NCBI GenBank assembly: GCA_016184105.1
Contig: JACPDI010000008.1
Coordinates: 1-64,000, forward strand
DNA length: 64,000 nucleotides
Origin: Acidobacteriota bacterium
Lineage (GTDB): Bacteria; Acidobacteriota; Vicinamibacteria; Vicinamibacterales; 2-12-FULL-66-21
Direction: 5' to 3'
The notes below the pieces were generated by a model. The model made no database searches. It saw only the letters and a program-made list of their open reading frames with translations, and was not told the origin of the DNA. This document shows, one piece after another, positions 1 to 64,000 of this stretch. Every line of letters begins with the position of its first letter. Within the stretch, counting starts at the first letter, position 1. Both the position numbers and the translations under genes were made by a program.

Positions 1-1
1 T

Positions 2-382
2 CAGGTGCACATCTTCGACGCGAAGGACCTGCGCGAGCGGTTCGACCGCTCCTACGCCGCACGCCGGAAGGCCGGTCATACCATCCCGGTGGGACGGGGA
101 ATGTGGGTATCGCTGTATCACCCGGACAGCGACGATCCTGTGAACCGTGTCGGCGGCGGTATCGGTCTCGACCACCCGCCGATTAATACGGTGCCGCTGG
201 ACGAACCCACCGCGTCAGGCAGCAGCAGCACCCGGCCTCCGGTAATGCCGCCCACGTCGCAGGGAACCGCCGCAGGTGAGGACGACAACTTCGAGCCGCT
301 GACGATCCCGGAGGCCAAGGTCCGGCTCGCCCGCACGCTCGGCGTCGATCCGGGGAGTATCAAGATCACGGTCGAGGCTTGA
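2..382 (+). CDS. C-terminal part of an unrecognised protein (cut by window edge)
   Basis: The frame is open to the left edge, so the true start is probably outside the window; a GTG at position 5 could serve but has no visible ribosome site. The visible part has a basic N-terminal segment (LRERFDRSYAARRKAG), a Ser/Pro/Thr-rich linker in the middle, and a compact ending (LTIPEAKVRLARTLGVDPGSIKITVEA is the last folded-looking stretch, split here only for description). No family was recognised. It lies upstream of the NYN/HEPN pair, separated by a promoter-like sequence and a terminator, so it is probably a separate transcription unit. Confidence 0.5.
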   Translation, partial: QVHIFDAKDLRERFDRSYAARRKAGHTIPVGRGMWVSLYHPDSDDPVNRVGGGIGLDHPPINTVPLDEPTASGSSSTRPPVMPPTSQGTAAGEDDNFEPLTIPEAKVRLARTLGVDPGSIKITVEA

Positions 383-489
383 ACAGATCAATCCTCGACA
401 GGCCGGTGTGGGGAAGGTCGGGAACAGCGAGAAGCGTGGGAATGCGCTAATCGGCCAAGAGCAGCGGCGCCTACGTGCAGGCCTTGAGG

Positions 490-519
490 TTGACGGAATA
501 CCGATGCCTGGCCGATAAT
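490..519 (+). promoter_or_regulatory. Sigma-70-like promoter upstream of the NYN gene
   Basis: TTGACG at 490-495 and GATAAT at 514-519 are separated by 18 bases. Both boxes are close to consensus in a GC-rich neighbourhood. Initiation would fall near 526, giving an 80-90 base leader before the NYN start codon at 617. That leader contains a strong terminator hairpin, so the promoter may drive a short RNA or an attenuated operon. Sequence resemblance only. Confidence 0.45.
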
Positions 520-566
520 AGTTGCGGTCGTCCCGACTAGTATTCTAAATGGGGTGACCTAGTACA

Positions 567-593
567 GGGCTCCTTCGGGAGCCCTTCGTTTTT
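567..593 (+). terminator. Strong intrinsic terminator in the leader of the NYN gene
   Basis: A perfect 7-bp stem GGGCTCC/GGAGCCC closes a TTCG tetraloop and is followed by TTCGTTTTT. It is the best intrinsic terminator in the window. It ends 23 bases before the NYN start codon, downstream of the promoter-like boxes at 490-519. A second possible hairpin (GGTCGTCCC at 525-533 with GGGGTGACC at 551-559, two G-U pairs) precedes it. It could end the upstream fragment's transcript, define a small RNA of about 70 bases, or act as an attenuator. Confidence 0.75.
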
Positions 594-616
594 CGCCCCA
601 GGTTCAGGAGTTGCTG

Positions 617-1474
617 ATGGATCGGGTTGCCGTCTTCGTGGACGCCGGCTACCTTTTCGCCCAGGGATCGGTGGCTCTTGCGGGTCAAAAGCTCCCTCGC
701 GGTCGCCTCGTACTAGATCACGAAAAGGCAATCGACGCACTCGCCGACTTTGCAGTCCGGGTCAGCGGTGTCGACTTGCTGCGCGTGTACTGGTACGACG
801 GAACGTCAACCGGCCCCAGTTCCCAACACCTCACGTTGGCGCACTTGGCACGCGTGAAGGTCCGTCTCGGCTTCGTCAACAGCGTCGGTGAGCAAAAGGG
901 CGTGGACTCTCTGATCGTCACCGACATGATTGCTTTGGCGCGCAACCACGCGATGAGCGAGGCGGTGCTCTTGTCCGGAGATGAGGATTTGCGCGTCGGA
1001 GTGCAACAGGCGCAGGAGTTCGGCGTCCGTGTGCACCTTCTCGGAATTCGCCCTAGCCGGGGAAGCCAGTCGCTGTTCCTGCTTCAAGAAGCCGATTCGA
1101 CGCACGAATGGAGTCCCGATGATCTGACCCCGTTCCTCTCGTGTAAGCCCGACATTGCCGTGGTATCTGCGGCGCCTCTCCCGGCCGCCGCTCCCGCGCC
1201 GCTGGAACCGATGCTGGTACCCGATCCGCTCAACGACGTTGCTTCCGCCCTCGCGACGGAGATCCCCACGACGGAACTCGAAGCCCTTACCGAGTCGATT
1301 CGTCAATCCGGACAGATCCCAAAAGAGTTCGATGGTCGGCTCTTAGCCGAAGGAGGCCGTGCGCTCAAGGTGCGACTCGATCCCGCGCAGAAGAAAGAGG
1401 CTCGAAACGCGTTTCTCAAAGCGTGTGAGCAGCGCTTGGCCCAAGCACAGCAAACCGCTGGTGGTCCCGACTGA
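617..1474 (+). CDS. NYN-domain (LabA/DUF88-like) putative ribonuclease
   Basis: A 285-residue protein. The N-terminal ~170 residues match the NYN PIN-like nuclease fold: an opening strand with an acidic residue (VAVFVDAGY), a middle motif GVDSLIVTDM and a third motif LLSGDEDL, which together give the acidic metal-binding set of the family. NYN proteins are thought to act on RNA. The C-terminal ~110 residues are Pro/Ala-rich and then helical and charged, with no recognised domain. ATG 617 is chosen because AGGAG lies six bases upstream; earlier TTG and CTG codons fall inside the ribosome site spacing. The HEPN-like gene follows after 47 bases, suggesting one operon. Confidence 0.75.
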   Translation: MDRVAVFVDAGYLFAQGSVALAGQKLPRGRLVLDHEKAIDALADFAVRVSGVDLLRVYWYDGTSTGPSSQHLTLAHLARVKVRLGFVNSVGEQKGVDSLIVTDMIALARNHAMSEAVLLSGDEDLRVGVQQAQEFGVRVHLLGIRPSRGSQSLFLLQEADSTHEWSPDDLTPFLSCKPDIAVVSAAPLPAAAPAPLEPMLVPDPLNDVASALATEIPTTELEALTESIRQSGQIPKEFDGRLLAEGGRALKVRLDPAQKKEARNAFLKACEQRLAQAQQTAGGPD

Positions 1475-1521
1475 GAACGCGATGGCGGTCCAGGCACCGC
1501 CGGGATTAGTCGTGAACCCTG

Positions 1522-2055
1522 ATGCCCCTAAGACTCGATCTCTCCCCATTACTCGAATACCCTGAAGCGTGGCGCCGGCAAGGAAAGGGGTTGCTGTTCT
1601 CATCGGAGGTTCTGTGGTGGCACGCGCAGCACTCGACGCCGGAGGCATTGGCGATGCCGGCAGCGTCACTGTTAGGCGGCTACGCTCTGGAGCACTTGTT
1701 GAAGGGCCTACGGGTGAAGCAACTGCGCGCGGCCGGCGAATCGATCCTTGTCAAGGGTCGGCTCCGACGAGAACTGACGCGACACGATTTGATCACTCTC
1801 GCGGAGGCGGCTGGCGTGCCGTTGGCTCGCCACGAGCGGTTTCTCCTGGAACGACTGACCGTGACCATCACGTGGGGTGGACGATACATTGCTCCCAAAG
1901 ACGTGGGCGAGACGGATTCTCCGACGATGAGTTCGACGGACCAAGAGGCGATTCGGCGATTCGCAGCAAAACTCGAGGACATGCTCGAAGGGAAGGAGCC
2001 GGTGGATTACGACAAGTTGTTGAATGCCACCGACCGTCCGCCACACGATCATTAG
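1522..2055 (+). CDS. HEPN-like protein, possible RNase
   Basis: A 177-residue, mostly helical protein. The stretch GGYALEHLLKGLRVKQL followed by RRELTRHDLITLAEAAGV fits the HEPN four-helix fold: a helix with E..LK and then a histidine-containing helix. An R-x4-H motif (R83 to H88, RELTRH) matches the RX4-6H active-site motif of HEPN ribonucleases. HEPN RNases occur in toxin-antitoxin and phage-defence loci. The partner here would be the upstream NYN protein, itself a nuclease fold, not a nucleotidyltransferase antitoxin. No clear ribosome site precedes ATG 1522. The family assignment rests on motif spacing and is moderate. Confidence 0.5.
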   Translation: MPLRLDLSPLLEYPEAWRRQGKGLLFSSEVLWWHAQHSTPEALAMPAASLLGGYALEHLLKGLRVKQLRAAGESILVKGRLRRELTRHDLITLAEAAGVPLARHERFLLERLTVTITWGGRYIAPKDVGETDSPTMSSTDQEAIRRFAAKLEDMLEGKEPVDYDKLLNATDRPPHDH

Positions 2056-2560
2056 ACTCGCAAGTCGGAAACGCCCCGCCCATTTCGGCGCGTTTGCGCC
2101 TCTCGTCCGTCCAGTTGCGGCTCCGGTTTCCAACGTGCCAGGTAAGGCTCAGGCTGCGCGACGAAGCCCGTCGATTTGCCGGAGCCAAGGAACGATTTGG
2201 TTCCAACTGGCAGGCATTAGGGACGCCAAAGCCGTCCATGCGCCCAAGGCCGACCCGGCGCCCGCGGAGGACCTGCTGGCGGCCCATTTTCGTGACTGCG
2301 AGCCACGCACGAGGCTCATTGAGCTGAAGCACTACGCCTCCAAGGGATCACCCGCATGGTAGTCGCTCAGTCGCCCTCATAGACCCAGGAGCCCAGGCCG
2401 TCGAGATGATCGCCGCTTTTCACGGAGGTGGAAAAGCCGGAAAGCGGATGCGGCGACGATTTCCTGGGCGTGCCTGGGCTCTCGCCTTCCACCTTCCACT
2501 GTGCAGCTTGCATCCGGCCCCCTGGCGGCGTAGGCTTTCGTTCCTCTCAGGAGGTTTCAC
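2056..2560 (+). other. Gene-free stretch of about 500 bases
   Basis: No frame here has a plausible start with a ribosome site, recognisable domain or normal composition. Short open frames on both strands look like noise from GC-rich sequence. No tRNA, terminator or obvious repeat was found. It may be decayed sequence at the edge of the accessory NYN/HEPN segment. Confidence 0.5.
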
Positions 2561-2926
2561 ATGGATCACATCTGCCTCGTGCTGCCGATCCTCTCCGGGA
2601 AAACCAGCGACGCTCGGGCCTTCATGCACGAGCTGGACGGTCCGCGAAAGAAAGAGTTTGACGCCTCGGAACGCCGGATCGGGATCACGAAGGAACTGTG
2701 GTACCTGGCGAAAGCTGCCTCCGGCGATCAGCTCGTGGGCTACATGGAATCGCAGGACTTCGCCAAGGCGGTGGCAGAGTTCTCCGCGTCGCGAGAGGCC
2801 TTTGACGTGTGGTTCAAGCGGGAAATGGCGAGAGTGACCGGGGTCGATCTGAACAATCTTCCGGATGATTTCGCCCCGTCCGAACTGCTGTCGCAGTACG
2901 ACGTGGGCCAGATGCAGCATGCGTGA
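2561..2926 (+). CDS. Small conserved protein, ABM-like alpha/beta fold suspected
   Basis: A 121-residue soluble protein with no signal peptide. The alternation of strand, long helix and strand (DHICLVLPILSGKTSDARAF ... QLVGYMESQDFAKAVAEF ... FDVWFKREMARVTGVDL) resembles small dimeric alpha/beta-barrel proteins such as the antibiotic-biosynthesis-monooxygenase superfamily. This is inferred from pattern and no catalytic residue can be assigned. AGGAGG ends six bases before ATG 2561, making the start secure. It lies 63 bases before the phytase-like gene on the same strand. Confidence 0.6.
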   Translation: MDHICLVLPILSGKTSDARAFMHELDGPRKKEFDASERRIGITKELWYLAKAASGDQLVGYMESQDFAKAVAEFSASREAFDVWFKREMARVTGVDLNNLPDDFAPSELLSQYDVGQMQHA

Positions 2927-2989
2927 GTGAGCGAAGGTGCCGGCTTCTCTTGTCAACCGCCGATCTGCCGGCGCAGCCTGGAGGATTCG

Positions 2990-4108
2990 ATGCGCAGATA
3001 CCACAGCGTTCTGATTCGATTGGCGGCCGCGGCCGCGGTGGCGGGCGCCGGCATGGTGGCCCACGCGGACAACCGGGCGAAGCCGCCCGCCCTCGAATTC
3101 CTCGGCCAGGCCATCGTCGCCACCGGGACGACGTTTGACGGCACGACGGTCGGCGGGCTCTCGAGCATCACCTACGACGCGGCGCGCGGCGTCTTCTACG
3201 CGCTCTCCGACGACCAGAGCATGCTGAACCCCGGCCGCTTCTACACACTACAGCTCGATCTCGCCGACGGCCGGCTCGACGATGGCGACGTCCACTTCGT
3301 CGCCGTGACGACGCTGCTCGCGCCGGACGGACAGCCGTACGCGGCGGGCAGCTTCGATCCGGAAGGGCTGACGCTGGCCAAGAGCGGCGAGCTGATCGTC
3401 ACGTCGGAAGGGATCGCCACCCGGCAGATTGCACCGTGGGTTCGCCGCTACGCGCGCGATGGCACGTTCCTCGGCGACCTGCCGGTTCCCGGCGCGTTCG
3501 ACCCGACGAGCTCGACGCACGGCGTGCGCCAGAATCTCGCCTTCGAGGCGGCCGCCGTGGCGCCCGACGGCCGTCACCTGTTCGTCGGGTCCGAGGGCGC
3601 GCTGGTGCAGGACGGCCCCGCCGCCAGCCTCGCTGGCGGCAGCCCTTCGCGGATCCTCCGCTACAACCTCGCGGCCGGCCGGCTGGATCGCCAGTACGTC
3701 TACGTGACCGATCCGATCGCGGAGCCGCCGGTGCCGGCGACGAGCTTCGCCGTGAACGGGCTGGTCGAACTGCTCCCGTTCAACGCCGAGCTCATGCTCT
3801 CGATGGAGCGTTCCTTCTCGGTCGGCGCGCCGGACACGGGAAACACGATCAAGATCTACCGCGTCGAGTTCCCGGGGGCCGGCGACGTGAACGGCGCGGA
3901 GAGCCTGGCCGGCATGCTCGACAGCATCCGCGCTGTGAGAAAGACGCTGCTGCTGGACCTGGACGATCTCGGGCTGCCGCTCGACAACATCGAGGGGATG
4001 GTCATCGGCCGGACTCTGCCGGACGGCCGCCGGTCACTCGTTCTCGTCAGCGACAACAACTTCGCGGCGAGCCAGTTCACGCAGTTCCTGCTCTTCGCGA
4101 TCGAATAG
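2990..4108 (+). CDS. Exported esterase-like/phytase-like beta-propeller protein
   Basis: A 372-residue protein. After an N-terminal signal (basic MRRYHSVL then an Ala-rich hydrophobic run ending near AHA) it carries the phytase-like 'esterase-like activity' domain: GGLSSITYDAARGVFYALSDD near the start, FDPEGLTL, GSEG in the middle and DNIEGMVIG ... LVLVSDNNF near the end. Members are secreted propellers thought to hydrolyse phosphoesters, with substrate unknown here. ATG 2990 is chosen over an upstream in-frame ATG because TGGAGGA precedes it and the signal peptide then starts at residue 1. It converges on the minus-strand gene ending at 4118. Confidence 0.8.
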   Translation: MRRYHSVLIRLAAAAAVAGAGMVAHADNRAKPPALEFLGQAIVATGTTFDGTTVGGLSSITYDAARGVFYALSDDQSMLNPGRFYTLQLDLADGRLDDGDVHFVAVTTLLAPDGQPYAAGSFDPEGLTLAKSGELIVTSEGIATRQIAPWVRRYARDGTFLGDLPVPGAFDPTSSTHGVRQNLAFEAAAVAPDGRHLFVGSEGALVQDGPAASLAGGSPSRILRYNLAAGRLDRQYVYVTDPIAEPPVPATSFAVNGLVELLPFNAELMLSMERSFSVGAPDTGNTIKIYRVEFPGAGDVNGAESLAGMLDSIRAVRKTLLLDLDDLGLPLDNIEGMVIGRTLPDGRRSLVLVSDNNFAASQFTQFLLFAIE

Positions 4109-4117
4109 GGGGAGCCG

Positions 4118-4555
4118 TCATCGCAACGCACGCAGCGCGAGCGTGCGATAGCCGTGCGCGCGCGTCCACTGCACGCGCACGAACGCCAGGCGCGGCTTCC
4201 CATCCGGCTCGAAGAAGTAGACGAGCACCTCGTCGAAGCGATCCTTGTACGACTCGGTCAGCAGCCCGGCGATGGCCACCGCTTCCCCCTGCTTCGCCGT
4301 CTCGACTTCCAGGACGAGCGCGCTGTGGGCCGACATCGCGGCGGTCAGTCTCCAGCTGAATGCGCTTACCGGCGGAGGCGCGGGCGCCAGCGGGTTGCGT
4401 GGGGCGCTGGGCGGAGCGGGCGGCGACGATCCATCCAGATAAGTCGCCATGCCCGCGACGCCAATGGCAAGGAGCGCGGCCATTACCGGTACGACGAGGT
4501 CACGCGCAGGACCCGTCAGTGCGTCGCCGCCACCCGGCGCCTCCTCAGCGCGCAT
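4118..4555 (-). CDS. Hypothetical single-pass membrane protein
   Basis: A 145-residue protein with one hydrophobic helix around residues 19-40 (LVVPVMAALLAIGVAGMATYL), a Pro-rich linker (PPAPPSAPRNPLAPAPPP) and a C-terminal alpha/beta domain that should lie in the periplasm. No family is recognised. It is convergent with the phytase-like gene (nine bases apart) and upstream of a degraded region on the other strand. Its composition is normal for the genome, so a real gene is likely even though no function can be given. Confidence 0.55.
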   Translation of the reverse strand: MRAEEAPGGGDALTGPARDLVVPVMAALLAIGVAGMATYLDGSSPPAPPSAPRNPLAPAPPPVSAFSWRLTAAMSAHSALVLEVETAKQGEAVAIAGLLTESYKDRFDEVLVYFFEPDGKPRLAFVRVQWTRAHGYRTLALRALR

Positions 4556-4599
4556 CGTAGCACGCGGGCGGCCCCGGTGTAGGATGCTGCCGGCACTGA

Positions 4600-4728
4600 A
4601 CGCTCACGCGAACGATCATCGACGCGCTCGAGACGTCCACGCAGCCGATCCTCTTCAGCCACACCGGCGCAAAGGCGCTGCACGCCGCCGGCCGATCCGT
4701 GACCGACGAGGAGATCCGCGCCACGGTC
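4600..4728 (+). pseudogene. Remnant of an M19 membrane dipeptidase
   Basis: A frame opened by a TGA at 4597 encodes TIIDALETSTQPILFSHTGA followed by KALHAAGRSVTDEEIRA. This matches the core of peptidase family M19 (renal/membrane dipeptidase), where a conserved 'alpha-strand, P(V/I)(I/L)FSH(S/T)' segment carries a metal-binding histidine. Only about 40 of the usual ~350-400 residues are present and there is no start codon, signal or second half. The similarity fades after residue ~43, where unrelated sequence leads into the sigma-factor fragment. Confidence 0.6.
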
Positions 4729-4884
4729 AAGGACGGCATCCGCAGCGAACGCACGCTGGCCGGACACACGCTGAACGTCACACCACTCCCGCCACCGGCC
4801 AGTGTCGACTGGCGTCGGTCCGTCAGCGCCCCGGTGTATCCCTCCGCCGCCGAAACCCGTCCAACCAGGCAAGGAGGCGATATC

Positions 4885-5187
4885 ATGGAGACAGAAGGCC
4901 TGGCGGCCGCCGACGTCACCGTCGACGAGCGGCTCGTCGTCGACGAGATGAACGTGTGCGCGCGAGAGGTGATTGGCAGCCTGCCCGAGGACTACCGGGC
5001 AGCCCTGGTCCTTCACGATCTCGAGGGGCTGAGCGCTGCCCAAACAGCGAAGGTGTGCGGGTGCTCGGTGCCCACCGCGAAGATCCGGATCCACCGCGCT
5101 CGGGTCCGCCTGCGGGAGGCCCTGCAGGGACAGTGCGACTTCTACCGCGACCGCGCCAACGTCCTGCGGTGCGACCGGAAGGCGTGA
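4885..5187 (+). CDS. Stand-alone ECF sigma-70 region-4 protein (region 2 missing)
   Basis: A 100-residue product equal to the C-terminal half of an ECF sigma factor. VIGSLPEDYRAALVLHDLEG and LSAAQTAKVCGCSVPTAKIRIHRARVRLREAL form region 4, the helix-turn-helix that reads the -35 element, followed by the CDFYRDRANVLRCDRK tail seen in one ECF group. The region-2 domain that binds core polymerase is absent. AAGGAGG sits eight bases before ATG 4885, so the short form can be translated. It overlaps the possible GTG start of the Acr3 gene. It is either a decayed sigma factor that kept a start, or a genuine minimal regulator of the ars gene. Confidence 0.6.
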   Translation: METEGLAAADVTVDERLVVDEMNVCAREVIGSLPEDYRAALVLHDLEGLSAAQTAKVCGCSVPTAKIRIHRARVRLREALQGQCDFYRDRANVLRCDRKA

Positions 5188-5201
5188 GGGGAACAAGCGC
5201 A

Positions 5202-6287
5202 GTGCCCGCGCGAACGACCGCTGCACCAAAGAAACGCCTCGGCATCTTCGAGCGGTATCTGAGCCTCTGGGTCGGCCTCTGCATGGGGATCGGCCTCCTG
5301 CTCGGCAACGCCGTACCCGGCTTCATGAACGGCCTGCGGGAACTCGAATTCGGCGCCGGCAGCCAGATCAACGTGCCGATTGCCGTGCTCATCTGGCTGA
5401 TGATCACGCCGATGATGATGAAGGTGGATTTCGGCGCGATCCGCGACGTCGGGCGCCGGCCGAAGGGGCTGCTGGTCACGCTGCTCGTGAACTGGGTCGT
5501 CAAGCCGTTCTCGATGGCGGCGATCGCGTGGCTGTTCTTCCGGGTCGTCTTCAGCGCGTGGATTGGCCCCGCCGATGCCGACCAGTACATCGCGGGAGCG
5601 ATCATCCTCGCGGCGGCCCCCTGCACGGCGATGGTGTTCGTGTGGAGTTACCTGTCGGACGGAGACCCCGCGTACACGCTCGTGCAGGTTTCGGTGAACG
5701 ACCTGATCATGCTCCTGCTGTTCGCGCCCATCGTTCGGTTCCTCGTTTCCGGCGCCTCTTCCCTGCACGTGCCCTTCAAGGTTCTCCTCTACTCCGTCGT
5801 CATTTTTATTGTGATTCCGCTCGCGGCCGGCGTGCTGTTCCGGCATTGGCTGATGAGCCGAAAGGGGCGCGCCTGGTTCGAGGAGGCGCTCCTGCCGCGG
5901 TTCGCGCCGGTCAGCATGGCGGCGCTGCTGGTCACGCTGATCCTGATTTTCGCGTTCCAGGCGGAGAACATCACCACCAAGACGCTGCACGTGGCGCTCA
6001 TCGCCGTGCCGATTCTCATCCAGGTGTATTTCAACGCGTCGCTGACCTACGGGCTGATGCGCCTGTTCCGTGTCGAGTACGCCGTCGCCGCCCCCGGCGC
6101 GCTCATCGGCGCAAGCAACTTCTTCGAACTGGCGGTCGCCACGGCGATCGCGCTCTTCGGGCCGCAGTCCGGCGCCGCCCTTGCCACCGTGGTCGGCGTG
6201 TTGATTGAAGTGCCCGTGATGCTCTCGGTGTGCGGGGTGTGCAACCGGACGCGTCACTGGTTTCCCGCCCCGCAGGCGACCGGCTAG
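5202..6287 (+). CDS. acr3: Acr3-family arsenite efflux permease
   Basis: A 361-residue inner-membrane carrier with ten predicted helices. Family hallmarks are visible: the N-terminal FERYLSLWVGLCMGIGLLLG, PMMMKVDF, the AAPCTAMVFVWS segment with the cysteine required for arsenite export, and the late GASNFFELAVATAIALFG motif. It exports As(III) using the proton motive force. GTG 5202 is chosen (AGGGGA upstream, family-like N-terminus); GTG 5184 is possible and would overlap the sigma fragment's stop. No arsR, arsC or arsM gene lies alongside, so it may be expressed from the sigma-fragment promoter. Confidence 0.92.
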   Translation: MPARTTAAPKKRLGIFERYLSLWVGLCMGIGLLLGNAVPGFMNGLRELEFGAGSQINVPIAVLIWLMITPMMMKVDFGAIRDVGRRPKGLLVTLLVNWVVKPFSMAAIAWLFFRVVFSAWIGPADADQYIAGAIILAAAPCTAMVFVWSYLSDGDPAYTLVQVSVNDLIMLLLFAPIVRFLVSGASSLHVPFKVLLYSVVIFIVIPLAAGVLFRHWLMSRKGRAWFEEALLPRFAPVSMAALLVTLILIFAFQAENITTKTLHVALIAVPILIQVYFNASLTYGLMRLFRVEYAVAAPGALIGASNFFELAVATAIALFGPQSGAALATVVGVLIEVPVMLSVCGVCNRTRHWFPAPQATG

Positions 6288-6297
6288 GATCCGCTCC

Positions 6298-7146
6298 GTG
6301 AAGAGAACGCTCGACGGAGTACGGATCGTGTCCACCGCCGTGAACGTACCGGGGCCGGTTGCTGCCGCCATGCTGCGCGACAGGGGCGCGACGGCGATCA
6401 AGGCCGAACCGCCAACAGGCGATCCTCTCGCGCTCGCGGCGCCCGCCTGGTACGCCGAGCTGACCGCGGGCATGCAGGTGCTGCGCCTGGATCTGAAGTC
6501 CCCTGACGGGCGGGGCCAGCTCGATCGACTGCTGGCGTCCGCCGACCTTCTCATCACGGCGACACGCCCGGCCTCGCTGCAGCGGCTGGGGCTCTCGTGG
6601 CCGGATCTCCACCGCGATCACCCGCGGCTCTGCCACGTCGCGATCACCGGATACCCATCGCCGCGCCAGGATGTCGCGGGGCACGACCTGACCTACCAGG
6701 CGGAGGCGGGGCTCGTGGCCCCTTCAGCCATGCCGCGAACGCTGATTGCCGACCTCGCCGGCGCGCAGCAGGTCGTGATTGCGGCGCTCGACCTGCTGCT
6801 CGCGCGCGAGCGCGGTGGAGAGGCCGCCCGCGTCGAGGTGGCGCTCTCTGCATCCGCCCGGCTGTTCGGAGAACCGCTCCGGCACGACCTCACCTCGCCG
6901 GCAGGGTCGCTGGGCGGATCCCAGCCGGCCTACAGCATCTATCCCACTCGCGAAGGCTGGCTGGCGGTTGCGGCCCTCGAGCCGCACTTCCGCGCCGCGC
7001 TCGCACGCGAGCTGGGCGTGGACGTGGGCGATCGCGCGGCGCTCGCGCAGGTGCTGGCGGAAAAACCTGCCATGGAATGGGAGCGCTGGGCCGAAGCGCG
7101 AGGCCTGCCGCTCGCGGCGCTCCGGGAGAGCGAGTGGCACCCGTGA
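6298..7146 (+). CDS. Class III CoA-transferase (CaiB/BaiF family), short form
   Basis: A 282-residue member of the formyl-CoA transferase/alpha-methylacyl-CoA racemase family. The opening LDGVRIVSTAVNVPGPVAA and the AGHDLTYQAEAGL plus TLIADLAGAQQ segments correspond to the positions of the catalytic His and Asp of the racemase branch. At 282 residues it is shorter than the 350-400 typical of the family, lacking part of the small domain. The GTG start lies ten bases after acr3 on the same strand, so read-through is likely, but no functional link to arsenic is evident. The substrate cannot be predicted. Confidence 0.8.
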   Translation: MKRTLDGVRIVSTAVNVPGPVAAAMLRDRGATAIKAEPPTGDPLALAAPAWYAELTAGMQVLRLDLKSPDGRGQLDRLLASADLLITATRPASLQRLGLSWPDLHRDHPRLCHVAITGYPSPRQDVAGHDLTYQAEAGLVAPSAMPRTLIADLAGAQQVVIAALDLLLARERGGEAARVEVALSASARLFGEPLRHDLTSPAGSLGGSQPAYSIYPTREGWLAVAALEPHFRAALARELGVDVGDRAALAQVLAEKPAMEWERWAEARGLPLAALRESEWHP

Positions 7147-7220
7147 TCGCCGCCTCGGCTCCCATTCGAATCTGCGTCAATCGAGACGGTTACTTGACGG
7201 TAACTTGGAATCCTGAACTG

Positions 7221-8528
7221 CTACTTCGCGAACAGGTAGTCCGCTGCCAGATGCGCCAGGGCGCGCACGCCGGTGACGAGCGCCGACTCCTCCACGAAGA
7301 ACCTCGGCGAGTGGTTGGGCGCCGCCTTCCCGACCTCCGCCGGCGGCGTGATGCCCAGCATGATGAAGAGCCCGGGCACCTCGCGCTGGAAGTAGCTGAA
7401 GTCCTCGGCAACCGTGTTCTTCGGCAGTTCCATCAGCTGCCGGCCGGCGACGCGCCGGAGCGTGGGGAGCATCCGCGAAGTGAGCCGCGGATCGTTCACG
7501 GTCTCGGGATACCCGGTATCGATCCGCACGGATGCGGTGGCCCCGGTCGCTTCGGCGATCCGTTCGGCCGTCCTGGCGATTCGCGCATGGATGTCCTTGC
7601 GCATGTTCGCGTCGAAGGTCCGAATCGTCCCGACGAGCCGCGCCGAGTCAGGGATGATGTTGTTGCGGGTGCCCGCCTCGAACTGCCCCACCGTCACGAT
7701 GGCGGGCTGGTCGGTGATGTCGACCTGGCGGCTCACGATCGTCTGCAGGCCCAGCACGATCTGTGAAGCCACCACGATCGGATCGATGCCGGACCACGGG
7801 TTCGCGCCGTGCGTCTGCCGGCCGCGCACGACGACTTCGAACGAATCGACCGCCGCGAGCATCGGCCCGCTGCGCCACCCGATCGTGCCGGCCGGGACGT
7901 TCGCGAAGACGTGCAGGCCGAAGATCGCGTCCACGGCGGGCTGCTTCAGCACCCCCTCCTTGACCATCAGCTCGGCCCCGGCCGGCTCCTCGTCGCGCGG
8001 CGCCCCTTCCTCGGCGGGCTGGAACACGAAGGTGACGGTGCCCGGGAGCTGCGGCTTCATGTCGGTCAGCACTTTCGCCGTCGCCAGCAAGATGGCCATG
8101 TGCGCGTCGTGACCGCACGCGTGCATCACGCCGACCGCCTTGCCTTCGTATTCACTCTTCGCGCGGCTGGCAAACGGGACGTCCACCTCCTCCACGACCG
8201 GCAGGCCGTCCATGTCCGATCGAAGCGCGACCGCCGGCCCGGGCCTCACCCCCTGCAGCACCGCGACGACGCCGTGGCGCGCGACGCCGGTCTTTGGCTC
8301 GAGGCCGAAGCTGCGGAGTGTGTCCGCCACGAACTTCGCCGTCTCGCCTTCTCGGTTCGACAGCTCGGGATGCTGGTGCAGGTGCCGTCGCCAGGCGAGC
8401 AGGTCCTGCTCGATGGCGGCGGCGCGCCGGTCGATCTCGGCGGCGAGCGGCGAGGCCGCCATCGCCGGTTGCGCGACTGACGGAGTGACAGCAGACAACA
8501 GGGCGGCGATCGCGAGAAACAGTCTCAT
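7221..8528 (-). CDS. Secreted M20-family amidohydrolase/carboxypeptidase
   Basis: A 435-residue zinc amidohydrolase with an N-terminal signal peptide (MRLFLAIAALLSAVTPSVAQ). Metal and catalytic motifs are present: ALRSDMDGLP, HACGHDAHMA, QPAEEG with the general-base Glu, GLHVFANVPAG, and the dimerisation domain with GRQTHGANPW. The late EDFSYF segment carries the last His/Glu region of the family. It belongs to the hippurate/indole-acetyl amino acid hydrolase group and should cleave N-acyl amino acids or peptides in the periplasm. It is divergent from the ferredoxin-like gene at 8597. Confidence 0.9.
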   Translation of the reverse strand: MRLFLAIAALLSAVTPSVAQPAMAASPLAAEIDRRAAAIEQDLLAWRRHLHQHPELSNREGETAKFVADTLRSFGLEPKTGVARHGVVAVLQGVRPGPAVALRSDMDGLPVVEEVDVPFASRAKSEYEGKAVGVMHACGHDAHMAILLATAKVLTDMKPQLPGTVTFVFQPAEEGAPRDEEPAGAELMVKEGVLKQPAVDAIFGLHVFANVPAGTIGWRSGPMLAAVDSFEVVVRGRQTHGANPWSGIDPIVVASQIVLGLQTIVSRQVDITDQPAIVTVGQFEAGTRNNIIPDSARLVGTIRTFDANMRKDIHARIARTAERIAEATGATASVRIDTGYPETVNDPRLTSRMLPTLRRVAGRQLMELPKNTVAEDFSYFQREVPGLFIMLGITPPAEVGKAAPNHSPRFFVEESALVTGVRALAHLAADYLFAK

Positions 8529-8596
8529 GCGGACTACTCTAGCCGAGTAGCCGGCCGGCCGGGAAGGCGATAGGATGAGCGCATCCCGAGGCCGTC

Positions 8597-9721
8597 ATGG
8601 CACCCGAAGATGTCTTCCGTCGTCTCCAGCAGCATCTCGACCGCATGCCGGTCGGTTTTCCGGCGACGAAGTCCGGCGTCGAAATCAGAATCCTGCAGCG
8701 GCTCTTCACCGTGGAGGAGGCCGGGATCGCGCTGGAGTTGAGCGCGGTTCCCGAGCCGGTCCCCGTGATTCACAGGCGCCTGCGCCGCGCCATGCCGCGT
8801 GAGGCGCTCGCGCGAGCGCTCGATCGCATGGCCGAACGCGGGCTGATCGAGCGCGTCGGCGGCAAGCGCGCCCCGAAGTACGGCAAGTCGCTGCTGGCCG
8901 TGGGGATGTACGAACGGCAGCTGACGCGGTTGACGCCGGAGCTGCAGCGCGATCTGGACGACTACATGGCCGAGGCGTTCGGCCGCGCGTTCCATGGAGG
9001 CGGGATCCCGCAGCTTCGCACGGTTCCGGTCAACCAGGCGATCGCTCCGCCTCTCAGTGTCGGAACGTACGACGACATCCGGTCCTTCGTCGCCGCCTTC
9101 GACGGTCCGTTCGCGGTCATGGACTGCATCTGCCGGAATGGCCATGACCTGTTGAACGAGCCCTGCCGCCAGACGACGGCGCGGCAGACCTGCCTGACGT
9201 TCGGCCCGGCGGCGCGCGCGATGGTCCGCGAGGGGGCGGCACATTACATCGATCGCGAGGGCGTGCTGAGCGTGCTGGACGAGGCGGACCGCGAAGGTCT
9301 CGTGCTGCAGCCGCAGAACACGCAATCCCCGTTGTTTATCTGCTGCTGCTGCGGGTGCTGCTGCGGCGTGCTGAAGTCGGCGCGGCAGCTGCCCGAGCCC
9401 GCGCGGCATTTCAGCACGAATCACCTGGCCGACGTGAACCCCGATATCTGCGAGGCGTGCGGCACGTGCCAGGGGCGGTGCCAGATGGACGCGGTCAGCT
9501 TCGAGACCGGCGCCGCCGCGGTGCTGGAAGCGCGCTGCATCGGATGCGGGCTGTGCGTCACCACCTGCCCCTCCGGCGCCATGACCCTGGTCCGCAGGCC
9601 GGGCAACCGCACGCCGCCCGCGGATACGCCGGCGCTTTACACGGCCATCTTCATCGAGCGCTTCGGCAAGTTTGGCGCCGCGGTGGCGGCAGGCAGGCAC
9701 CTGCTCGGGATGAAGGTCTAG
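8597..9721 (+). CDS. 4Fe-4S protein with Cys-rich middle motif and two C-terminal clusters
   Basis: A 374-residue cytoplasmic protein. The N-terminal ~110 residues look like winged-helix segments (RALARALDRMAERGLIERVG). The middle part has CICRNGHDLLNEPCRQTTARQTC and then ICCCCGCCCGVLKSAR, a block with seven cysteines in eight positions. The end holds a ferredoxin pair: CEACGTCQGRCQMDAV and CIGCGLCVTTCPSGAM, each binding one 4Fe-4S cluster. Proteins of this layout occur widely in anaerobes and Acidobacteriota as uncharacterised electron carriers. It converges with the cystathionine beta-synthase gene one base away. Confidence 0.75.
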   Translation: MAPEDVFRRLQQHLDRMPVGFPATKSGVEIRILQRLFTVEEAGIALELSAVPEPVPVIHRRLRRAMPREALARALDRMAERGLIERVGGKRAPKYGKSLLAVGMYERQLTRLTPELQRDLDDYMAEAFGRAFHGGGIPQLRTVPVNQAIAPPLSVGTYDDIRSFVAAFDGPFAVMDCICRNGHDLLNEPCRQTTARQTCLTFGPAARAMVREGAAHYIDREGVLSVLDEADREGLVLQPQNTQSPLFICCCCGCCCGVLKSARQLPEPARHFSTNHLADVNPDICEACGTCQGRCQMDAVSFETGAAAVLEARCIGCGLCVTTCPSGAMTLVRRPGNRTPPADTPALYTAIFIERFGKFGAAVAAGRHLLGMKV

Positions 9722-9722
9722 C

Positions 9723-11096
9723 TCACGCGAGCGCCCGGATGATGTCCGAGCGCGTGATGATATAGGTCTTGTCGGTCTTGAAGTCCCGCACCAGGACGGC
9801 CGGGCTCTCGGGTGTCACCATGGTGGCGAGCACTTCCACCGGCGTCGAGATATCGACGAACGGAAACGCGGGCTGCATGATCGACTCGACGGGCTCGCTT
9901 CGGACCGCCGGGTTCCGCGTGATCTCGGCGAAGAGGTGCGCTTCATCGAGCGAGCCGGCCAGCCGGTCGTCACGCGTGATCGAGATCTGCGAGAAGTCGT
10001 GCTCGCTCATCATGCGCACCGCGTTCGACACCGGCTCGCGCGACTCCACCGAGAACAGCTCGCCGGACACGCCGCAGGCCACCAGCTCGCGCGCCGTGAG
10101 GCCGGTCTTTTCGATGAAGCCCTTCTGGCGCATCCAGTCGTCGTTGAACATCTTCCCCAGGTAGCGCGACCCATGGTCATGGAAGATGACCACGACGACA
10201 TCGCCTTTCGTGAGGCCGTCTTTCAACTGGAGCAGGCCGGCCATCGCGGCACCCGCCGAATTGCCCGCGAAGATGCCTTCCTCGCGCGCGATTCGGCGCG
10301 TCATCACCGCCGCATCCTTGTCCGTCACCTTCTCGAAGCGGTCGATGACGCTGAAGTCCACGTTCTGCGGCAGGAAGTCCTCCCCGATCCCTTCGGTGAT
10401 GTAGGGGTAGATCTCGTGCTTGTCGAAGACGCCGGTCTCCTTGTACTTCTTGAAGACCGATCCGTACGTGTCAATCCCCCACACCTTGACGGCCGCGTTG
10501 CGCTCCTTGAGGTAGCGCGCAACGCCGGTCACCGTGCCGCCCGTGCCGACCCCCACCACCAGGTGCGTGATGCGGCCGTCGGTCTGGTCCCAGATCTCGG
10601 GTCCGGTCTGCTCGTAGTGCGCCTGCTGGTTCGACAGGTTGTCGTACTGGTTCGCCTTCCACGCGCCGGGCACTTCCTGCGCGAGGCGCGACGACACGGA
10701 ATAATACGACCGCGGGTCTTCCGGATCGACGTTGGTCGGGCACACGATGACCTCGGCGCCGAATGCCTTCAGCGCATCGATCTTCTCCTTCGACTGCTTG
10801 TCGGTCGTGGTAAAGATGCACTTGTAGCCCTTGACCACCGCGACGATGGCGAGCCCCATACCCGTGTTGCCGGACGTCCCCTCGATGATGGTGCCGCCCT
10901 TCTTGAGCAGACCGGCACGCTCGGCGTCCTCGATCATCTTGACCGCCATCCGGTCCTTGATCGAGTTGCCCGGGTTGAACGTCTCGAGCTTGACGAGCAC
11001 CTCGGCGTCAATCAGGCCGCGCGTCAGCCGGTTGATGCGCACCATCGGGGTGTCCCCGATGGCGTCGAGGATGGTGTCGCAGATCTTTTTCCGCAC
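9723..11096 (-). CDS. Cystathionine beta-synthase with C-terminal CBS pair
   Basis: A 457-residue PLP enzyme. The catalytic domain (1-~330) shows ILDAIGDTPMVRINRL, NPGNSIKDRMA with the PLP lysine, EGTSGNTGMGLA, GVGTGGTVTGVARYLKE and GIFAGNSAGAA. The C-terminal ~120 residues form two CBS motifs (ending ITRSDIIRALA), the regulatory part of the family. It condenses serine (or O-acetylserine) with homocysteine or sulfide. The start is GTG 11096; a longer frame upstream has a non-family, Arg-rich extension. It complements the cystathionine gamma-synthase-type enzyme at 56908. Confidence 0.88.
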   Translation of the reverse strand: MRKKICDTILDAIGDTPMVRINRLTRGLIDAEVLVKLETFNPGNSIKDRMAVKMIEDAERAGLLKKGGTIIEGTSGNTGMGLAIVAVVKGYKCIFTTTDKQSKEKIDALKAFGAEVIVCPTNVDPEDPRSYYSVSSRLAQEVPGAWKANQYDNLSNQQAHYEQTGPEIWDQTDGRITHLVVGVGTGGTVTGVARYLKERNAAVKVWGIDTYGSVFKKYKETGVFDKHEIYPYITEGIGEDFLPQNVDFSVIDRFEKVTDKDAAVMTRRIAREEGIFAGNSAGAAMAGLLQLKDGLTKGDVVVVIFHDHGSRYLGKMFNDDWMRQKGFIEKTGLTARELVACGVSGELFSVESREPVSNAVRMMSEHDFSQISITRDDRLAGSLDEAHLFAEITRNPAVRSEPVESIMQPAFPFVDISTPVEVLATMVTPESPAVLVRDFKTDKTYIITRSDIIRALA

Positions 11097-11191
11097 AGAG
11101 CATGGATCATACCCGGAAGCGGGGCCACCGGCACAGGCGGTAGCGGGGCTGCCGAGGGCCGTCGAGCTGCCATGAGCGGGGCGGACACTCC

Positions 11192-12004
11192 ATGGTGAGG
11201 CACGCGGCGCTGTTTGCCGGTCTCGTGCTCCTGCTCCTCGCGCTGGCGTGGGTATTCCAGCGGCGAATGATCTACTTCCCCCTCGGCGACGTGCCACCTC
11301 CCGGCCGGACGGGGCTCCGCAACGTCGAGGAGGTGACGTTCGAGACCGACGACGGCGTCAGGCTGAACGCCTGGTTCGTGCCTCCGGCGACGGAGGGCAA
11401 CGACCTGGCGGTCATCGTCTTCAACGGCAACGCGGGCAATCGCGCCTATCGGGCCGAGCTGGCACTCCGGCTTACCCGGCACGGCATCGCCACGCTCCTG
11501 TTCGACTATCGCGGCTATGGAGGAAATGCCGGGCTGCCGACCGAGGCAGGACTGGTGCGCGACGGGCGAGCGGCGCGCGCGTATCTCGCATCCCGCGCTG
11601 ACGTGAATCAGGATGGGATCGTGTACTTTGGCGAGTCGCTCGGCGCCGCGGTGGCGGTGAATCTCGCGCTCGAGCACGCGCCCCGGGCGCTGATCCTGCG
11701 TTCTCCCTTCACGTCGCTGGCAGACGTCGCGGCGCACCACTATCCGTTCCTTCCCGTGCGGTGGCTGCTTCGCGATCGCTTCCCGTCTCTCGACCGCATC
11801 TCGCAGGTGCGCTGTCCCGTGCTTGTGATCACCGCCGAACGTGACAGCATCGTGCCGGCCAAGCAGAGCCGGCGGCTGTACGAGGCGGCCCAGGACCCGA
11901 AGCGGCTGCTCGTCGTGCCGGGCACGGATCACAACGATGACGAGCTGGTCGCAGGACAGCGGATGATTCGCGCCATCCTGGACTTTCTCGACGCGTCTAC
12001 TTGA
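11192..12004 (+). CDS. Membrane-anchored alpha/beta hydrolase (BEM46/ABHD13-like)
   Basis: A 270-residue serine hydrolase with one N-terminal membrane helix (residues ~4-24) followed by RRMIYFPLGDVPPPG, typical of this group. The nucleophile elbow is YFGESLGAAVA, the acid lies in VITAERDSIVP and the histidine in PGTDHNDD. HGIATLLFDYRGYGGNAG precedes the nucleophile as expected. The active domain should lie in the periplasm or at the membrane face; the substrate is unknown. It is divergent from the cystathionine beta-synthase gene (95 bases) and overlaps the end of the convergent GH31 gene by eight bases. Confidence 0.85.
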   Translation: MVRHAALFAGLVLLLLALAWVFQRRMIYFPLGDVPPPGRTGLRNVEEVTFETDDGVRLNAWFVPPATEGNDLAVIVFNGNAGNRAYRAELALRLTRHGIATLLFDYRGYGGNAGLPTEAGLVRDGRAARAYLASRADVNQDGIVYFGESLGAAVAVNLALEHAPRALILRSPFTSLADVAAHHYPFLPVRWLLRDRFPSLDRISQVRCPVLVITAERDSIVPAKQSRRLYEAAQDPKRLLVVPGTDHNDDELVAGQRMIRAILDFLDAST

Positions 12005-14585
12005 GGCGCGCCAGCGCGCGCGCGGTTGCCTTCTGATCGACATCCATCGCGCGAATCTCCTCGCGCATCCGTGGGACGCGCGCCGCCAGGCTCTTCAACT
12101 CCTCCGCGGTGCTTCCCGGGTTGATCTCAATCCGCGACGGGGTTTGAACCGCTTCGACAAGGACGTCCGGCGCCCAGCCTTTGGGCCAGGTGTTATTCAA
12201 CTCCCGCATGGCGCCGCGCAGACGACGGATCGTGCCGATGTAGCCGCTGACGAGGGCGCGGTCGGCGGCCTCCGCAGCCGGTTTCACGACCAGCGTCACC
12301 GGCTCGGCGATCGGCGCACGAGGCACGGAGATGATGGTCGTCAGCGTCTCGCCGTCGTAGCGCCACGAGCCGACGCGCTCCCCTCGGGCGCCGAACGGCA
12401 CAACACGGTCGCCGACGACGACCGAGGCGGGCGGCGGCGCGCCAAACAGACGGACCTCGTACCCGCGCGAGTCCGGCATTCCCGGATAACGGCCTTGCGC
12501 AGGAAGGATCTCGATCCGGCGTGCGCCACTCGTGTCGGCCGCGTGCCGGACGGTCGTCCACGAGAACTCGTCCTCCTGGTATCCCAGCCCATCCCCTTCA
12601 TCGTCGTAAACCCGGGTGGAGCCGCCGGCGCCCGGGAAGATCGTCAGGATGAGCGGGTCGACCGGTTTCTCGCCGGTGTGCTGCATCTGCGGCTGCATGG
12701 GCACGATGGCGCCAGCCTTGACGTAGACGGGCACTTCTTCGAGCGTGAAGCGGCGCTCGAGACGCGCGGGCCCTTGAAGCTGCGCTCCCGTGTACCATTC
12801 GACCCACTCGCCGGGAGGAAGCCAGACATCCTTCTTCGCGAGCCCGCTCTCTGGATCAACCGGCGCCGCGATGGGCGCGACGATCATGCTCTCGCCGAAC
12901 AGGTACTCGCCCGTGAACTCGTAGGCTTCCGGCGCCTCCGGATAGTCGTAGTACAAGGGGCGGAGCGGCGACAACCCGGTGTCGTACGCCTGCCGTGACG
13001 CGGAATAGAGGTATGGAATCAGCGCGTAGCGCAGCACGAACGCGTCGCGCATCACCTTCGCGTTGTCGGCCGGGTACGCCCAGATGCGGCGTTCCGCCTG
13101 CGGGTTCTTGGTCGTGTGCGTGCGAAGGATCGGGCTGAACAGCCCGAACTGCACCCAGCGCGTGTACAGCTCGGCGTCCACCGGTCCCGGCATGTGCCCG
13201 CCGATGTCGTGGCTCCAGTAGCCGTAGCCCACATTCGCCGCCGTGGCGGTGAAGAACGGCTGGAACGCCAGCGAGTCCCACACGGACACCGTGTCCCCCG
13301 AGAAGCCGATCTGGTAGCGGTGATTTCCCAGCCCGCCCCACCGGTGATAGATGATGGGACGCCTGCCGCGGCGCTCCAGGTCGGACGTGTGGACGTAATT
13401 CAACCACCACGTAGGGTTGACCCCTTCCGTCCTGGTCTGGTGTTCCTGCTGCCAGTCGAGCCACCAGAAATCCACGCCCTGCTGCTCGTACGGGTGGTGG
13501 AGAATCTTGAAATAGTTCTCGGCGAATTTCTTGTTCGTGATGTCGAACCGAACGTATTGCCGCGTGGCCGGATCGATACCCATCGCGCGCGCCATCGCGG
13601 GATATTGCTCTTCGTGCGGCTGCACGCCTGAAGCGGGGTGGAGGTTGAGCGGCGTCTTCAGCCCTCGCTCGCCGCACCAGGCGAGAAATCCCGGCGGGTC
13701 CGGGAAGAGCGTGCGGTTCCACGTGTAGCCGGTCCATCCGAGGGTGTGCCCGGACTGATCTTTCCTGTTCTCCCACCACTTCGTTCCAAACGTCAGGTGC
13801 CAGTCCATGTCGATGACGAGGACGTCCAGCGGGACGTCGTGCGCCTCGAACTCCTCGACCAGGGCCTTGAGCTCGCGATCGGTGTAGCTCCAGTATCGCG
13901 ACCACCACGTGCCGAACGCGAAGCGCGGCGGCATCGGGATGCGGCCGGCGACGCGCGTGAAATCCTGGAGCGCCCGGCGGTACTCGTGGCCGTGCCCAAA
14001 GAAATACCAGTCCTGGCGAGCGCCGGGCGGTCGCTGGATCACCCACGGCCAGTCTGAATCGTCGAAGAGCGGCCGCGTGGAATCGTCAACCAGGGTCCAG
14101 CCGTCTCGAGAAATCAGTCCGGGCTCGAGGCTCGTCGCGCCTTTCACTCCGTCCAACGTGCGGGTGGTTCCGCGCAGGTTGCCCGTGTCCGCCATCCCAG
14201 GCTTCCACGCGACGCGCTTGCCTGCGACGTCCAGCTCGACGCCGAGATTCTCCGCGGTGAATCGTCCCGCGCCGCCGGACCGGTAGCGCAGCGTGAGACG
14301 TCCCGTGTCGACGGTCGTCCAGCCTTGCACCTTCGCGACCGTGAATGGAGGCGGTGGAAGGCGACGGTTCAGGAAGACAAGAGACGGGCGATCCTCGAAC
14401 GTACGGCTGGCTGACCATTCCATCCGCACGAGTTGCGGCGTGAGCACGGTGAAGCGCGCGTTCCCCACGACGACAATAGCCTTCGGATCCGCAACCGGAT
14501 CGGTCTGGTCGGCCAGCGCAACTGGGGGGACGCACAGCAGGACGATGGCGCCTGCCAGGGCACGTAGCGCACTTGGCGTCGGCAT
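11997..14585 (-). CDS. Secreted glycoside hydrolase family 31 (alpha-glucosidase/xylosidase type)
   Basis: An 862-residue exported enzyme with a signal peptide ending near VALADQ. It has the GH31 layout: N-terminal beta-sandwich, TIM barrel starting at PPRFAFGTWWSRYWSY, and C-terminal beta domains with a DUF5110-like part. The barrel shows LDVLVIDMDWH, the nucleophile segment FWWLDWQQE and the acid/base segment GFSGDTVSVWDSL; WSHDIGGH follows. It should release alpha-linked glucose or xylose outside the cytoplasm. A helical extension of ~90 residues follows at the end. Two glycosyltransferase-like genes lie immediately upstream on the same strand. Confidence 0.9.
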   Translation of the reverse strand: MPTPSALRALAGAIVLLCVPPVALADQTDPVADPKAIVVVGNARFTVLTPQLVRMEWSASRTFEDRPSLVFLNRRLPPPPFTVAKVQGWTTVDTGRLTLRYRSGGAGRFTAENLGVELDVAGKRVAWKPGMADTGNLRGTTRTLDGVKGATSLEPGLISRDGWTLVDDSTRPLFDDSDWPWVIQRPPGARQDWYFFGHGHEYRRALQDFTRVAGRIPMPPRFAFGTWWSRYWSYTDRELKALVEEFEAHDVPLDVLVIDMDWHLTFGTKWWENRKDQSGHTLGWTGYTWNRTLFPDPPGFLAWCGERGLKTPLNLHPASGVQPHEEQYPAMARAMGIDPATRQYVRFDITNKKFAENYFKILHHPYEQQGVDFWWLDWQQEHQTRTEGVNPTWWLNYVHTSDLERRGRRPIIYHRWGGLGNHRYQIGFSGDTVSVWDSLAFQPFFTATAANVGYGYWSHDIGGHMPGPVDAELYTRWVQFGLFSPILRTHTTKNPQAERRIWAYPADNAKVMRDAFVLRYALIPYLYSASRQAYDTGLSPLRPLYYDYPEAPEAYEFTGEYLFGESMIVAPIAAPVDPESGLAKKDVWLPPGEWVEWYTGAQLQGPARLERRFTLEEVPVYVKAGAIVPMQPQMQHTGEKPVDPLILTIFPGAGGSTRVYDDEGDGLGYQEDEFSWTTVRHAADTSGARRIEILPAQGRYPGMPDSRGYEVRLFGAPPPASVVVGDRVVPFGARGERVGSWRYDGETLTTIISVPRAPIAEPVTLVVKPAAEAADRALVSGYIGTIRRLRGAMRELNNTWPKGWAPDVLVEAVQTPSRIEINPGSTAEELKSLAARVPRMREEIRAMDVDQKATARALARLK

Positions 14586-14594
14586 GCGCCCATT

Positions 14595-16196
14595 CTACGG
14601 CCGGCGCCGGACGTAGAGCTCGAACTCCGGCCCGGCGCGTCTGATTCCTTCCAGCCCTGAAAGCGGAACGTAGAACGCGTCCTGCTGATCGTAGATGCGC
14701 TTCACCGTCGGATCCGATACGGTCGGGAACCTCCGCGCGAGCACGTAGCGTTCGTGGAGCAGGCGCTCGACCGACGGATGAACCCCGCTGTAGACGACCA
14801 GCGGCGAGCGCTGGACCAGAATCCAGTCCGGCTCGTCTGGTCGGAAGCGTCCGCTTATCGAGTCGAACCGCACGGAGCGGAGATCGGTCCGGCGTCGCCC
14901 GATATCGAGCGGCACGTGTCCGTAACTCTCGCCCGTCTGATAGATGAGGCTGCCGGGCGGAAGAATCTCGTTCAGCGCCCGGCCGGTTATCTCGCGGTTG
15001 TCAGGCCTGGCGAGCAGCCGATCGAGCAGAACGCTCTTGTACGCCGTCGGCGCGAGCATCAGCAGGGTCGCAGTCACCATTGCGCCACGGCGCCGCGCGG
15101 GCGACACGTTTCGCGTGGCCCAGCGTACGCCCTGCACGGTCAGCCAGGCCGCGGCGAGGCACAGGAACGGCACGACCGGCAGGATGTACCGGGCGAACAC
15201 ACCGAGCCCACGGCCGGCAACGATGTAATACGTGATCGGAAACGCCACGACGACGGCCGCTTGCCGAAAGCGGGTGACCAGCAACAGGAACGTCCCGGCG
15301 ACGCCCGCGAGGAACATCGGCCAGCCCACGGCCGCCGGCAAGACCACACTGGCGTAGTACCACCATCCACGGCCCAGCACAATCGAATGCCCGGACAGGA
15401 ACATCGACTGTGTGGCGGTCAACGCGCGGACCACGCGCGGCCAGTCGATCAGGACGTACGGAGACGTGGCGAACAGCGCGAGCGGAAAGGCGCACGCGAA
15501 CAGGACGAGCGCCAGCACGTTCCTTCCGATCGCTCGCGTGCCGTCGGCCCGCTCTTCGTGCAGCCGCTGGGCGGCCGCGACGGCAAACGTAACGCACACG
15601 AGCACCGCGTTGTACTTCGCCGAGGTCGCGAGGCCGGCCGCGAGGCCCGCAAGCACCGCGCGCCGCGCGCCCCCTGACTGGCGCCAGTTCAGGATCGCGA
15701 GGACTGCAAGCATCACCAGCGCGGTCATGGTCACATCGGTCACGCCGAAGTGCGAGTCCCTCACGTGGAGGAAGGCCACCGCCAGGAAGGAGGCCGCCAC
15801 GAGGCCAACCGTGCTGTCGAAAGCACGGCGGCCGATCCCATACGTCCACCACACCGCCAGCACGCCCATCAGGGCCGACAGGCCGCGGGAAATGCACAGG
15901 AAGGGTGAAATGTCGATCCGCCGGCTTTCGGCGAACGCCGCGAGCGTCGGGTACCCGCCGAACGGACGGGTCGCCAGAAAGTACAACGCGTACATCAGGG
16001 CCACCGTGTACGCGAATAGCGTCGGCCACTCGAGATACGGAGGGCGAAGGTTGCCCGACAGGAAGCCCACCGCGGGACCCGCAATCTGGGGTTCGTCCGG
16101 GCGAGCGCCCACGTGCGGGAGGCCGAACCCGATGCCCCAGATCCGCACCGCGGCAGCCGCGAGGACGACGAGCGCCAGCCGCCGGCCTTCGCGCAT
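14595..16196 (-). CDS. Polytopic glycosyltransferase, GT39/ArnT-like
   Basis: A 533-residue membrane protein with 10-12 predicted helices and an N-terminal loop carrying an acidic pair after helix 1 (PHVGARPDEPQ), the site used by GT-C enzymes to bind polyprenyl-phosphate sugars. A soluble C-terminal domain of ~150 residues follows. It probably transfers a sugar from a lipid carrier to a protein or glycan at the outer face of the inner membrane. ATG 16196 overlaps the stop of the upstream gene by one base (TGATG), so the two are translationally coupled. Confidence 0.75.
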   Translation of the reverse strand: MREGRRLALVVLAAAAVRIWGIGFGLPHVGARPDEPQIAGPAVGFLSGNLRPPYLEWPTLFAYTVALMYALYFLATRPFGGYPTLAAFAESRRIDISPFLCISRGLSALMGVLAVWWTYGIGRRAFDSTVGLVAASFLAVAFLHVRDSHFGVTDVTMTALVMLAVLAILNWRQSGGARRAVLAGLAAGLATSAKYNAVLVCVTFAVAAAQRLHEERADGTRAIGRNVLALVLFACAFPLALFATSPYVLIDWPRVVRALTATQSMFLSGHSIVLGRGWWYYASVVLPAAVGWPMFLAGVAGTFLLLVTRFRQAAVVVAFPITYYIVAGRGLGVFARYILPVVPFLCLAAAWLTVQGVRWATRNVSPARRRGAMVTATLLMLAPTAYKSVLLDRLLARPDNREITGRALNEILPPGSLIYQTGESYGHVPLDIGRRRTDLRSVRFDSISGRFRPDEPDWILVQRSPLVVYSGVHPSVERLLHERYVLARRFPTVSDPTVKRIYDQQDAFYVPLSGLEGIRRAGPEFELYVRRRP

Positions 16197-17554
16197 CAGC
16201 GGTCCGCCACCCTGCGGTAGACGACGCCGCCATCTGCCGTGATGATGGCGTACCAGGAAGACGTGCGCTCGATGCGGCCGCCGAGGATCTTGAACACGAA
16301 CTCCGCATCGCCCGTAGGCGGGAGCGCGAAAGCCGTGCGGACCTGGCGCAGGGGCTGGCGCGAGGCCGCAATCCTGCGCGAGGCGCCGACAATCACTTCG
16401 TACTCCGGCATCCTCGAGGATCGCGCCGCGACCCGGGCGGGCGTGGCCCAGAGCGCAGCCGCGAGCGCGGCAGCGCCCAGCAGCGCCGCGCCCCGCCGCG
16501 AGCGCGCCAGCGTCGTGACGCCCAGCACGGCGGTCAGCCCGGCGGCGGGCATCAACGGGAGGTAATAGTACGCATCGAGCTCCGCAAGAAAGAACGCATA
16601 GCCGGCGATTGCCGCCAGCTGTGGCACGAGCGTGATCGCCAGCACCGTCCAGTCGCGGCGGTAGCGAATCGCGACGCCGATCCCGCACGCCAGCAGCGTC
16701 CATCCAACGGCCTCGAGCGAGGGACTCCACGGAGAGGCCTGCAGGTATTGCACCGCGGCCAGATACCCGTCGACACTCGCCATCACCCGCGGGCCTTCGC
16801 GTCCGGAAAGGATCTGCCCCACGCTTCCCGACACGGCGCCCATCGCGCTGTCGCGGAACCCCCGGGAAGCCTGGTGGATCACGTACGGCAGTTGCAGGAG
16901 CGCAACGGCCGCGACAATCGCCAGCGCGTTGCGGCCAACGGCGCGGCGGTCTCCACGGGCACGCGCGTCGAACAGGATCGCGGCAAAGACACCGGCCGTC
17001 ACGAAAACCGCACCGGTGTAGGCGTGGATCGCGCTCCACGCCACGGCCGCCGTCAGGCCGGCAGCCGCCGGCGAGCGGCGAGGCACGTCGAGCAGCACGA
17101 GTGCCATCGCGACCTTCGCGAGGGTCGCGCCGATCACGGGATTCCAGATGACGGCTGCGAAGCTGAGGTCGAACGGTGAAGTGACGATCAGCACGATGGT
17201 CGCCAGGGCCGTCCATGGCGATCGGAAGCGTCGCCAGATGGCGACCAGGAGCAACGTGTCGGCGGCCGTTCCCAGGATCGCCTGGCCGATGCCGCCCGCA
17301 TGCGGCAGGTTGTCAGCCCATGGCCCCACCGTCACGCGAACGAACCACAGAATCCAGTAGAAGGCGGGCCCGATCGTGTAGCCCCCGACGTGCGTGGCTG
17401 GCCCGACGAGCGGCAGGCTCGTGAATGGACCGAGCGCGATCCCCCAGTCACGCACCTGGTCGCGCTGCAACGGAAAGTCCGATGCGACGCCCCACACGCG
17501 CGTCGTCAGCGTGCCGGCAAAAACGAGAAGCGCGACCCAGGACTGTATCCGCAA
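16196..17554 (-). CDS. Polytopic membrane protein, glycosyltransferase-39-like
   Basis: A 452-residue protein with about ten helices and a periplasmic C-terminal domain of ~70 residues. The loop after helix 1 ([15 protein letters not shown]) carries the acidic residue expected of GT-C enzymes, and the general layout resembles PMT/ArnT-type transferases. The start is TTG 17554; no better in-frame start exists near the first helix. It lies 30 bases from the divergent microcompartment gene, so both promoters share a very short region. Coupling to the next GT39-like gene suggests a joint role in glycosylation or cell-surface polysaccharide assembly. Confidence 0.6.
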
Positions 17555-17584
17555 TTCGCCGCTGGATTATACTGGAGTCGCTCC

Positions 17585-18220
17585 GTGGCCGACCTTCGCT
17601 CCTACGTCTTCCTCGATTCCCTGCAGGACCAGCACGCGGCGTTTCTCGGCACCGTGGCGCAGGGCTTTCTGCCGCTGCCGGGCGACGCATCGCTGTGGGT
17701 GGAGATCGCGCCGGGCATCGAGATCAACCGAATCACCGACATCGCGGTCAAAGCGACCGCCGTGCGCCCGGGGATGCAGATCGTCGAGCGGTTGTTCGGC
17801 CTGCTCGAAGTCCATTCCCCCTCGCAGGCGGAAGTCCTCGCCGCCGGCGCCGCGATCCTCGAGTCGCTCGGGCTGAAGAAAGAGGATCGCTGGAAGCCCC
17901 GCATCCTCTCGAGCCAGGTGATTCACAACATCGACCCGCACCACGCGCAGCTGATCAACCGCATGCGGCACGGGCACCTGCTCGTCGCGCGCCAGAGCCT
18001 GTTCGTGCTGGAAGTGGGGCCGGCCGCCTACGCCGTGCTCGCCGCGAACGAGGCCGAGAAGCACGCGCGCATCAACATCCTGGAGGTCCGCGCGTTCGGC
18101 TCGTTCGGCCGAATCTATCTGGGAGGCGAGGAGCGCGACGTGCTCGCGGGGCACCGCGCCGCCATCGACGCGCTCGAAGCGGTCACCGGCAAGGAGATGG
18201 CCGCGTCCAAGCGGGCGTAG
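17585..18220 (+). CDS. Bacterial microcompartment shell protein with two BMC domains
   Basis: A 211-residue protein with two tandem BMC-like halves. The first contains [20 protein letters not shown] and [20 protein letters not shown]; the second contains [20 protein letters not shown] and [20 protein letters not shown]. These match the 'lEt.G...a...aD.alKaa.v' and 'G.....i.Gd...v.aa' pattern of BMC shell subunits, and the tandem arrangement is that of BMC-T trimers. No other shell, vertex or cargo-enzyme gene is in the window, so this is an orphan or satellite copy. The start is GTG 17585 with GGAG seven bases upstream. Confidence 0.75.
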
Positions 18221-18235
18221 CGGGCAACTGCGACG

Positions 18236-18946
18236 CTACGGCTTCCACCGGCAGCTTCGCGCGAGTCCGTCGAGCACCCGATCGAAACCGCGGACGTCGA
18301 AATCAGCGACGACCGGCGAGCCATTGTACGGTGTGAACCCGAAGCGGAGGGTGCGCGCCTGCGCGATCCGGCGCGCCGTGGCAACGGCATCGGGCGCGAA
18401 CAGTCCCGCGTAGTCATCCGACGCAACCCAGTGCTCGGCATGTCCGGCGGCCCCGTCGTACGCCACCTGCACGGTATGCCGGCCGTCGTCCCCTTCCATC
18501 GCCGCGGCCGATTCGGTCAGCACGAACACTTCCCCCGCGCCGTTGGCGCAGCGAACGGTCAGAACGGGCCGCACGCGTCGCGCCCAGGTGGAGATGTCGT
18601 TTTCCGCCGGAAGCTCGTACACCACTTCGCGGTACCGGGTTCCCGCATTGACGACGCCGCCGACCCACTTGGGCGTGGACGCGGCCTCGACCGGTGCGGG
18701 GGATGTCGATGGTGCGGTTGACGGCGCTGGCGGCGCAGCGCTCGCATCGGTGCGTCCCATCGCGGCTTCCGGCGCGCGCGCCATCAGGAACACCACGATG
18801 CCGGCGCCGGCCAGCACGCCCACGCCGGCTATCGCCGCGACAGGCCAGCCGGCGGTGGAAGGACTCGGCGTGCTTGCGGCCGGCCCGGCGGCAGTCGGCT
18901 GACTGCGCTGCTGCGGCGCAGTCCCGTTTTCGTCGGCACTCTGCAT
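18236..18946 (-). CDS. Membrane-anchored VasI/TagO-like protein
   Basis: A 236-residue protein. Residues ~25-50 form a single membrane helix (VAAIAGVGVLAGAGIVVFLMA) after a Ser/Pro-rich cytoplasmic tail; an Ala/Pro/Ser linker follows. The C-terminal ~120 residues carry the pattern of type VI secretion-associated VasI/TagO proteins: RPVLTVRC, VQVAYDG, HWVASDDYAGLFAPDAV, LRFGFTPYNGSPVVADFDVRG and a final CRW. No type VI secretion gene lies nearby. ATG 18946 is chosen because the upstream in-frame extension is Arg-rich and lacks a ribosome site. Confidence 0.6.
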   Translation of the reverse strand: MQSADENGTAPQQRSQPTAAGPAASTPSPSTAGWPVAAIAGVGVLAGAGIVVFLMARAPEAAMGRTDASAAPPAPSTAPSTSPAPVEAASTPKWVGGVVNAGTRYREVVYELPAENDISTWARRVRPVLTVRCANGAGEVFVLTESAAAMEGDDGRHTVQVAYDGAAGHAEHWVASDDYAGLFAPDAVATARRIAQARTLRFGFTPYNGSPVVADFDVRGFDRVLDGLARSCRWKP

Positions 18947-19121
18947 AAATTGTCGGCGCTTCGGCGGAGCGCCGCCCGGCAAGCGCCGCAAACGCCATAC
19001 CCGGCGCCGAAGTGCGAAGATTCCGGCAAACAACCGCGTACGGCGGCGGTCCCGAATTACGTTCCTGGCGCGGGGTTACAAATCGAGTTCCGCGCGTTCT
19101 GCGCCTGCTGCGGCAGCCCTG

Positions 19122-20849
19122 TCAGGGCGCTGAGGCGGGCGGCACGCGCTTCTTCGTCGCCTGCTCGAAGGCATACGCAAGCCCAATCAGTCGCGGCTCG
19201 CTGCAGGCGGTACCGGTGAAGCTGACGCCGTACGGCTGCGGCTTCGCGTCGAACCCCGCGGGAAACGGCGCGGCCTGTCCGGGCGGCACGTTCGGCACGA
19301 GCCCGAAGGGCACCATCACCGTCGGATAACCCGGCCGCGCAGCCAGAGCCGACCCGCTGGAGCCGGGAAACAGCAGCGCGTCGAGCTTGTGCTGCTCGAT
19401 CGCCGCGTCGATGCCGTTGGTCGCGGCCAGCAGCCTGTCTTTCGCCCGGTCCGCCTCCCACCGCGCGCGGTCCCTTTCCACGTCCATCTCGTCCGAGATG
19501 TCCAGGTTCGCCTGCTCGTATTTGATCGCGCCCGCCTTGCGATGCTCCTCGTTCCACTGGCGAAGGCCGGTCAGCGTCTTCACGGGTGCCGCCGGCCCGA
19601 GCGTGCCCAGCCACGCGTTGAAGTCGCGCTTCATGCCGTACTTCAGCGCGACGGAGCAATTCTCATCTTTCCCCTTCGCGTTGTCCGCTCCCGAGCAGAT
19701 GCCCCAGTTCAGGAAGTTCTTCGCCGCGTCCGGGTCGGTGATGCTGGGAATGTCCGCCGGGTCGACGATCTCCGCCCCCTGCGCCTTCAGCGTCTCGATG
19801 GCCTCCGCCATCACGCGTGCCTGCTCGGCATTCAGGCCGCCGCGCTGGCGATCGCTGCCGGGCACCGGAACGCGCTCGTAGAAGAAGGCGCGCGGGATGC
19901 CGATGCGCGCCCCCTTCAGGGCGTCATCCCGCAAAGAGGCGGTGTAATCATTTCCCGGCGGCGGCGCGCACGCGCTCGTCGCCGCATCGTGCGGGTCCGG
20001 ATTGCCGCGCTCGAGCACGCCGAGCAGGATCGCCGCGTCGGCGACGCTCTTCGCCATCGGGCCGGCGGTGTCCTGGTCGGCGGTGATCGGGATGATTCCG
20101 TAGCGGCTCACGCGCCCCACCGTCGGCTTGATCGCCGCAAGCATGTTCTGGTTCGCGGGGCTGAGAATCGATCCCGAGGTTTCGGTGCCGATGTTGGCGG
20201 CCCAGAAATTTGCCGCGGTTCCGATGCCGGAACTCGACCCGCCCGTACCCATTGCCGGGCGGCCGTCAAAGGTCGCCTCGCGCGGATCGCGCCGCGGATC
20301 GTACGGGTTCATGCCGTATCCGCTGAGCGCGTTGTAGTTGGCCGGCATCCCGCTCGCCACCCAGTTCGCCAGCTCGGTGAGCACCGTCTTCGCGATGATG
20401 ATGGCGCCCGCCTCGCGCAGGTTCCGCGTCACGGTCGCCTCGTACGGCGGGGTGAAACCGTCGAAGGCCAGCGCCCCGCCGGTCGTGGGCATATTCGTCG
20501 TGTGGATGTTGTCCTTGAGCGCGATGGGGATCCCGTGCAGCGGCCCGCGCGTCCGTCCCGCGGCGCGCTCGCGGTCGCGCTCGTCGGCCTCCTTCAGCGC
20601 GCCGGGATTCACGGCCATGACGCCGTTCAGCTTGTCTTCGTACAGCGCAATGCGGACCAGGTACTGCTGCACGAGCTCGCGCGACGTCACCCGCCCCCGC
20701 TCCATCGCCGCACGCATCTCGGCGATCGATCGTTCGGCAACGGAGAACGGCGCGGTTCCGGTCCTGGCGGTGGCGCGTGCCGGGCGCTGCGCCGTGCTCG
20801 AGCTGGAGAGCAGAATCGCGACCACCAACGCGAAACAGATGTGCTTCAT
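19122..20849 (-). CDS. Exported amidase-signature hydrolase
   Basis: A 575-residue amidase with an N-terminal signal peptide (MKHICFALVVAILLSSSSTAQ). The Ser-cisSer-Lys triad is present: the lysine in GIPIALKDNI, the first serine in MGTGGSSSGIGTAA and the nucleophile in GTETSGSILSPA. Length and the extra loops match the secreted aryl-acylamidase/Asp-tRNA-amidotransferase-A-like group common in soil bacteria. It should hydrolyse amides in the periplasm. It is divergent from the histidine kinase gene across 99 bases. Confidence 0.9.
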   Translation of the reverse strand: MKHICFALVVAILLSSSSTAQRPARATARTGTAPFSVAERSIAEMRAAMERGRVTSRELVQQYLVRIALYEDKLNGVMAVNPGALKEADERDRERAAGRTRGPLHGIPIALKDNIHTTNMPTTGGALAFDGFTPPYEATVTRNLREAGAIIIAKTVLTELANWVASGMPANYNALSGYGMNPYDPRRDPREATFDGRPAMGTGGSSSGIGTAANFWAANIGTETSGSILSPANQNMLAAIKPTVGRVSRYGIIPITADQDTAGPMAKSVADAAILLGVLERGNPDPHDAATSACAPPPGNDYTASLRDDALKGARIGIPRAFFYERVPVPGSDRQRGGLNAEQARVMAEAIETLKAQGAEIVDPADIPSITDPDAAKNFLNWGICSGADNAKGKDENCSVALKYGMKRDFNAWLGTLGPAAPVKTLTGLRQWNEEHRKAGAIKYEQANLDISDEMDVERDRARWEADRAKDRLLAATNGIDAAIEQHKLDALLFPGSSGSALAARPGYPTVMVPFGLVPNVPPGQAAPFPAGFDAKPQPYGVSFTGTACSEPRLIGLAYAFEQATKKRVPPASAP

Positions 20850-20853
20850 CGCG

Positions 20854-20880
20854 TTGCATTGTAGCGCGCGACGTTATAAT
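20854..20880 (+). promoter_or_regulatory. Candidate sigma-70 promoter for the histidine kinase
   Basis: A perfect TATAAT at 20875-20880 is preceded by TTGCAT at 20854-20859 (15-base spacer; 16 if read as GTTGCA). It faces the kinase gene, whose ATG lies 68 bases downstream. The spacer is slightly short, so only the -10 box is convincing. Confidence 0.4.
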
Positions 20881-20948
20881 CGGCAGACGATCCCTGGAGA
20901 TTGCCTCGCCTGCTCCCCTGGGCAACCTCTGCTTTTGTCGGCGAGGCC

Positions 20949-23222
20949 ATGCGTTTCAATCTCTCTGTGCATCGGCGGCAGGCACTTGCGTTCGCACTGG
21001 CACCCGCGCTTGTTGGCGTAGCGCTGTGGCTCGAGTTGCGGCTGGCGAGCGCCTCCGCCACGCGCTTCCTCTTCTTCGCCTTCTCGCCCGCGGTCGGTCT
21101 GGTCGCGCTCGTCGGCGGGTTTGGGCCCGGGATGTTGGCGCTGCTGCTCTCCGCGCTCGCGAGCGATTTCTACCTGCTCAGCGCCGGCGACCTGTTCCAC
21201 GTCGACGGCCCCGCGGAGGCCATCGCGCTCTCGGGTTTCATCGCCGCCTGGCTCCCCATGACCCTGCTGGCGGGACGCCTGAACCGCCACTGGCGCGAGA
21301 AGGATCGGCAGCGCATCGTCGCCGAGCGGGCGGCCGCGCGCGCCGATCGACTCGAGCAGATGACCGCCGCGCTCGCCAAGGCGGTGCAGCCGGCCGACGC
21401 CATCGAGGCGTGCGTGCAGGAGGCCGCTCACTGGCTCCAGGCGAATGCCGGGGCGGTGCTGCTCGTCACCGACGACGGGTCCGCCCTGGAACTCGCCCGG
21501 GCGATCGGATATCCGGAGCCTCTCAGGGCGATGCTGGCGCACGTGCCGATCGAACAGGCGGGCCCGATGGGTGACGCGGTCGGCCGGCGCGCGCCGGTCT
21601 TCCTCGACTCACCCGACGAATACCTGCGCGAGTACGGCGGCGCGGCCCCTTCTCTGTACCCACGCGAGCATCAGGCCACCATCGCCGTACCGCTCATCAC
21701 GAGCGCCGGCGTAGGGGCGGTCCTGCGGCTCGACTTCCACGGGGCGCGCGCCTTCGACGCCGAGGACCGCGACCTGCTCGCGCAGCTCGCGCCCCGCGCG
21801 GCCCAGGCGCTCGATCGGACGCGCCAGCACGAGTCGGCGCAGCGCGCGCGGGCCGAGGCGGAACTGCTGCGGCAGCGCGCGGACCTCGAACTCGCCGAGC
21901 GGCTGAAGATCGAGCAGGCGCTGCGCTCGAGCGAGGTGCGGTACCGATCGCTGGCCGCGCGCACGAGCCGCCTGCACGCGCTCACCGCCGCGCTCTCCGA
22001 AGCGGTTGCGGTGGAGGCGGTGGCCCGCGCGGTGGTCCAGCGCGGCCGCATCGTGGTGGGCGCGACCGCCGCCGACGTGCTCCTGCTCGTGGACGACGGA
22101 GGGACCTTCGAGCGGTTGTATGCGGATCCCGCAGAGGGGATCGGCACGCGCGTTCGGGCCGAGCGCGGCCTGTGCGCCACCGATGCGCTCACGACGCGCG
22201 CGCCCGTCTTCATCCGCACCTTCGAGGAAATGCAGGAGCGGTGCTGGCTGTCGGCCGCCGCCGCGGCCGACGGCGGCTACACATCGTCAGCCGCGCTGCC
22301 GCTCATCGTGGAGGGAACCGTGATCGGCGTGCTCTCCTTCCACTTCACCGTGCCGGTCAGTTTTGATGACGACTACAAGGCGCTGTTGATCTCGGTCGCG
22401 CAGCACTGCGCGCAGGCGATCGATCGGGCGCGGCTGTACGAGTCGGCCCAGCGGGCGCGCGCGGAGGCGGAGGTCGCCAACCGCCTGAAGGACGACTTCC
22501 TGTCGATCGTGTCGCACGAGCTGCGCACGCCGCTCAGCTCGATCCTGGGCTGGGCGACGATCCTGCAGCGGCCGTCGGTGGAACCGGCGGTCGCGAGCCG
22601 CGCGGTGCAGTCGATCCGCGACAACGCGACGCGCCAGGCGAAACTCGTCGAAGACCTGCTCGACTTCTCGCGCATCGTCGCGGGACGGCTGATGCTCGAC
22701 CGGCAGCACGTGAGCATCCGCGACGTCCTGCGCGGCGTCTGCGAGACGGTGCTGCCGGTGGCGGCGGCGCAGGGTATCGACTTGCAGTACTCGGATGTGC
22801 CGGAGGCGACCGTCATGGGAGATCTGCGCAGGCTGGAGCAGATCTTTCTCAACCTCCTGAGCAACGCGCTGAAGTTCACGCCGTCTGGCGGCGTCGTGCA
22901 GCTCTCGGTGGCGGTGGCCGGATCGCAGGTCGAGATCCGCGTCAGCGACACGGGCGTCGGCATCGAGCCGGAGTTCCTCCCGCACGTGTTCGAGCGCTTC
23001 CGCCAGGCGGAGCCGAGCACCTCGCGCACGCACGACGGCGTCGGGCTGGGGCTGTCGATTGCCAAGCAGCTCGTCGAAGCGCACGACGGCACGATTGCCG
23101 TCTTCAGCGAGGGGCACGGCCGCGGCACGACGTTCGTCGTGACGCTGCCCGGGGCCGCGCGGGCCGACGAGCCCGCGCGCACCTGGTCGTTCGCCGATTC
23201 GGAAGAGGAAGCCGGGGTGTAA
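20949..23222 (+). CDS. Membrane sensor histidine kinase with two GAF domains
   Basis: A 757-residue kinase. Residues ~10-105 form three to four membrane helices like the KdpD-type DUF4118 sensor region. Two GAF domains follow (about 130-290 and 335-495), each linked by coiled coil (SAQRARAEAE repeats). The phosphorylation site is SHELRTPLSSILGW near residue 520. The ATPase part has the N box QIFLNLLSNALKFTP, the G1 box SDTGVGIEP and the G2 box GVGLGLSIAKQL. There is no receiver domain and no response regulator beside it, so the partner is elsewhere. ATG 20949 is chosen over a TTG at 20901. Confidence 0.88.
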   Translation: MRFNLSVHRRQALAFALAPALVGVALWLELRLASASATRFLFFAFSPAVGLVALVGGFGPGMLALLLSALASDFYLLSAGDLFHVDGPAEAIALSGFIAAWLPMTLLAGRLNRHWREKDRQRIVAERAAARADRLEQMTAALAKAVQPADAIEACVQEAAHWLQANAGAVLLVTDDGSALELARAIGYPEPLRAMLAHVPIEQAGPMGDAVGRRAPVFLDSPDEYLREYGGAAPSLYPREHQATIAVPLITSAGVGAVLRLDFHGARAFDAEDRDLLAQLAPRAAQALDRTRQHESAQRARAEAELLRQRADLELAERLKIEQALRSSEVRYRSLAARTSRLHALTAALSEAVAVEAVARAVVQRGRIVVGATAADVLLLVDDGGTFERLYADPAEGIGTRVRAERGLCATDALTTRAPVFIRTFEEMQERCWLSAAAAADGGYTSSAALPLIVEGTVIGVLSFHFTVPVSFDDDYKALLISVAQHCAQAIDRARLYESAQRARAEAEVANRLKDDFLSIVSHELRTPLSSILGWATILQRPSVEPAVASRAVQSIRDNATRQAKLVEDLLDFSRIVAGRLMLDRQHVSIRDVLRGVCETVLPVAAAQGIDLQYSDVPEATVMGDLRRLEQIFLNLLSNALKFTPSGGVVQLSVAVAGSQVEIRVSDTGVGIEPEFLPHVFERFRQAEPSTSRTHDGVGLGLSIAKQLVEAHDGTIAVFSEGHGRGTTFVVTLPGAARADEPARTWSFADSEEEAGV

Positions 23223-23239
23223 GGGGGCTGGGAGTCTGT

Positions 23240-23307
23240 CGGGGGATCGATAACCCCATTGCCATCGTGCGATTATCCGATTCCCCCGATTGCCAATTGC
23301 CGATTAT
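23240..23307. repeat. Imperfect inverted repeat with 7-bp-phased units
   Basis: CGGGGGATCGATAA at 23240-23253 is mirrored by TTATCCGATTCCCCCG at 23273-23288 with two single-base bulges. It is followed by CGATTGC CAATTGC CGATTAT, three 7-base units. It sits between the convergent kinase and small-protein genes and may serve as a terminator. It resembles the other 7-bp-phased loci at 23751 and 46432. Confidence 0.5.
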
Positions 23308-23510
23308 GTGGAGTTGCCGCTTCGTCGTCCGCGTTTCGGCGCAGCGGCCGGGGCCGGCGCGTCGCTGCGCGTGAGCGACACCATCGAGGTGACGAATTTG
23401 CGCACGCCACCGTGATCGAAGGCGATCAGCGTGTGGTGCTCGTTCGTTTCGACGATCGTGCCCGGGCCGTAATCCGGCTGATGGACGCGAGCGCCTTTCG
23501 CGAAGACCAT
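23304..23510 (-). CDS. Small SH3/Tudor-like (DUF3553-type) protein
   Basis: A 68-residue protein. VFAKGARVHQPDYGPGTIVE followed by TLIAFDHGGVRKF matches the small beta-barrel found in DUF3553 proteins and at the C-terminus of UvrD-type helicases ('G..V.H...G.G.V......V.F..G.RK'), a nucleic-acid or polymerase contact module. The tail is Ala/Arg-rich and disordered. ATG 23510 is preferred because AGGAG lies seven bases upstream; ATG 23525, which overlaps the stop of the upstream gene (ATGA), would add five residues. It is probably translated with the 70-residue gene before it. Confidence 0.6.
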   Translation of the reverse strand: MVFAKGARVHQPDYGPGTIVETNEHHTLIAFDHGGVRKFVTSMVSLTRSDAPAPAAAPKRGRRSGNST

Positions 23511-23521
23511 GTTGGTGCTCC

Positions 23522-23734
23522 TCATTCCCCTTCCAGGTCTTCCAGGTCGTACGGCGGCGGCTGCGGGCCCGGGCGGATGCCGGCGATGTCGGGATCCTCA
23601 TCGCCTTCGCGCCGCGGCGTGTTCGCCCGGCGCTCCTTGGCTTCCTGCCGGCGCGCAGCCTTCTGGTTGCGTTTCTCGGCCAGCGCGCGCTCGCGCTGGC
23701 GCTTGAGTTGCGTCGGTCGGGACTTGCCTGCCAT
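23522..23734 (-). CDS. Small basic hypothetical protein
   Basis: A 70-residue protein. The first 45 residues are a strongly charged helix (KRQRERALAEKRNQKAARRQ) likely to form a coiled coil or bind nucleic acid; the end is acidic with a proline patch. No family was recognised with confidence, though similar small basic proteins are common in Acidobacteriota. It directly precedes the DUF3553-type gene, overlapping by an ATGA if the longer start is used. This makes a two-gene operon. Confidence 0.5.
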   Translation of the reverse strand: MAGKSRPTQLKRQRERALAEKRNQKAARRQEAKERRANTPRREGDEDPDIAGIRPGPQPPPYDLEDLEGE

Positions 23735-23750
23735 CGAGGTCTCCTGAAAG

Positions 23751-23853
23751 CAGTGGTCGGTGGTCGGTGGTCACCGGGCGGCGCTCACCGCTCATTGCTC
23801 ATTGCTCATTGCTCATTGCTCACTGGCCGCCAACCACTGGCCACTGACCACCA
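23751..23853. repeat. Inverted arms of 7-bp units around five CTCATTG copies
   Basis: The left arm repeats GTGGTCG about three times (23751-23773). The centre holds CTCATTG four times and CTCACTG once (23791-23825). The right arm (about 23826-23853) carries CCACTGGCCACTGACCACC, the imperfect complement of the left arm. All units are 7 bases long. The element lies between the small-protein operon and the RRM gene, where it could fold into a long hairpin. Too short and without spacers to be a CRISPR. Confidence 0.7.
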
Positions 23854-23857
23854 AACA

Positions 23858-24229
23858 TTACCAGCGCGGCTCGGACCGCCGGCCACCGCCGCCGCCGAAG
23901 CCGCCACGGCCACCGCCGCCGCCGCGTCCGCCGCGTCCGCCGCGCCCCTGGCCGCCGCCGCCGCCAAAGCCGCCCGAGTCGGGCTTGGGCCGGGCCTCGT
24001 TCACGGTGAGCGTGCGCCCGCCAAACTGCGCGTCGTTCAGCTGTTCGATCGCCTTCTGCGCATCCCCATCCGAGACCATCTCGACGAACGCGAACCCGCG
24101 CGCCCGTCCGGTCGCCATGTCGCGCATGACGCGCACGGAGTCAACCGCGCCCGCCTGTTCGAACAGCGTCTGCAGGTCCCCTTCGGTCGTCTCGAAGGGC
24201 AGGTTCCCGACGTAAAGCTTGCGGCCCAT
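23858..24229 (-). CDS. RRM-type RNA-binding protein with Gly-rich tail
   Basis: A 123-residue protein. Residues 1-80 form one RRM: RNP2 is LYVGNLPF and RNP1 is RGFAFVEM, both intact. The tail (85-123) is Gly/Arg-rich, with GGGG and RGGRGG blocks, as in cold-inducible bacterial and cyanobacterial RRM proteins. It binds RNA and probably helps unfold structured transcripts. It lies 29 bases after the DEAD-box helicase gene and follows a (GA)n tract that can act as its ribosome site, so the two probably work together in RNA remodelling. Confidence 0.9.
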   Translation of the reverse strand: MGRKLYVGNLPFETTEGDLQTLFEQAGAVDSVRVMRDMATGRARGFAFVEMVSDGDAQKAIEQLNDAQFGGRTLTVNEARPKPDSGGFGGGGGQGRGGRGGRGGGGGRGGFGGGGGRRSEPRW

Positions 24230-24258
24230 GCTCTCTCTCTCTTTCTTTCTCTGCCTGG

Positions 24259-25575
24259 TTAGTTTCCGGCGTTCGGTTCGCCGACGGCCAGATTGAGCGC
24301 CCGTTCGAGCGCGCGGAACGCGCCGACTTCCTCCGGCGCGACGAGGGTGAGGGCCACGCCGGACGCTTCCGCGCGCCCGGTCCGCCCCACACGGTGGACG
24401 TAGGCGTCGGGCGAGTCCGGCACCTCGAAGTTGATGACGTGCCCGATGCCCTCGATGTCGAGGCCGCGGGCCGCGATGTCGGTCGCCACAAGCGCCGTGA
24501 ACCGTCCGGCGCGGAATCCCTCGACGGCGGCCGTGCGCTGCTCCTGCGTGCGGTCGGCGTGGAGCGCCGCGCACCGGATGCCGGACGCCGCGAGCCGCCG
24601 CGCCACGCGGTCGGCGCCGCGCTTCGTGCGGGTGAAAATGAGCGTGGGTTCCTTTTCGCGCTTCAGGAAGCGCGAGAGCCACTCCACCTTCTCGCCGGAG
24701 GCCACGTGGTGCGCGCGGTGCGTGACGGTGACCGCCGCTCCGCCGGTGATCCCCACCTGGATCATCTTCGCGTCCGGCATGATCTCGACGGCCGACCGGA
24801 ACACGTCGTCGGACATCGTCGCCGAGAAGAACAAGGTCTGCCGCTTCGCGGGGAGCGTGGACACGATGCGCCGCACGCTCGGCCAGAAGCCCATGTCGAG
24901 CATGCGATCCGCCTCGTCCAGCACGAGCACTTCGAGCCGGTCGAAGCGATGGCTGAAGGTGCTCATGTGATCGAGCAGGCGCCCGGGGGTCGCGACGACG
25001 ACGTCCACGCCGGCGCGCAACGCGCGCTCCTGGCCTCCCGCCTCCACGCCGCCGTAGACGGCGACCGCGGACAGACCGGTGTGGTAGGCAAGCCCCTGGA
25101 AGTCTTCTTCGATCTGCACGGCCAGCTCGCGTGTGGGCGCGAGGACGAGCACGCGCGTGCTCGGCCGGTCCGCCTCCGCCCCGGCGGCGGCCTCCGGCAC
25201 GTCGCGGCCGGCACCGTCGCGCGACCCGAGCAGCCCCTCGATGATCGGCACGAGGAACGCCGCCGTCTTGCCGGTGCCGGTCTGCGCGCAGCCGATCAGG
25301 TCTTCGCCCGCGAGCACGAGCGGGATCGCGGCGCTCTGGACCGGCGTCGTGCGCACGAATCCCCTGTCTTCGATGCCTTGAAGCAGGGTCGGGTCCAGGT
25401 CGAGATCGCCGAACTCAATCGGCGTCGGGTCGTGCTCGACCGGCGTGAAGGGGTGCGCGAAGGTGCCGGGCTGGCGGGGCGCCGGCAGCGAACGCGCGCC
25501 CGCGCCGCGGTTCCTGCCGCCGCGTCCGGGGCGTCTCCTGCGGTTGTTGCTGCTGTGTGGTGCTGCTGAACTCAA
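24259..25575 (-). CDS. DEAD-box RNA helicase (RhlE-like)
   Basis: A 438-residue helicase. After a basic, Gly/Arg-rich N-terminal tail the core starts at the Q motif (RTTPVQSAAIP), followed by motif I AQTGTGKTAAF, Ia PTRELAVQ, II VLDEADRMLDMGF, III FFSATM, then IV-VI (LIFTRTKRGAD, VATDIAARGLDI, HRVGRTGRAE). It is ATP-dependent and acts on RNA or RNP. The start is TTG 25575, since no closer ATG keeps the whole tail; the exact start is uncertain. It is the first gene of a pair with the RRM protein. Confidence 0.9.
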   Translation of the reverse strand: MSSAAPHSSNNRRRRPGRGGRNRGAGARSLPAPRQPGTFAHPFTPVEHDPTPIEFGDLDLDPTLLQGIEDRGFVRTTPVQSAAIPLVLAGEDLIGCAQTGTGKTAAFLVPIIEGLLGSRDGAGRDVPEAAAGAEADRPSTRVLVLAPTRELAVQIEEDFQGLAYHTGLSAVAVYGGVEAGGQERALRAGVDVVVATPGRLLDHMSTFSHRFDRLEVLVLDEADRMLDMGFWPSVRRIVSTLPAKRQTLFFSATMSDDVFRSAVEIMPDAKMIQVGITGGAAVTVTHRAHHVASGEKVEWLSRFLKREKEPTLIFTRTKRGADRVARRLAASGIRCAALHADRTQEQRTAAVEGFRAGRFTALVATDIAARGLDIEGIGHVINFEVPDSPDAYVHRVGRTGRAEASGVALTLVAPEEVGAFRALERALNLAVGEPNAGN

Positions 25576-25723
25576 TCTAAGAAGGGCGTTGTTGGAGGGA
25601 GAGTCAACGGCCGGAAAGCCGGCTGGGCAGATATCTCGATCCTTCGCTCATCTCTCCTGTCTGCGGATATTGTCTCACGAACGGCCGGTTCTGCAAATCT
25701 GAGCCGGAAAAGTGAGCCGTCCA

Positions 25724-25773
25724 CCGCAGAACGCGCGGAATATGCCGAGCTGCGGCTTCGGCGCGTTCTGCGG
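25724..25773 (-). terminator. Hairpin downstream of the CHRD gene
   Basis: CCGCAGAACGCG at 25724-25735 and its exact complement CGCGTTCTGCGG at 25762-25773 form a 12-bp stem around a 26-base loop, ten bases beyond the stop codon of the minus-strand CHRD gene. There is no U-run, so it may be a stabilising hairpin or a Rho-assisted end. It also sits about 150 bases upstream of the helicase start. Confidence 0.4.
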
Positions 25774-25783
25774 CGGATTCCGG

Positions 25784-26305
25784 TTATTGCCGGACGAGCT
25801 GCCCCCGCACGGCTCCCCCGGGGTTCACCGGCGTGTGCACGTTGAAATAGAACCCGGCCGGGTTCGCGACCATCGCATTGGCCACGTTGACCGGCACGTT
25901 GACGCCCGCCACACTGATGACCCCGCTACCGTTTGGCATCGAGATGCCCGTCGCCGGGGTCAGCCCCGTGTTGACCCGAACGCCGCCGGCGACGCCGGAA
26001 CCCCCTTCGTGGATGTGCGCCAGGATCGCCGTGCTCCCCGGGGGAAACCCCAGGAGCGAGGCGCTGAACGACGCGGTCGCGCTGGTGATCGCATCGGAAG
26101 CACCGCGCTGGACGTCCATCATGATCGTGACGCTGCCCAGGGCGCCCGATTCGGCGTTGCCGATCGGCGGCACTTCGTTCTGCGCGCTGAGCTGCGCGGT
26201 GAACACGATGGAGCCGGGGGACGGAGCCGTCGGCGAATCGCCGCCGCACCCGGCGGCGGCGGCCAGCAAGGCCGCGAGGGGTGCCAGGACTCGAAAACGG
26301 TGCAT
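25784..26305 (-). CDS. CHRD-domain lipoprotein
   Basis: A 173-residue exported lipoprotein. The signal ends at LAAAAGCGGDS, where the cysteine is the lipidation site. The rest is one CHRD domain: FTAQLSAQNEVPPI at the start, STAILAHIHEGGSG in the middle and GFYFNVHTPVNPGGAVRGQL at the end, all conserved landmarks. CHRD domains occur in chordin and in many secreted bacterial proteins; their biochemical role is unknown. AGGAG lies six bases before ATG 26305, which rejects the longer upstream start. Confidence 0.9.
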   Translation of the reverse strand: MHRFRVLAPLAALLAAAAGCGGDSPTAPSPGSIVFTAQLSAQNEVPPIGNAESGALGSVTIMMDVQRGASDAITSATASFSASLLGFPPGSTAILAHIHEGGSGVAGGVRVNTGLTPATGISMPNGSGVISVAGVNVPVNVANAMVANPAGFYFNVHTPVNPGGAVRGQLVRQ

Positions 26306-26386
26306 GTGCTTCTCCTTGCGCCGCGCACCCGCAAACACCATGCCCCGGAAATCGGCCTGAAAAGGCCCGAAGGCAGGCGGGCCGGC

Positions 26387-27217
26387 TTACCGCGCCGGTA
26401 AGGACTTACGGGCCGTGAAAAGGACGCGGCCCAGCGTGAACTGCAGCGATTCTCTTGGAACGCCGGTGACGAAGGGCCCGATGATCCAGCCAAGCCCGAA
26501 CGGGATGTCGCGCGAGAGCGAGATCGACTCGCATTGGACGTAGGCGCCGCCGTCGCCCTCGCCCACGCGCCAATACGTGTTCAGGCGCCACATGAAGCCG
26601 GTGTCGTTCTCAATCGGCTTCTCGTGTTCCTGCGCGGTGCCCGCTTCGGCAACTTCCGCGACGCGGGTGCTGCGGATCCGGCTGTAGGCCCGGGTCGAAT
26701 CGGGATGGAAGAATTCCGCCTCGCTCTCGGTGTCCAGCGTCACCGACAGCACCTTCTTCATGTGGAACCGCAGGAACAGGCGGAACCGCCGGCCGTCGCG
26801 CCAGAGCGTGCGCGATCGCTCGACGTGCGGCTTGAAGATCTCCGCGTGGCGATCGTAGTCCTGGAGCAGCGAGACGATCTCCGCTGCGCTCGCGCCCGGC
26901 ACGAACACCAGGCCCACCCAGTGGTGGATCATCCCGTCCGGCACGTCTTTCCCCGGCATCTCCAGGCGATCCATGAGCACCTCGCCCCGCCGCAACCGCG
27001 CCTCGGCGTCTTTCCGGCGCGCAGGGGGCAGCGTGTCGGTCCAGAAGAACGCCGTGCCGGACCGCACCTCCTCGTCCATGCGCGCCTCCGACAGGCGGAC
27101 GTACCGCTCGAAGGCCTCGCGGGTCTTCGGCCCGAGCTGCGCGGCAAAGACGGGCGCGCCCGCGGCGGCAATCGCGAACGCGCCAAACGCCGCAATCCAT
27201 CGCAGGCGCGCGCGCAT
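26387..27217 (-). CDS. Exported SRPBCC/START-like hypothetical protein
   Basis: A 276-residue protein with a signal peptide (RLRWIAAFGAFAIAAAGAPVFA). The mature part has the strand-rich layout of a START/SRPBCC ligand-binding fold: IHHWVGLVFVPGASAAEIVSLL, a middle meander with RFHMKKVLSVTLDTESEAEF, and a long C-terminal helix region (GLGWIIGPFVTGVPRESLQFTL). This family is common in Acidobacteriota and has no known ligand. ATG 27217 is preferred to an upstream ATG so that the signal peptide begins with basic residues. It is divergent from the MFS gene. Confidence 0.7.
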   Translation of the reverse strand: MRARLRWIAAFGAFAIAAAGAPVFAAQLGPKTREAFERYVRLSEARMDEEVRSGTAFFWTDTLPPARRKDAEARLRRGEVLMDRLEMPGKDVPDGMIHHWVGLVFVPGASAAEIVSLLQDYDRHAEIFKPHVERSRTLWRDGRRFRLFLRFHMKKVLSVTLDTESEAEFFHPDSTRAYSRIRSTRVAEVAEAGTAQEHEKPIENDTGFMWRLNTYWRVGEGDGGAYVQCESISLSRDIPFGLGWIIGPFVTGVPRESLQFTLGRVLFTARKSLPAR

Positions 27218-27255
27218 GGCAGCGCGTTGTTGCACTGCATTAGACTAACGCCGCT

Positions 27256-28527
27256 ATGGTCACCCCGTCGACACGTCCCGGCCCCACGCGCGCCTACCGC
27301 TGGCTGGTGCTGGCCTTCGTCAGCCTGGCGATGTTCGGCAACTACTATGCGTTCGACGCGCTGAACCCGGTCGGGCCGCTGCTCGAGTCGCAGCTCGGGT
27401 TCACCCAGGCGCAAATCGGGCTGCTCGACACCTCCTATAACATCGCCGCCCTCCTGGTGCTGCTCGCTGGGGGCGTCATCATCGACCGCGCCGGCACCAA
27501 GCGCGCGATGATCGCGTTCGGCGCGATCACGATGCTCGGTGCGTTCGTCATCGCCGTGGCATCAACGCCGATCGCGATGGCGGCTGGACGGTTCGTCATG
27601 GGCATCGGGGCCGAACCGCTCATCGTCGCGGCGACCACGGTGCTCGGCCGCTGGTTCAAGGGCAGAGAACTGGGGTTCGCGATGGGCGTGAACCTCATGA
27701 TTGCGAGGTTCGGGTCGGTCGCGGCCGACAACTCGCCCAACTTCGCCAGCGGCCTGTTCCACTCGTGGCAGCCGCCGCTGGTCCTCGCCGGTCTCATCGC
27801 ATCCACATGCCTGGTTGGCGGGATCATCTACGCGGTGCTGGAGCGGCGGGCGGAGCGCGAGTTCCCGCGCGACACGAGCGTGACGACAGACAAGCTCGTT
27901 CTGGCGGATCTCGTCCGCTTCGATCGCTCGTACTGGTACGTCGTCGGGCTGTGCGTGACGTTCTACTCCGCGATGTTCCCGTTCCGGCGGTTTGCGAACA
28001 TCTTCTTCGTCCACGCGCACGGCGTCTCGCCGGAGCAGGCGGCGTTCCTGAACGGCCTGCTGCCGCTGACGGCGATGTTTGCCACACCGCTCTTCGGCCT
28101 TCTCGTTGACAAGGTCGGCCGCCGCTCGCTGCTGATGACCGCGGGCTCGCTGCTGCTCTTCCCCGCCTTTCTGCTCATGGCGTACACACGGATGCCACTG
28201 TCGATCCCGGTGGCCCTGCTGGGTATCGCCTTCTCGCTCGTGCCGGCGATCCTGTGGCCGTCTGTCGCATATCTGGTGGATGAGAAGCGGCTGGGCACCG
28301 CGTACGCGCTCATGACGTTCTGCCAGCAGATTGGCTGGGGAGCGATGGCCTGGGCGATCGGCCGTGCGAACGACGCCTCGGCGGCCGGTGCGGACCATCC
28401 CGCCGGCTACGTGCCGGGCATGTGGATGTTCGCGGCGCTCGGGCTCATGGGGCTCTTCTTCTCGTTCCTGCTCTGGCGGTCCGAGAAAGGACCACGCGCG
28501 CACGGACTCGAAACGATCCGAAGCTGA
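27256..28527 (+). CDS. Major facilitator superfamily carrier, MFSD1-like
   Basis: A 423-residue carrier with 12 predicted helices. The first half shows GNYYAFDALNPVGPLL, then DRAGTKRA (motif A position) and GRWFKGRELGFAMGVNLMIARFGS, a segment shared with the MFSD1-like branch. The second half has FGLLVDKVGRRS, the repeat of motif A. MFSD1-like carriers transport dipeptides in animals, but the bacterial substrate is unknown. It is transcribed divergently from the START-like gene with 38 bases between, and no regulator lies near. Confidence 0.82.
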   Translation: MVTPSTRPGPTRAYRWLVLAFVSLAMFGNYYAFDALNPVGPLLESQLGFTQAQIGLLDTSYNIAALLVLLAGGVIIDRAGTKRAMIAFGAITMLGAFVIAVASTPIAMAAGRFVMGIGAEPLIVAATTVLGRWFKGRELGFAMGVNLMIARFGSVAADNSPNFASGLFHSWQPPLVLAGLIASTCLVGGIIYAVLERRAEREFPRDTSVTTDKLVLADLVRFDRSYWYVVGLCVTFYSAMFPFRRFANIFFVHAHGVSPEQAAFLNGLLPLTAMFATPLFGLLVDKVGRRSLLMTAGSLLLFPAFLLMAYTRMPLSIPVALLGIAFSLVPAILWPSVAYLVDEKRLGTAYALMTFCQQIGWGAMAWAIGRANDASAAGADHPAGYVPGMWMFAALGLMGLFFSFLLWRSEKGPRAHGLETIRS

Positions 28528-28548
28528 CGCTCGCGCCACAGCGGGTCG

Positions 28549-29902
28549 CTACCCACCGCCCTGCGTGACGGTGAAATCCATGCCCCCCACCCTGATTGTT
28601 CCGCTGCGCGCCGCGCCGGTGTTTGCGGCGGCGCGATAGCTCACCGCGCCCGACCCGGTGCCGCTCGCACCTGCGGTCACCGCGAGCCAGGCGACCGTCG
28701 ACGTGGCGGTCCACGCGCAGTTCGCCGCGGTGTCAACGTTGAAGCTGCCGGTGGTTTCCGCCGCGCCCAGCATCTGCGAAGTCGGCGCGATGGTGTACGT
28801 GCACGGCGGCGGCGCCCCGTCCTGCGAAATTGAGAACGCCTGTCCCGCGATCGTCAGGGTCGTCGCCCGCGCCGTGGTCGCGGCATTGGGATCGACGGTA
28901 AAGGAAACGGTGCCGCTGCCACTGCCAGTCGCACCAGACGTGATCCGCGCCCAGGCGTCGGCCGGGTTTGACACGGCCACCCACGCGCATCCCGTCCCCG
29001 TGGTGACTGACACGCTCCCGGTTCCGCCACCCGCGGCAATCTGCGCCGACATCGCGCTCAGCGAGTACGCGCATCCGGTCGACTGCTGGATCGTGAATGT
29101 CTGGCCGCCGGCGGTGATCGCCGCCGCTCGTCCCGGCCCGCTCGACGCGTTCACTGAAAACTGAATCGTGCCGCTGCCCGATCCTGCCGCGCCGGACGTG
29201 ATGCGCACCCACGGCTGCGAAGCGGACGCGGTCCAGGCGCAGCCGGCACGCGAAGTTCTGGCTCGACGGATCGATGCTGTACGTGCAGCCGGATGCCTGC
29301 GTCACGGTGAACACGTGCCCGTCCACCCGCAGAGTGCCGGCTCGCGTCGAGCCGGTGGTCCCATGGACCTCGTACGCCACCGCGCCGTTTCCGGTGCCTT
29401 GCGCACCCTCCACGATCGCGATCCAGCCGACGTCGCTGCGCGCCGCCCACGAGCACCGGGTGCTGCTCGCCGTGACGATAATCGTGCGCCGCTCTCCCGC
29501 CGGTGATACCGACTGGCTCGTCGGCGCCACCCCGAACACGCAGGGCGACGCCTCCTGCGAGATCGCCAACTGCTGCTCGCCAACGGTAATCGCTGCCCGC
29601 CGCTCCGACGGATCCCGGTTCGCGCTGACGCTGAATCCAACCTGCCCTTCACCCTGGCCGGCGGCCTGCGCCGCCAACTGGATCCAGTTTCCCGACGCCG
29701 ACGCGGACCAGGCGCACTCCCGGTTGGTGGTCACGGCGACGATGCCGTTTCCGCCTCCGGAACCAAACGCCGACGGCTGCGCCGCGGCGCTCAGCGGGCA
29801 CTTCGATGTGGAAGGCGCGGTAACAGACTGGGTAGAAGAGCCGCACGCCGCCGCCCCTGCGATCGCCAGCACGAACGGCACGATGGTCATAAACCGCCGC
29901 AT
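28549..29902 (-). pseudogene. BACON-repeat lipoprotein broken by a frameshift
   Basis: The N-terminus is a lipoprotein signal (AIAGAAACGSS) with AAGGA upstream of ATG 29902. Five BACON-like repeats of ~83 residues follow, each opening with C.(Y/F).(I/V) and carrying 'CAW.A......W..I' and 'GT..V.G..FTVTQ'. In repeat 3 the frame changes near 29249: CTYSIDPSSQNF is in one frame, while AGCAWTASASQPWVRITSG continues in another, and about 14 repeat residues are missing at the join. Without the deletion the protein would have about 450 residues. It is either a recent pseudogene or a sequencing/assembly fault in repetitive sequence. Confidence 0.75.
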
Positions 29903-30016
29903 ATCCGTCCTTGCGCGCAACGATCCGCGGCTCAGCTCGCCCACGCGTGTGTCTCTGGTTCAAGAAGCATTCCCCGGGTTTCCCGGCAAGATCCGGCTGC
30001 AATTCGCGCCGACTAC

Positions 30017-30291
30017 ATGGAGAAGGGGCTGGCGCCGTTGATTCGCCTGCTCCGAAGACACCCGGCGCGCGCTGACGCGACTTTTCAGGGGCTCGGCAGG
30101 GACCCGGCGGACGTGGGAATGCTGCTCGACGTGGACCGCGACATCGCGTGCCGCACAGGCCTGCACTGCGCGCCCCTCGTGCACGAGCAACTCCGCACGG
30201 CGGTCCGTTCAACACGGATGAGGAGGTCGCAACGACCATCGCCGGGGTGACAAAGATCGCCAGCCTCCACAGGCCGGCGGCGGGCCACTGA
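30017..30291 (+). pseudogene. C-terminal remnant of a cysteine desulfurase-family aminotransferase
   Basis: The first frame reads GLGRDPADVGMLLDVDRD followed by IACRTGLHCAPLVHEQL, matching the C-terminal domain of class V aminotransferases of the SufS-like group ('D.A.RTG..C.PL.H', with the catalytic-loop cysteine). After about 30196 the homology continues in another frame as GPFNTDEEVATTIAGVTKIA to a TGA at 30291. The PLP domain with its lysine is absent. A frameshift with a small deletion joins the two parts. The remnant abuts the HTH gene on the other strand. Confidence 0.65.
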
Positions 30292-30294
30292 GGC

Positions 30295-30654
30295 TCAGGC
30301 GATATCGCCCGCCAGCTTGCGCGACGCGATGCGGCCGGCGCGCGGCTCGAAAGCAGGGTCCGTCCGAGCCGTCGCCGGCTCCGTCCGCTCGGGACGTCCG
30401 CCGAGCCACGCCAGATCGGAGAAGATCTCGCAGAACTCGGCAACGACCTCGTCAGGGTCGAGCCCCACGGCGCTCGCGTAGCTCCGGACATACGCGCGAC
30501 TGTAAAGGCCGCCGGGCCAGCGCGTGCAGTCCCCTGCCTCCAGCGCGGCAAGCATGCTGCGATTGATCTTGGTCGCATCCGCGATGGCCTGGATGCTGAC
30601 GCCGCGCCGCTCCCGCTGATGCCGCAGCTTGTCGCCGAAATCCTGCGCCGTCAC
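30295..30654 (-). CDS. RodZ-type helix-turn-helix protein
   Basis: A 119-residue protein. Residues ~5-70 form an XRE/RodZ-like HTH: DFGDKLRHQRERRGVSIQAI, ADATKINRSMLAALEAGD and WPGGLYSRAYVRSYASAVGL are the landmarks of the RodZ N-terminal domain. The C-terminal part is disordered and charged; the membrane helix and beta domain of full RodZ are absent, so it is a soluble short form. GTG 30654 overlaps the stop of a 53-residue membrane-protein gene (GTGA), suggesting coupling; TTG 30657 is possible. Confidence 0.7.
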   Translation of the reverse strand: MTAQDFGDKLRHQRERRGVSIQAIADATKINRSMLAALEAGDCTRWPGGLYSRAYVRSYASAVGLDPDEVVAEFCEIFSDLAWLGGRPERTEPATARTDPAFEPRAGRIASRKLAGDIA

Positions 30655-30812
30655 CAAGTGTGCTCCTCGCCTCTCGCGCGGGCTTCCGCCAGCCACTGTC
30701 CGCTCACGGGCTCACTGCTGATGCCGGCTCCTCCACTTTTCCGCTTCCGCCATGCCGCGGCAACCGCCGCGACACACGCCACCGCGCCTGCCACAATCCA
30801 GAGTTTGATCAT
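30651..30812 (-). CDS. Small single-helix membrane protein
   Basis: A 53-residue frame from ATG 30812 to the TGA at 30651-30653. Residues 3-20 form a hydrophobic helix (KLWIVAGAVACVAAVAAAW) followed by RKRK, which would place the tail in the cytoplasm. The end is SGQWLAEARARGEEHTW. The stop overlaps the start of the RodZ-type HTH gene (GTGA), an arrangement expected for coupled genes. No ribosome site is obvious before ATG 30812. This is a prediction from frame, topology and coupling; no homologue is known to me. Confidence 0.5.
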   Translation of the reverse strand: MIKLWIVAGAVACVAAVAAAWRKRKSGGAGISSEPVSGQWLAEARARGEEHTW

Positions 30813-30976
30813 GCGAGTCGAAAAGGGAAATTGATGGCGGAACGAGGAGCAAGAACGGTTCCGCTGACGACGAGGCAGAAATTCGCGACATGTGGCCGTG
30901 CGAGCCGCGACGCGCGTCAGGCTGGATGGGTAAGACTTACGCGATTACACGGTCGCGCGTTCGGCGCGTAGAATTT
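30813..30976. other. Gene-free gap upstream of the M56 operon end
   Basis: About 160 bases between the small membrane gene and the M56 gene. A 45-codon plus-strand frame (ATG 30834) is present but has no recognisable domain and a low-complexity Arg/Thr sequence. No terminator or repeat was found. Confidence 0.4.
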
Positions 30977-31945
30977 TCACGGCAGATGCACGAGAGCTTC
31001 CGTGACTTCCTGAACGAAGGCCAGCGCCGCCGGCCACGGCATCGCGCCGATCGTCAGGGCCACCGCGACCACCGAGCACGCCGCGCGCGCCACGCTCACG
31101 GAACGGGCGTCCGATGCCGCGCCGCCGGCAATCAGTCGCCGCACGCGGTCGCCAACGGGATGACCGTCGTGAAACAGAGCGCAGCCGTAATCCGGCATTC
31201 GATTCCCGGCTGCCAGGCGCGCCACTTTGACGAGCGCGGACGCCAGCCTTGCCGCTTCCTTCTCGCACCCGCCCGCGGCCGCCGCGTCGGCTGAAAATTC
31301 CGCGGCCTGGTGCCATCGATCCTCGATTTCGCGCGCGCGCGCCGTCCAGGAGAGCACGTCCGGCGCGAACGCGAAGAGCCGCCTCTTCGCGTTGTCCCAC
31401 GAACGGTGATGAGCGATCTCGTGCGCGATAGCGGCGTTCAGCTCTTCCGCATCCAGCGCGGCGAGAACCTGCTCTGACACGTACAGGCGGGGGCGAACGA
31501 CACCGGCGAGCAGCATCACAGCGCCGGCGTCCGGAACGGCGAAGGCGGGAACGGGCGCGCCAGGATGGTCGATCGGTCGCGCGCCTGCCACGCACGCCCG
31601 AAGCGCCCGCGACGTCCGGCGAAGGGAGCGAACGCCGCGCATCATCGCCGCGCCCAGCAACAGCCCGCCGCCAATCGACAGGACCCGCGCGACCGCTCCC
31701 GTGGCTTCCTCCACGCCGCGCGGCTCCAGCCACATGTAGGCCGGAATCGCGAAGCCGGCCGTCGCAATCACGGACACCAGCAAGGGGAGGAAGCGCCAGA
31801 CAAGAAACGTCCGCGGGTGAGTCGATCCGGCAAACGACCGCTCTGCCGCCGCGTGAGACACCAGGAACCCCAGCGACGCGACCACGTTCACGGCGCAGAA
31901 CCATGCGAGCGCGACCTGGAGGCCGAACAGCATGTGCCCGATCAT
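30977..31945 (-). CDS. M56-family membrane metalloprotease (BlaR1-like)
   Basis: A 322-residue protein with about four membrane helices and a cytoplasmic zinc-protease domain carrying AAIAHEIAHHRSWDN, the HEXXH motif. Earlier LYVSEQVLAALDAEEL fits the BlaR1/MecR1 protease domain. The large extracellular penicillin-sensing domain of BlaR1 is absent, as in most M56 proteins of this phylum. It presumably cleaves or relieves the BlaI-like repressor encoded just upstream. Its start overlaps the repressor's stop by four bases (ATGA). Confidence 0.85.
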   Translation of the reverse strand: MIGHMLFGLQVALAWFCAVNVVASLGFLVSHAAAERSFAGSTHPRTFLVWRFLPLLVSVIATAGFAIPAYMWLEPRGVEEATGAVARVLSIGGGLLLGAAMMRGVRSLRRTSRALRACVAGARPIDHPGAPVPAFAVPDAGAVMLLAGVVRPRLYVSEQVLAALDAEELNAAIAHEIAHHRSWDNAKRRLFAFAPDVLSWTARAREIEDRWHQAAEFSADAAAAGGCEKEAARLASALVKVARLAAGNRMPDYGCALFHDGHPVGDRVRRLIAGGAASDARSVSVARAACSVVAVALTIGAMPWPAALAFVQEVTEALVHLP

Positions 31946-32301
31946 GGTGAAGAGTCCAGACTGCGCCGCTTCTCGCGGACGAATCGCTCCAGCTCGTCGA
32001 GCAGCTCGCGATCTTTCGCGCCGATGTCGTCCACGAGGTTGGACACGAGCTGCATCGCGAAGCGGTGCGCCGGCATTGCCGGGGAATACCGGTACGCCTT
32101 CCCTGCCTTGGCGCGCGCCAGGAATCCTTTCTTATAGAGGCGATCCAGCGTCGTCATGACCGTGGTGTAGGCCACCGTCTGCCGGAGCTGCTCGTGCACC
32201 TCGCGGACGGAGAGGTCCGACGCCGCGCGCCACACGACTTCCATCACGTCGCGCTCGAGCTTCCCGAGCCCCCGTCGCCAAAAGGTGAAGCGGAACGGCA
32301 C
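31942..32301 (-). CDS. BlaI/MecI/CopY-family transcriptional repressor
   Basis: A 119-residue winged-helix repressor. The landmarks are LGKLERDVMEVVWRAASDLS, VREVHEQLRQTVAYTTVMTT and LDRLYKKGFLARAKAGKAYR. The C-terminal helix (ELLDELERFVREKRRS) mediates dimerisation and contains the region cleaved in BlaI. It probably represses its own operon and is inactivated by the M56 protease. The start is GTG 32301, where the family N-terminus begins; longer frames add non-family sequence through a palindromic repeat. No TACA/TGTA-type operator was recognised upstream. Confidence 0.85.
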   Translation of the reverse strand: MPFRFTFWRRGLGKLERDVMEVVWRAASDLSVREVHEQLRQTVAYTTVMTTLDRLYKKGFLARAKAGKAYRYSPAMPAHRFAMQLVSNLVDDIGAKDRELLDELERFVREKRRSLDSSP

Positions 32302-32324
32302 GCGGAGAGTATAAGCGACGAGAG

Positions 32325-32388
32325 AATAAGGGGGACAGTCACACTTTCCTGGGCCGCCGCTTCGGAAAGTGTGACTGTCCCCCTTATT
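32325..32388. repeat. Perfect 25-bp inverted repeat (REP/MITE-like)
   Basis: The 25 bases at 32325-32349 (starting AATAAGGGGGACAGTC) and 32364-32388 are exact reverse complements around a 14-base GC-rich loop. The element lies between the divergent BlaI and sigma-54-activator genes. The core GGGGGACAGTCACACTTT is reminiscent of palindromes scattered in genomes with REP-associated tyrosine transposases, but no transposase is near. It might also bind a regulator of the divergent pair. Confidence 0.85.
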
Positions 32389-32412
32389 ACGTCCTCGGGC
32401 GCCGTGATCCCG

Positions 32413-32427
32413 GCAACAGAGTGTTGC
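32413..32427. promoter_or_regulatory. Possible operator palindrome upstream of the sigma-54 activator
   Basis: GCAACA-GAG-TGTTGC is a perfect 6-bp palindrome with a 3-base spacer, about 85 bases before the activator's ATG. The TGTTGC/GCAACA halves recur at the edges of the larger palindrome beyond the gene (34277-34313). This may be an autoregulatory site; short palindromes can also arise by chance. Confidence 0.3.
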
Positions 32428-32509
32428 AGCGCGCCGGCCCGTCCGCAGAAGCCCCCCATTCTCAATGGGTTGCCGGGCTGGCATAGACTTCCGATACGCC
32501 CCGGGCGGC

Positions 32510-34270
<1,761 letters not shown>

Positions 34271-34282
34271 ACATGTTGTTGC

Positions 34283-34303
34283 GCTGAAACGGGGCGTTTC
34301 AGC
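34283..34303 (+). promoter_or_regulatory. Probable upstream activator site of the respiratory operon
   Basis: GCTGAAACG-GGG-CGTTTCAGC is a perfect palindrome with 9-bp arms. It is flanked by GTTGC on the left and GCAAC on the right, which extend the symmetry. An extra half-site CGTTTCA lies at 34319-34325. The site is about 80-90 bases upstream of the -24/-12 promoter, a typical distance for an enhancer-binding protein, and lies just after the activator gene. Confidence 0.65.
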
Positions 34304-34374
34304 CCTCGCGCAACACTCCGTTTCATTCCTCCCCTCCTTCCCCGGCTTTCGGACGATTTCCGGCCGCTCCCATG

Positions 34375-34388
34375 GGCATGTTCGTTGC
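34375..34388 (+). promoter_or_regulatory. Sigma-54 (-24/-12) promoter of the cytochrome/oxidoreductase operon
   Basis: GG at 34375-34376 and GC at 34387-34388 are separated by exactly ten bases, the invariant sigma-54 spacing. The boxes read GGGCAT and TTGC, close to TGGCAC-N5-TTGC. Initiation would fall near 34399, leaving a short leader with CGGAG before the cytochrome ATG at 34415. The upstream palindrome and adjacent sigma-54 activator gene support this assignment. Confidence 0.65.
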
Positions 34389-34414
34389 CCCCCACACGTG
34401 CGGAGCTTTCATTC

Positions 34415-34762
34415 ATGACTACTCGTTCATGGGCGCCGGTCGCCGCCCTCGTTGCCGCGACCCTGGTCATCACCGGCGTCGCCTTCGCGGGCGGCGCGAA
34501 TCCAAATCGTGGCAAGTCGCTCTTCCGCACCGCCTGCAAGAGCTGCCACGTGCCGAAAGGCGCGGCCAAGGATCTGTCGCCGCTCACCAAGACGCAGGCG
34601 CAATGGGAGCGCGCGTTCAAGAAGGACGTCGCCAAGATGCTTCCGCGCGTGACGGAGAAGACCGGCCGGTTGCTGCTGCCGGCCGACGTCGCCGACATCC
34701 AGCACTTCCTCGTCTCTCATGCCGCGGACTCGGACCAGCCCGAGACGTGCGGCCTCAAGTAG
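34415..34762 (+). CDS. Periplasmic monohaem cytochrome c
   Basis: A 115-residue exported cytochrome. The signal peptide ends near VAFAGGA. A single haem site CKSCH follows at about residue 41, with GKSLFRTACKSCHVPKGA around it. The distal methionine is probably in AKMLPRVTEKTG, in a class I-like fold of about 90 residues. It could pass electrons to or from the molybdenum enzyme encoded downstream. The sigma-54 promoter lies just upstream and the DUF3373 gene follows after eight bases. Confidence 0.85.
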   Translation: MTTRSWAPVAALVAATLVITGVAFAGGANPNRGKSLFRTACKSCHVPKGAAKDLSPLTKTQAQWERAFKKDVAKMLPRVTEKTGRLLLPADVADIQHFLVSHAADSDQPETCGLK

Positions 34763-34770
34763 GAGGCGCG

Positions 34771-36555
34771 ATGCGAACTCTCACACGCGTTGCCGTCGCT
34801 GCCGCCGCAGCCGCGCTGCTCGCCGTGCCCGCGCGAGCCCAGGAGACGCAGAACAGCGTGCAGGCTGCCGCGACCGAGGCGGCGCTGCGCCTGCAGGTCG
34901 AGCAGCTCGAGCAGCAGCTCGCCGCGCTGAAGACGCCGCCCACGCTCGCGGCCCTGCGCGACAAGCTTGCCGCGCAGGAAACCGCGCAACAGGAGCAGGA
35001 GGCGCGGATCGAGCCGCTCGAGCGGAAGGCCGCGCTCGATCGGATTAACTTCACCGGCGAGATCCGCATCGCGAGCGACACCCTGAACGGCACGCAGGCG
35101 CCGTACTTCGACGGGCTGAAGCTGCAGAAGGGCATCGTGGACTCGATGTTCTTCATGATGACGAACCAGGGCGCGTTCCCGACGCCGGCGAGCGCCGACC
35201 CGTCGTCCATCTACGCGGTCCTCGACAACAACGTGGCCGCCCACTACGCCGACTATCTCCTGTTCACGAGCCGCCTCACCTTCGCGGACTTGAAGGCGGC
35301 GATGGCCCAGTTCCCCGCGGCGCAGCAGGCCGCGATGATGCAGATGCTGATGCCCGCGACGCTGCGCGCCGAGCAGGACTACACCAACAACATCCTGTAC
35401 ACGACGCGCATCCGCGTGAACATGAAGACCGACCTCGCGAAGGGACTCTCCTTCTCCGGCCGCCTCGCGATGTACAAGGCGTGGGGCGACAGCGCCGGCG
35501 TGCAGGTGTTCAACGGGCAGCCCACGTCCATCAACATCGACGGCACCACCATCGGCGTCCCGAACAGCGACATCGTCCGCGTCGATCGCGCGTACTTCGA
35601 CTGGAACCAGATCGGCGGAACGGGGCTCTACCTTTCGGTTGGCCGCCGCCCCTCGACGGGCGGTCCCCCGACCGAGATGCGCGAAGGGCGCCTGCGCGGG
35701 GGCACGCCGCTCGGCCACGTGGTTGACTACCAGTTCGACGGCGTCACGGTCGGCTACGCCTTCGGCGACAAGATGAAGAACGCCATCTGGCGCTTCTGCT
35801 ACGGCCTCGGGTACGAATCCGGGTTCGGCAGCGGCGATCAGCTCAAGGCGCCGGGCGATCGCCTCAAGGACGTGCACTTCGGCGGCCTCAACCTGGACCT
35901 GTACTCCACCGACACCACGTTCGTCCAGGCGACAGTGCTCCGCGCGATGCGCGTGACCGACGGGTTCAACTCGCTCGTCGTAATGCCGGTGGATCCGGTG
36001 ACCGGCAACGCCGCGCCGGGACCGGCGGTGATGCGCTTCACGCCGTCGTCCAACATCGGCGACATCGATCTTGCCGCGCTCGCCATCGAGCGGACAGAAG
36101 GGCCCGTGAAATGGTTCGGCTCGGTCGCCGGCATGTGGTCGCATCCCGAGGACATCACGACGCCGTTCGGCGGATTGCTGACCGACCCGTTCTCCGTTCC
36201 CGAATCACACGACGCGTGGTCCGTGTATACCGGCCTGCGGTACGACTTCGGGCAGACGCAGGTCGGGGCCGAGTTCAACCGCGGGAGCCGGTACTGGTTC
36301 AACTTCACGCACGCCGCTGACGAGATCCTGCTCTCCAAGCTGCAGACCCGCGGCAACGTGTACGAAGTCTACGTGAACCAGCAGATCGGCAAGTACGGGC
36401 AGCTGCGGGTCTCGGGGCTGCAGTACGACTACGAGTACAGCGGCAGCGGCTGGCATCTCGGCGCGCCGAAGAGGCTCGACGAGACGCCGATGCTCGGCTT
36501 CCCCACGTACAAGGACATGTTCAACCTGCGGGTCGCCTTCGGCGTCCGCTTCTGA
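34771..36555 (+). CDS. DUF3373-family outer-membrane beta-barrel protein
   Basis: A 594-residue outer-membrane protein. A signal peptide (ending PARAQ) is followed by a coiled-coil segment (~28-92, LQVEQLEQQLAALK and EQEARIEPLERKAALDR). A long beta-rich domain with alternating aromatic strands then ends in VAFGVRF, a C-terminal Phe as in outer-membrane barrels. The layout matches DUF3373 proteins of metal- and sulfur-respiring bacteria. It may act as a porin for the acceptor or anchor the periplasmic partners. AGGAGG precedes ATG 34771 by four bases. Confidence 0.82.
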   Translation: MRTLTRVAVAAAAAALLAVPARAQETQNSVQAAATEAALRLQVEQLEQQLAALKTPPTLAALRDKLAAQETAQQEQEARIEPLERKAALDRINFTGEIRIASDTLNGTQAPYFDGLKLQKGIVDSMFFMMTNQGAFPTPASADPSSIYAVLDNNVAAHYADYLLFTSRLTFADLKAAMAQFPAAQQAAMMQMLMPATLRAEQDYTNNILYTTRIRVNMKTDLAKGLSFSGRLAMYKAWGDSAGVQVFNGQPTSINIDGTTIGVPNSDIVRVDRAYFDWNQIGGTGLYLSVGRRPSTGGPPTEMREGRLRGGTPLGHVVDYQFDGVTVGYAFGDKMKNAIWRFCYGLGYESGFGSGDQLKAPGDRLKDVHFGGLNLDLYSTDTTFVQATVLRAMRVTDGFNSLVVMPVDPVTGNAAPGPAVMRFTPSSNIGDIDLAALAIERTEGPVKWFGSVAGMWSHPEDITTPFGGLLTDPFSVPESHDAWSVYTGLRYDFGQTQVGAEFNRGSRYWFNFTHAADEILLSKLQTRGNVYEVYVNQQIGKYGQLRVSGLQYDYEYSGSGWHLGAPKRLDETPMLGFPTYKDMFNLRVAFGVRF

Positions 36556-36560
36556 CACCC

Positions 36561-38765
36561 ATGAACCGGCGTCGATTTATCCGTGTCGCGGGCGCCGGCA
36601 CCCTCGCGGGTGCCGGCGCCGTCGGCCTGACCGCGGCCGGCTGCGGCCGCGTCCGGAAACTCCTGCAAATAGACAACGCGCCTTCGGCGCGCGTCGCCGC
36701 CCGCGGAGCGACGACGAAGGTGTTCAGCATCTGCGACAACTGCGTGAACAAGTGCGGCATCATCGCGCACGTCGCGCGCGGCCGCATCGTCAAGCTCGAG
36801 CCGAACCCCGCGTTCCCGAAATCGCGCGGCATGCTCTGCGCGAAGGGGAACGCCGGCGTGAAGACGCTGTACGACCCCGACCGGCTGAAACATCCGCTGA
36901 TCCGCACCGGCGAGCGCGGATCGGGCGCGTGGCGCAAGGCGACGTGGAAGGAGGCGCTTGATTTCACCGCCGAGCGGCTGCTGGCGATCCGGGAGCGCTA
37001 CGGGCCGCAGGGGGTGCTCTTCAGCTCGTGCGAATCGTTCCAGGAGCGGTTCTTCCGTTCGCTCGCGCAGGCCTGGGGCTCGCCGAACCTCGTGCGCCAC
37101 CCGAGCGTCTGCCTCAGCTCGAGCAACCTGGCGTGGTTCATCACCTACGGCACGGTGCCCGAGTTCGACCTCGCGCACGCCGACTACGTGATTGCCAGCG
37201 GCGCGAACCGCTTCGAGTCGTTCATCACGCCGGACAGCGTGGACCTGAGCGACGGCCTGAGGCAGCGGAAGGCCAAACTCGTGTACCTCGATCCGCGGTT
37301 CACCGTGACCGCGTCCAAGGCCGACGAGTGGTTGCCGATTCGTCCCGGCACCGACCTGGCCTTCTATCTCGCCCTGATTCACGTCCTCATCGAGGAGCAG
37401 CTCTACGACCGAGCGTTCGTCGAAGCCTACACGCACGGATTCGAGGAGCTTGCGGCGCACGTGACGCGGTTTTCGCCCGAGTGGGCGGCGGCCGAGACCG
37501 AGATTCCTGCCGATCGCATTCGCGCGATCGCCCGCGAGTTCGCCGCGCGCGCGCCGAAGGCCGTGATTTACCGCGGGCGGCGGACTTCCTGGTATCAGAA
37601 CGACACCGAGATGCGGCAGGCAATGGCGATCGCGAATGTCCTGGTCGGGAACTGGGACACGCCGGGCGGGGTGGTTCCCAACGAGAAGCTCGACCTCGGC
37701 GCGCCCGAGCCGCCGGAATACCCGTGGCCCGACGCCGAACGCGTGGACGCCATCGCCGAACGGCATCCGCTCGCGAGTGCGGAAGATGGCGCGTACATCG
37801 AGTTGCGCGACGCCGTGCTCGCGGACCGGCCCTACCCGGTGCGGGGCTGGATGATGTTCAAGCACAACCCGATGCACACCCTCCCGGACCGGCGCCTCAC
37901 CGAACAGATGTTCCGCAAGATGGAGTTCGTGGCGGTCATCGACATCCAGCCGACAGACAGCGGGTGGCTCGCCGACGTGATCCTGCCGGAGTCCACGTAT
38001 CTCGAGCGGACCGACCCGATCGAGGAATTCAGCGTGCCGTACGCGTTCGCCGCGCTGCGCCAGCAGGTCGTCAAGCCGCAGTTCTCCACGCGGCCGTGCC
38101 TCGACATCATGAAGGGGCTCGCGGCGCGCACCGGTCTCGGCCGCTACTTCGATTTCGACATCGATCAGTACATCGCGGCGCAGCTCGCGCCGCACGGGAT
38201 CGATCGATCCGCGTTCGAGGCGACCGGCGTGTGGTCGAACCGCACCGCGCGGCAGTACGGCGTCACGCGCAACCCCGAGTTCAGGTTCCGGACGCCGTCC
38301 GGAAAGATCGAGCTGGCCAACGAGCGGCTGCGCAGGAACGGCTACCCTCCCCTCCCGGAGTACGCACCGCCTGCGCAGCCGCCCGGCGGACAGTTCCGCC
38401 TGCTGCCGGGCAAGCAGGCGCTGTTCACGCACGCGGCCAACCAGAACAACGAGTGGCTGCACGAACTGTGCGCGGAGAACCGCCTGTGGATCAACCGGGC
38501 GGTCGCCGAGTCGAAAGGCATCGCCGACGGCGACCAGGTGCGCGTCCGCAGCCGCATCGGCGAGGTGAAGGTGCGGGCATTCGTCACCGGCCGCATCCGC
38601 CCCGACTGCGTGCACCTGCCGCACGGCTTCGGCCACACGACCTCCGCGCTGCGCCGCGCCTTCGGCCGCGGCGCGAGCGACCAGGACTTGATCGAGCCGC
38701 GCTGGGACCGCATCAGCGGCAACGCGGCCCTGCATGAGACGTTCGTGACCGTGGAGCGCGTATGA
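36561..38765 (+). CDS. Tat-exported molybdopterin oxidoreductase, PsrA/PhsA-like catalytic subunit
   Basis: A 734-residue bis-MGD enzyme. A twin-arginine signal (NRRRFIRVAG) begins the protein. The 4Fe-4S site is CDNCVNKCGIIAHV with the fourth cysteine in RGMLCAKGNAG. The likely molybdenum ligand is the cysteine in HPSVCLSSSNLAWF, as in the polysulfide/thiosulfate reductase branch. Other landmarks are VIASGANRFES, HNPMHTLPD and VILPESTYLERTDP. It reduces a sulfur compound or an oxyanion such as arsenate, tellurite or selenate; the exact acceptor cannot be told from sequence. It overlaps the next gene by four bases. Confidence 0.88.
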   Translation: MNRRRFIRVAGAGTLAGAGAVGLTAAGCGRVRKLLQIDNAPSARVAARGATTKVFSICDNCVNKCGIIAHVARGRIVKLEPNPAFPKSRGMLCAKGNAGVKTLYDPDRLKHPLIRTGERGSGAWRKATWKEALDFTAERLLAIRERYGPQGVLFSSCESFQERFFRSLAQAWGSPNLVRHPSVCLSSSNLAWFITYGTVPEFDLAHADYVIASGANRFESFITPDSVDLSDGLRQRKAKLVYLDPRFTVTASKADEWLPIRPGTDLAFYLALIHVLIEEQLYDRAFVEAYTHGFEELAAHVTRFSPEWAAAETEIPADRIRAIAREFAARAPKAVIYRGRRTSWYQNDTEMRQAMAIANVLVGNWDTPGGVVPNEKLDLGAPEPPEYPWPDAERVDAIAERHPLASAEDGAYIELRDAVLADRPYPVRGWMMFKHNPMHTLPDRRLTEQMFRKMEFVAVIDIQPTDSGWLADVILPESTYLERTDPIEEFSVPYAFAALRQQVVKPQFSTRPCLDIMKGLAARTGLGRYFDFDIDQYIAAQLAPHGIDRSAFEATGVWSNRTARQYGVTRNPEFRFRTPSGKIELANERLRRNGYPPLPEYAPPAQPPGGQFRLLPGKQALFTHAANQNNEWLHELCAENRLWINRAVAESKGIADGDQVRVRSRIGEVKVRAFVTGRIRPDCVHLPHGFGHTTSALRRAFGRGASDQDLIEPRWDRISGNAALHETFVTVERV

Positions 38766-39298
38766 GACTGGGCATGGTGGTCGACACGCAGCGGTGCCTG
38801 CACTGCGGCGCGTGCCTCGTGGCCTGCAAGGCCGAGAACGAAGTGCCCACCGGCCGGAGCCGCAACTGGGTCGCGGAGCGCGAGGCCGGGACCTTCCCCG
38901 GCATCGGCGTCCGGATTGAGCCCGGACAGTGCATGCACTGCGAGAACGCCCCGTGCGTCCGGGTCTGCCCGACGGGAGCGAGCTACGTCGATGCCGACGG
39001 TGTCGTGCTCCTCAACCCGGACGACTGCATCGGGTGCCGATACTGCATCGAGTCGTGCCCCTACGACGCGCGTTACTTCGATGAGGACTCGGGCACCGTC
39101 GACAAGTGCACGTTCTGCGTCCATCGCGTCGCGCACCGGCAGCAACCCGCGTGCGTACTCACCTGTCCGGCGAAGGTACGGGTCTTCGGCGACCTCGATG
39201 ATGCGCAGGCGCCCGTCTCGCGGCTCGCGGCCGAACGCGGCGGGGCGGTCCTGAAGCCGGAAGCGGCAACTCGACCGAAGATTTTCTATCTTTCATGA
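38762..39298 (+). CDS. Four-cluster ferredoxin subunit (PsrB/DmsB-like)
   Basis: A 178-residue electron-transfer subunit with four cysteine groups, one per 4Fe-4S cluster: CLHCGACLVACKAEN, CMHCENAPCVRVCPTGA, CIGCRYCIESCPYDARY and CTFCVHRVAHRQQPAC followed by VLTCPAKV. The spacing is that of PsrB, DmsB and NrfC. It relays electrons from the membrane subunit to the molybdenum subunit on the periplasmic side. It has no signal of its own and should be carried by the Tat-bearing PsrA partner. Overlap with the upstream stop (ATGA) shows coupling. Confidence 0.93.
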   Translation: MRLGMVVDTQRCLHCGACLVACKAENEVPTGRSRNWVAEREAGTFPGIGVRIEPGQCMHCENAPCVRVCPTGASYVDADGVVLLNPDDCIGCRYCIESCPYDARYFDEDSGTVDKCTFCVHRVAHRQQPACVLTCPAKVRVFGDLDDAQAPVSRLAAERGGAVLKPEAATRPKIFYLS

Positions 39299-39307
39299 GG
39301 TGACCTG

Positions 39308-40189
39308 GTGCACGACGAACCCTCCTGGGGCCTGCTGATCGTCATCTACTTGTTCTGCGGCGGGCTGAGCGCCGGCGCGATGATGCTGTCGGCCACCGCC
39401 ATGCTGCTGGGACGCGGCGATCGGTATACGGCAATCGTCCGCCGTGGTGCGTTCCTCGCGCCGTTGCCGGTCATCGCTGGCACGGCGCTGCTCGTGTTCG
39501 ATCTCGGCCGGCCGCTGCTCTTCTGGAAGCTGTTCGTCGCCCTGAGGCCGCTCTCGCCGATGTGGATCGGGAGCTGGCTGCTCGCCCTGTTCTCCGCCGT
39601 GACGCTGTTCTACGCGTACCTCCAGCTGCCCGCCCGCTGGCGGCGCTGGCGCGTGCCGCACGGGGATGCGTGGGCACGCCGGCTGGCTGTCGCCGGCCTG
39701 CCGCTCGGCCTCGCCGTGGCCGTCTACACGGCCGTTCTCCTGGGCGTGCTCGTCGCCCGGCCGTTGTGGAACACGCCGGCGCTCGCCGTGCTGTTCGTGC
39801 TTTCAGCGCTCTCTTCCGCAGCGGCGGCCCTGATGCTCATCACGCCGGCGGCGGAGCACCCCGCGCTCTCGAGGGCCGACATCGTGCTCATTGCCGCCGA
39901 GACGCTCACGCTCGGCGGCCTGCTGTTTTACGGGGTCGTCTCGTCCAGCTCGGCGCGCCACGGCGTGGGCGTGCTCGCGGCTGGTGACTGCGCGCTGCCG
40001 TTCTGGCTTGGCGTCGTCCTCCTCGGGCTGCTCGTCCCCGGCGGCATCGAGGTCCGCGCCGCACGCGCGCATCGCGTGCCGCGAGCGCTGGTCACCCTCG
40101 CCGCGTGGCTCGTGCTGGCCGGCGGCTTCCTGCTCCGGTACGTCGTCGTGTACGCCGGCCAGCAATCGGTGCTCCTCCGCGGTCTTTAA
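39308..40189 (+). CDS. NrfD/PsrC-type membrane quinol-oxidising subunit
   Basis: A 293-residue integral membrane protein with eight to nine helices. WGLLIVIYLFCGGLSAGAMM at the start matches the first helix of NrfD/PsrC proteins, and GTALLVFDLGRPLLFWKLF carries the conserved 'D..RP..FW' loop at the quinone site. It anchors the complex and transfers electrons between menaquinol and the ferredoxin subunit. The start is GTG 39308, nine bases after the ferredoxin gene. This is the last gene of the sigma-54 operon; the next reading frame is degraded. Confidence 0.88.
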   Translation: MHDEPSWGLLIVIYLFCGGLSAGAMMLSATAMLLGRGDRYTAIVRRGAFLAPLPVIAGTALLVFDLGRPLLFWKLFVALRPLSPMWIGSWLLALFSAVTLFYAYLQLPARWRRWRVPHGDAWARRLAVAGLPLGLAVAVYTAVLLGVLVARPLWNTPALAVLFVLSALSSAAAALMLITPAAEHPALSRADIVLIAAETLTLGGLLFYGVVSSSSARHGVGVLAAGDCALPFWLGVVLLGLLVPGGIEVRAARAHRVPRALVTLAAWLVLAGGFLLRYVVVYAGQQSVLLRGL

Positions 40190-40230
40190 CCTCCGTCGCC
40201 TGCCGCGGTCTAACCAGAGCAGGAGGACGA

Positions 40231-40642
40231 GTGCAGAGGCCAGCGGAGGTCCCTGACCGACGCGCAGCGCGACGAGATCCGGAAACTGCGCGAGGAGACG
40301 CGCGCCGTGCAGCGCGCCGGCGCGCAGAAGCTCCAGGAGGCGACGCGCCGGTTGCGCGAAGCTCTGTTGGCGGACGACCCGGATCAGCGAACAATCGCCG
40401 CGCTCAGGGACGAGGTCGCTCAGCTCTCTCACCAGCTCCAGGCGCGGCGACTGGACCAGCAGGAGCGAGTGTCCCGGATCTTCACGCCGGAGCAGCGCAG
40501 GCTGTTGCGCGAGCACCGTGGCCTGTTCCGGGCGCGTCGCGCGTTGATGCGTGAGCGCCGCGAGTTGATCCGCGACCGCCGCGAGTTGATGCGCGAGCGT
40601 CGGCATTTGGTCCGGCAACGCCGGCAGCTCATGCGAGACTAG
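40231..40642 (+). pseudogene. Spy/CpxP-like (LTXXQ) protein lacking its N-terminus
   Basis: The frame from about 40251 encodes SLTDAQRDEIRKLREETRA, then a long charged helix (LLADDPDQRTIAALRDEVAQ, RIFTPEQRRLLREHRG) and ends in repeats of RRELMRERR. The LT..Q motif and helical charge pattern are those of periplasmic Spy/CpxP or CnrR/ZraP-type metal-responsive proteins. AGGAGG with GTG 40231 gives a start, but in another frame (MQRPAE...) that diverges from the motif. The signal peptide is therefore missing and a small deletion seems to have shifted the frame. Confidence 0.55.
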
Positions 40643-40666
40643 GCGCGCCTGAGCTAGTATTGCCGG

Positions 40667-43057
40667 GTGCGTCGCTGGTCGATCCGGGTTGCCCTCCTGC
40701 TCTTGCTGACCACCGTCGCTGTCGCAGCCGCCATCGCCTGGCGGCTGTGGCAGTCCTTGCCGGAAACCTCCGGGACCCTCCATGTCGGCGGGCTCCATCA
40801 GCCCGTGGAAATCGTCAGAGATCCGGAAGGCGTGCCTCACATCCGCGCCCGCAGCGAAGCGGACGCCCTGTTCGCGCTCGGATACGTCCACGCGCAGGAC
40901 CGACTCTGGCAGATGGATTTCCAGCGCCGGCTCGCGGCAGGACGGCTCGCCGAGATCCTTGGCGCGGCCGCCGTCGATACCGACCGGCTGATGCGGACGA
41001 TTGGGTTCGCACGCGCCGCGCGCACCGCGGTGGCGGCGATGGCGCCGGAGACGCGGGCCCTCGTGGACCGCTACATCGCCGGCGTCAACGCGTATCTCGA
41101 AGGCCACGGCGGCCGGAAGCTTCCCGTCGAGTTCGCGATCTTCCGCTTCTCACCGGAACCGTGGAGAGCCGAGGACGTTCTCGCGTGGCAGAAGGTGATG
41201 GGCTGGTCGATGAGCACCAACTGGCGGGAGGAGATGCTCCGCGTGCGCCTCTCGGCCAGGGTCGGCCCCGACGGGGCCTCCGACCTGCTGCCCGCCTATG
41301 CCGCGGGCGGCCCACTGGTGCTGCCGGAGTTCCAGCCGGCAGCGCCCACCGACCCGTATGCCGTTTCCTCGAAAGAAGAAACGGCGGCGCTCGCGAGGGC
41401 GGCGCTGAACTTTTTCGAGAAGGTCGCATCCGATCCGATTCCGCCCGGCGGTTCGAACAACTGGGTCGTCAGCGGTTCGCGCACCGCGACCGGCAAGCCG
41501 CTGCTGGCCAACGATCCCCACCTGGGCACCCAGGCCCCAGCCGTCTGGTACGTCGCGCACCTCACCGGCGGGCCGCTCGACGTGATCGGCGCGACGTTAC
41601 CCGGCGCTCCGGCGGTCGTCATCGGCCACAACAAGCGGATCGCGTGGGGCGTCACGAACATGATGTCCGACGTCCAGGACCTGTTTGCCGAGCGGATCAA
41701 TGAGCGCGACGAGGCGCTCGTGGACGGCCGATGGGAGCCGATGCGGATCCTGCACGAGGCGATCGCCGTTCGCGACGCGCCACCGGTCGCGCTGCGCGTC
41801 CGCCTCACGCGCCACGGGCCGCTGGTGTCGGACCTGTTCGACGAACGCGCGGCGCTCGCCCTGAGGTGGACCGGTCACGATCCGTCGGATCGCACCGCGG
41901 AAGCCTTCCTCCGCGTCAATCGCGCCGAGTCATGGGACGGGTTCGCGGCCGCCTTCGAGGGCTATCACCTGCCGATGTTGAACTTCGTGTACGCGGACGT
42001 GGACGGCAACATCGCGTACCTCGGTCCTGGCGCGCTGCCCGTGCGCGCCGGTGACGGCCGGGCGCCGGTGGACGGCTCCTCCACGGGCAACGACTGGCGC
42101 GGGTACGTGCCGCTGCCGGAGCTGCCGCGCACGCTCAATCCCGCGCGCGGCTTCATCGCGAGCGCGAACAACCAGGTTGTCTCTCCCAGCTACCCGCACC
42201 CCGTCAGCACGTCGTGGGACGCTCCCTACCGCGCGGCGCGGATTACCGAGGTGCTGGCGTCGATGCCGCGCGCCACGCTCGACGACATGAAACTGCTGCA
42301 GACCGATCAGCGGTCCGCGCAACCGATCGCGATTTTGCCGTTCCTCCTGCAGGCCGCTCCCCGCTCGGACGCAGCGCGGGACGCGATCGCGCGCCTCGCG
42401 AGATGGAACCGATCGCTCGCCGCCGACAGCGCGCCGGCCGCCCTGTTCAAGGCATACTACGCGCGCGCGGCGCGGCGCATCGTGAGTGACGAGTTGGGCC
42501 AGCCGCTCTGGAACGACTATCGGCCGTTCACCGGCAGCGTGGCAAAAGCGTTCGACGGGATCGCACGCGATCCGCTCACCCGCTGGTGCGACGATGTGAA
42601 CACGGCGCCAAGGGAGACGTGCCCGGATATCCTGGGAGGGGCGCTGGAGGAGGCGCTCGCCGACCTCCGCCTCGCACAACGATCCGGCGATCCCGATGCC
42701 TGGCGCTGGGATCGGCAGAACGAGGTCTGGTTCCCCCACCTGCCGCTGCAGGCCTCCCCCGTGCTGCGCCCGTTCTTCAGCCGCCGCGTGCGTCGCGGCG
42801 GCGACGCCTTCACGGTCAACCCGTCGATGCCCGTGCGCGACCAGATGCTGGTCTCGTCGTACCGCCAGATCGTCGATCTGTCGAACCTGGACGCGTCCGT
42901 GTTCATCCTGCCCCTGGGGCAATCGGGACAGATCTTCAGCGGCCGCTACTCCGACCTGCTGAACGACTGGAACGAGGGTCGGTACCGTCCGCTGCGGTTC
43001 TCGCGGGCGGCGGTCGATGCGGCGGCGGAGCGGCGCCTGGTGCTCGAGCCGCACTAG
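40667..43057 (+). CDS. Penicillin acylase-family N-terminal nucleophile hydrolase
   Basis: A 796-residue exported precursor. An N-terminal helix (residues 6-24) is followed by the alpha subunit (VEIVRDPEGVPHIRA, FALGYVHAQDRLWQMD). The autocatalytic site is PPGGSNNWVVSG, with Ser at about residue 263 becoming the N-terminal nucleophile of the beta subunit. Later AAGRAL-type landmarks include ANDPHLG and FISANN-like SANNQVVSP. Relatives hydrolyse penicillins, acyl-homoserine lactones or other amides. The start is GTG 40667. It overlaps the convergent GT87 gene by four bases. Confidence 0.9.
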   Translation: MRRWSIRVALLLLLTTVAVAAAIAWRLWQSLPETSGTLHVGGLHQPVEIVRDPEGVPHIRARSEADALFALGYVHAQDRLWQMDFQRRLAAGRLAEILGAAAVDTDRLMRTIGFARAARTAVAAMAPETRALVDRYIAGVNAYLEGHGGRKLPVEFAIFRFSPEPWRAEDVLAWQKVMGWSMSTNWREEMLRVRLSARVGPDGASDLLPAYAAGGPLVLPEFQPAAPTDPYAVSSKEETAALARAALNFFEKVASDPIPPGGSNNWVVSGSRTATGKPLLANDPHLGTQAPAVWYVAHLTGGPLDVIGATLPGAPAVVIGHNKRIAWGVTNMMSDVQDLFAERINERDEALVDGRWEPMRILHEAIAVRDAPPVALRVRLTRHGPLVSDLFDERAALALRWTGHDPSDRTAEAFLRVNRAESWDGFAAAFEGYHLPMLNFVYADVDGNIAYLGPGALPVRAGDGRAPVDGSSTGNDWRGYVPLPELPRTLNPARGFIASANNQVVSPSYPHPVSTSWDAPYRAARITEVLASMPRATLDDMKLLQTDQRSAQPIAILPFLLQAAPRSDAARDAIARLARWNRSLAADSAPAALFKAYYARAARRIVSDELGQPLWNDYRPFTGSVAKAFDGIARDPLTRWCDDVNTAPRETCPDILGGALEEALADLRLAQRSGDPDAWRWDRQNEVWFPHLPLQASPVLRPFFSRRVRRGGDAFTVNPSMPVRDQMLVSSYRQIVDLSNLDASVFILPLGQSGQIFSGRYSDLLNDWNEGRYRPLRFSRAAVDAAAERRLVLEPH

Positions 43058-44184
43058 GCGGCGCGGCGGAGCCTGACCCTGACCGCGACGGCGAGGATCG
43101 CGAGGTAACACACCGTGATGATGGCGAGCGACATGAACCGCGCGTACGCGGCCCGCCCCATCACGTCGTACAGGCTCAACGCCACGGCCAACAGCGCCAC
43201 GATGAAGACGGCGCGCTCGCCGCGCGGCAGGCGCGCCGCCTGCGCGATGAGCAGCGCGACGAGCGGCGTCGACAGCAGCAGGGCGTAGTCCCAACCCTGC
43301 GGCGTGACGAGCGGAATCAGCGTCAGCGCCATCCCCACCTCGAGAACCTCCGGCGAGCGGACCCCGCCGCGCCGTGCGAGCGCCACCACACAGGCGGCCG
43401 CCAGGACGCCAATCGTCGCGGCAGAGAGCGTGGCGGCGGCAGTGCCCCATCCGATCCACTTCGCGTACATCGCAAAGACGGAGATGCTGTCGGCGTTGGT
43501 CAACAGCGGCACGCTCGTCTCCGACGCCGTCTGCCACCACGCGCGCGTGAGCGCGATCGTGCCGCTGACGCCGTAGACCACCACGGGCAAGGCGGCCACG
43601 GCCACGCCCGCCAGCGCCGCCGCGGCCGCGGCGCGCCAGCGGCGCACGGCAAGCAGGTACGGCACGAACGCCACCGCGTACGGCTTGACGAGTATCGCCG
43701 CGCCGAAGGCCGCTCCTCCCGCGGCGTCGCGCCCCCTCAACAGCGCGCCAAGCGCCGCGACGCACAACGCGCCGAACAGCAGGTTGGCCTGGCCGAGCAC
43801 CAGTTCGTGGGCGTAGAACTTCGCCATGGCGGCCACGGTGAGCGCCGCCAGCGCCCGGCGGCTCAGCGACGACTCCGGCACGATGCTCACCGAGACCCAG
43901 ACCAGCGCCGCAAGGCAGAACACCGACAGCGCAATCCAGATCGCCTTGGCCGCCGGCAGGGTCACGCGCGACAGCGGTGACACCGCCACGGCAAACGCGG
44001 GCAGGTACTTGAACCGGTAGTGCCCATCGGTTGCGCGGTAGAGCGGCTCGGCCACCGCCGCCCGAGCGCCAGCCGCCCAATACACCTCGAAATCGCGCAT
44101 TTTTCGCTGCGCGACCGTCGCGAACAGAACAGCGGACGCCAGCACCAGGGCGGTGACGCCCGCCAATTTGCCGAGCTGAGACAT
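43054..44184 (-). CDS. GT87-family polyprenyl-phosphate mannosyltransferase-like protein
   Basis: A 376-residue membrane protein with about ten helices. MRDFEVYWAAGARAAVAEPLYR and FKYLPAFAVAVSPLS match the opening of GT87 (DUF2029) proteins, where an Asp after helix 1 binds the lipid-linked sugar, and AAILVKPYAVAFVPYLL is the conserved mid-protein segment. It probably adds a hexose from a polyprenyl carrier to surface glycan at the outer face of the inner membrane. It is divergent from the degraded ligase region. A third GT-C-type enzyme in the window, after those at 14595 and 16196. Confidence 0.85.
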   Translation of the reverse strand: MSQLGKLAGVTALVLASAVLFATVAQRKMRDFEVYWAAGARAAVAEPLYRATDGHYRFKYLPAFAVAVSPLSRVTLPAAKAIWIALSVFCLAALVWVSVSIVPESSLSRRALAALTVAAMAKFYAHELVLGQANLLFGALCVAALGALLRGRDAAGGAAFGAAILVKPYAVAFVPYLLAVRRWRAAAAAALAGVAVAALPVVVYGVSGTIALTRAWWQTASETSVPLLTNADSISVFAMYAKWIGWGTAAATLSAATIGVLAAACVVALARRGGVRSPEVLEVGMALTLIPLVTPQGWDYALLLSTPLVALLIAQAARLPRGERAVFIVALLAVALSLYDVMGRAAYARFMSLAIITVCYLAILAVAVRVRLRRAA

Positions 44185-44222
44185 GAAGACACGCGGATGG
44201 TATCAGACGGCGCGCCCGCTCT

Positions 44223-44541
44223 TTGCATCCGGATCGGCTCGTGTTCGACATCGACCCGGGCCCGCGCGTCGCATGGCCTCGAGTCATCGAGACCGCGCGC
44301 CTCGTGCGCCAGGCGCTCGAGGCCCTGGATCCGGCCAGTTTCGTCAAGAACACCGGCAGCCGTGGCGGAGCGGATCGCGGACCAGGATTCCGCGTTCTAC
44401 ACGTCCGCCGACCACCTCACCGTGCTCACCGCGCCGGCCCGTCTTGCGCGCCAGCGGCGCGACGCGTGGGCGGAGTACTGGCGCACGCGCCAGCGGATCG
44501 GCGCGCGCGCGTTCAGCGCGGCCGTTGGACGCTCGAGATGA
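44223..44541 (+). pseudogene. Remnant of the LigD-type polymerase domain
   Basis: One frame encodes DRLVFDIDPGPRVAWPRVIE then TARLVRQALEALDPASFVKN, matching the 'FDLDP' catalytic segment of LigD/PrimPol polymerases of non-homologous end joining. After about 44371 a second frame reads LTAPARLARQRRDAWAEYWR TRQRI, like the end of the same domain. The middle ~130 residues, including the second metal site, are missing and the two parts are out of frame. No Ku or ligase domain is adjacent. It is a relic of an NHEJ gene that may exist intact elsewhere. Confidence 0.6.
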
Positions 44542-44579
44542 GTTCGGCTATCATCCCGGCGGGTACAGGGAGGCATTTG

Positions 44580-44939
44580 ATGGCCAAGAAACGACCGAGG
44601 AAGCGTTCGAAAGCCGGGGGCCGCGCGGCGTCACGGCGTGGCGCAAGCCGCGGCGGCAAGAAGACTGCCCGAACAGGCGCGCGCAAGGGGGCGGCCCGCG
44701 GCCGCAAGGGGGCTGCGCGGAAGACGGCCCGTAAGGCTGCCGCGCGCAAGGGCGGAGCGAAGAAGATCGCGCGGCGGAGCACGGCGCGCGCGACCCGCCG
44801 GCCGGCCGCACGGCCCGAGCCGATGGCGGTCGAAGGTCCGGCGGTTGGATCCTTCACTGACATCCCGGCCGCGGGCGACATCAGCCAGCCCTCCGGCGTG
44901 GGCACCAGGGATTTCGGGCGCGACAACGACGAGATGTAG
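44580..44939 (+). CDS. Histone H1-like Lys/Ala/Arg-rich protein
   Basis: A 119-residue, very basic protein. Residues 1-75 repeat KKTA, RKGAA, ARKTARKAA and similar units, like the tails of eukaryotic H1 and the Hc1/Hc2-type proteins of bacteria. The last 45 residues are acidic and Pro/Gly-rich (EPMAVEGPAVGSFTDIP). It should bind DNA non-specifically and help compact it. GGGAGG lies six bases before ATG 44580, so the start is secure. Low complexity means homology cannot be traced further. Confidence 0.75.
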   Translation: MAKKRPRKRSKAGGRAASRRGASRGGKKTARTGARKGAARGRKGAARKTARKAAARKGGAKKIARRSTARATRRPAARPEPMAVEGPAVGSFTDIPAAGDISQPSGVGTRDFGRDNDEM

Positions 44940-44951
44940 CGGCGGGTCGTG

Positions 44952-44984
44952 GCAGCCACACTTAGCGGATGCTAATGTGGCTGC
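44952..44984 (+). terminator. Hairpin downstream of the histone-like gene
   Basis: GCAGCCACACTTAG pairs with CTAATGTGGCTGC across a short GCGGATG loop (13 pairs with one bulge). It starts 13 bases after the stop codon of the histone-like gene. No U-run follows, so it may be a 3' stabiliser. The remaining sequence to 45226 holds no gene that I can support. Confidence 0.5.
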
Positions 44985-45226
44985 CCGGCGCCCGCGCGGG
45001 GCTTGCCTTCTCCGTCTTGGCGGGCCCACCGTCCGCATCGAGGGGCACCTCCTCCCTAACTTCCGCAAGTACGCCCTCCCCGAGCAGGCGCCCGGCAACT
45101 CGAAGGATTGAGCCGCTGGTTGAAGCGCTACTGCATGCTCCGCTGAGCTGGCGCACGCGCGAGCCGGGCACAACCCTTGCTCCCTTTCTCCACGGACATC
45201 AGCACTTGTGTAGAGGAGGAGCACCG

Positions 45227-46417
45227 ATGGCACGAACGTCACCATGGCCCGCGATTGCGGGTATTGCGGCGCTGATCGCGCTGCCGGCCTTCGCGGCCGC
45301 GCAGACTTCATCACCCGATGAACACCTGACCGCGGCGAAACAGACTCTCAACAGCATTCCGCGCGCCGGAGTCACCGGACGCCACGCCGCGAAGATGAAC
45401 GACGTGCGCCGCCACTTCGCCGCGCTCGAAAAGAGCTACACCGCGAAGGCGGCGGGCAGCGCGGCGGGAGCGGCCGCGCGCAGCTCGCGCGGCCCGAAGA
45501 GTGGCAACTGGAACACGCACCTGATAGCGCTCGACCGTGCGTTGTCCGACCTGCTCGGGCCGGGCGGTGGCGCGGCTTCCGAGGCCGCCGGCACGAGCCG
45601 CACGACGGCGCTCGACAGCGACGTGCGCGCGAAGCTCGAAGAATTCCGCACCCACATCACGCAGTTTGCGGCGGCGGCGAGCGGCGCCTCGGCGAGCGGA
45701 TCGATGACCAGCGCCGCGGGCACGAGCAGCTCGGCAACCCCGCCCACGAGCACGACGCCGCCCGAGTCGACCCAGACGGCGCAGAGCGCGCCGGCACACG
45801 GCACCCACCCGCAGCCTCCCCCGACGAGCAGCACGAGCGCCGCTGCGCAGGCTGACGCGAACGCGGCGCGCGAGCACTTGACGCAAGCCCGCCAGTCGCT
45901 GGCCGACGTGACGGCGATGCCGCAGGCGCAGCAGCTCCAGGGAGACACCCGCAACAAGGTGTCGCAGCTGATCAGCCAGTTCAATCAGCTCATCACGACG
46001 CAGGGTGACTGGCGCTCGGCGTACAACGAAGTGAACGCGACGCTGACCGCGCTCCTCTCGGCCTCCGCATCCGCGACCGCTTCGACGAGTTCGTCGACGA
46101 CCGGCGCGGTCGGGACAAGCGGGACGACGGGCGCACCGGCGAGCGCGGCGCTCGATCCGGCGATCCGCGCGAAGCTCGAGGAATTCCGGACCCGGCTCCA
46201 GGCGTTCCACAGCGCCGCGGGCGGAGAGACGGCTGAAACCCACATCGCGGCGATCGAGAAGATCCTGAACGAGGCGTCCGGCGGCGGCAGCAGCGCCACG
46301 GCATCGACGTCAACCACCGGCACGAGCGGCGCGACCGGCACCGTGACGCTCGATCGCGCGAAGCTGGAGGAGATTCGGATGCACCCTCAGCAGCTGCGGC
46401 AGTCCATCCGGCGCTGA
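45227..46417 (+). CDS. Secreted low-complexity protein with three AKLEEFR repeats
   Basis: A 396-residue exported protein. The signal peptide ends at AFAAAQTS. Helical segments of ~25 residues recur as ALDSDVRAKLEEFRTHITQF, ALDPAIRAKLEEFRTRLQAF and VTLDRAKLEEIRMHPQQLRQ, joined by Ser/Thr/Gly/Ala-rich linkers. Additional helical stretches (HLTQARQSLADVTAMPQ and NKVSQLISQFNQLI) suggest a rod-like periplasmic protein. No function is known. GAGGAGG ends seven bases before ATG 45227. It stands alone, followed by the repeat element at 46432. Confidence 0.65.
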   Translation: MARTSPWPAIAGIAALIALPAFAAAQTSSPDEHLTAAKQTLNSIPRAGVTGRHAAKMNDVRRHFAALEKSYTAKAAGSAAGAAARSSRGPKSGNWNTHLIALDRALSDLLGPGGGAASEAAGTSRTTALDSDVRAKLEEFRTHITQFAAAASGASASGSMTSAAGTSSSATPPTSTTPPESTQTAQSAPAHGTHPQPPPTSSTSAAAQADANAAREHLTQARQSLADVTAMPQAQQLQGDTRNKVSQLISQFNQLITTQGDWRSAYNEVNATLTALLSASASATASTSSSTTGAVGTSGTTGAPASAALDPAIRAKLEEFRTRLQAFHSAAGGETAETHIAAIEKILNEASGGGSSATASTSTTGTSGATGTVTLDRAKLEEIRMHPQQLRQSIRR

Positions 46418-46431
46418 AGCGCTTCACGGGA

Positions 46432-46495
46432 CACGAGCACCAGGCACGAGGCACGAGGATATTCCTTGTGCCTTGTGCCTTGTGCCTTGTGCCTC
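46432..46495. repeat. Hairpin of 7-bp units (AGGCACG / CCTTGTG)
   Basis: The left arm holds CACCAGGCACGAGGCACGAG, about three AGGCACG units. The right arm is CCTTGTG four times plus CCTC. The arms are near-complementary (AGGCACGAGG with CCTTGTGCCT, one mismatch per unit) around a short ATATT loop. It lies in the gap between the secreted protein and the convergent HAD gene and can act as a bidirectional terminator. The 7-base period repeats that seen at 23751-23853. Confidence 0.65.
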
Positions 46496-46501
46496 ACCCT
46501 G

Positions 46502-47176
46502 TCAGCAGCGCAGCAACCGCTCCACGACCGCGTCAGGTGGCTCCCAGCAACCAATCTGGCCGGCGATGACGGATTGATCCGGGCAGGGACGCTTCAGGGG
46601 ATTGAACCAGACTGACCGGATGCCCGCTGCCCCGATCATGATCGTCTCTTCCGGTGCGGCACCCAGCTTCTCGAGCGCCATCCGGAAGATCGCGGGGTCA
46701 GGTTTGGCGCAGCCGGCTTCTTCCGACACCAGCAGCACGTCGATGTGCTCGCGCATGCCGCACGCGGCAATCTTGTCCTGCTGCTCGCTCAGGATGTTGT
46801 TGCTGACGACGCCAATCGCGCCGTGAGGGCGAAGCGTCTTCAGCAGCGCCACGGCGCCCGGGACCGGGCGGCGCGCTTCGCGGTACGCGGCGCGATACGC
46901 GCGCGCCGCCTGTTCGATCTCGCCGGCGCGCGGTGTTCCGCCGTGCGTTTCCACGAGCCGCCTGAATCGCGCGATGCGGGCATCGTCCACGCTCAGGGCG
47001 CCGGCGAGCACCTGTTGATGAACGGACTCGAGGACGACGCCGTGCCGCTCTTCGAGCACGTCCAGGGGAAGCGCCGCCAGGGCGGGCAGGTGCCGCTGAA
47101 TCACGCCGAGCGCGACGCGCGTGCTGTGGCGGTGATCGAACAACGTGTCGTCCAGATCGAACAAAAAGGCCCGCAT
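46502..47176 (-). CDS. HAD-family hydrolase lacking catalytic motif IV
   Basis: A 224-residue protein. Motif I is FLFDLDDTLFD, with both aspartates; motif II is GVVSNN; motif III is CAKPDPAIF. The next segment, ETIMIGAAGIRSVWFNP, lacks the 'GD....D..GA' motif IV that holds the magnesium-binding aspartates in this family. About 10-12 residues appear deleted in frame: the flanking 'TIMIG' and 'AAGIRSVWFN' are both conserved, so the join is abrupt. The enzyme is probably inactive or altered. It is divergent from the PilZ-type gene (17 bases). Confidence 0.8.
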   Translation of the reverse strand: MRAFLFDLDDTLFDHRHSTRVALGVIQRHLPALAALPLDVLEERHGVVLESVHQQVLAGALSVDDARIARFRRLVETHGGTPRAGEIEQAARAYRAAYREARRPVPGAVALLKTLRPHGAIGVVSNNILSEQQDKIAACGMREHIDVLLVSEEAGCAKPDPAIFRMALEKLGAAPEETIMIGAAGIRSVWFNPLKRPCPDQSVIAGQIGCWEPPDAVVERLLRC

Positions 47177-47193
47177 GTTATGATCGTTTTTCC

Positions 47194-49265
<2,072 letters not shown>

Positions 49266-49272
49266 CTAACGC

Positions 49273-50802
49273 ATGGCGATCCTCCTCGACGGCTCATCGC
49301 TCACCCTCGAACAGATCGGCGACATCGCGGACCGCCGGGCTGAAGCCGGCCTGGCGCCGGCGGCGGCCGCGCGCGTGCGCGCCGCACGCGCCGTCGTGGA
49401 TCGGATGGCCGGCGGCGAAGCGCCGGTCTACGGCATCAACACCGGGTTCGGATCGCTGGCGGACGTCCGGATTGCGCGTGAGGCGCTGTCGGCGCTGCAG
49501 GTGAACCTGCTGCGGAGCCATGCGTCCGGCGTCGGCGAGCCGCTGCCGGTGCGCGCCGTGCGCGCCGCCACGCTGCTACGGGCCAACGTGCTCGCGAAGG
49601 GGTTCTCCGGCAGCCGCGTCGAAACGGTGGAGGCCCTGATCGCGCTGCTGAACCGCCGCGTTCACCCGCGCGTGCCCAGCCGCGGCTCTGTCGGCGCGAG
49701 CGGCGATCTCGCGCCGCTCGCGCACCTCGCGCTCGTGCTCATCGGCGAAGGCGAGGCGATCGCCGAGGACGGCACGGTGATCGGCGGTGCCGACGCGCTG
49801 CGCCGGGCCGGACTCGAGCCGCTGTCGCTCCAGCCGAAAGAAGGGCTGGCGCTCATCAACGGCACGCAGCCGTCGGCGGCCGTGCTCGCGCTGGCGGTCG
49901 CCGACGCCGAGCGGCTGGCGCGCGCCGCCGACATCATCGCCGCGATGGCGGTCGACGCGCTCCGCGGCTCGTACCATCCCTTCGAGGCGCGCATTCACGC
50001 ACCGCGCCCGTACGCGGGACAGCGCGCGGCCGCCGCGAACCTGTTCGCGCTGCTGCAGGAGAGCGGCATCAACAAGTCGCACGAAAACTGCGGCACGGTG
50101 CAGGACGCCTATTCGCTCCGCTGCGCCGCGCAAGTGCACGGCGCCGCCCGCGAGGCCATCGGTTTCAGCCGCCGGATTGTCGAGATCGAAGCGAACGCCG
50201 CGACGGACAACCCGATGGTCTTCGCGGCGGATTCGCCCGGCGGGGAAATTGTCTCCGGCGGCAATTTCCATGGCGCGCCCGTGGCACTTGCCGCCGATAC
50301 CCTCGCCATCGGCGTGGTCCAGCTTGCGTCGATCAGCGAGCGGCGCGCCGACCGGCTCATGAACGCCTCGTTGAGCGGCCTGCCGGCGTTTCTCACGCGC
50401 GACGGCGGGTTGCATTCCGGATACATGATGGCGCAGGTGGCCGCCGCGGCACTGGTCTCCGAAATGAAGGCGACGGCGCACCCGGCCAGCGTGGACACGA
50501 TTCCGACGTCGGCGAACCGCGAGGACCACGTCAGCATGAGCATGTTCGCCGCGCTGAAAGCGGCGCGCGCCGTGGAGCTCGCGCGACAGGTGCTGGCGAT
50601 CGAGCTGTTGTGCGCCGCACAGGGACTCGACCTGCTCGCGCCGCTGCGCACCTCGCCGCCGCTGGCGCGGGCGCACGCGCACGTCAGGACGAGGGTCGCA
50701 CCGCTCGCAGGCGACCGTCCGCCCGCGCCCGACATCGCGCGGATCGCGGACCTGATCGCCGACGGCTCTCTGGAAAACGCGTGCGGAGTAGATGTCAAGT
50801 AA
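49273..50802 (+). CDS. hutH: Histidine ammonia-lyase
   Basis: A 509-residue enzyme that deaminates histidine to urocanate, the first step of histidine use. The Ala-Ser-Gly triad that cyclises into the MIO cofactor is at about residues 142-144 in [17 protein letters not shown], matching the position in characterised HutH. Other landmarks are [18 protein letters not shown], and [16 protein letters not shown]. It is followed by hutU after 82 bases that contain a separate promoter. No hutI, hutG or regulator gene is in the window. Confidence 0.97.
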
Positions 50803-50820
50803 GAAATTTTTTCTTTCAAA

Positions 50821-50849
50821 TTGACAACGCGCCCGGAGCTTCTTAGATT
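50821..50849 (+). promoter_or_regulatory. Sigma-70 promoter of hutU
   Basis: TTGACA at 50821-50826 (perfect) and TAGATT at 50844-50849 are separated by 17 bases. The preceding 25 bases are A/T-rich (AAGAAATTTTTTCTTTC), unlike the surrounding DNA, and could act as an UP element. The site lies in the hutH-hutU gap and starts a leader of about 30 bases. It suggests that hutU is also transcribed alone. Confidence 0.65.
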
Positions 50850-50884
50850 TCTACTCCTCGCCACCTCGGGACTACGTTCAGCAG

Positions 50885-52564
50885 ATGCGCACACTCGCCC
50901 GCCACGTTACGGCTCCCCGCGGCACGTCGATCAGCTGTCAGGGCTGGCCGCAGGAAGCCGCGCTGCGCATGCTCATGAACAACCTCGACCCGGACGTGGC
51001 CGAGCGGCCCGACGATCTGATCGTGTACGGCGGATCGGGCCGCGCCGCGCGGAGCTGGGAGTGCTTCGACGCGATCGTCGCCTCGCTCCGCTCCCTCGGC
51101 GCCGACGAAACACTGCTCGTGCAGTCCGGCAAGCCCGTTGCCGTGTTTCGCACGCATCCCTGGGCGCCGCGCGTCCTCATCGCCAACGCCCTCCTGGTCC
51201 CGGCGTGGGCGACCTGGGAGAACTTCCGCGACCTCGAAGACCGCGGTCTGACGATGTACGGACAGATGACCGCGGGCAGCTGGATCTACATCGGGACGCA
51301 GGGCATCCTCCAGGGGACCTACGAGACGCTCGCGTCGGCGGCGCGCAGGAACTTCGACGGCACGCTCGCGGGGCGGCTCGTCGTCACGGCTGGTCTGGGT
51401 GGCATGGGCGGGGCGCAGCCGCTGGCCGTCACGATGAATGGCGGTGTGGCCCTGGTGGTGGAGGTCGATCCCGGACGGATCGCGCGACGCCTGGCGACGC
51501 GATACGTGGACGAACAGACCGCGTCGCTCGACGAAGCCCTGGCGAAAGCCGCGGAGTGGACGAAGAACCGCGTTCCGCGCTCGATCGCGCTGCTGGCCAA
51601 CGCCGCCGACGTGCTGCCGGAGCTCGCGCGCCGCGGCGTGGTGCCGGATGTCCTCACCGATCAGACGTCGGCGCACGACCCGCTCAACGGCTACGTGCCG
51701 AACGGCATGACGCTGGACCAGGCGGAGACGCTCCGGGGCGTTCGGCCCGACGAATATCTGAAACGATCGTACGCGGCCATGGGCGCGCACGTGCGCGCCA
51801 TGCTCGATCTTCAGCGGCGCGGCGCCATCACGTTCGACTACGGCAACAACATCCGGGCGCAGGCGCAGAAGGCGGGCGTCGAGCGCGCGTTCGAGATTCC
51901 CGGCTTCGTCCCCGAATACATCCGGCCGCTGTTCTGCGAGGGCAAGGGGCCGTTCCGCTGGGCCGCCCTCTCGGGCGATCCGGAGGACATCCGCGCCACC
52001 GATCGCGCGGCGCTGGAGATGTTTGCCGATGACGAGCCGCTCTGCCGGTGGATCCGCATGGCGGGCGAGCGGGTCGCGTTCCAGGGATTGCCGGCCCGCA
52101 TTTTCTGGCTCGGCTACGGCGAGCGCGCGCGGTTCGGGCTGAAGATCAATGACATGGTCCGCCGCGGCCAGCTGAAGGCGCCGATCGTCATCGGCCGCGA
52201 TCACCTGGACACCGGGTCGGTCGCCTCGCCGAACCGCGAGACGGAAGGAATGCGGGACGGCAGCGACGCGATCGCGGATTGGCCCGTGCTGAACGCGCTC
52301 CTGAACACATCCTCGGGCGCGACCTGGGTGTCGGTTCATCACGGTGGCGGGGTCGGAATCGGCTACTCGCTTCACGCGGGCATGGTGGTGGTCGCCGACG
52401 GCACGCAGGAGGCCGCCGAGAAGCTCGAGCGTGTGCTCACCTGCGACCCCGGCAGTGGCATCGCGCGGCACGCCGACGCGGGGTATCCTGAGGCCATCGC
52501 CACGGCGCGCGAGCGCGGCGTACGAATCCCCATGTTGAAGAGCACGGTCGAGAACGAGCGATGA
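50885..52564 (+). CDS. hutU: Urocanate hydratase
   Basis: A 559-residue enzyme that hydrates urocanate to imidazolonepropionate using tightly bound NAD. The NAD site is [19 protein letters not shown]; the family segments [32 protein letters not shown] and [14 protein letters not shown] are intact. Length equals the usual ~555. The gene follows hutH and has its own promoter. It completes the first half of histidine degradation; the later steps must be encoded elsewhere. Confidence 0.97.
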
Positions 52565-52604
52565 CGCCGCGACCTGAGCCTGTCGCAGGCCGCGAGGAGA
52601 AGCG

Positions 52605-53759
52605 ATGACCCTGCAGCGTCCGCTGCTCGAGCGCCGCGTCCTGGCGGCCCTCGACGCCTCGCCCCGCCGCATCCCGGTACTGCTCGGGGCGTGCGGCAGC
52701 GGCCGGACATCCGTCCTGATGCGGCTCAGAGAGCAGTTCGGCCGCTCGACGTGCCAGTACGTGGACGTGGAGCGCGTCGCGACCACGCCGGAGCGCTTTC
52801 TCCAGGCGCTGCGGAACGATTCACCGTTCGCTCCTCCGGCGCCGAACGCCCCCGCGCCCGCCGATGCCACGGCACGCGATGCGCTCGAGGCGCTGCTCGT
52901 CTTCCTCACGGCCTCGCGCGCGCCGGGCGGCAGCCCGGCCACGTTCCTGCTGGACGAGGCGTTCGAGCTGCGCACCTTCGAGAGCTTCCCGGGGCTGCGC
53001 ACCGTGCTGCGCGACTTCGTCGCGGCGCTGGCCGCCGGCTCCAACCGTTTCGTGCTGACCAGCCGGTATGTCTCCCGCGCGCAGCGGCTCCTTCGCGATG
53101 CGCCGGCGCAGTTCGAGATCATCAACGTCTCGCCGCTGAGTGCCGTCGAGACCCACGCCTCGCTGGGCGACGGCGCGAGCGGGCTGGACGAGGAGACCAC
53201 GCGCGCGATCCACGCGCTGGCCGACGGGCGTCCCGCGTACGCGCGCGCGATCGCGAGCGCCACGCAGGCCATGAAGATGCGCGGGCCCGCCGATCCGGTG
53301 GCGGCGCTGACCGAGTTGCTCGCCCCCGGCGGCGCGCTGTTCGCGTCCTGCCGCTTCTGCTACGAGCTGCGGCTGCATCGCGCCCGCGGATACGGCGCGC
53401 TCAAGGCGATCCTGGAAGTGCTCGGCGCTGAAGAGCCGCTGACGCTGACCGAGATCGCGCACCGGCTGCGCCGCACGCCGGGATCCACGAAGGACTATCT
53501 CTCCTGGCTCGAAGACGTGGACCTGGTCGAGTCGAAGCAGAAGCGCTATCGTTTCACCGATCCGCTCCTCCGCCTCTGGGTCCGCCTCCACTGCCGTCCT
53601 GCGCCGATCTCGGACGAGCATCTTGCGCGCGAGGTGCACGGCTACGCGATGGCGCGACTGCCGCAATCCGGCACGCCACCCGCCCCGGAGCCCGCGCCGG
53701 CTCTCGCCATGGCCGGCGCAGCCGTCGCCTCGTCGGACGGGATCATCGAGATCGATTAG
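52605..53759 (+). CDS. P-loop ATPase with C-terminal winged helix
   Basis: A 384-residue protein. It opens with VLLGACGSGRTSVLMRLREQ, a P-loop in which the usual GK(T/S) is GRT(S), so nucleotide hydrolysis may be weak or lost. The Walker B-like stretch is ATFLLDEAFEL, and FVLTSRYVSR fits a sensor position. The C-terminal ~100 residues hold a winged helix (LTLTEIAHRLRRTPGSTKDY LSWLEDVDLVE) like the archaeal-ATPase/STAND group. It lies 40 bases after hutU and overlaps the convergent RNase III by four bases. A regulatory or signalling ATPase is likely, but no partner is evident. Confidence 0.65.
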   Translation: MTLQRPLLERRVLAALDASPRRIPVLLGACGSGRTSVLMRLREQFGRSTCQYVDVERVATTPERFLQALRNDSPFAPPAPNAPAPADATARDALEALLVFLTASRAPGGSPATFLLDEAFELRTFESFPGLRTVLRDFVAALAAGSNRFVLTSRYVSRAQRLLRDAPAQFEIINVSPLSAVETHASLGDGASGLDEETTRAIHALADGRPAYARAIASATQAMKMRGPADPVAALTELLAPGGALFASCRFCYELRLHRARGYGALKAILEVLGAEEPLTLTEIAHRLRRTPGSTKDYLSWLEDVDLVESKQKRYRFTDPLLRLWVRLHCRPAPISDEHLAREVHGYAMARLPQSGTPPAPEPAPALAMAGAAVASSDGIIEID

Positions 53760-54730
53760 GTCTGGCCGCTCTCCCCGCCCGGCGAGCGATTCAGCACCTC
53801 GAGCGCGAGGCGGGCGGCCTCCTGCTCCGCGCGCTTTTTCGAGCGCCCCTCGGCGCGCGCCATCGGCGCGCCGCCCACCCAGACCTCCACTTCGAAGCGC
53901 TTGCGGTGGGCAGGGCCGGTCTCGCCGGCAAGCCGGTAATCCGGCAGCCCGCGCTCCTCGGACTGCAGCCGCTCCTGCAGCGCGGACTTGTAGTCGGCCG
54001 TGTACGAGGCCTCGTCGCTCGTCACCTTGGCCTCGTCGATGAGCGGGCGAAAGCGGCGCGCGATGAACTCGCGCGCCGCCTCGATGCCGCCATCGAGGTA
54101 GATCGCGGCAATGAGCGCCTCGAAGCTGTCGGCGACCAGCGCCTGTTTGCGCCGCCCGCCGCTCTTCTCCTCGCCGCGGCCCAAAATGAGGAACTCCCCC
54201 AGCCCGAGGTCCACGGCCAGCTGGGCGAGCGACCGCTCCGACACCAGCCAGGCTTTCATCTTCGACTTCTGCCCCTCGTTGTGCTGGGGAAACTCGCGGA
54301 ACAGCATGTCGGCGATCGCAAAGCCGAGCACCGCGTCGCCGAGAAACTCGAGCGACTCGTTGTCGAACACGCCGCCGCTGACATCCTCGTGGACCGACGA
54401 GCGGTGCGTGAGCGCGTGCTCGAGCAGCCCGTGATCCCGGAACCGGTAGCCGAGCCGCTGCTCCAGGCCCCCGAACTCGTCGCGGATCCGCACCACGCGC
54501 CCGGCGACGACCTCCTCGCGATGGCTGGCGATGACCGCCAGCGCCTCCTCCATCTGATCGGGATTGACCGCGATCCGCAGCTCGCCTTCGCCGCTGATCG
54601 CGAGCGGAAACACCGACCGCGTCAGGTGCGACAGCAGGATCGCGTCGATGCCGTTCGCGTCGAGCAGGCCCCTGACGATGTTGGCCTCGATCTGGGACGC
54701 GGTGCGAAAGATGACGACCGGCTCGCTCAC
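53756..54730 (-). CDS. rnc: RNase III with an N-terminal DUF2007 domain
   Basis: A 324-residue protein. Residues ~1-75 are a DUF2007-like domain (VVIFRTASQIEANIVRGLLDANG and a final 'LRIAVNPDQMEEALAVI'). The RNase III core follows at ~83-225: HRSSVHEDVSGGVFDNESL, LEFLGDAVLGFAIADMLF (signature motif with Glu and Asp) and ALVADSFEALIAAIYLDGG. A dsRNA-binding domain is at ~240-320. RNase III processes rRNA and structured RNA. DUF2007 domains are putative signal-transducing domains and their fusion here is unusual. Its ATG overlaps the upstream phosphatase stop by four bases (ATGA). Confidence 0.9.
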   Translation of the reverse strand: MSEPVVIFRTASQIEANIVRGLLDANGIDAILLSHLTRSVFPLAISGEGELRIAVNPDQMEEALAVIASHREEVVAGRVVRIRDEFGGLEQRLGYRFRDHGLLEHALTHRSSVHEDVSGGVFDNESLEFLGDAVLGFAIADMLFREFPQHNEGQKSKMKAWLVSERSLAQLAVDLGLGEFLILGRGEEKSGGRRKQALVADSFEALIAAIYLDGGIEAAREFIARRFRPLIDEAKVTSDEASYTADYKSALQERLQSEERGLPDYRLAGETGPAHRKRFEVEVWVGGAPMARAEGRSKKRAEQEAARLALEVLNRSPGGESGQT

Positions 54731-56865
54731 GAGACCGCGACCTCGCGCTCCGGCATTGACGCCGGCGTCCCCACATCCACCACCTTCACGAGGATGAGCG
54801 TCAGGTCGTCGTGCTGGTCCGCCTCGCCCACAAACGACTCCACCTCGCGCAGGATCCGCTCGCGCAGCTCCGCCGACCGCAGGTGGCCGTGCTCCTCGAC
54901 GATCCGTCGCAGGCGCGCCTCGCCGAACAGCTCCTGGTCGCCATCCATCGCCTCGGTCACGCCGTCGGTGTACAGCACGAACACGTCGCCGCGATCCAGC
55001 GGCACGTGCTCTTCCTCGAGCAGCGCGGTGAACTTCTCGCCGATCCCGTCGATGCGCAGCCCCACGACGAGCCCGCCGGGCAGAAGCGCCTGCGCGAGCC
55101 CGCGCCTGGGCCCGCGTGCCGGCAGGTAGATCATCGGCGTGTGCCCCGCGCGGCAGTACGTCATCGTCGCGGTGTTCAGATCGAACACCGCATACGTCAT
55201 GGTGATGAAGCTGCGGCTGTCCAGGTTGTCCGACAGGATGCGGTTGACCTCGATCAGCAGTTCCCGAGGGGACTGGTGGCGCTGGGCGAGCGACAGGAGC
55301 AGGCCCTTCAGCTCCGCCATGTAGAGCGCCGCCGACGTGCCCTTGCCGGACACGTCGGCGACGAGAATCGCCACGCGTCCCTCCCCGAGCGGGAAGAAGT
55401 CGTAGTAGTCCCCTCCGACCTCGCGCGCGGGCACGCAGAGCGCGGTGACCTCCAGGCCGGGCATCGACAGCGGGCCGCGCGGCAGGAGCGACATCTGGAT
55501 CTCGCGCGCGATCCGCAGCTCTTCTTCCAGCCGCTTCTTCTCCGCCTCGGTCTGCAGGAGGTGCTCGATGCTCTCGGTCATCGTGTTGAACGACGCGGCC
55601 AGCTCGCCGAGCTGATCCTGTGTCTTCACCGCGATGCGATGCGTGAAATCCCCCTGCCGCACGCGCTCGGTCCCGGCGAACATCTCGTGCACGGCGCCCG
55701 TGATCGACCGCGCCAGCGCGACCCCCATCGTCAGGGCCACGAGCTGGATGATGACAAACAGCGCCGCGATGCCGACCAGGATGACGACGAAGGTCTGGCC
55801 GAGAGGCGACCCGCCGAAGGCCGGGTGCGCGCCGGAGATCCGCGCGTACAGGCTGCGGGGCGTCACGTCGAGGCTCAGCGACGCCCGTCCCGACGCGCCG
55901 GTCTGCCAGTCAACGTACTCGAGAAAGGCGACGCTGCGCTCCCAGATCCCGGGCGAGGTCCCGCCTTCGGCCGTCTGCGCCGCGTCGGCCGGCCGGGGCT
56001 GCACGATTGCGCTCGCGGCGCGGCGCAGCCGCCCCAGCAACGGGCGGGCGCGCGTGGTCTGGTTCGCCGTGATGGTGATCCCGCCCACGCGAATCCCGGT
56101 TTGATCGTTGAGCGCTTCGATCACCTCGCCGTCAAACGGCAGGTCCACCACGACGGCGTACGCGGGGTCGGCTCCCTCGGGCAGCTGCACCGCGCGGAGC
56201 ACCAGCTCAGGCTCGTTCGGCGCGTCCTCGTGCACCATGGCCAGCGTGCCGCGGAACTCGCCGCGCTTGATCACCCAGTCAGGGATGGCGTCGGGCGGCT
56301 CGAGATGGCGCCACGGGCCCGCCGCCAGCACCGTGCCGTGCCCCGGGCGGAGCGGGACGATCGCGAGCGACATCTCGGGATACCGGTTGCGCAGGTTGTT
56401 GCGGCGGCGCTCGAGTATCGCCCCGCCGCCCTGTTCGATATTCCGCGTGCGCGACAGCTCGGCGGCCGTGGTGCCCGTCATCAACTGCACGGTGTTCAGC
56501 AGGCTGCCGTAGCCGTCGCTGAACAGATACGAGCTGAGATTGAGAAACAGGAGGAACGCGCCCACCAGGAAGAACATCGCGATGAGCAGCGCCGGCACGA
56601 ACCCGATGAAGATGTAGGAGAGGATCAACTTGCGCCGCACGCGCCAGAGCAGGCGCCGGCGCAACGCGCGCGCGAGCCGCCACACGAACAGCAGCAGCAC
56701 GCCGAGGATGACGAGCGTGGCGACGGCCTCGACGAACGCGAGCCCGTCCGGCAGCGGCCGGACGACGCCGGCGGCCGCGAGCACCAGCTTCACCGCCGCC
56801 GCGACGAGGAAGGCGCGGCCGGCGAGCGTGCGCAGCAACGTCGCGCGCGTGTGCTCACTCAGCAT
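54727..56865 (-). CDS. Membrane SpoIIE-type serine phosphatase with HAMP domain
   Basis: A 712-residue signalling protein. Membrane helices lie at ~20-40, ~45-70, ~85-110 and ~365-390, framing a large periplasmic sensor. A HAMP domain follows (GAVHEMFAGTERVRQGDFTH), then a coiled-coil linker (EAEKKRLEEELRIAREIQMS) and a PP2C/SpoIIE domain with VGGDYYDFF, VADVSGKGTSAALYMAELK, YCRAGHTPMI, VLYTDGVTEA and DDLTLILVKV. It should dephosphorylate an anti-anti-sigma factor in response to a periplasmic signal. ATG 56865 is chosen over an earlier ATG; its stop overlaps the RNase III start. Confidence 0.88.
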   Translation of the reverse strand: MLSEHTRATLLRTLAGRAFLVAAAVKLVLAAAGVVRPLPDGLAFVEAVATLVILGVLLLFVWRLARALRRRLLWRVRRKLILSYIFIGFVPALLIAMFFLVGAFLLFLNLSSYLFSDGYGSLLNTVQLMTGTTAAELSRTRNIEQGGGAILERRRNNLRNRYPEMSLAIVPLRPGHGTVLAAGPWRHLEPPDAIPDWVIKRGEFRGTLAMVHEDAPNEPELVLRAVQLPEGADPAYAVVVDLPFDGEVIEALNDQTGIRVGGITITANQTTRARPLLGRLRRAASAIVQPRPADAAQTAEGGTSPGIWERSVAFLEYVDWQTGASGRASLSLDVTPRSLYARISGAHPAFGGSPLGQTFVVILVGIAALFVIIQLVALTMGVALARSITGAVHEMFAGTERVRQGDFTHRIAVKTQDQLGELAASFNTMTESIEHLLQTEAEKKRLEEELRIAREIQMSLLPRGPLSMPGLEVTALCVPAREVGGDYYDFFPLGEGRVAILVADVSGKGTSAALYMAELKGLLLSLAQRHQSPRELLIEVNRILSDNLDSRSFITMTYAVFDLNTATMTYCRAGHTPMIYLPARGPRRGLAQALLPGGLVVGLRIDGIGEKFTALLEEEHVPLDRGDVFVLYTDGVTEAMDGDQELFGEARLRRIVEEHGHLRSAELRERILREVESFVGEADQHDDLTLILVKVVDVGTPASMPEREVAVS

Positions 56866-56907
56866 CGCAATTGAAAACCGGATGATATCAAAGTATCGTG
56901 GAGGCCT

Positions 56908-58065
56908 GTGAAGCTCACCAACGACGCGAGATTCTCCACCGTTTGCATCCACGCCGGACAGCAGCCCGATTCAGCGACGGGCGCGATCATCACGCCGATC
57001 TACCAGACGTCCACCTACGTCCAGGAATCGCTGGGCCACCACAAGGGTTTCGAGTACGCGCGCACGCAGAACCCCACGCGCGCGGCGCTCGAGGCGAACA
57101 TTGCCGCCATCGAGGGAGGCAAGGCGGCGTACGCGTTCGCCTCAGGCATGGCGGCGATCAGCGCGATCGCCAGCCTCCTCAAAGCCGGCGACCACGTCGT
57201 CGTCACCGACAATACATACGGCGGGACGTACCGCTTGTTCGAGCGCGTGCTGACGCGGTACCAGCTCGCGTTCACCTACGTGGACACGTCCCGGCAAGAG
57301 CTCATCGAGCGGGCGCTCCGCCCGGAGACGCGGATGCTGTTCCTCGAGACGCCGACCAACCCGGTCATGCGACTGGCCGACATCGCCCGCGCGGCCGACC
57401 TCGCGCGCGCCAGGAAGGTGCGGCTCGTCGTCGACAACACGTTCGCCAGCCCGGTCAACCAGCGGCCGATCGGGCTCGGGGCAGACCTGGTCGTGCACAG
57501 CACGACGAAGTATCTCAACGGCCACTCGGACAGCGTCGGCGGCGTCGTCGTGGCCACGAGGGACGAGGATATCGACTGGTTGCAGTTCATCCAGAACTCC
57601 GCCGGCGGCATCCTCGGGCCGTTCGACTCATGGCTGGTGCTGCGCGGCACCAAGACGCTCGCGGTGCGGATGGCCGTGCACAACGCGAACGGCCTGGCGC
57701 TCGCGCGGTTTCTCGCGCGGCAGAAGAAGGTGAAGTCTGTCCTCTACCCCGGGCTCCCGCAGCATCCGCAACACGATCTGGCCAAGAGACAGATGCACGG
57801 ATTCGGTGGGATGCTGTCGTTCGAGGTGGAGAGCTTTGAGAAAGCGCGGACGCTCGTGAACAGCCTGAGGCTGATGGCGCTGGCCGAAAGCCTCGGGGGG
57901 GTCGAGACGCTCGTCAGCCATCCGGCGACGATGACGCACGCCTCGGTCCCGGCGGAGCGCCGCGCGCAAATCGGCATCACGGATGAAATGGTCCGCATTT
58001 CGGCCGGCATCGAGGACATCGCCGATCTCGAAGCGGACCTCCAGCAGGCCCTGGATCGCGCCTGA
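56908..58065 (+). CDS. Cystathionine gamma-synthase/lyase-family PLP enzyme
   Basis: A 385-residue enzyme of the Cys/Met-metabolism PLP family. The PLP lysine is in DLVVHSTTKYLNGHSDSVGG; other landmarks are IHAGQQPDSATGAIITPIYQ, SGMAAISAI and DNTYGGTYRLF, plus the C-terminal ESLGGVETLVSHPATMTHAS. Such enzymes act as cystathionine gamma-synthase, gamma-lyase or O-acetylhomoserine sulfhydrylase and cannot be told apart by eye. With the beta-synthase at 9723 it can complete transsulfuration, though the genes are 45 kb apart. The start is GTG 56908; the stop overlaps the next start. Confidence 0.9.
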   Translation: MKLTNDARFSTVCIHAGQQPDSATGAIITPIYQTSTYVQESLGHHKGFEYARTQNPTRAALEANIAAIEGGKAAYAFASGMAAISAIASLLKAGDHVVVTDNTYGGTYRLFERVLTRYQLAFTYVDTSRQELIERALRPETRMLFLETPTNPVMRLADIARAADLARARKVRLVVDNTFASPVNQRPIGLGADLVVHSTTKYLNGHSDSVGGVVVATRDEDIDWLQFIQNSAGGILGPFDSWLVLRGTKTLAVRMAVHNANGLALARFLARQKKVKSVLYPGLPQHPQHDLAKRQMHGFGGMLSFEVESFEKARTLVNSLRLMALAESLGGVETLVSHPATMTHASVPAERRAQIGITDEMVRISAGIEDIADLEADLQQALDRA

Positions 58066-58655
58066 TGAAGTGGCTCAGGGCTTTATACGACTGGACAATG
58101 AAGTGGGCCGACACGCCGCAGAGCCTGTGGGCCCTCTTCTTCATCGCGTTCGCGGAATCGTCGGTCTTCCCCATTCCGCCCGACGTCCTGCTCATTGCAA
58201 TTGTCGCGTCGAACACGCGCCGGTGGCTGACGGCGGCGGCAGTCTGCACCGGCGGGTCGGTGACGGGCGCCATGCTCGGGTACGCGATCGGCTGGGGCTT
58301 CATGGCCACGTTGGGCCAGGGGATCATCGATTTCTACCAGGCCCGGCACTACTGGGATCGCGTGGTGACGCTCTATCAGGGGGAATGGGGCGTGTGGTTC
58401 CTGGCGGCCGCGGCGTTCACGCCGATCCCGTACAAAGTGGCCACCATCGCGGCTGGCGCGACGCAGATGCCGTTCGTGCCATTCGTGCTGGTCAGCACCG
58501 TCGGGCGCGCCGGGCGCTTCTTCCTCGTCGCGGCCATCCTGCGCGTCTTTGGCGGGGCCGTGCGCGCCAGGCTGGAGAAGAACTTCGATCTCGCCGCGGC
58601 GCTCTTCATGGTGCTGCTCGTCGGCGGGTTCGTCGTGCTGAAGTACCTGTTCTGA
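58065..58655 (+). CDS. DedA/YqaA-like membrane protein
   Basis: A 196-residue membrane protein with four to five helices. The opening FIAFAESSVFPIPPDVLLIA and the conserved FTPIPYKVATIAAGATQMPF segment match the DedA/SNARE-associated superfamily, in particular the YqaA branch. Members move undecaprenyl phosphate or other lipids across the inner membrane. Its start overlaps the stop of the PLP enzyme by one base (TGATG), so the two are co-translated, though no metabolic link is obvious. Confidence 0.82.
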   Translation: MKWLRALYDWTMKWADTPQSLWALFFIAFAESSVFPIPPDVLLIAIVASNTRRWLTAAAVCTGGSVTGAMLGYAIGWGFMATLGQGIIDFYQARHYWDRVVTLYQGEWGVWFLAAAAFTPIPYKVATIAAGATQMPFVPFVLVSTVGRAGRFFLVAAILRVFGGAVRARLEKNFDLAAALFMVLLVGGFVVLKYLF

Positions 58656-58662
58656 ACGGCGA

Positions 58663-58986
58663 TCAGCCGGTCGTCGACTCCGCGATCCACCGCAGGTAGG
58701 CGTCGCTGCCGTCGGCCACCGGCAGCACGACGAACTCGGGCACGTCGTAGGTATGGAGCGCGCGGATGCGTTCCCAGAGCGCGAGGACGCGCGCCTGCGT
58801 GGTCTTGATAATCACCTGGCGTTCGCGATCCTGCTCGACGGCCCCCTGCCAGCGGTAGATCGACACCATCTCCGGGCAGATGTTGACGCACGCCGCCAGC
58901 CGTTCGTCCACGAGAATGCGCGCGAACTCCACCGCATCCTGGTCGGCCGGGAAGGTGGTCAGCGCGATCACGTATTCGGAATCCAT
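58663..58986 (-). CDS. cutA: Divalent-cation tolerance protein CutA
   Basis: A 107-residue protein. ERLAACVNICPEMVSIYRWQG and the HTYDVPEFVVLPV segment are the CutA signatures; RQVIIKTTQARVLALWERI fills the middle. CutA forms trimers with a ferredoxin-like, PII-like fold and is linked to copper tolerance. Length is the usual ~105-110. It sits between DedA-like and FtsB genes on the opposite strand, seven bases after the convergent DedA-like gene. Confidence 0.95.
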   Translation of the reverse strand: MDSEYVIALTTFPADQDAVEFARILVDERLAACVNICPEMVSIYRWQGAVEQDRERQVIIKTTQARVLALWERIRALHTYDVPEFVVLPVADGSDAYLRWIAESTTG

Positions 58987-59031
58987 GCATTAAGGATATC
59001 GGCGGCTGGAGCCGAAACATGTACGGTACCC

Positions 59032-59427
59032 ATGGCCGCCCGGCAGACCCCCTCGCGCCGTCCCCACTCCCCAGCCGACCCTGCCTTCAAGCGGGCGACG
59101 AAGTTCCAGCCGAAGCCGGGCCGGCGGGGCGTGGCGCCGCGCCTGGTCCGCTGGGTGCTGCTGCTCCTCTCGGGCGTCATCATCATCGATGCGCTGTTCG
59201 GCGACCGTGGGCTGCTGGACACCATGCGGGCGCAGCGCGAGTATGCGGCGCTCGAGGCGCACGTCGCCCGCGTCAAGGCCGAAAACGTGCGCCTGCGCGC
59301 CGAAGCCAGGCGGCTCAAGGAAGACCCGCTCGCCATTGAGACGATCGCCCGCGACGAGCTGGGGCTCGTCTACCCCGGCGAGACGCTGTTCATCATCCGG
59401 GATGCCGCACCCCCGCCGCTCCGCTAG
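59032..59427 (+). CDS. ftsB: FtsB/DivIC-type septum protein
   Basis: A 131-residue protein. A basic cytoplasmic tail of ~35 residues precedes one membrane helix (LVRWVLLLLSGVIIIDALFG, ~37-56). A coiled coil follows (REYAALEAHVARVKAENVRL, then RAEARRLKEDPLAIETIARDE). LGLVYPGETLFIIRD matches the FtsB/DivIC ending, where 'P.E....' is conserved. It would sit in the divisome with FtsL and FtsQ. The tail is longer than in E. coli FtsB. ATG 59032 is the first start after a divergent intergenic region shared with cutA. Confidence 0.82.
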   Translation: MAARQTPSRRPHSPADPAFKRATKFQPKPGRRGVAPRLVRWVLLLLSGVIIIDALFGDRGLLDTMRAQREYAALEAHVARVKAENVRLRAEARRLKEDPLAIETIARDELGLVYPGETLFIIRDAAPPPLR

Positions 59428-59475
59428 CCTGGCCCTGAGCGAAAACCCGCTTGGCGGGCTGGAGTCGAAGGGCTA
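59425..59475. repeat. REP-like inverted element with CCCTGAGC and GTCGAAGGG
   Basis: TAGCC...CCCTGAGCG on the left and AGTCGAAGGGCTA on the right form an imperfect palindrome around an inner CCCGC-TTG-GCGGG hairpin. The CCTGAGC/GTCGAAGG pair is a common intergenic palindrome in many bacteria; a related half (CCTGAGCCTGTCGCAGG) lies at 52575-52591 upstream of the ATPase gene. Immediately downstream of ftsB, it may end its transcript. Confidence 0.5.
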
Positions 59476-59547
59476 GAACTCCCCCCTGCCAATCCCCGTA
59501 ATAGCACTAGAGATCGACCGCGACTCCTCTTCCTGGCAGGTGAACCG

Positions 59548-62019
59548 ATGCGTGTGACCCGCAGCCTGCGCCTCATCGCGCGGCGCCTCCTCCGTACGCC
59601 GTTCTTTTCGTTCGTGTCCGTCCTGACCCTCGCCGTGGGTATCGGCGCGACGACGGCGATCTTCTCGGTGGTGTACGGCGTACTTCTCAAGCCGCTGCCG
59701 TTCAATGAGCCCGACCGGCTCGTGGGCGTCTGGCACACGGCGCCGGGGCTCGGGTTCCCGAATGTCAACCAGTCGCCGTCCACTTACCTCACGTATCGCG
59801 AAGAAGGCCGGGTCTTCGAAGATTCCGGACTGTGGGACAACGGCGCGGCGGCGGTCACGGGCCAGGGAGAGCCCGAGCAGCTGGACGTGCTCTACGTCAC
59901 CGACGGGACGCTGCCGGTGCTGCGCGTGCAGCCGGTGCTGGGGCGCCGGTTCGACGCACACGACGACTCGCCGGGCACGCCCGAAACGGTGATGCTCACC
60001 TATCCGTACTGGCAGCGGAAGTTCGCCGGCGATCGCTCCGTCGTCGGCCGGCGCCTGATTGTCGAGAACACGCCGCGCGAGATCATCGGCGTGCTGCCGC
60101 AGTCGTTCCGGTTTCTGAACTACAACCCGCAGTTGATCCTGCCGTTGCGCATCAACCGCGCCGAGGTGTTCGTCGGCAACTTCAGCTTCCAGGGGGTGGC
60201 GCGGCTGAAGCCCGGCGTGACGATCGAACAGGCCAACGCCGACCTCGCGCGGCTGATCCCGCGCATCATGGACAAATTCCCGCTGCCTGCGGGGTTCAGC
60301 CGCAAGATGTTCGCGGATATCCGGCTCGGCCCGAACGTCCGGCCGCTCGCGCAGGACGTGATTGGCGACGCCGGGCGCATGCTGTGGGTGCTGCTCGGCA
60401 CGGTTGGCATCGTGCTGCTCATCGCGTGCGCCAACGTCGCGAACCTGTTCCTGGTGCGGGCGGAGGGGCGGCAGCAGGAGCTGGCGATTCGCGCGGCGAT
60501 GGGCGCCGGCGCCGGCCGCATCGCGCGGGATCTGCTCCTGGAGAGCGTTCTCCTCGGTCTTGCCGGCGGCATCGCCGGGCTGGCGCTGGCCGCCGCCGGT
60601 CTCCGGCTCCTGGTGGCCGTTGCGCCGGAGGGGCTGCCAAGGCTGAATGAGATTGGCGTCGATCCGATCGTGCTGCTGTTCACGCTCGCAGTCTCGCTCC
60701 TCGCGGGTGTTCTCTTCGGCCTCCTGCCCGCGATTCGGTTCGCGCGTCCGCGGCTCACCGCGGCGCTGAAGGACGGTGGGCGCGGGTCGAGCGACGGCCG
60801 CGAGCGGCACCGCCTGCGCGGTGCCCTCGTCGTGTCCGAGATCGCGCTCGCGCTGGTGCTGCTGGTGGCGTCCGCGCTGATGGTGCGCACCTTCCAGGTG
60901 ATGCGCAGCGTCAACCCCGGCTTTGTCGATCCCGAAGAGGTGCTCACTCTTCGCATCTCGGTGCCGGACACGCTCATTCCCGACACGACGCAGTCGGCGC
61001 GGACGCACCACGCGATCGCCGAGCGCCTGCGGCAGATTCCCGGGGTGAGGTCGGTGGGCGTCTCTTCTTCGGTCACGATGGACGGTCACGACAGCAACGA
61101 CCCGGTCTTCGTCGAGGACTTTCCGCGCGCCGACGGCAGCATGCCGCCGATCCGCCGGTTCAAGTGGATTGGCGAAGGCTACTTCGAGACAATGGGCAAT
61201 CGCGTGATCGCGGGGCGGGCGCTCACGTGGAGCGACGCGTACGACCTGCGGCCCGTGTGCGTCGTCACCGAGAACTTCGCCCGCGAGCACTGGAAGCAGC
61301 CCGCCGCCGCGGTGGGCCGGCGCATCCGCAACGCTCCGAACAATCCCTGGCGAGAGATCGTCGGCGTGGTGGGCGACGAGCGCGACAACGGCGTGACCGT
61401 GCCGGCGCCTGCCATCGTCTACTGGCCGCTGCTGCTCAAGGACTTCTGGGTGCCCGAGTTGACGACCCGGCGCGCGCTGACCTACGCGATCCGGTCGGAC
61501 CGGCTGAACTCCCCGACGTTCCTCGAGGAGATCCAGCGCGCCGTCTGGAGCGTCAACCGCAACCTGCCGCTCGCCAGCGTGCAGACGCTGGAGGAGATCG
61601 CGTCCGAGTCCATGGCGCAGACGTCCTTCGCCGTGGTGATGCTCGCCATTGCGGCCGGCGTGGCGCTGCTGCTGGGGGTGGTGGGAATCTACGCGATCGT
61701 CGCGTACATCGCCGCGCAGCGCACGCGTGAGATCGGCATCCGGGTGGCGCTTGGCGCGCAGCGCGGCGACGTCAGCCGCTTGTTCGTCCGCGAGGGGCTT
61801 GCGCTGCTGGCGGCGGGAGTCGCGATCGGCCTCGCGGCGGCGGCGGGCCTGACGCGGCTGATGGGCTCGCTGCTCTTCGGCGTCAGCGCGACCGATCCGC
61901 TGACGTATGCGGCGGTGACGGCCGGGCTTGGCGCTGTGGTGATCGTGGCGAGCTACCTGCCCGCGCGCCGCGCGGCGTCGATCGATCCGCTATTGGCCTT
62001 GAAGTCCGAGGCGTGTTAG
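59548..62019 (+). CDS. FtsX/MacB-type ABC permease, duplicated (ADOP-like) form
   Basis: An 823-residue inner-membrane permease. The N-terminal helix (~20-42) follows RLLRTPFFSFVSVLTLAVGI GATTAIFSVVYGVLL, the hallmark of acidobacterial 'ADOP' permeases. A large periplasmic MacB-type domain, three helices (~280-400), a second periplasmic domain and a final three-helix FtsX domain (FAVVMLAIAAGVALLLGVVG and YLPARRAASIDPLLALKSE) follow. The family exports peptides or antibiotics with a separate ATPase, not seen here. It precedes the tRNA by 14 bases. Confidence 0.9.
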   Translation: MRVTRSLRLIARRLLRTPFFSFVSVLTLAVGIGATTAIFSVVYGVLLKPLPFNEPDRLVGVWHTAPGLGFPNVNQSPSTYLTYREEGRVFEDSGLWDNGAAAVTGQGEPEQLDVLYVTDGTLPVLRVQPVLGRRFDAHDDSPGTPETVMLTYPYWQRKFAGDRSVVGRRLIVENTPREIIGVLPQSFRFLNYNPQLILPLRINRAEVFVGNFSFQGVARLKPGVTIEQANADLARLIPRIMDKFPLPAGFSRKMFADIRLGPNVRPLAQDVIGDAGRMLWVLLGTVGIVLLIACANVANLFLVRAEGRQQELAIRAAMGAGAGRIARDLLLESVLLGLAGGIAGLALAAAGLRLLVAVAPEGLPRLNEIGVDPIVLLFTLAVSLLAGVLFGLLPAIRFARPRLTAALKDGGRGSSDGRERHRLRGALVVSEIALALVLLVASALMVRTFQVMRSVNPGFVDPEEVLTLRISVPDTLIPDTTQSARTHHAIAERLRQIPGVRSVGVSSSVTMDGHDSNDPVFVEDFPRADGSMPPIRRFKWIGEGYFETMGNRVIAGRALTWSDAYDLRPVCVVTENFAREHWKQPAAAVGRRIRNAPNNPWREIVGVVGDERDNGVTVPAPAIVYWPLLLKDFWVPELTTRRALTYAIRSDRLNSPTFLEEIQRAVWSVNRNLPLASVQTLEEIASESMAQTSFAVVMLAIAAGVALLLGVVGIYAIVAYIAAQRTREIGIRVALGAQRGDVSRLFVREGLALLAAGVAIGLAAAAGLTRLMGSLLFGVSATDPLTYAAVTAGLGAVVIVASYLPARRAASIDPLLALKSEAC

Positions 62020-62033
62020 ACTTAGTCTTCTGT

Positions 62034-62110
<77 letters not shown>

Positions 62111-62123
62111 ACTTTTCAATCCT

Positions 62124-62144
62124 CGGCTGACAAACGGCTGACAA
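62124..62144 (+). repeat. Direct 10-bp repeat beside the tRNA
   Basis: CGGCTGACAA occurs at 62124-62133 and 62135-62144, one base apart and 14 bases beyond the tRNA. Tandem copies beside a tRNA 3' end resemble integrase arm sites. No integrase is in the window, so this is only suggestive. Confidence 0.4.
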
Positions 62145-62158
62145 TCGGTAGAACCTCG

Positions 62159-62181
62159 CGGGGCGCTGCGGCGCCCCGTTT
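62159..62181 (+). terminator. Intrinsic-type terminator of the tRNA
   Basis: CGGGGCGC and GCGCCCCG form a perfect 8-bp stem with a 4-base TGCG loop, followed by TTTG. It is about 50 bases beyond the tRNA. The U-run is short, but the stem is very stable. Confidence 0.6.
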
Positions 62182-62253
62182 GAGCGTACAGGCCCAACAG
62201 TTCCCTCGGGCCGACCGCCGCGGTATCCTCATCCCCCACGGAGACCATCGTCG

Positions 62254-62328
62254 ATGCCAACGATCACGTTCGACGTGCCCGACGGAGCGTTGTCGGGCTT
62301 GCGCGTATCGCCGGCCGACTTCGTTTAG
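62254..62328 (+). pseudogene. Truncated UPF0175-like antitoxin reading frame
   Basis: ATG 62254 opens MPTITFDVPDGALSGLRVSP then ADFV before a TAG at 62326. The start matches the first strand and helix of UPF0175-family antitoxins ('...PE..L..LR..P.EF...'), normally ~80 residues. Only 24 residues remain and no later frame continues the homology. It lies upstream of the intact Phd/VapC-like pair. Confidence 0.45.
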
Positions 62329-62356
62329 GCTGGCCAGTCACGACGCGCTTGCATTG

Positions 62357-62376
62357 ATGTACATCTAGATGTACAT
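62357..62376. promoter_or_regulatory. Toxin-antitoxin operator with two TGTACA cores
   Basis: The 20-base sequence ATGTACATCTAGATGTACAT is a perfect palindrome. It contains two TGTACA hexamers (62358-62363 and 62370-62375), 12 bases apart centre to centre. The YefM-YoeB operator of E. coli is known for TGTACA cores at this spacing. The site precedes the YefM/Phd-like antitoxin gene and is likely its autoregulatory operator. The first ATG at 62369 is inside it. Confidence 0.75.
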
Positions 62377-62383
62377 TGACGGC

Positions 62384-62662
62384 ATGTCTCAGAGGTATTC
62401 CATCGCCGAAGCCCGCTCACGCCTACCTAAGATCGTTGACCAGGCTGAGGCTGGTGTCGAAGTCGAACTGACGCGCCGAGGTCATCCGGTTGCCGTGCTG
62501 GTGTCGCATCGGGAATTTGAGCGGCTCCGTGGAAAGCGGCTACATTTCCGCGACGCTTACAGGAAGTTTCTCAAGACATATTCGCTTCAAGAGGTTGGCG
62601 TCGATAACGACTTCGCCGTCTCCGCGCGCGACAGAACCACCGGCCGCAAGGTGTCGTTCTGA
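62384..62662 (+). CDS. Phd/YefM-family antitoxin
   Basis: A 92-residue protein. YSIAEARSRLPKIVDQAEAG followed by VEVELTRRGHPVAVLVSHRE is the Phd/YefM DNA-binding fold; the C-terminal tail (FLKTYSLQEVGVDNDFAVSA) wraps the toxin. It represses its own operon and neutralises the PIN toxin. ATG 62384 is preferred because the earlier ATG at 62369 lies inside the operator palindrome. Its stop overlaps the toxin's start. Pairing a Phd-type antitoxin with a VapC-type toxin is common. Confidence 0.88.
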   Translation: MSQRYSIAEARSRLPKIVDQAEAGVEVELTRRGHPVAVLVSHREFERLRGKRLHFRDAYRKFLKTYSLQEVGVDNDFAVSARDRTTGRKVSF

Positions 62663-63078
62663 AGCTCGCATACCTCCTCGACACGGGCATCGTTTCCGCA
62701 CCGATGTCGAAGACTCCCAATCCCGCGATTCTTGAGCGTTTGGACAAGCGCGGTCCAGAGTGCGCAATTGCGGCGCCTGTATGGCACGAAATGACTTACG
62801 GATGTCGGCGGCTTCCAAAGGGGAAACGCCGCGCTGCTCTGGAGGCGTATCTGCGCGACGTCGTGCACGGGTCGTTTCCGATCCTGCCGTACGATGAGGC
62901 TGCGGCCACCTGGCACGGCGAGGAGAGGGCCAGACTTGAAGCGGCGGGTCGGCCGGCGCCGTTCGTCGACGGTCAGATCGCGGCGATCGCCCACGTCAAC
63001 GGGCTTATTCTCGCGACGACTAATCACAAAGACTTCGCGCGTTTCAGAGGGTTGGTGGTCGAGAACTGGGCGAAGTAG
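62659..63078 (+). CDS. VapC-like PIN-domain RNase toxin (CTG start)
   Basis: A 139-residue toxin from CTG 62659: LKLAYLLDTGIVSAP carries the first PIN aspartate (LLDT). The second acidic site is APVWHEMTYG and the third is VDGQIAAIAHVNGLILATTN followed by HKDFARF. These are the metal-binding residues of PIN RNases, which cleave RNA. The next ATG, at 62704, would remove the first aspartate and kill the active site. No ATG, GTG or TTG exists in frame between the previous stop and 62704, so a CTG start coupled to the antitoxin's stop (CTGA) is the best reading. Confidence 0.8.
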   Translation: MKLAYLLDTGIVSAPMSKTPNPAILERLDKRGPECAIAAPVWHEMTYGCRRLPKGKRRAALEAYLRDVVHGSFPILPYDEAAATWHGEERARLEAAGRPAPFVDGQIAAIAHVNGLILATTNHKDFARFRGLVVENWAK

Positions 63079-63279
63079 AGACTTGCCCGCGAGGCAGAGA
63101 GAGCGGACCGATACACTCGGAAGCTCAAGAGCTTCGCCGGCGTTCTCGACGGCACAACGGACACGTGCCGGCGCGCGGCGGGATCAGCGCGTGTCGTTGG
63201 CGGACAGCGTGCTGGCCCCGGCTTTCGCAGGCTACTCCCGGTCGCCACGGCACGCTCCCGCGATGCGATTCTCGGCCAC

Positions 63280-63762
63280 ATGGACAACACGTCCTTCGAA
63301 CGTCGGTTCCTCCTCGACTACATGTGGTTCGGTCGAATGGTTCTCGCGCAGCAGGCGCGCGTGCTGAATGAGGCACATGAGGCCGAATCTGACGCCGATC
63401 GACGGCGAGCCCACTTCATTTCGATTCACACGATCATTATTCAGCAGTGCGAACACGTCGCCGCCTGGCTGCTCGCGTTTCGGCGTTGGGCCGACAGCCG
63501 AACCTTCCTGGTGGAAACCCTGGCACGCTACAACCAGGGCGAGGGCAGACTTGAGGGCCGCTTAAGAGGGATCGCCAACGGACACGATCTTCTCCGCTCT
63601 TCCGGTATCGATCATTCGCGCCTGGTTCCGAGCCTGATTCCTGAGGATCGGTTTGAAGAACGAGTGCATGACATATGGGTGGGCCTCTCGTACGTGGAGA
63701 TCGTCATTCGACGAAAGCCCCGGTCGCGCAAGACCGCCCGAATTAGCGTCGTCGCGGCCTGA
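63280..63762 (+). CDS. Unrecognised helical protein in the toxin-antitoxin region
   Basis: A 160-residue soluble protein without signal peptide. The centre is amphipathic and helical (TIIIQQCEHVAAWLLAFRRW, then ADSRTFLVETLARYNQGEG) and the end is a basic tail (RRKPRSRKTARISVV). No family is recognised. Codon use is less GC-extreme than in neighbouring genes, as in the toxin-antitoxin pair, which suggests the accessory origin of this stretch. It stands alone, 200 bases after the toxin. Confidence 0.55.
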   Translation: MDNTSFERRFLLDYMWFGRMVLAQQARVLNEAHEAESDADRRRAHFISIHTIIIQQCEHVAAWLLAFRRWADSRTFLVETLARYNQGEGRLEGRLRGIANGHDLLRSSGIDHSRLVPSLIPEDRFEERVHDIWVGLSYVEIVIRRKPRSRKTARISVVAA

Positions 63763-63899
63763 CCAAGTTCCCTGCGGGGAGCCGCCGCCAAGCCCTCCAC
63801 CGACTCTTGGTTACTCGCGTGCTGCGTGTAAGCTCGACGGTACGCGCCATGCGGGATCGTCAACCTACCGTCGACATTCCGGCGCAGAGGGGAACAATT

Positions 63900-64000
63900 A
63901 TGTTCGCCGAGTTCCGTTTCGCCGCACGCGCGCTTGCTCGTTGGCGCGGAGGAGCTCTTACCGCGGTCCTGATACTCGGCATCGGAATTGGCGCCACGAC
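63900..64000 (+). CDS. Start of a second FtsX/MacB-type permease (cut by window edge)
   Basis: ATG 63900 opens MFAEFRFAARALARWRGGAL followed by TAVLILGIGIGATT, running to the window edge. This is the N-terminal helix of the acidobacterial ADOP permease family, matching the start of the gene at 59548 (SVLTLAVGIGATT). GAGGGG lies eight bases upstream. Two such genes flank the tRNA/toxin-antitoxin segment. Confidence 0.8.
   Translation, partial: MFAEFRFAARALARWRGGALTAVLILGIGIGAT

Follow-up and report, generated by a model that had tools for sequence, protein, structure and literature searches.

Organization of the locus

The window, a 64,000-nucleotide stretch of an Acidobacteriota genome, starts at the first base of its contig, and the upstream context ends there. 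The following features were assigned on its forward strand.

490-519, + strand: sigma-70-like promoter, -35 TTGACG (490-495), 18-nt spacer, -10 GATAAT (514-519), 10 of 12 matches
526-595, + strand: conserved structured leader RNA, with its predicted start at the P1 base and its 3' end in the terminator tail
526-559, + strand: hairpin P1, arms GGTCGTCCCG (526-535) and TGGGGTGACC (550-559), 14-nt loop (536-549) starting with ACTAG; compensatory changes among relatives
560-565, + strand: linker TAGTAC from P1 to P2, its UA present in nearly all relatives
566-595, + strand: intrinsic-terminator-like hairpin P2, AGGGCTCC-TTCG-GGAGCCCT (566-585), with a U-rich tail to about 593-595
606-610, + strand: AGGAG, ribosome-binding-site-like, read directly from the sequence
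617-1474, + strand: NYN-domain protein of 285 aa (PF01936), NYN domain at residues 1-174 and helical C-terminal domain at about 204-281
1522-2055, + strand: HEPN-like protein of 177 aa (AF2 fold), judged to be an unrelated neighbour outside the module

A preliminary description of this DNA had reported a promoter-like pair of boxes and a strong terminator 23 bases before the first gene. Both were found again: the hexamers TTGACG and GATAAT with their 18-nt spacing occurred once against 0.4 expected, and the tail of the strong, terminator-like hairpin P2 stops 23 nt before the ATG at 617. The covarying hairpin P1, absent from that description, lies between promoter and terminator, and on this ground the leader is regarded as a conserved structured RNA. 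The earlier idea of an attenuator-like leader with expression by read-through was strongly supported by the sequence comparison, in which the leader appears as the conserved core of the locus. The ACTAG of the P1 loop could pair with CTAGT of the linker in the window to give a possible H-type pseudoknot, the fold of type III antitoxins, and such pairing was not evident in other lineages.

The NYN protein

The acidic nuclease motifs previously noted in the first protein were borne out. The protein matched PF01936 with an E-value of 1.1e-12 (49.1 bits versus a curated cut-off of 24.2), which was its sole Pfam match, and the same family was matched by 10 of 10 relatives. The acidic residues of the NYN active site, D9, D97, D103, D122 and D124, were invariant among relatives. 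When the AF2 model (pLDDT 89.3) was compared with known structures, the NYN domain of MARF1 was the best fold match for residues 1-174 (Z 17.1, rmsd 2.9 over 147 residues). The domain assignment, this fold match and the invariant acidic residues together indicate that the protein is likely an RNase. A CRISPR-associated NYN protein has been reported to cleave RNA in a Mn2+-dependent manner (PMC11346440).

The fold and the conserved acidic residues are shared with NYN ribonucleases such as MARF1 NYN, CRISPR-associated NYN and LabA-like proteins, whereas the cited NYN enzymes are described with neither the helical C-terminal domain nor a linked leader RNA. Actinobacterial NYN proteins matched the N-terminal 140-180 residues only and were without the RNA, and the C-terminal domain (204-281) may therefore be the part that recognizes the leader RNA. 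Searches of PADLOC, PHROGs and NCBIfam yielded no family for the RNA-NYN module except weak NYN-type matches, and a PDB sequence search with the NYN and HEPN-like family profiles gave no match for either. Several chromosomal NYN copies appeared damaged (L024, L067 with an internal stop or frame change, L022, L087). This would fit a gene that is costly to keep; the assemblies are drafts, in which sequencing errors are possible.

Conservation and covariation of the leader RNA

The RNA was present directly upstream of the gene in every full-length NYN relative examined, amounting to about 34 loci from Acidobacteriota, rhizobial and Azospirillum plasmids and IMG/VR contigs. The relatives shared the same layout, consisting of a promoter-like region, P1, a short UA-containing linker, GC-rich P2, a tail and the NYN start. 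P1 ranged from 8 to 12 bp with a loop of 10-17 nt (one longer), and its sequences were unrelated between lineages with the pairing retained. The tail after P2 was T-rich or UACUUU-like; UACUUUC in place of a clean U-tract in many relatives makes the terminator strength uncertain. A -10-like box was located 6-8 nt before P1 in most lineages, with weak promoter matches only in several, and transcription therefore probably starts at the P1 base. The unit was single in all loci examined except one, in Azospirillum thermophilum (L008:5735-5992), where a single NYN gene is preceded by the leader RNA in two tandem copies, both with a terminator hairpin of their own.

The nearest relative, G297 of the same family, showed 80.7% DNA identity over window positions 483-1463 and was divergent beyond. 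The block common to both consists of the promoter, the leader RNA and the NYN gene, without the HEPN-like gene. A1 had diverged too far to be used in pattern searches.

Covariation was evaluated in two alignments. In the first, 11 phage-type leaders were aligned with MAFFT from sequence only; 99.6% of the cells could pair and four P1 pairs were changed on both sides, a result reached by none of 500 shuffles and by no slid register. A 23-sequence alignment, which was fitted to the covariance model and is biased toward it, contained both-side changes in 16 of 21 pairs (61 such cells), a level that none of 500 shuffles attained. Across 17 lineages, the 50-nt segment before P2 was also more stable than dinucleotide shuffles (Fisher p 1.3e-9), with the exceptions of L060, L024 and the second copy in L008.

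Specificity of the association between the RNA and NYN genes

A covariance model, R2, was built without the window sequence. In the 4.24-Mb genome to which the window belongs, positions 516-595 were the only significant match of R2 (E 2.7e-5). Within the order, each of the five genomes retaining the NYN N-terminus had a match on the upstream side of NYN, no more than about 25 nt from its start. Two further matches in the order (L083, L084) had no NYN gene behind them and are probably terminators. In the phylum sample, the three best matches all preceded NYN, and the next one (L087) preceded an apparent remnant of an NYN start, which reads MDRVAVF before the frame is lost. The weaker matches were mixed, with NYN behind those in the window, L092 and L094, and most being ordinary terminators; under about 36 bits, most were either ordinary terminators at the ends of genes or had no NYN behind them. 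The R1 match at L032:6717 was the terminator of a lipoprotein gene.

An exact search of 2.9 million IMG/VR contigs with the phage-type P2 pattern returned 11 matches, all 11 in NYN contigs already known. A DNA search of E. coli genomes for the phage-type unit gave no match. The Rfam search of the leader RNA detected no match at the gathering score or at E up to 1, and nothing was found in the open-access literature linking NYN with an adjacent ncRNA. The leader is apparently an undescribed, strongly covarying RNA family tied to one RNase family in two bacterial phyla and phages. That it is a mere terminator of whatever gene lies upstream, standing before NYN by chance, can be ruled out in spite of the resemblance of P2 alone to an ordinary intrinsic terminator and the lower-scoring R2 matches to such terminators, as P1 covaries and is conserved with NYN whatever the upstream gene, and the RNA recurs before NYN in unrelated gene contexts.

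The HEPN-like gene downstream of the NYN gene

The structure of the 177-aa protein was predicted as the preliminary description had proposed, and the AF2 model (pLDDT 77.6) resembled HEPN structures. The top rows of VIA-align were all HEPN (1UFB, Z 10.8; 1WOL, 10.8; 2HSB, 10.4), and the best structural rows, with Z of 9.8-10.8, comprised TT1696, ST0689, AF_0298, a HEPN domain protein and sacsin HEPN; Z values below about 13 can be common among helical bundles. Foldseek E-values were weak. The protein had no family match in Pfam, PADLOC or NCBIfam, and PF05168 gave weak matches in three of seven relatives. The uniform top structural rows and these PF05168 matches support a HEPN fold in the model. 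The sequence reading of R83-x4-H88 as the RX4-6H motif of HEPN RNases was not confirmed: H88 is conserved, but R83 is not, and no RX4-6H was found at the usual place, the last helix (138-155) and R121 having no histidine at the required spacing. The residues conserved in the family were E57, K61, H88 and a GRYP-like motif.

PF05168 corresponds to HEPN-T in the 2013 HEPN survey, which describes clustering with restriction-modification operons (PMC3710099). The predicted fold, E57/K61, H88 and the GRYP-like motif of the 177-aa protein, as well as the presence of its relatives near restriction-modification genes, resemble this family (TT1696, ST0689, sacsin HEPN), from which the protein differs in having neither a significant Pfam match nor RX4-6H. 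The relatives were obtained from plasmids, a genome search and a second genome scan; neither the first contig scan of genomes nor two scans of viral sequences with this protein as query found any, and L002 and L005-L007 were judged to be spurious reading frames. Their neighbours varied, including restriction endonuclease and methyltransferase genes (L013), a resolvase (L050) and an apparent type III restriction subunit (L072). In L051 (202-2962), the relative lies between TIR/nucleoside-deoxyribosyltransferase-like and nucleotide-cyclase-like genes, a possible signalling-type defence cluster. For L050, L051 and L072, the neighbours were assigned by visual inspection.

The preliminary description had joined the two proteins into one two-nuclease defence or toxin system, and had set beforehand that the proposal would fall if the pair was not conserved together. 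The genes are adjacent on the same strand, 47 nt apart, with no terminator-like site called between them on the + strand. Among 162 genomes of the order, however, NYN was found in seven and the HEPN-like gene in four, and both only in the genome of the window. G297 carries the NYN cassette without the HEPN-like gene, full-length NYN relatives stand alone without such a partner, and no NYN was found beside the HEPN-like relatives in any locus examined. These relatives have other neighbours, and no RX4-6H is conserved among them. The two-nuclease system is thus largely refuted and seems very improbable to us; the HEPN-like gene is a lineage-specific neighbour of the module.

Genomic contexts of the RNA-NYN unit

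In the IMG/VR loci, the RNA-NYN unit was located inside tail operons. In L032, it was flanked by the genes for a minor tail protein (phrog_30) on one side and for a tail assembly protein (phrog_32) on the other, with similar arrangements in L034 and L037; it was found between the tail tube and tape measure genes in L028 and beside a baseplate hub gene in L025. Third-position GC in the unit (0.49-0.61) was lower than in most of the tail genes around it, as expected of an accessory insert. Housekeeping genes surround NYN in several chromosomes, a placement that would also fit a regulated housekeeping RNase. A RES/Xre toxin-antitoxin pair was observed beside the unit at 6001-8026 of L009 and L010 (Sinorhizobium CCBAU 05631 and NGR234); in Sinorhizobium fredii NGR234, the unit is on pNGR234a.

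Three other elements of the window were recorded. Positions 2-382 encode a protein that is interrupted by the contig start, so that its C-terminal part or all of it is present, and whose unnamed relatives (about 31-48% identity) are on plasmids, many of them conjugative or mobilizable. An element of about 80 bp just downstream of the HEPN-like gene (2146-2225), perhaps a mobile-element end or attachment site, recurs once in the same genome (C12); elsewhere it occurs three times in G297 and once in G306 (74-84% identical), and one G297 copy lies about 4 kb beyond the NYN unit. Positions 2561-2926 encode a 121-aa protein with a DUF6176 match (E 2.6e-4) below the curated cut-off.

Proposed function of the module

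Comparison at the sequence level established a conserved RNA structure, strict linkage to NYN, the order promoter-RNA-terminator-RNase, carriage by prophages and an NYN active site with its residues intact. Beyond this, we infer that transcripts terminate or read through, that the protein is a toxic RNase, that the RNA inhibits it and that the module defends against phages. The order of elements is that of type III toxin-antitoxin loci (promoter, RNA, terminator and RNase gene; PMC5086642) and of RCd22-AbiF, in which a short terminated prophage RNA neutralizes a toxin encoded by read-through (PMC12373285). On account of this architecture, a type III-like, RNA-restrained toxin-antitoxin or abortive-infection module is rated the most likely explanation, with a purely cis-regulatory leader second. 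By analogy with these systems, we are inclined, with some reserve, to accept that the NYN protein would be a toxin to which the RNA binds.

Such a module would have two parts under one promoter, a small structured RNA of about 70-80 nt (P1, linker and P2/terminator) and then the NYN endoribonuclease gene. Transcription would end at P2 in most cases, with release of the RNA, while read-through past P2 would yield the RNase mRNA. The excess RNA would, most likely, bind and restrain the RNase, and loss of the RNA supply, for example on transcription shut-off by a phage, would free it. Bacteria, plasmids and prophages would be the carriers.

The leader might instead act only in cis, with P1 and P2 forming a 5' element that NYN or a ligand binds or cuts to set expression of the gene, and the RNA having no separate existence. 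The position directly before the gene, the fairly constant spacing from P1 to the ATG (about 73-97 nt), the unpaired UA elements conserved in both loop and linker, and the single RNA copy per genome would all agree with this. The predicted promoter and terminator bounding a compact RNA, the two tandem units in L008 and the moron-like placement in prophages nevertheless fit a dosage-restrained toxin better, and we regard the cis-acting leader as unlikely, if still a serious alternative. It appears improbable that the nuclease works together with the RNA as its partner, the RNA serving as a scaffold or as a specificity or guide RNA matured by NYN and not as an inhibitor. The strict linkage would suit such a role, as would the ability of NYN enzymes to process RNA (the Bacteroides CRISPR-associated NYN may trim crRNA; PMC11346440), but there is no variable guide-like segment, and the loops are short and conserved within lineages.

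The RNA-restrained module resembles the type III systems ToxIN, CptIN and TenpIN in its single promoter, upstream structured RNA, Rho-independent terminator and downstream endoribonuclease gene, as seen at the sequence level, and in its links to mobile elements and phages. Its toxin, in contrast, would be an NYN protein (PIN-like, with an acidic active site) outside the ToxN/AbiQ, CptN and TenpN families, and its RNA is normally one two-hairpin unit, whereas theirs consist of tandem pseudoknotted repeats; apart from the two units in L008, no tandem repeats were found among the loci examined. As toxin fold and repeat structure differ, we do not place the module in any of the named type III families. 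With RCd22-AbiF of Clostridioides difficile prophages (abiF motif, RF03085), it shares carriage by prophages, the order of elements (a promoter, then a short ncRNA with its terminator, and an RNase-like gene reached by read-through), and the conservation of the RNA beside the gene. The protein there is Abi_2/HEPN-related and here NYN: the leader RNA gave no Rfam match, including to RF03085, and the protein matched only NYN in Pfam, not Abi_2. Experimental neutralization data are published for RCd22-AbiF. The NYN module would be analogous to ToxIN and RCd22-AbiF and unrelated to them in sequence.

We consider it evenly balanced whether these loci represent a new RNA-toxin family, in which an undescribed small RNA is the antitoxin or controlling partner of an NYN-fold ribonuclease in Acidobacteriota, in rhizobial and Azospirillum plasmids and at the accessory sites among prophage tail genes. 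The module is about 1 kb long with a single promoter, which makes toxicity, neutralization and phage protection directly testable in E. coli. If the proposal is true, the RNA-antitoxin strategy has also arisen with a toxin fold that is neither ToxN nor Abi_2, which points to a greater diversity of RNA-restrained toxins than ToxIN, CptIN, TenpIN and AbiF represent.
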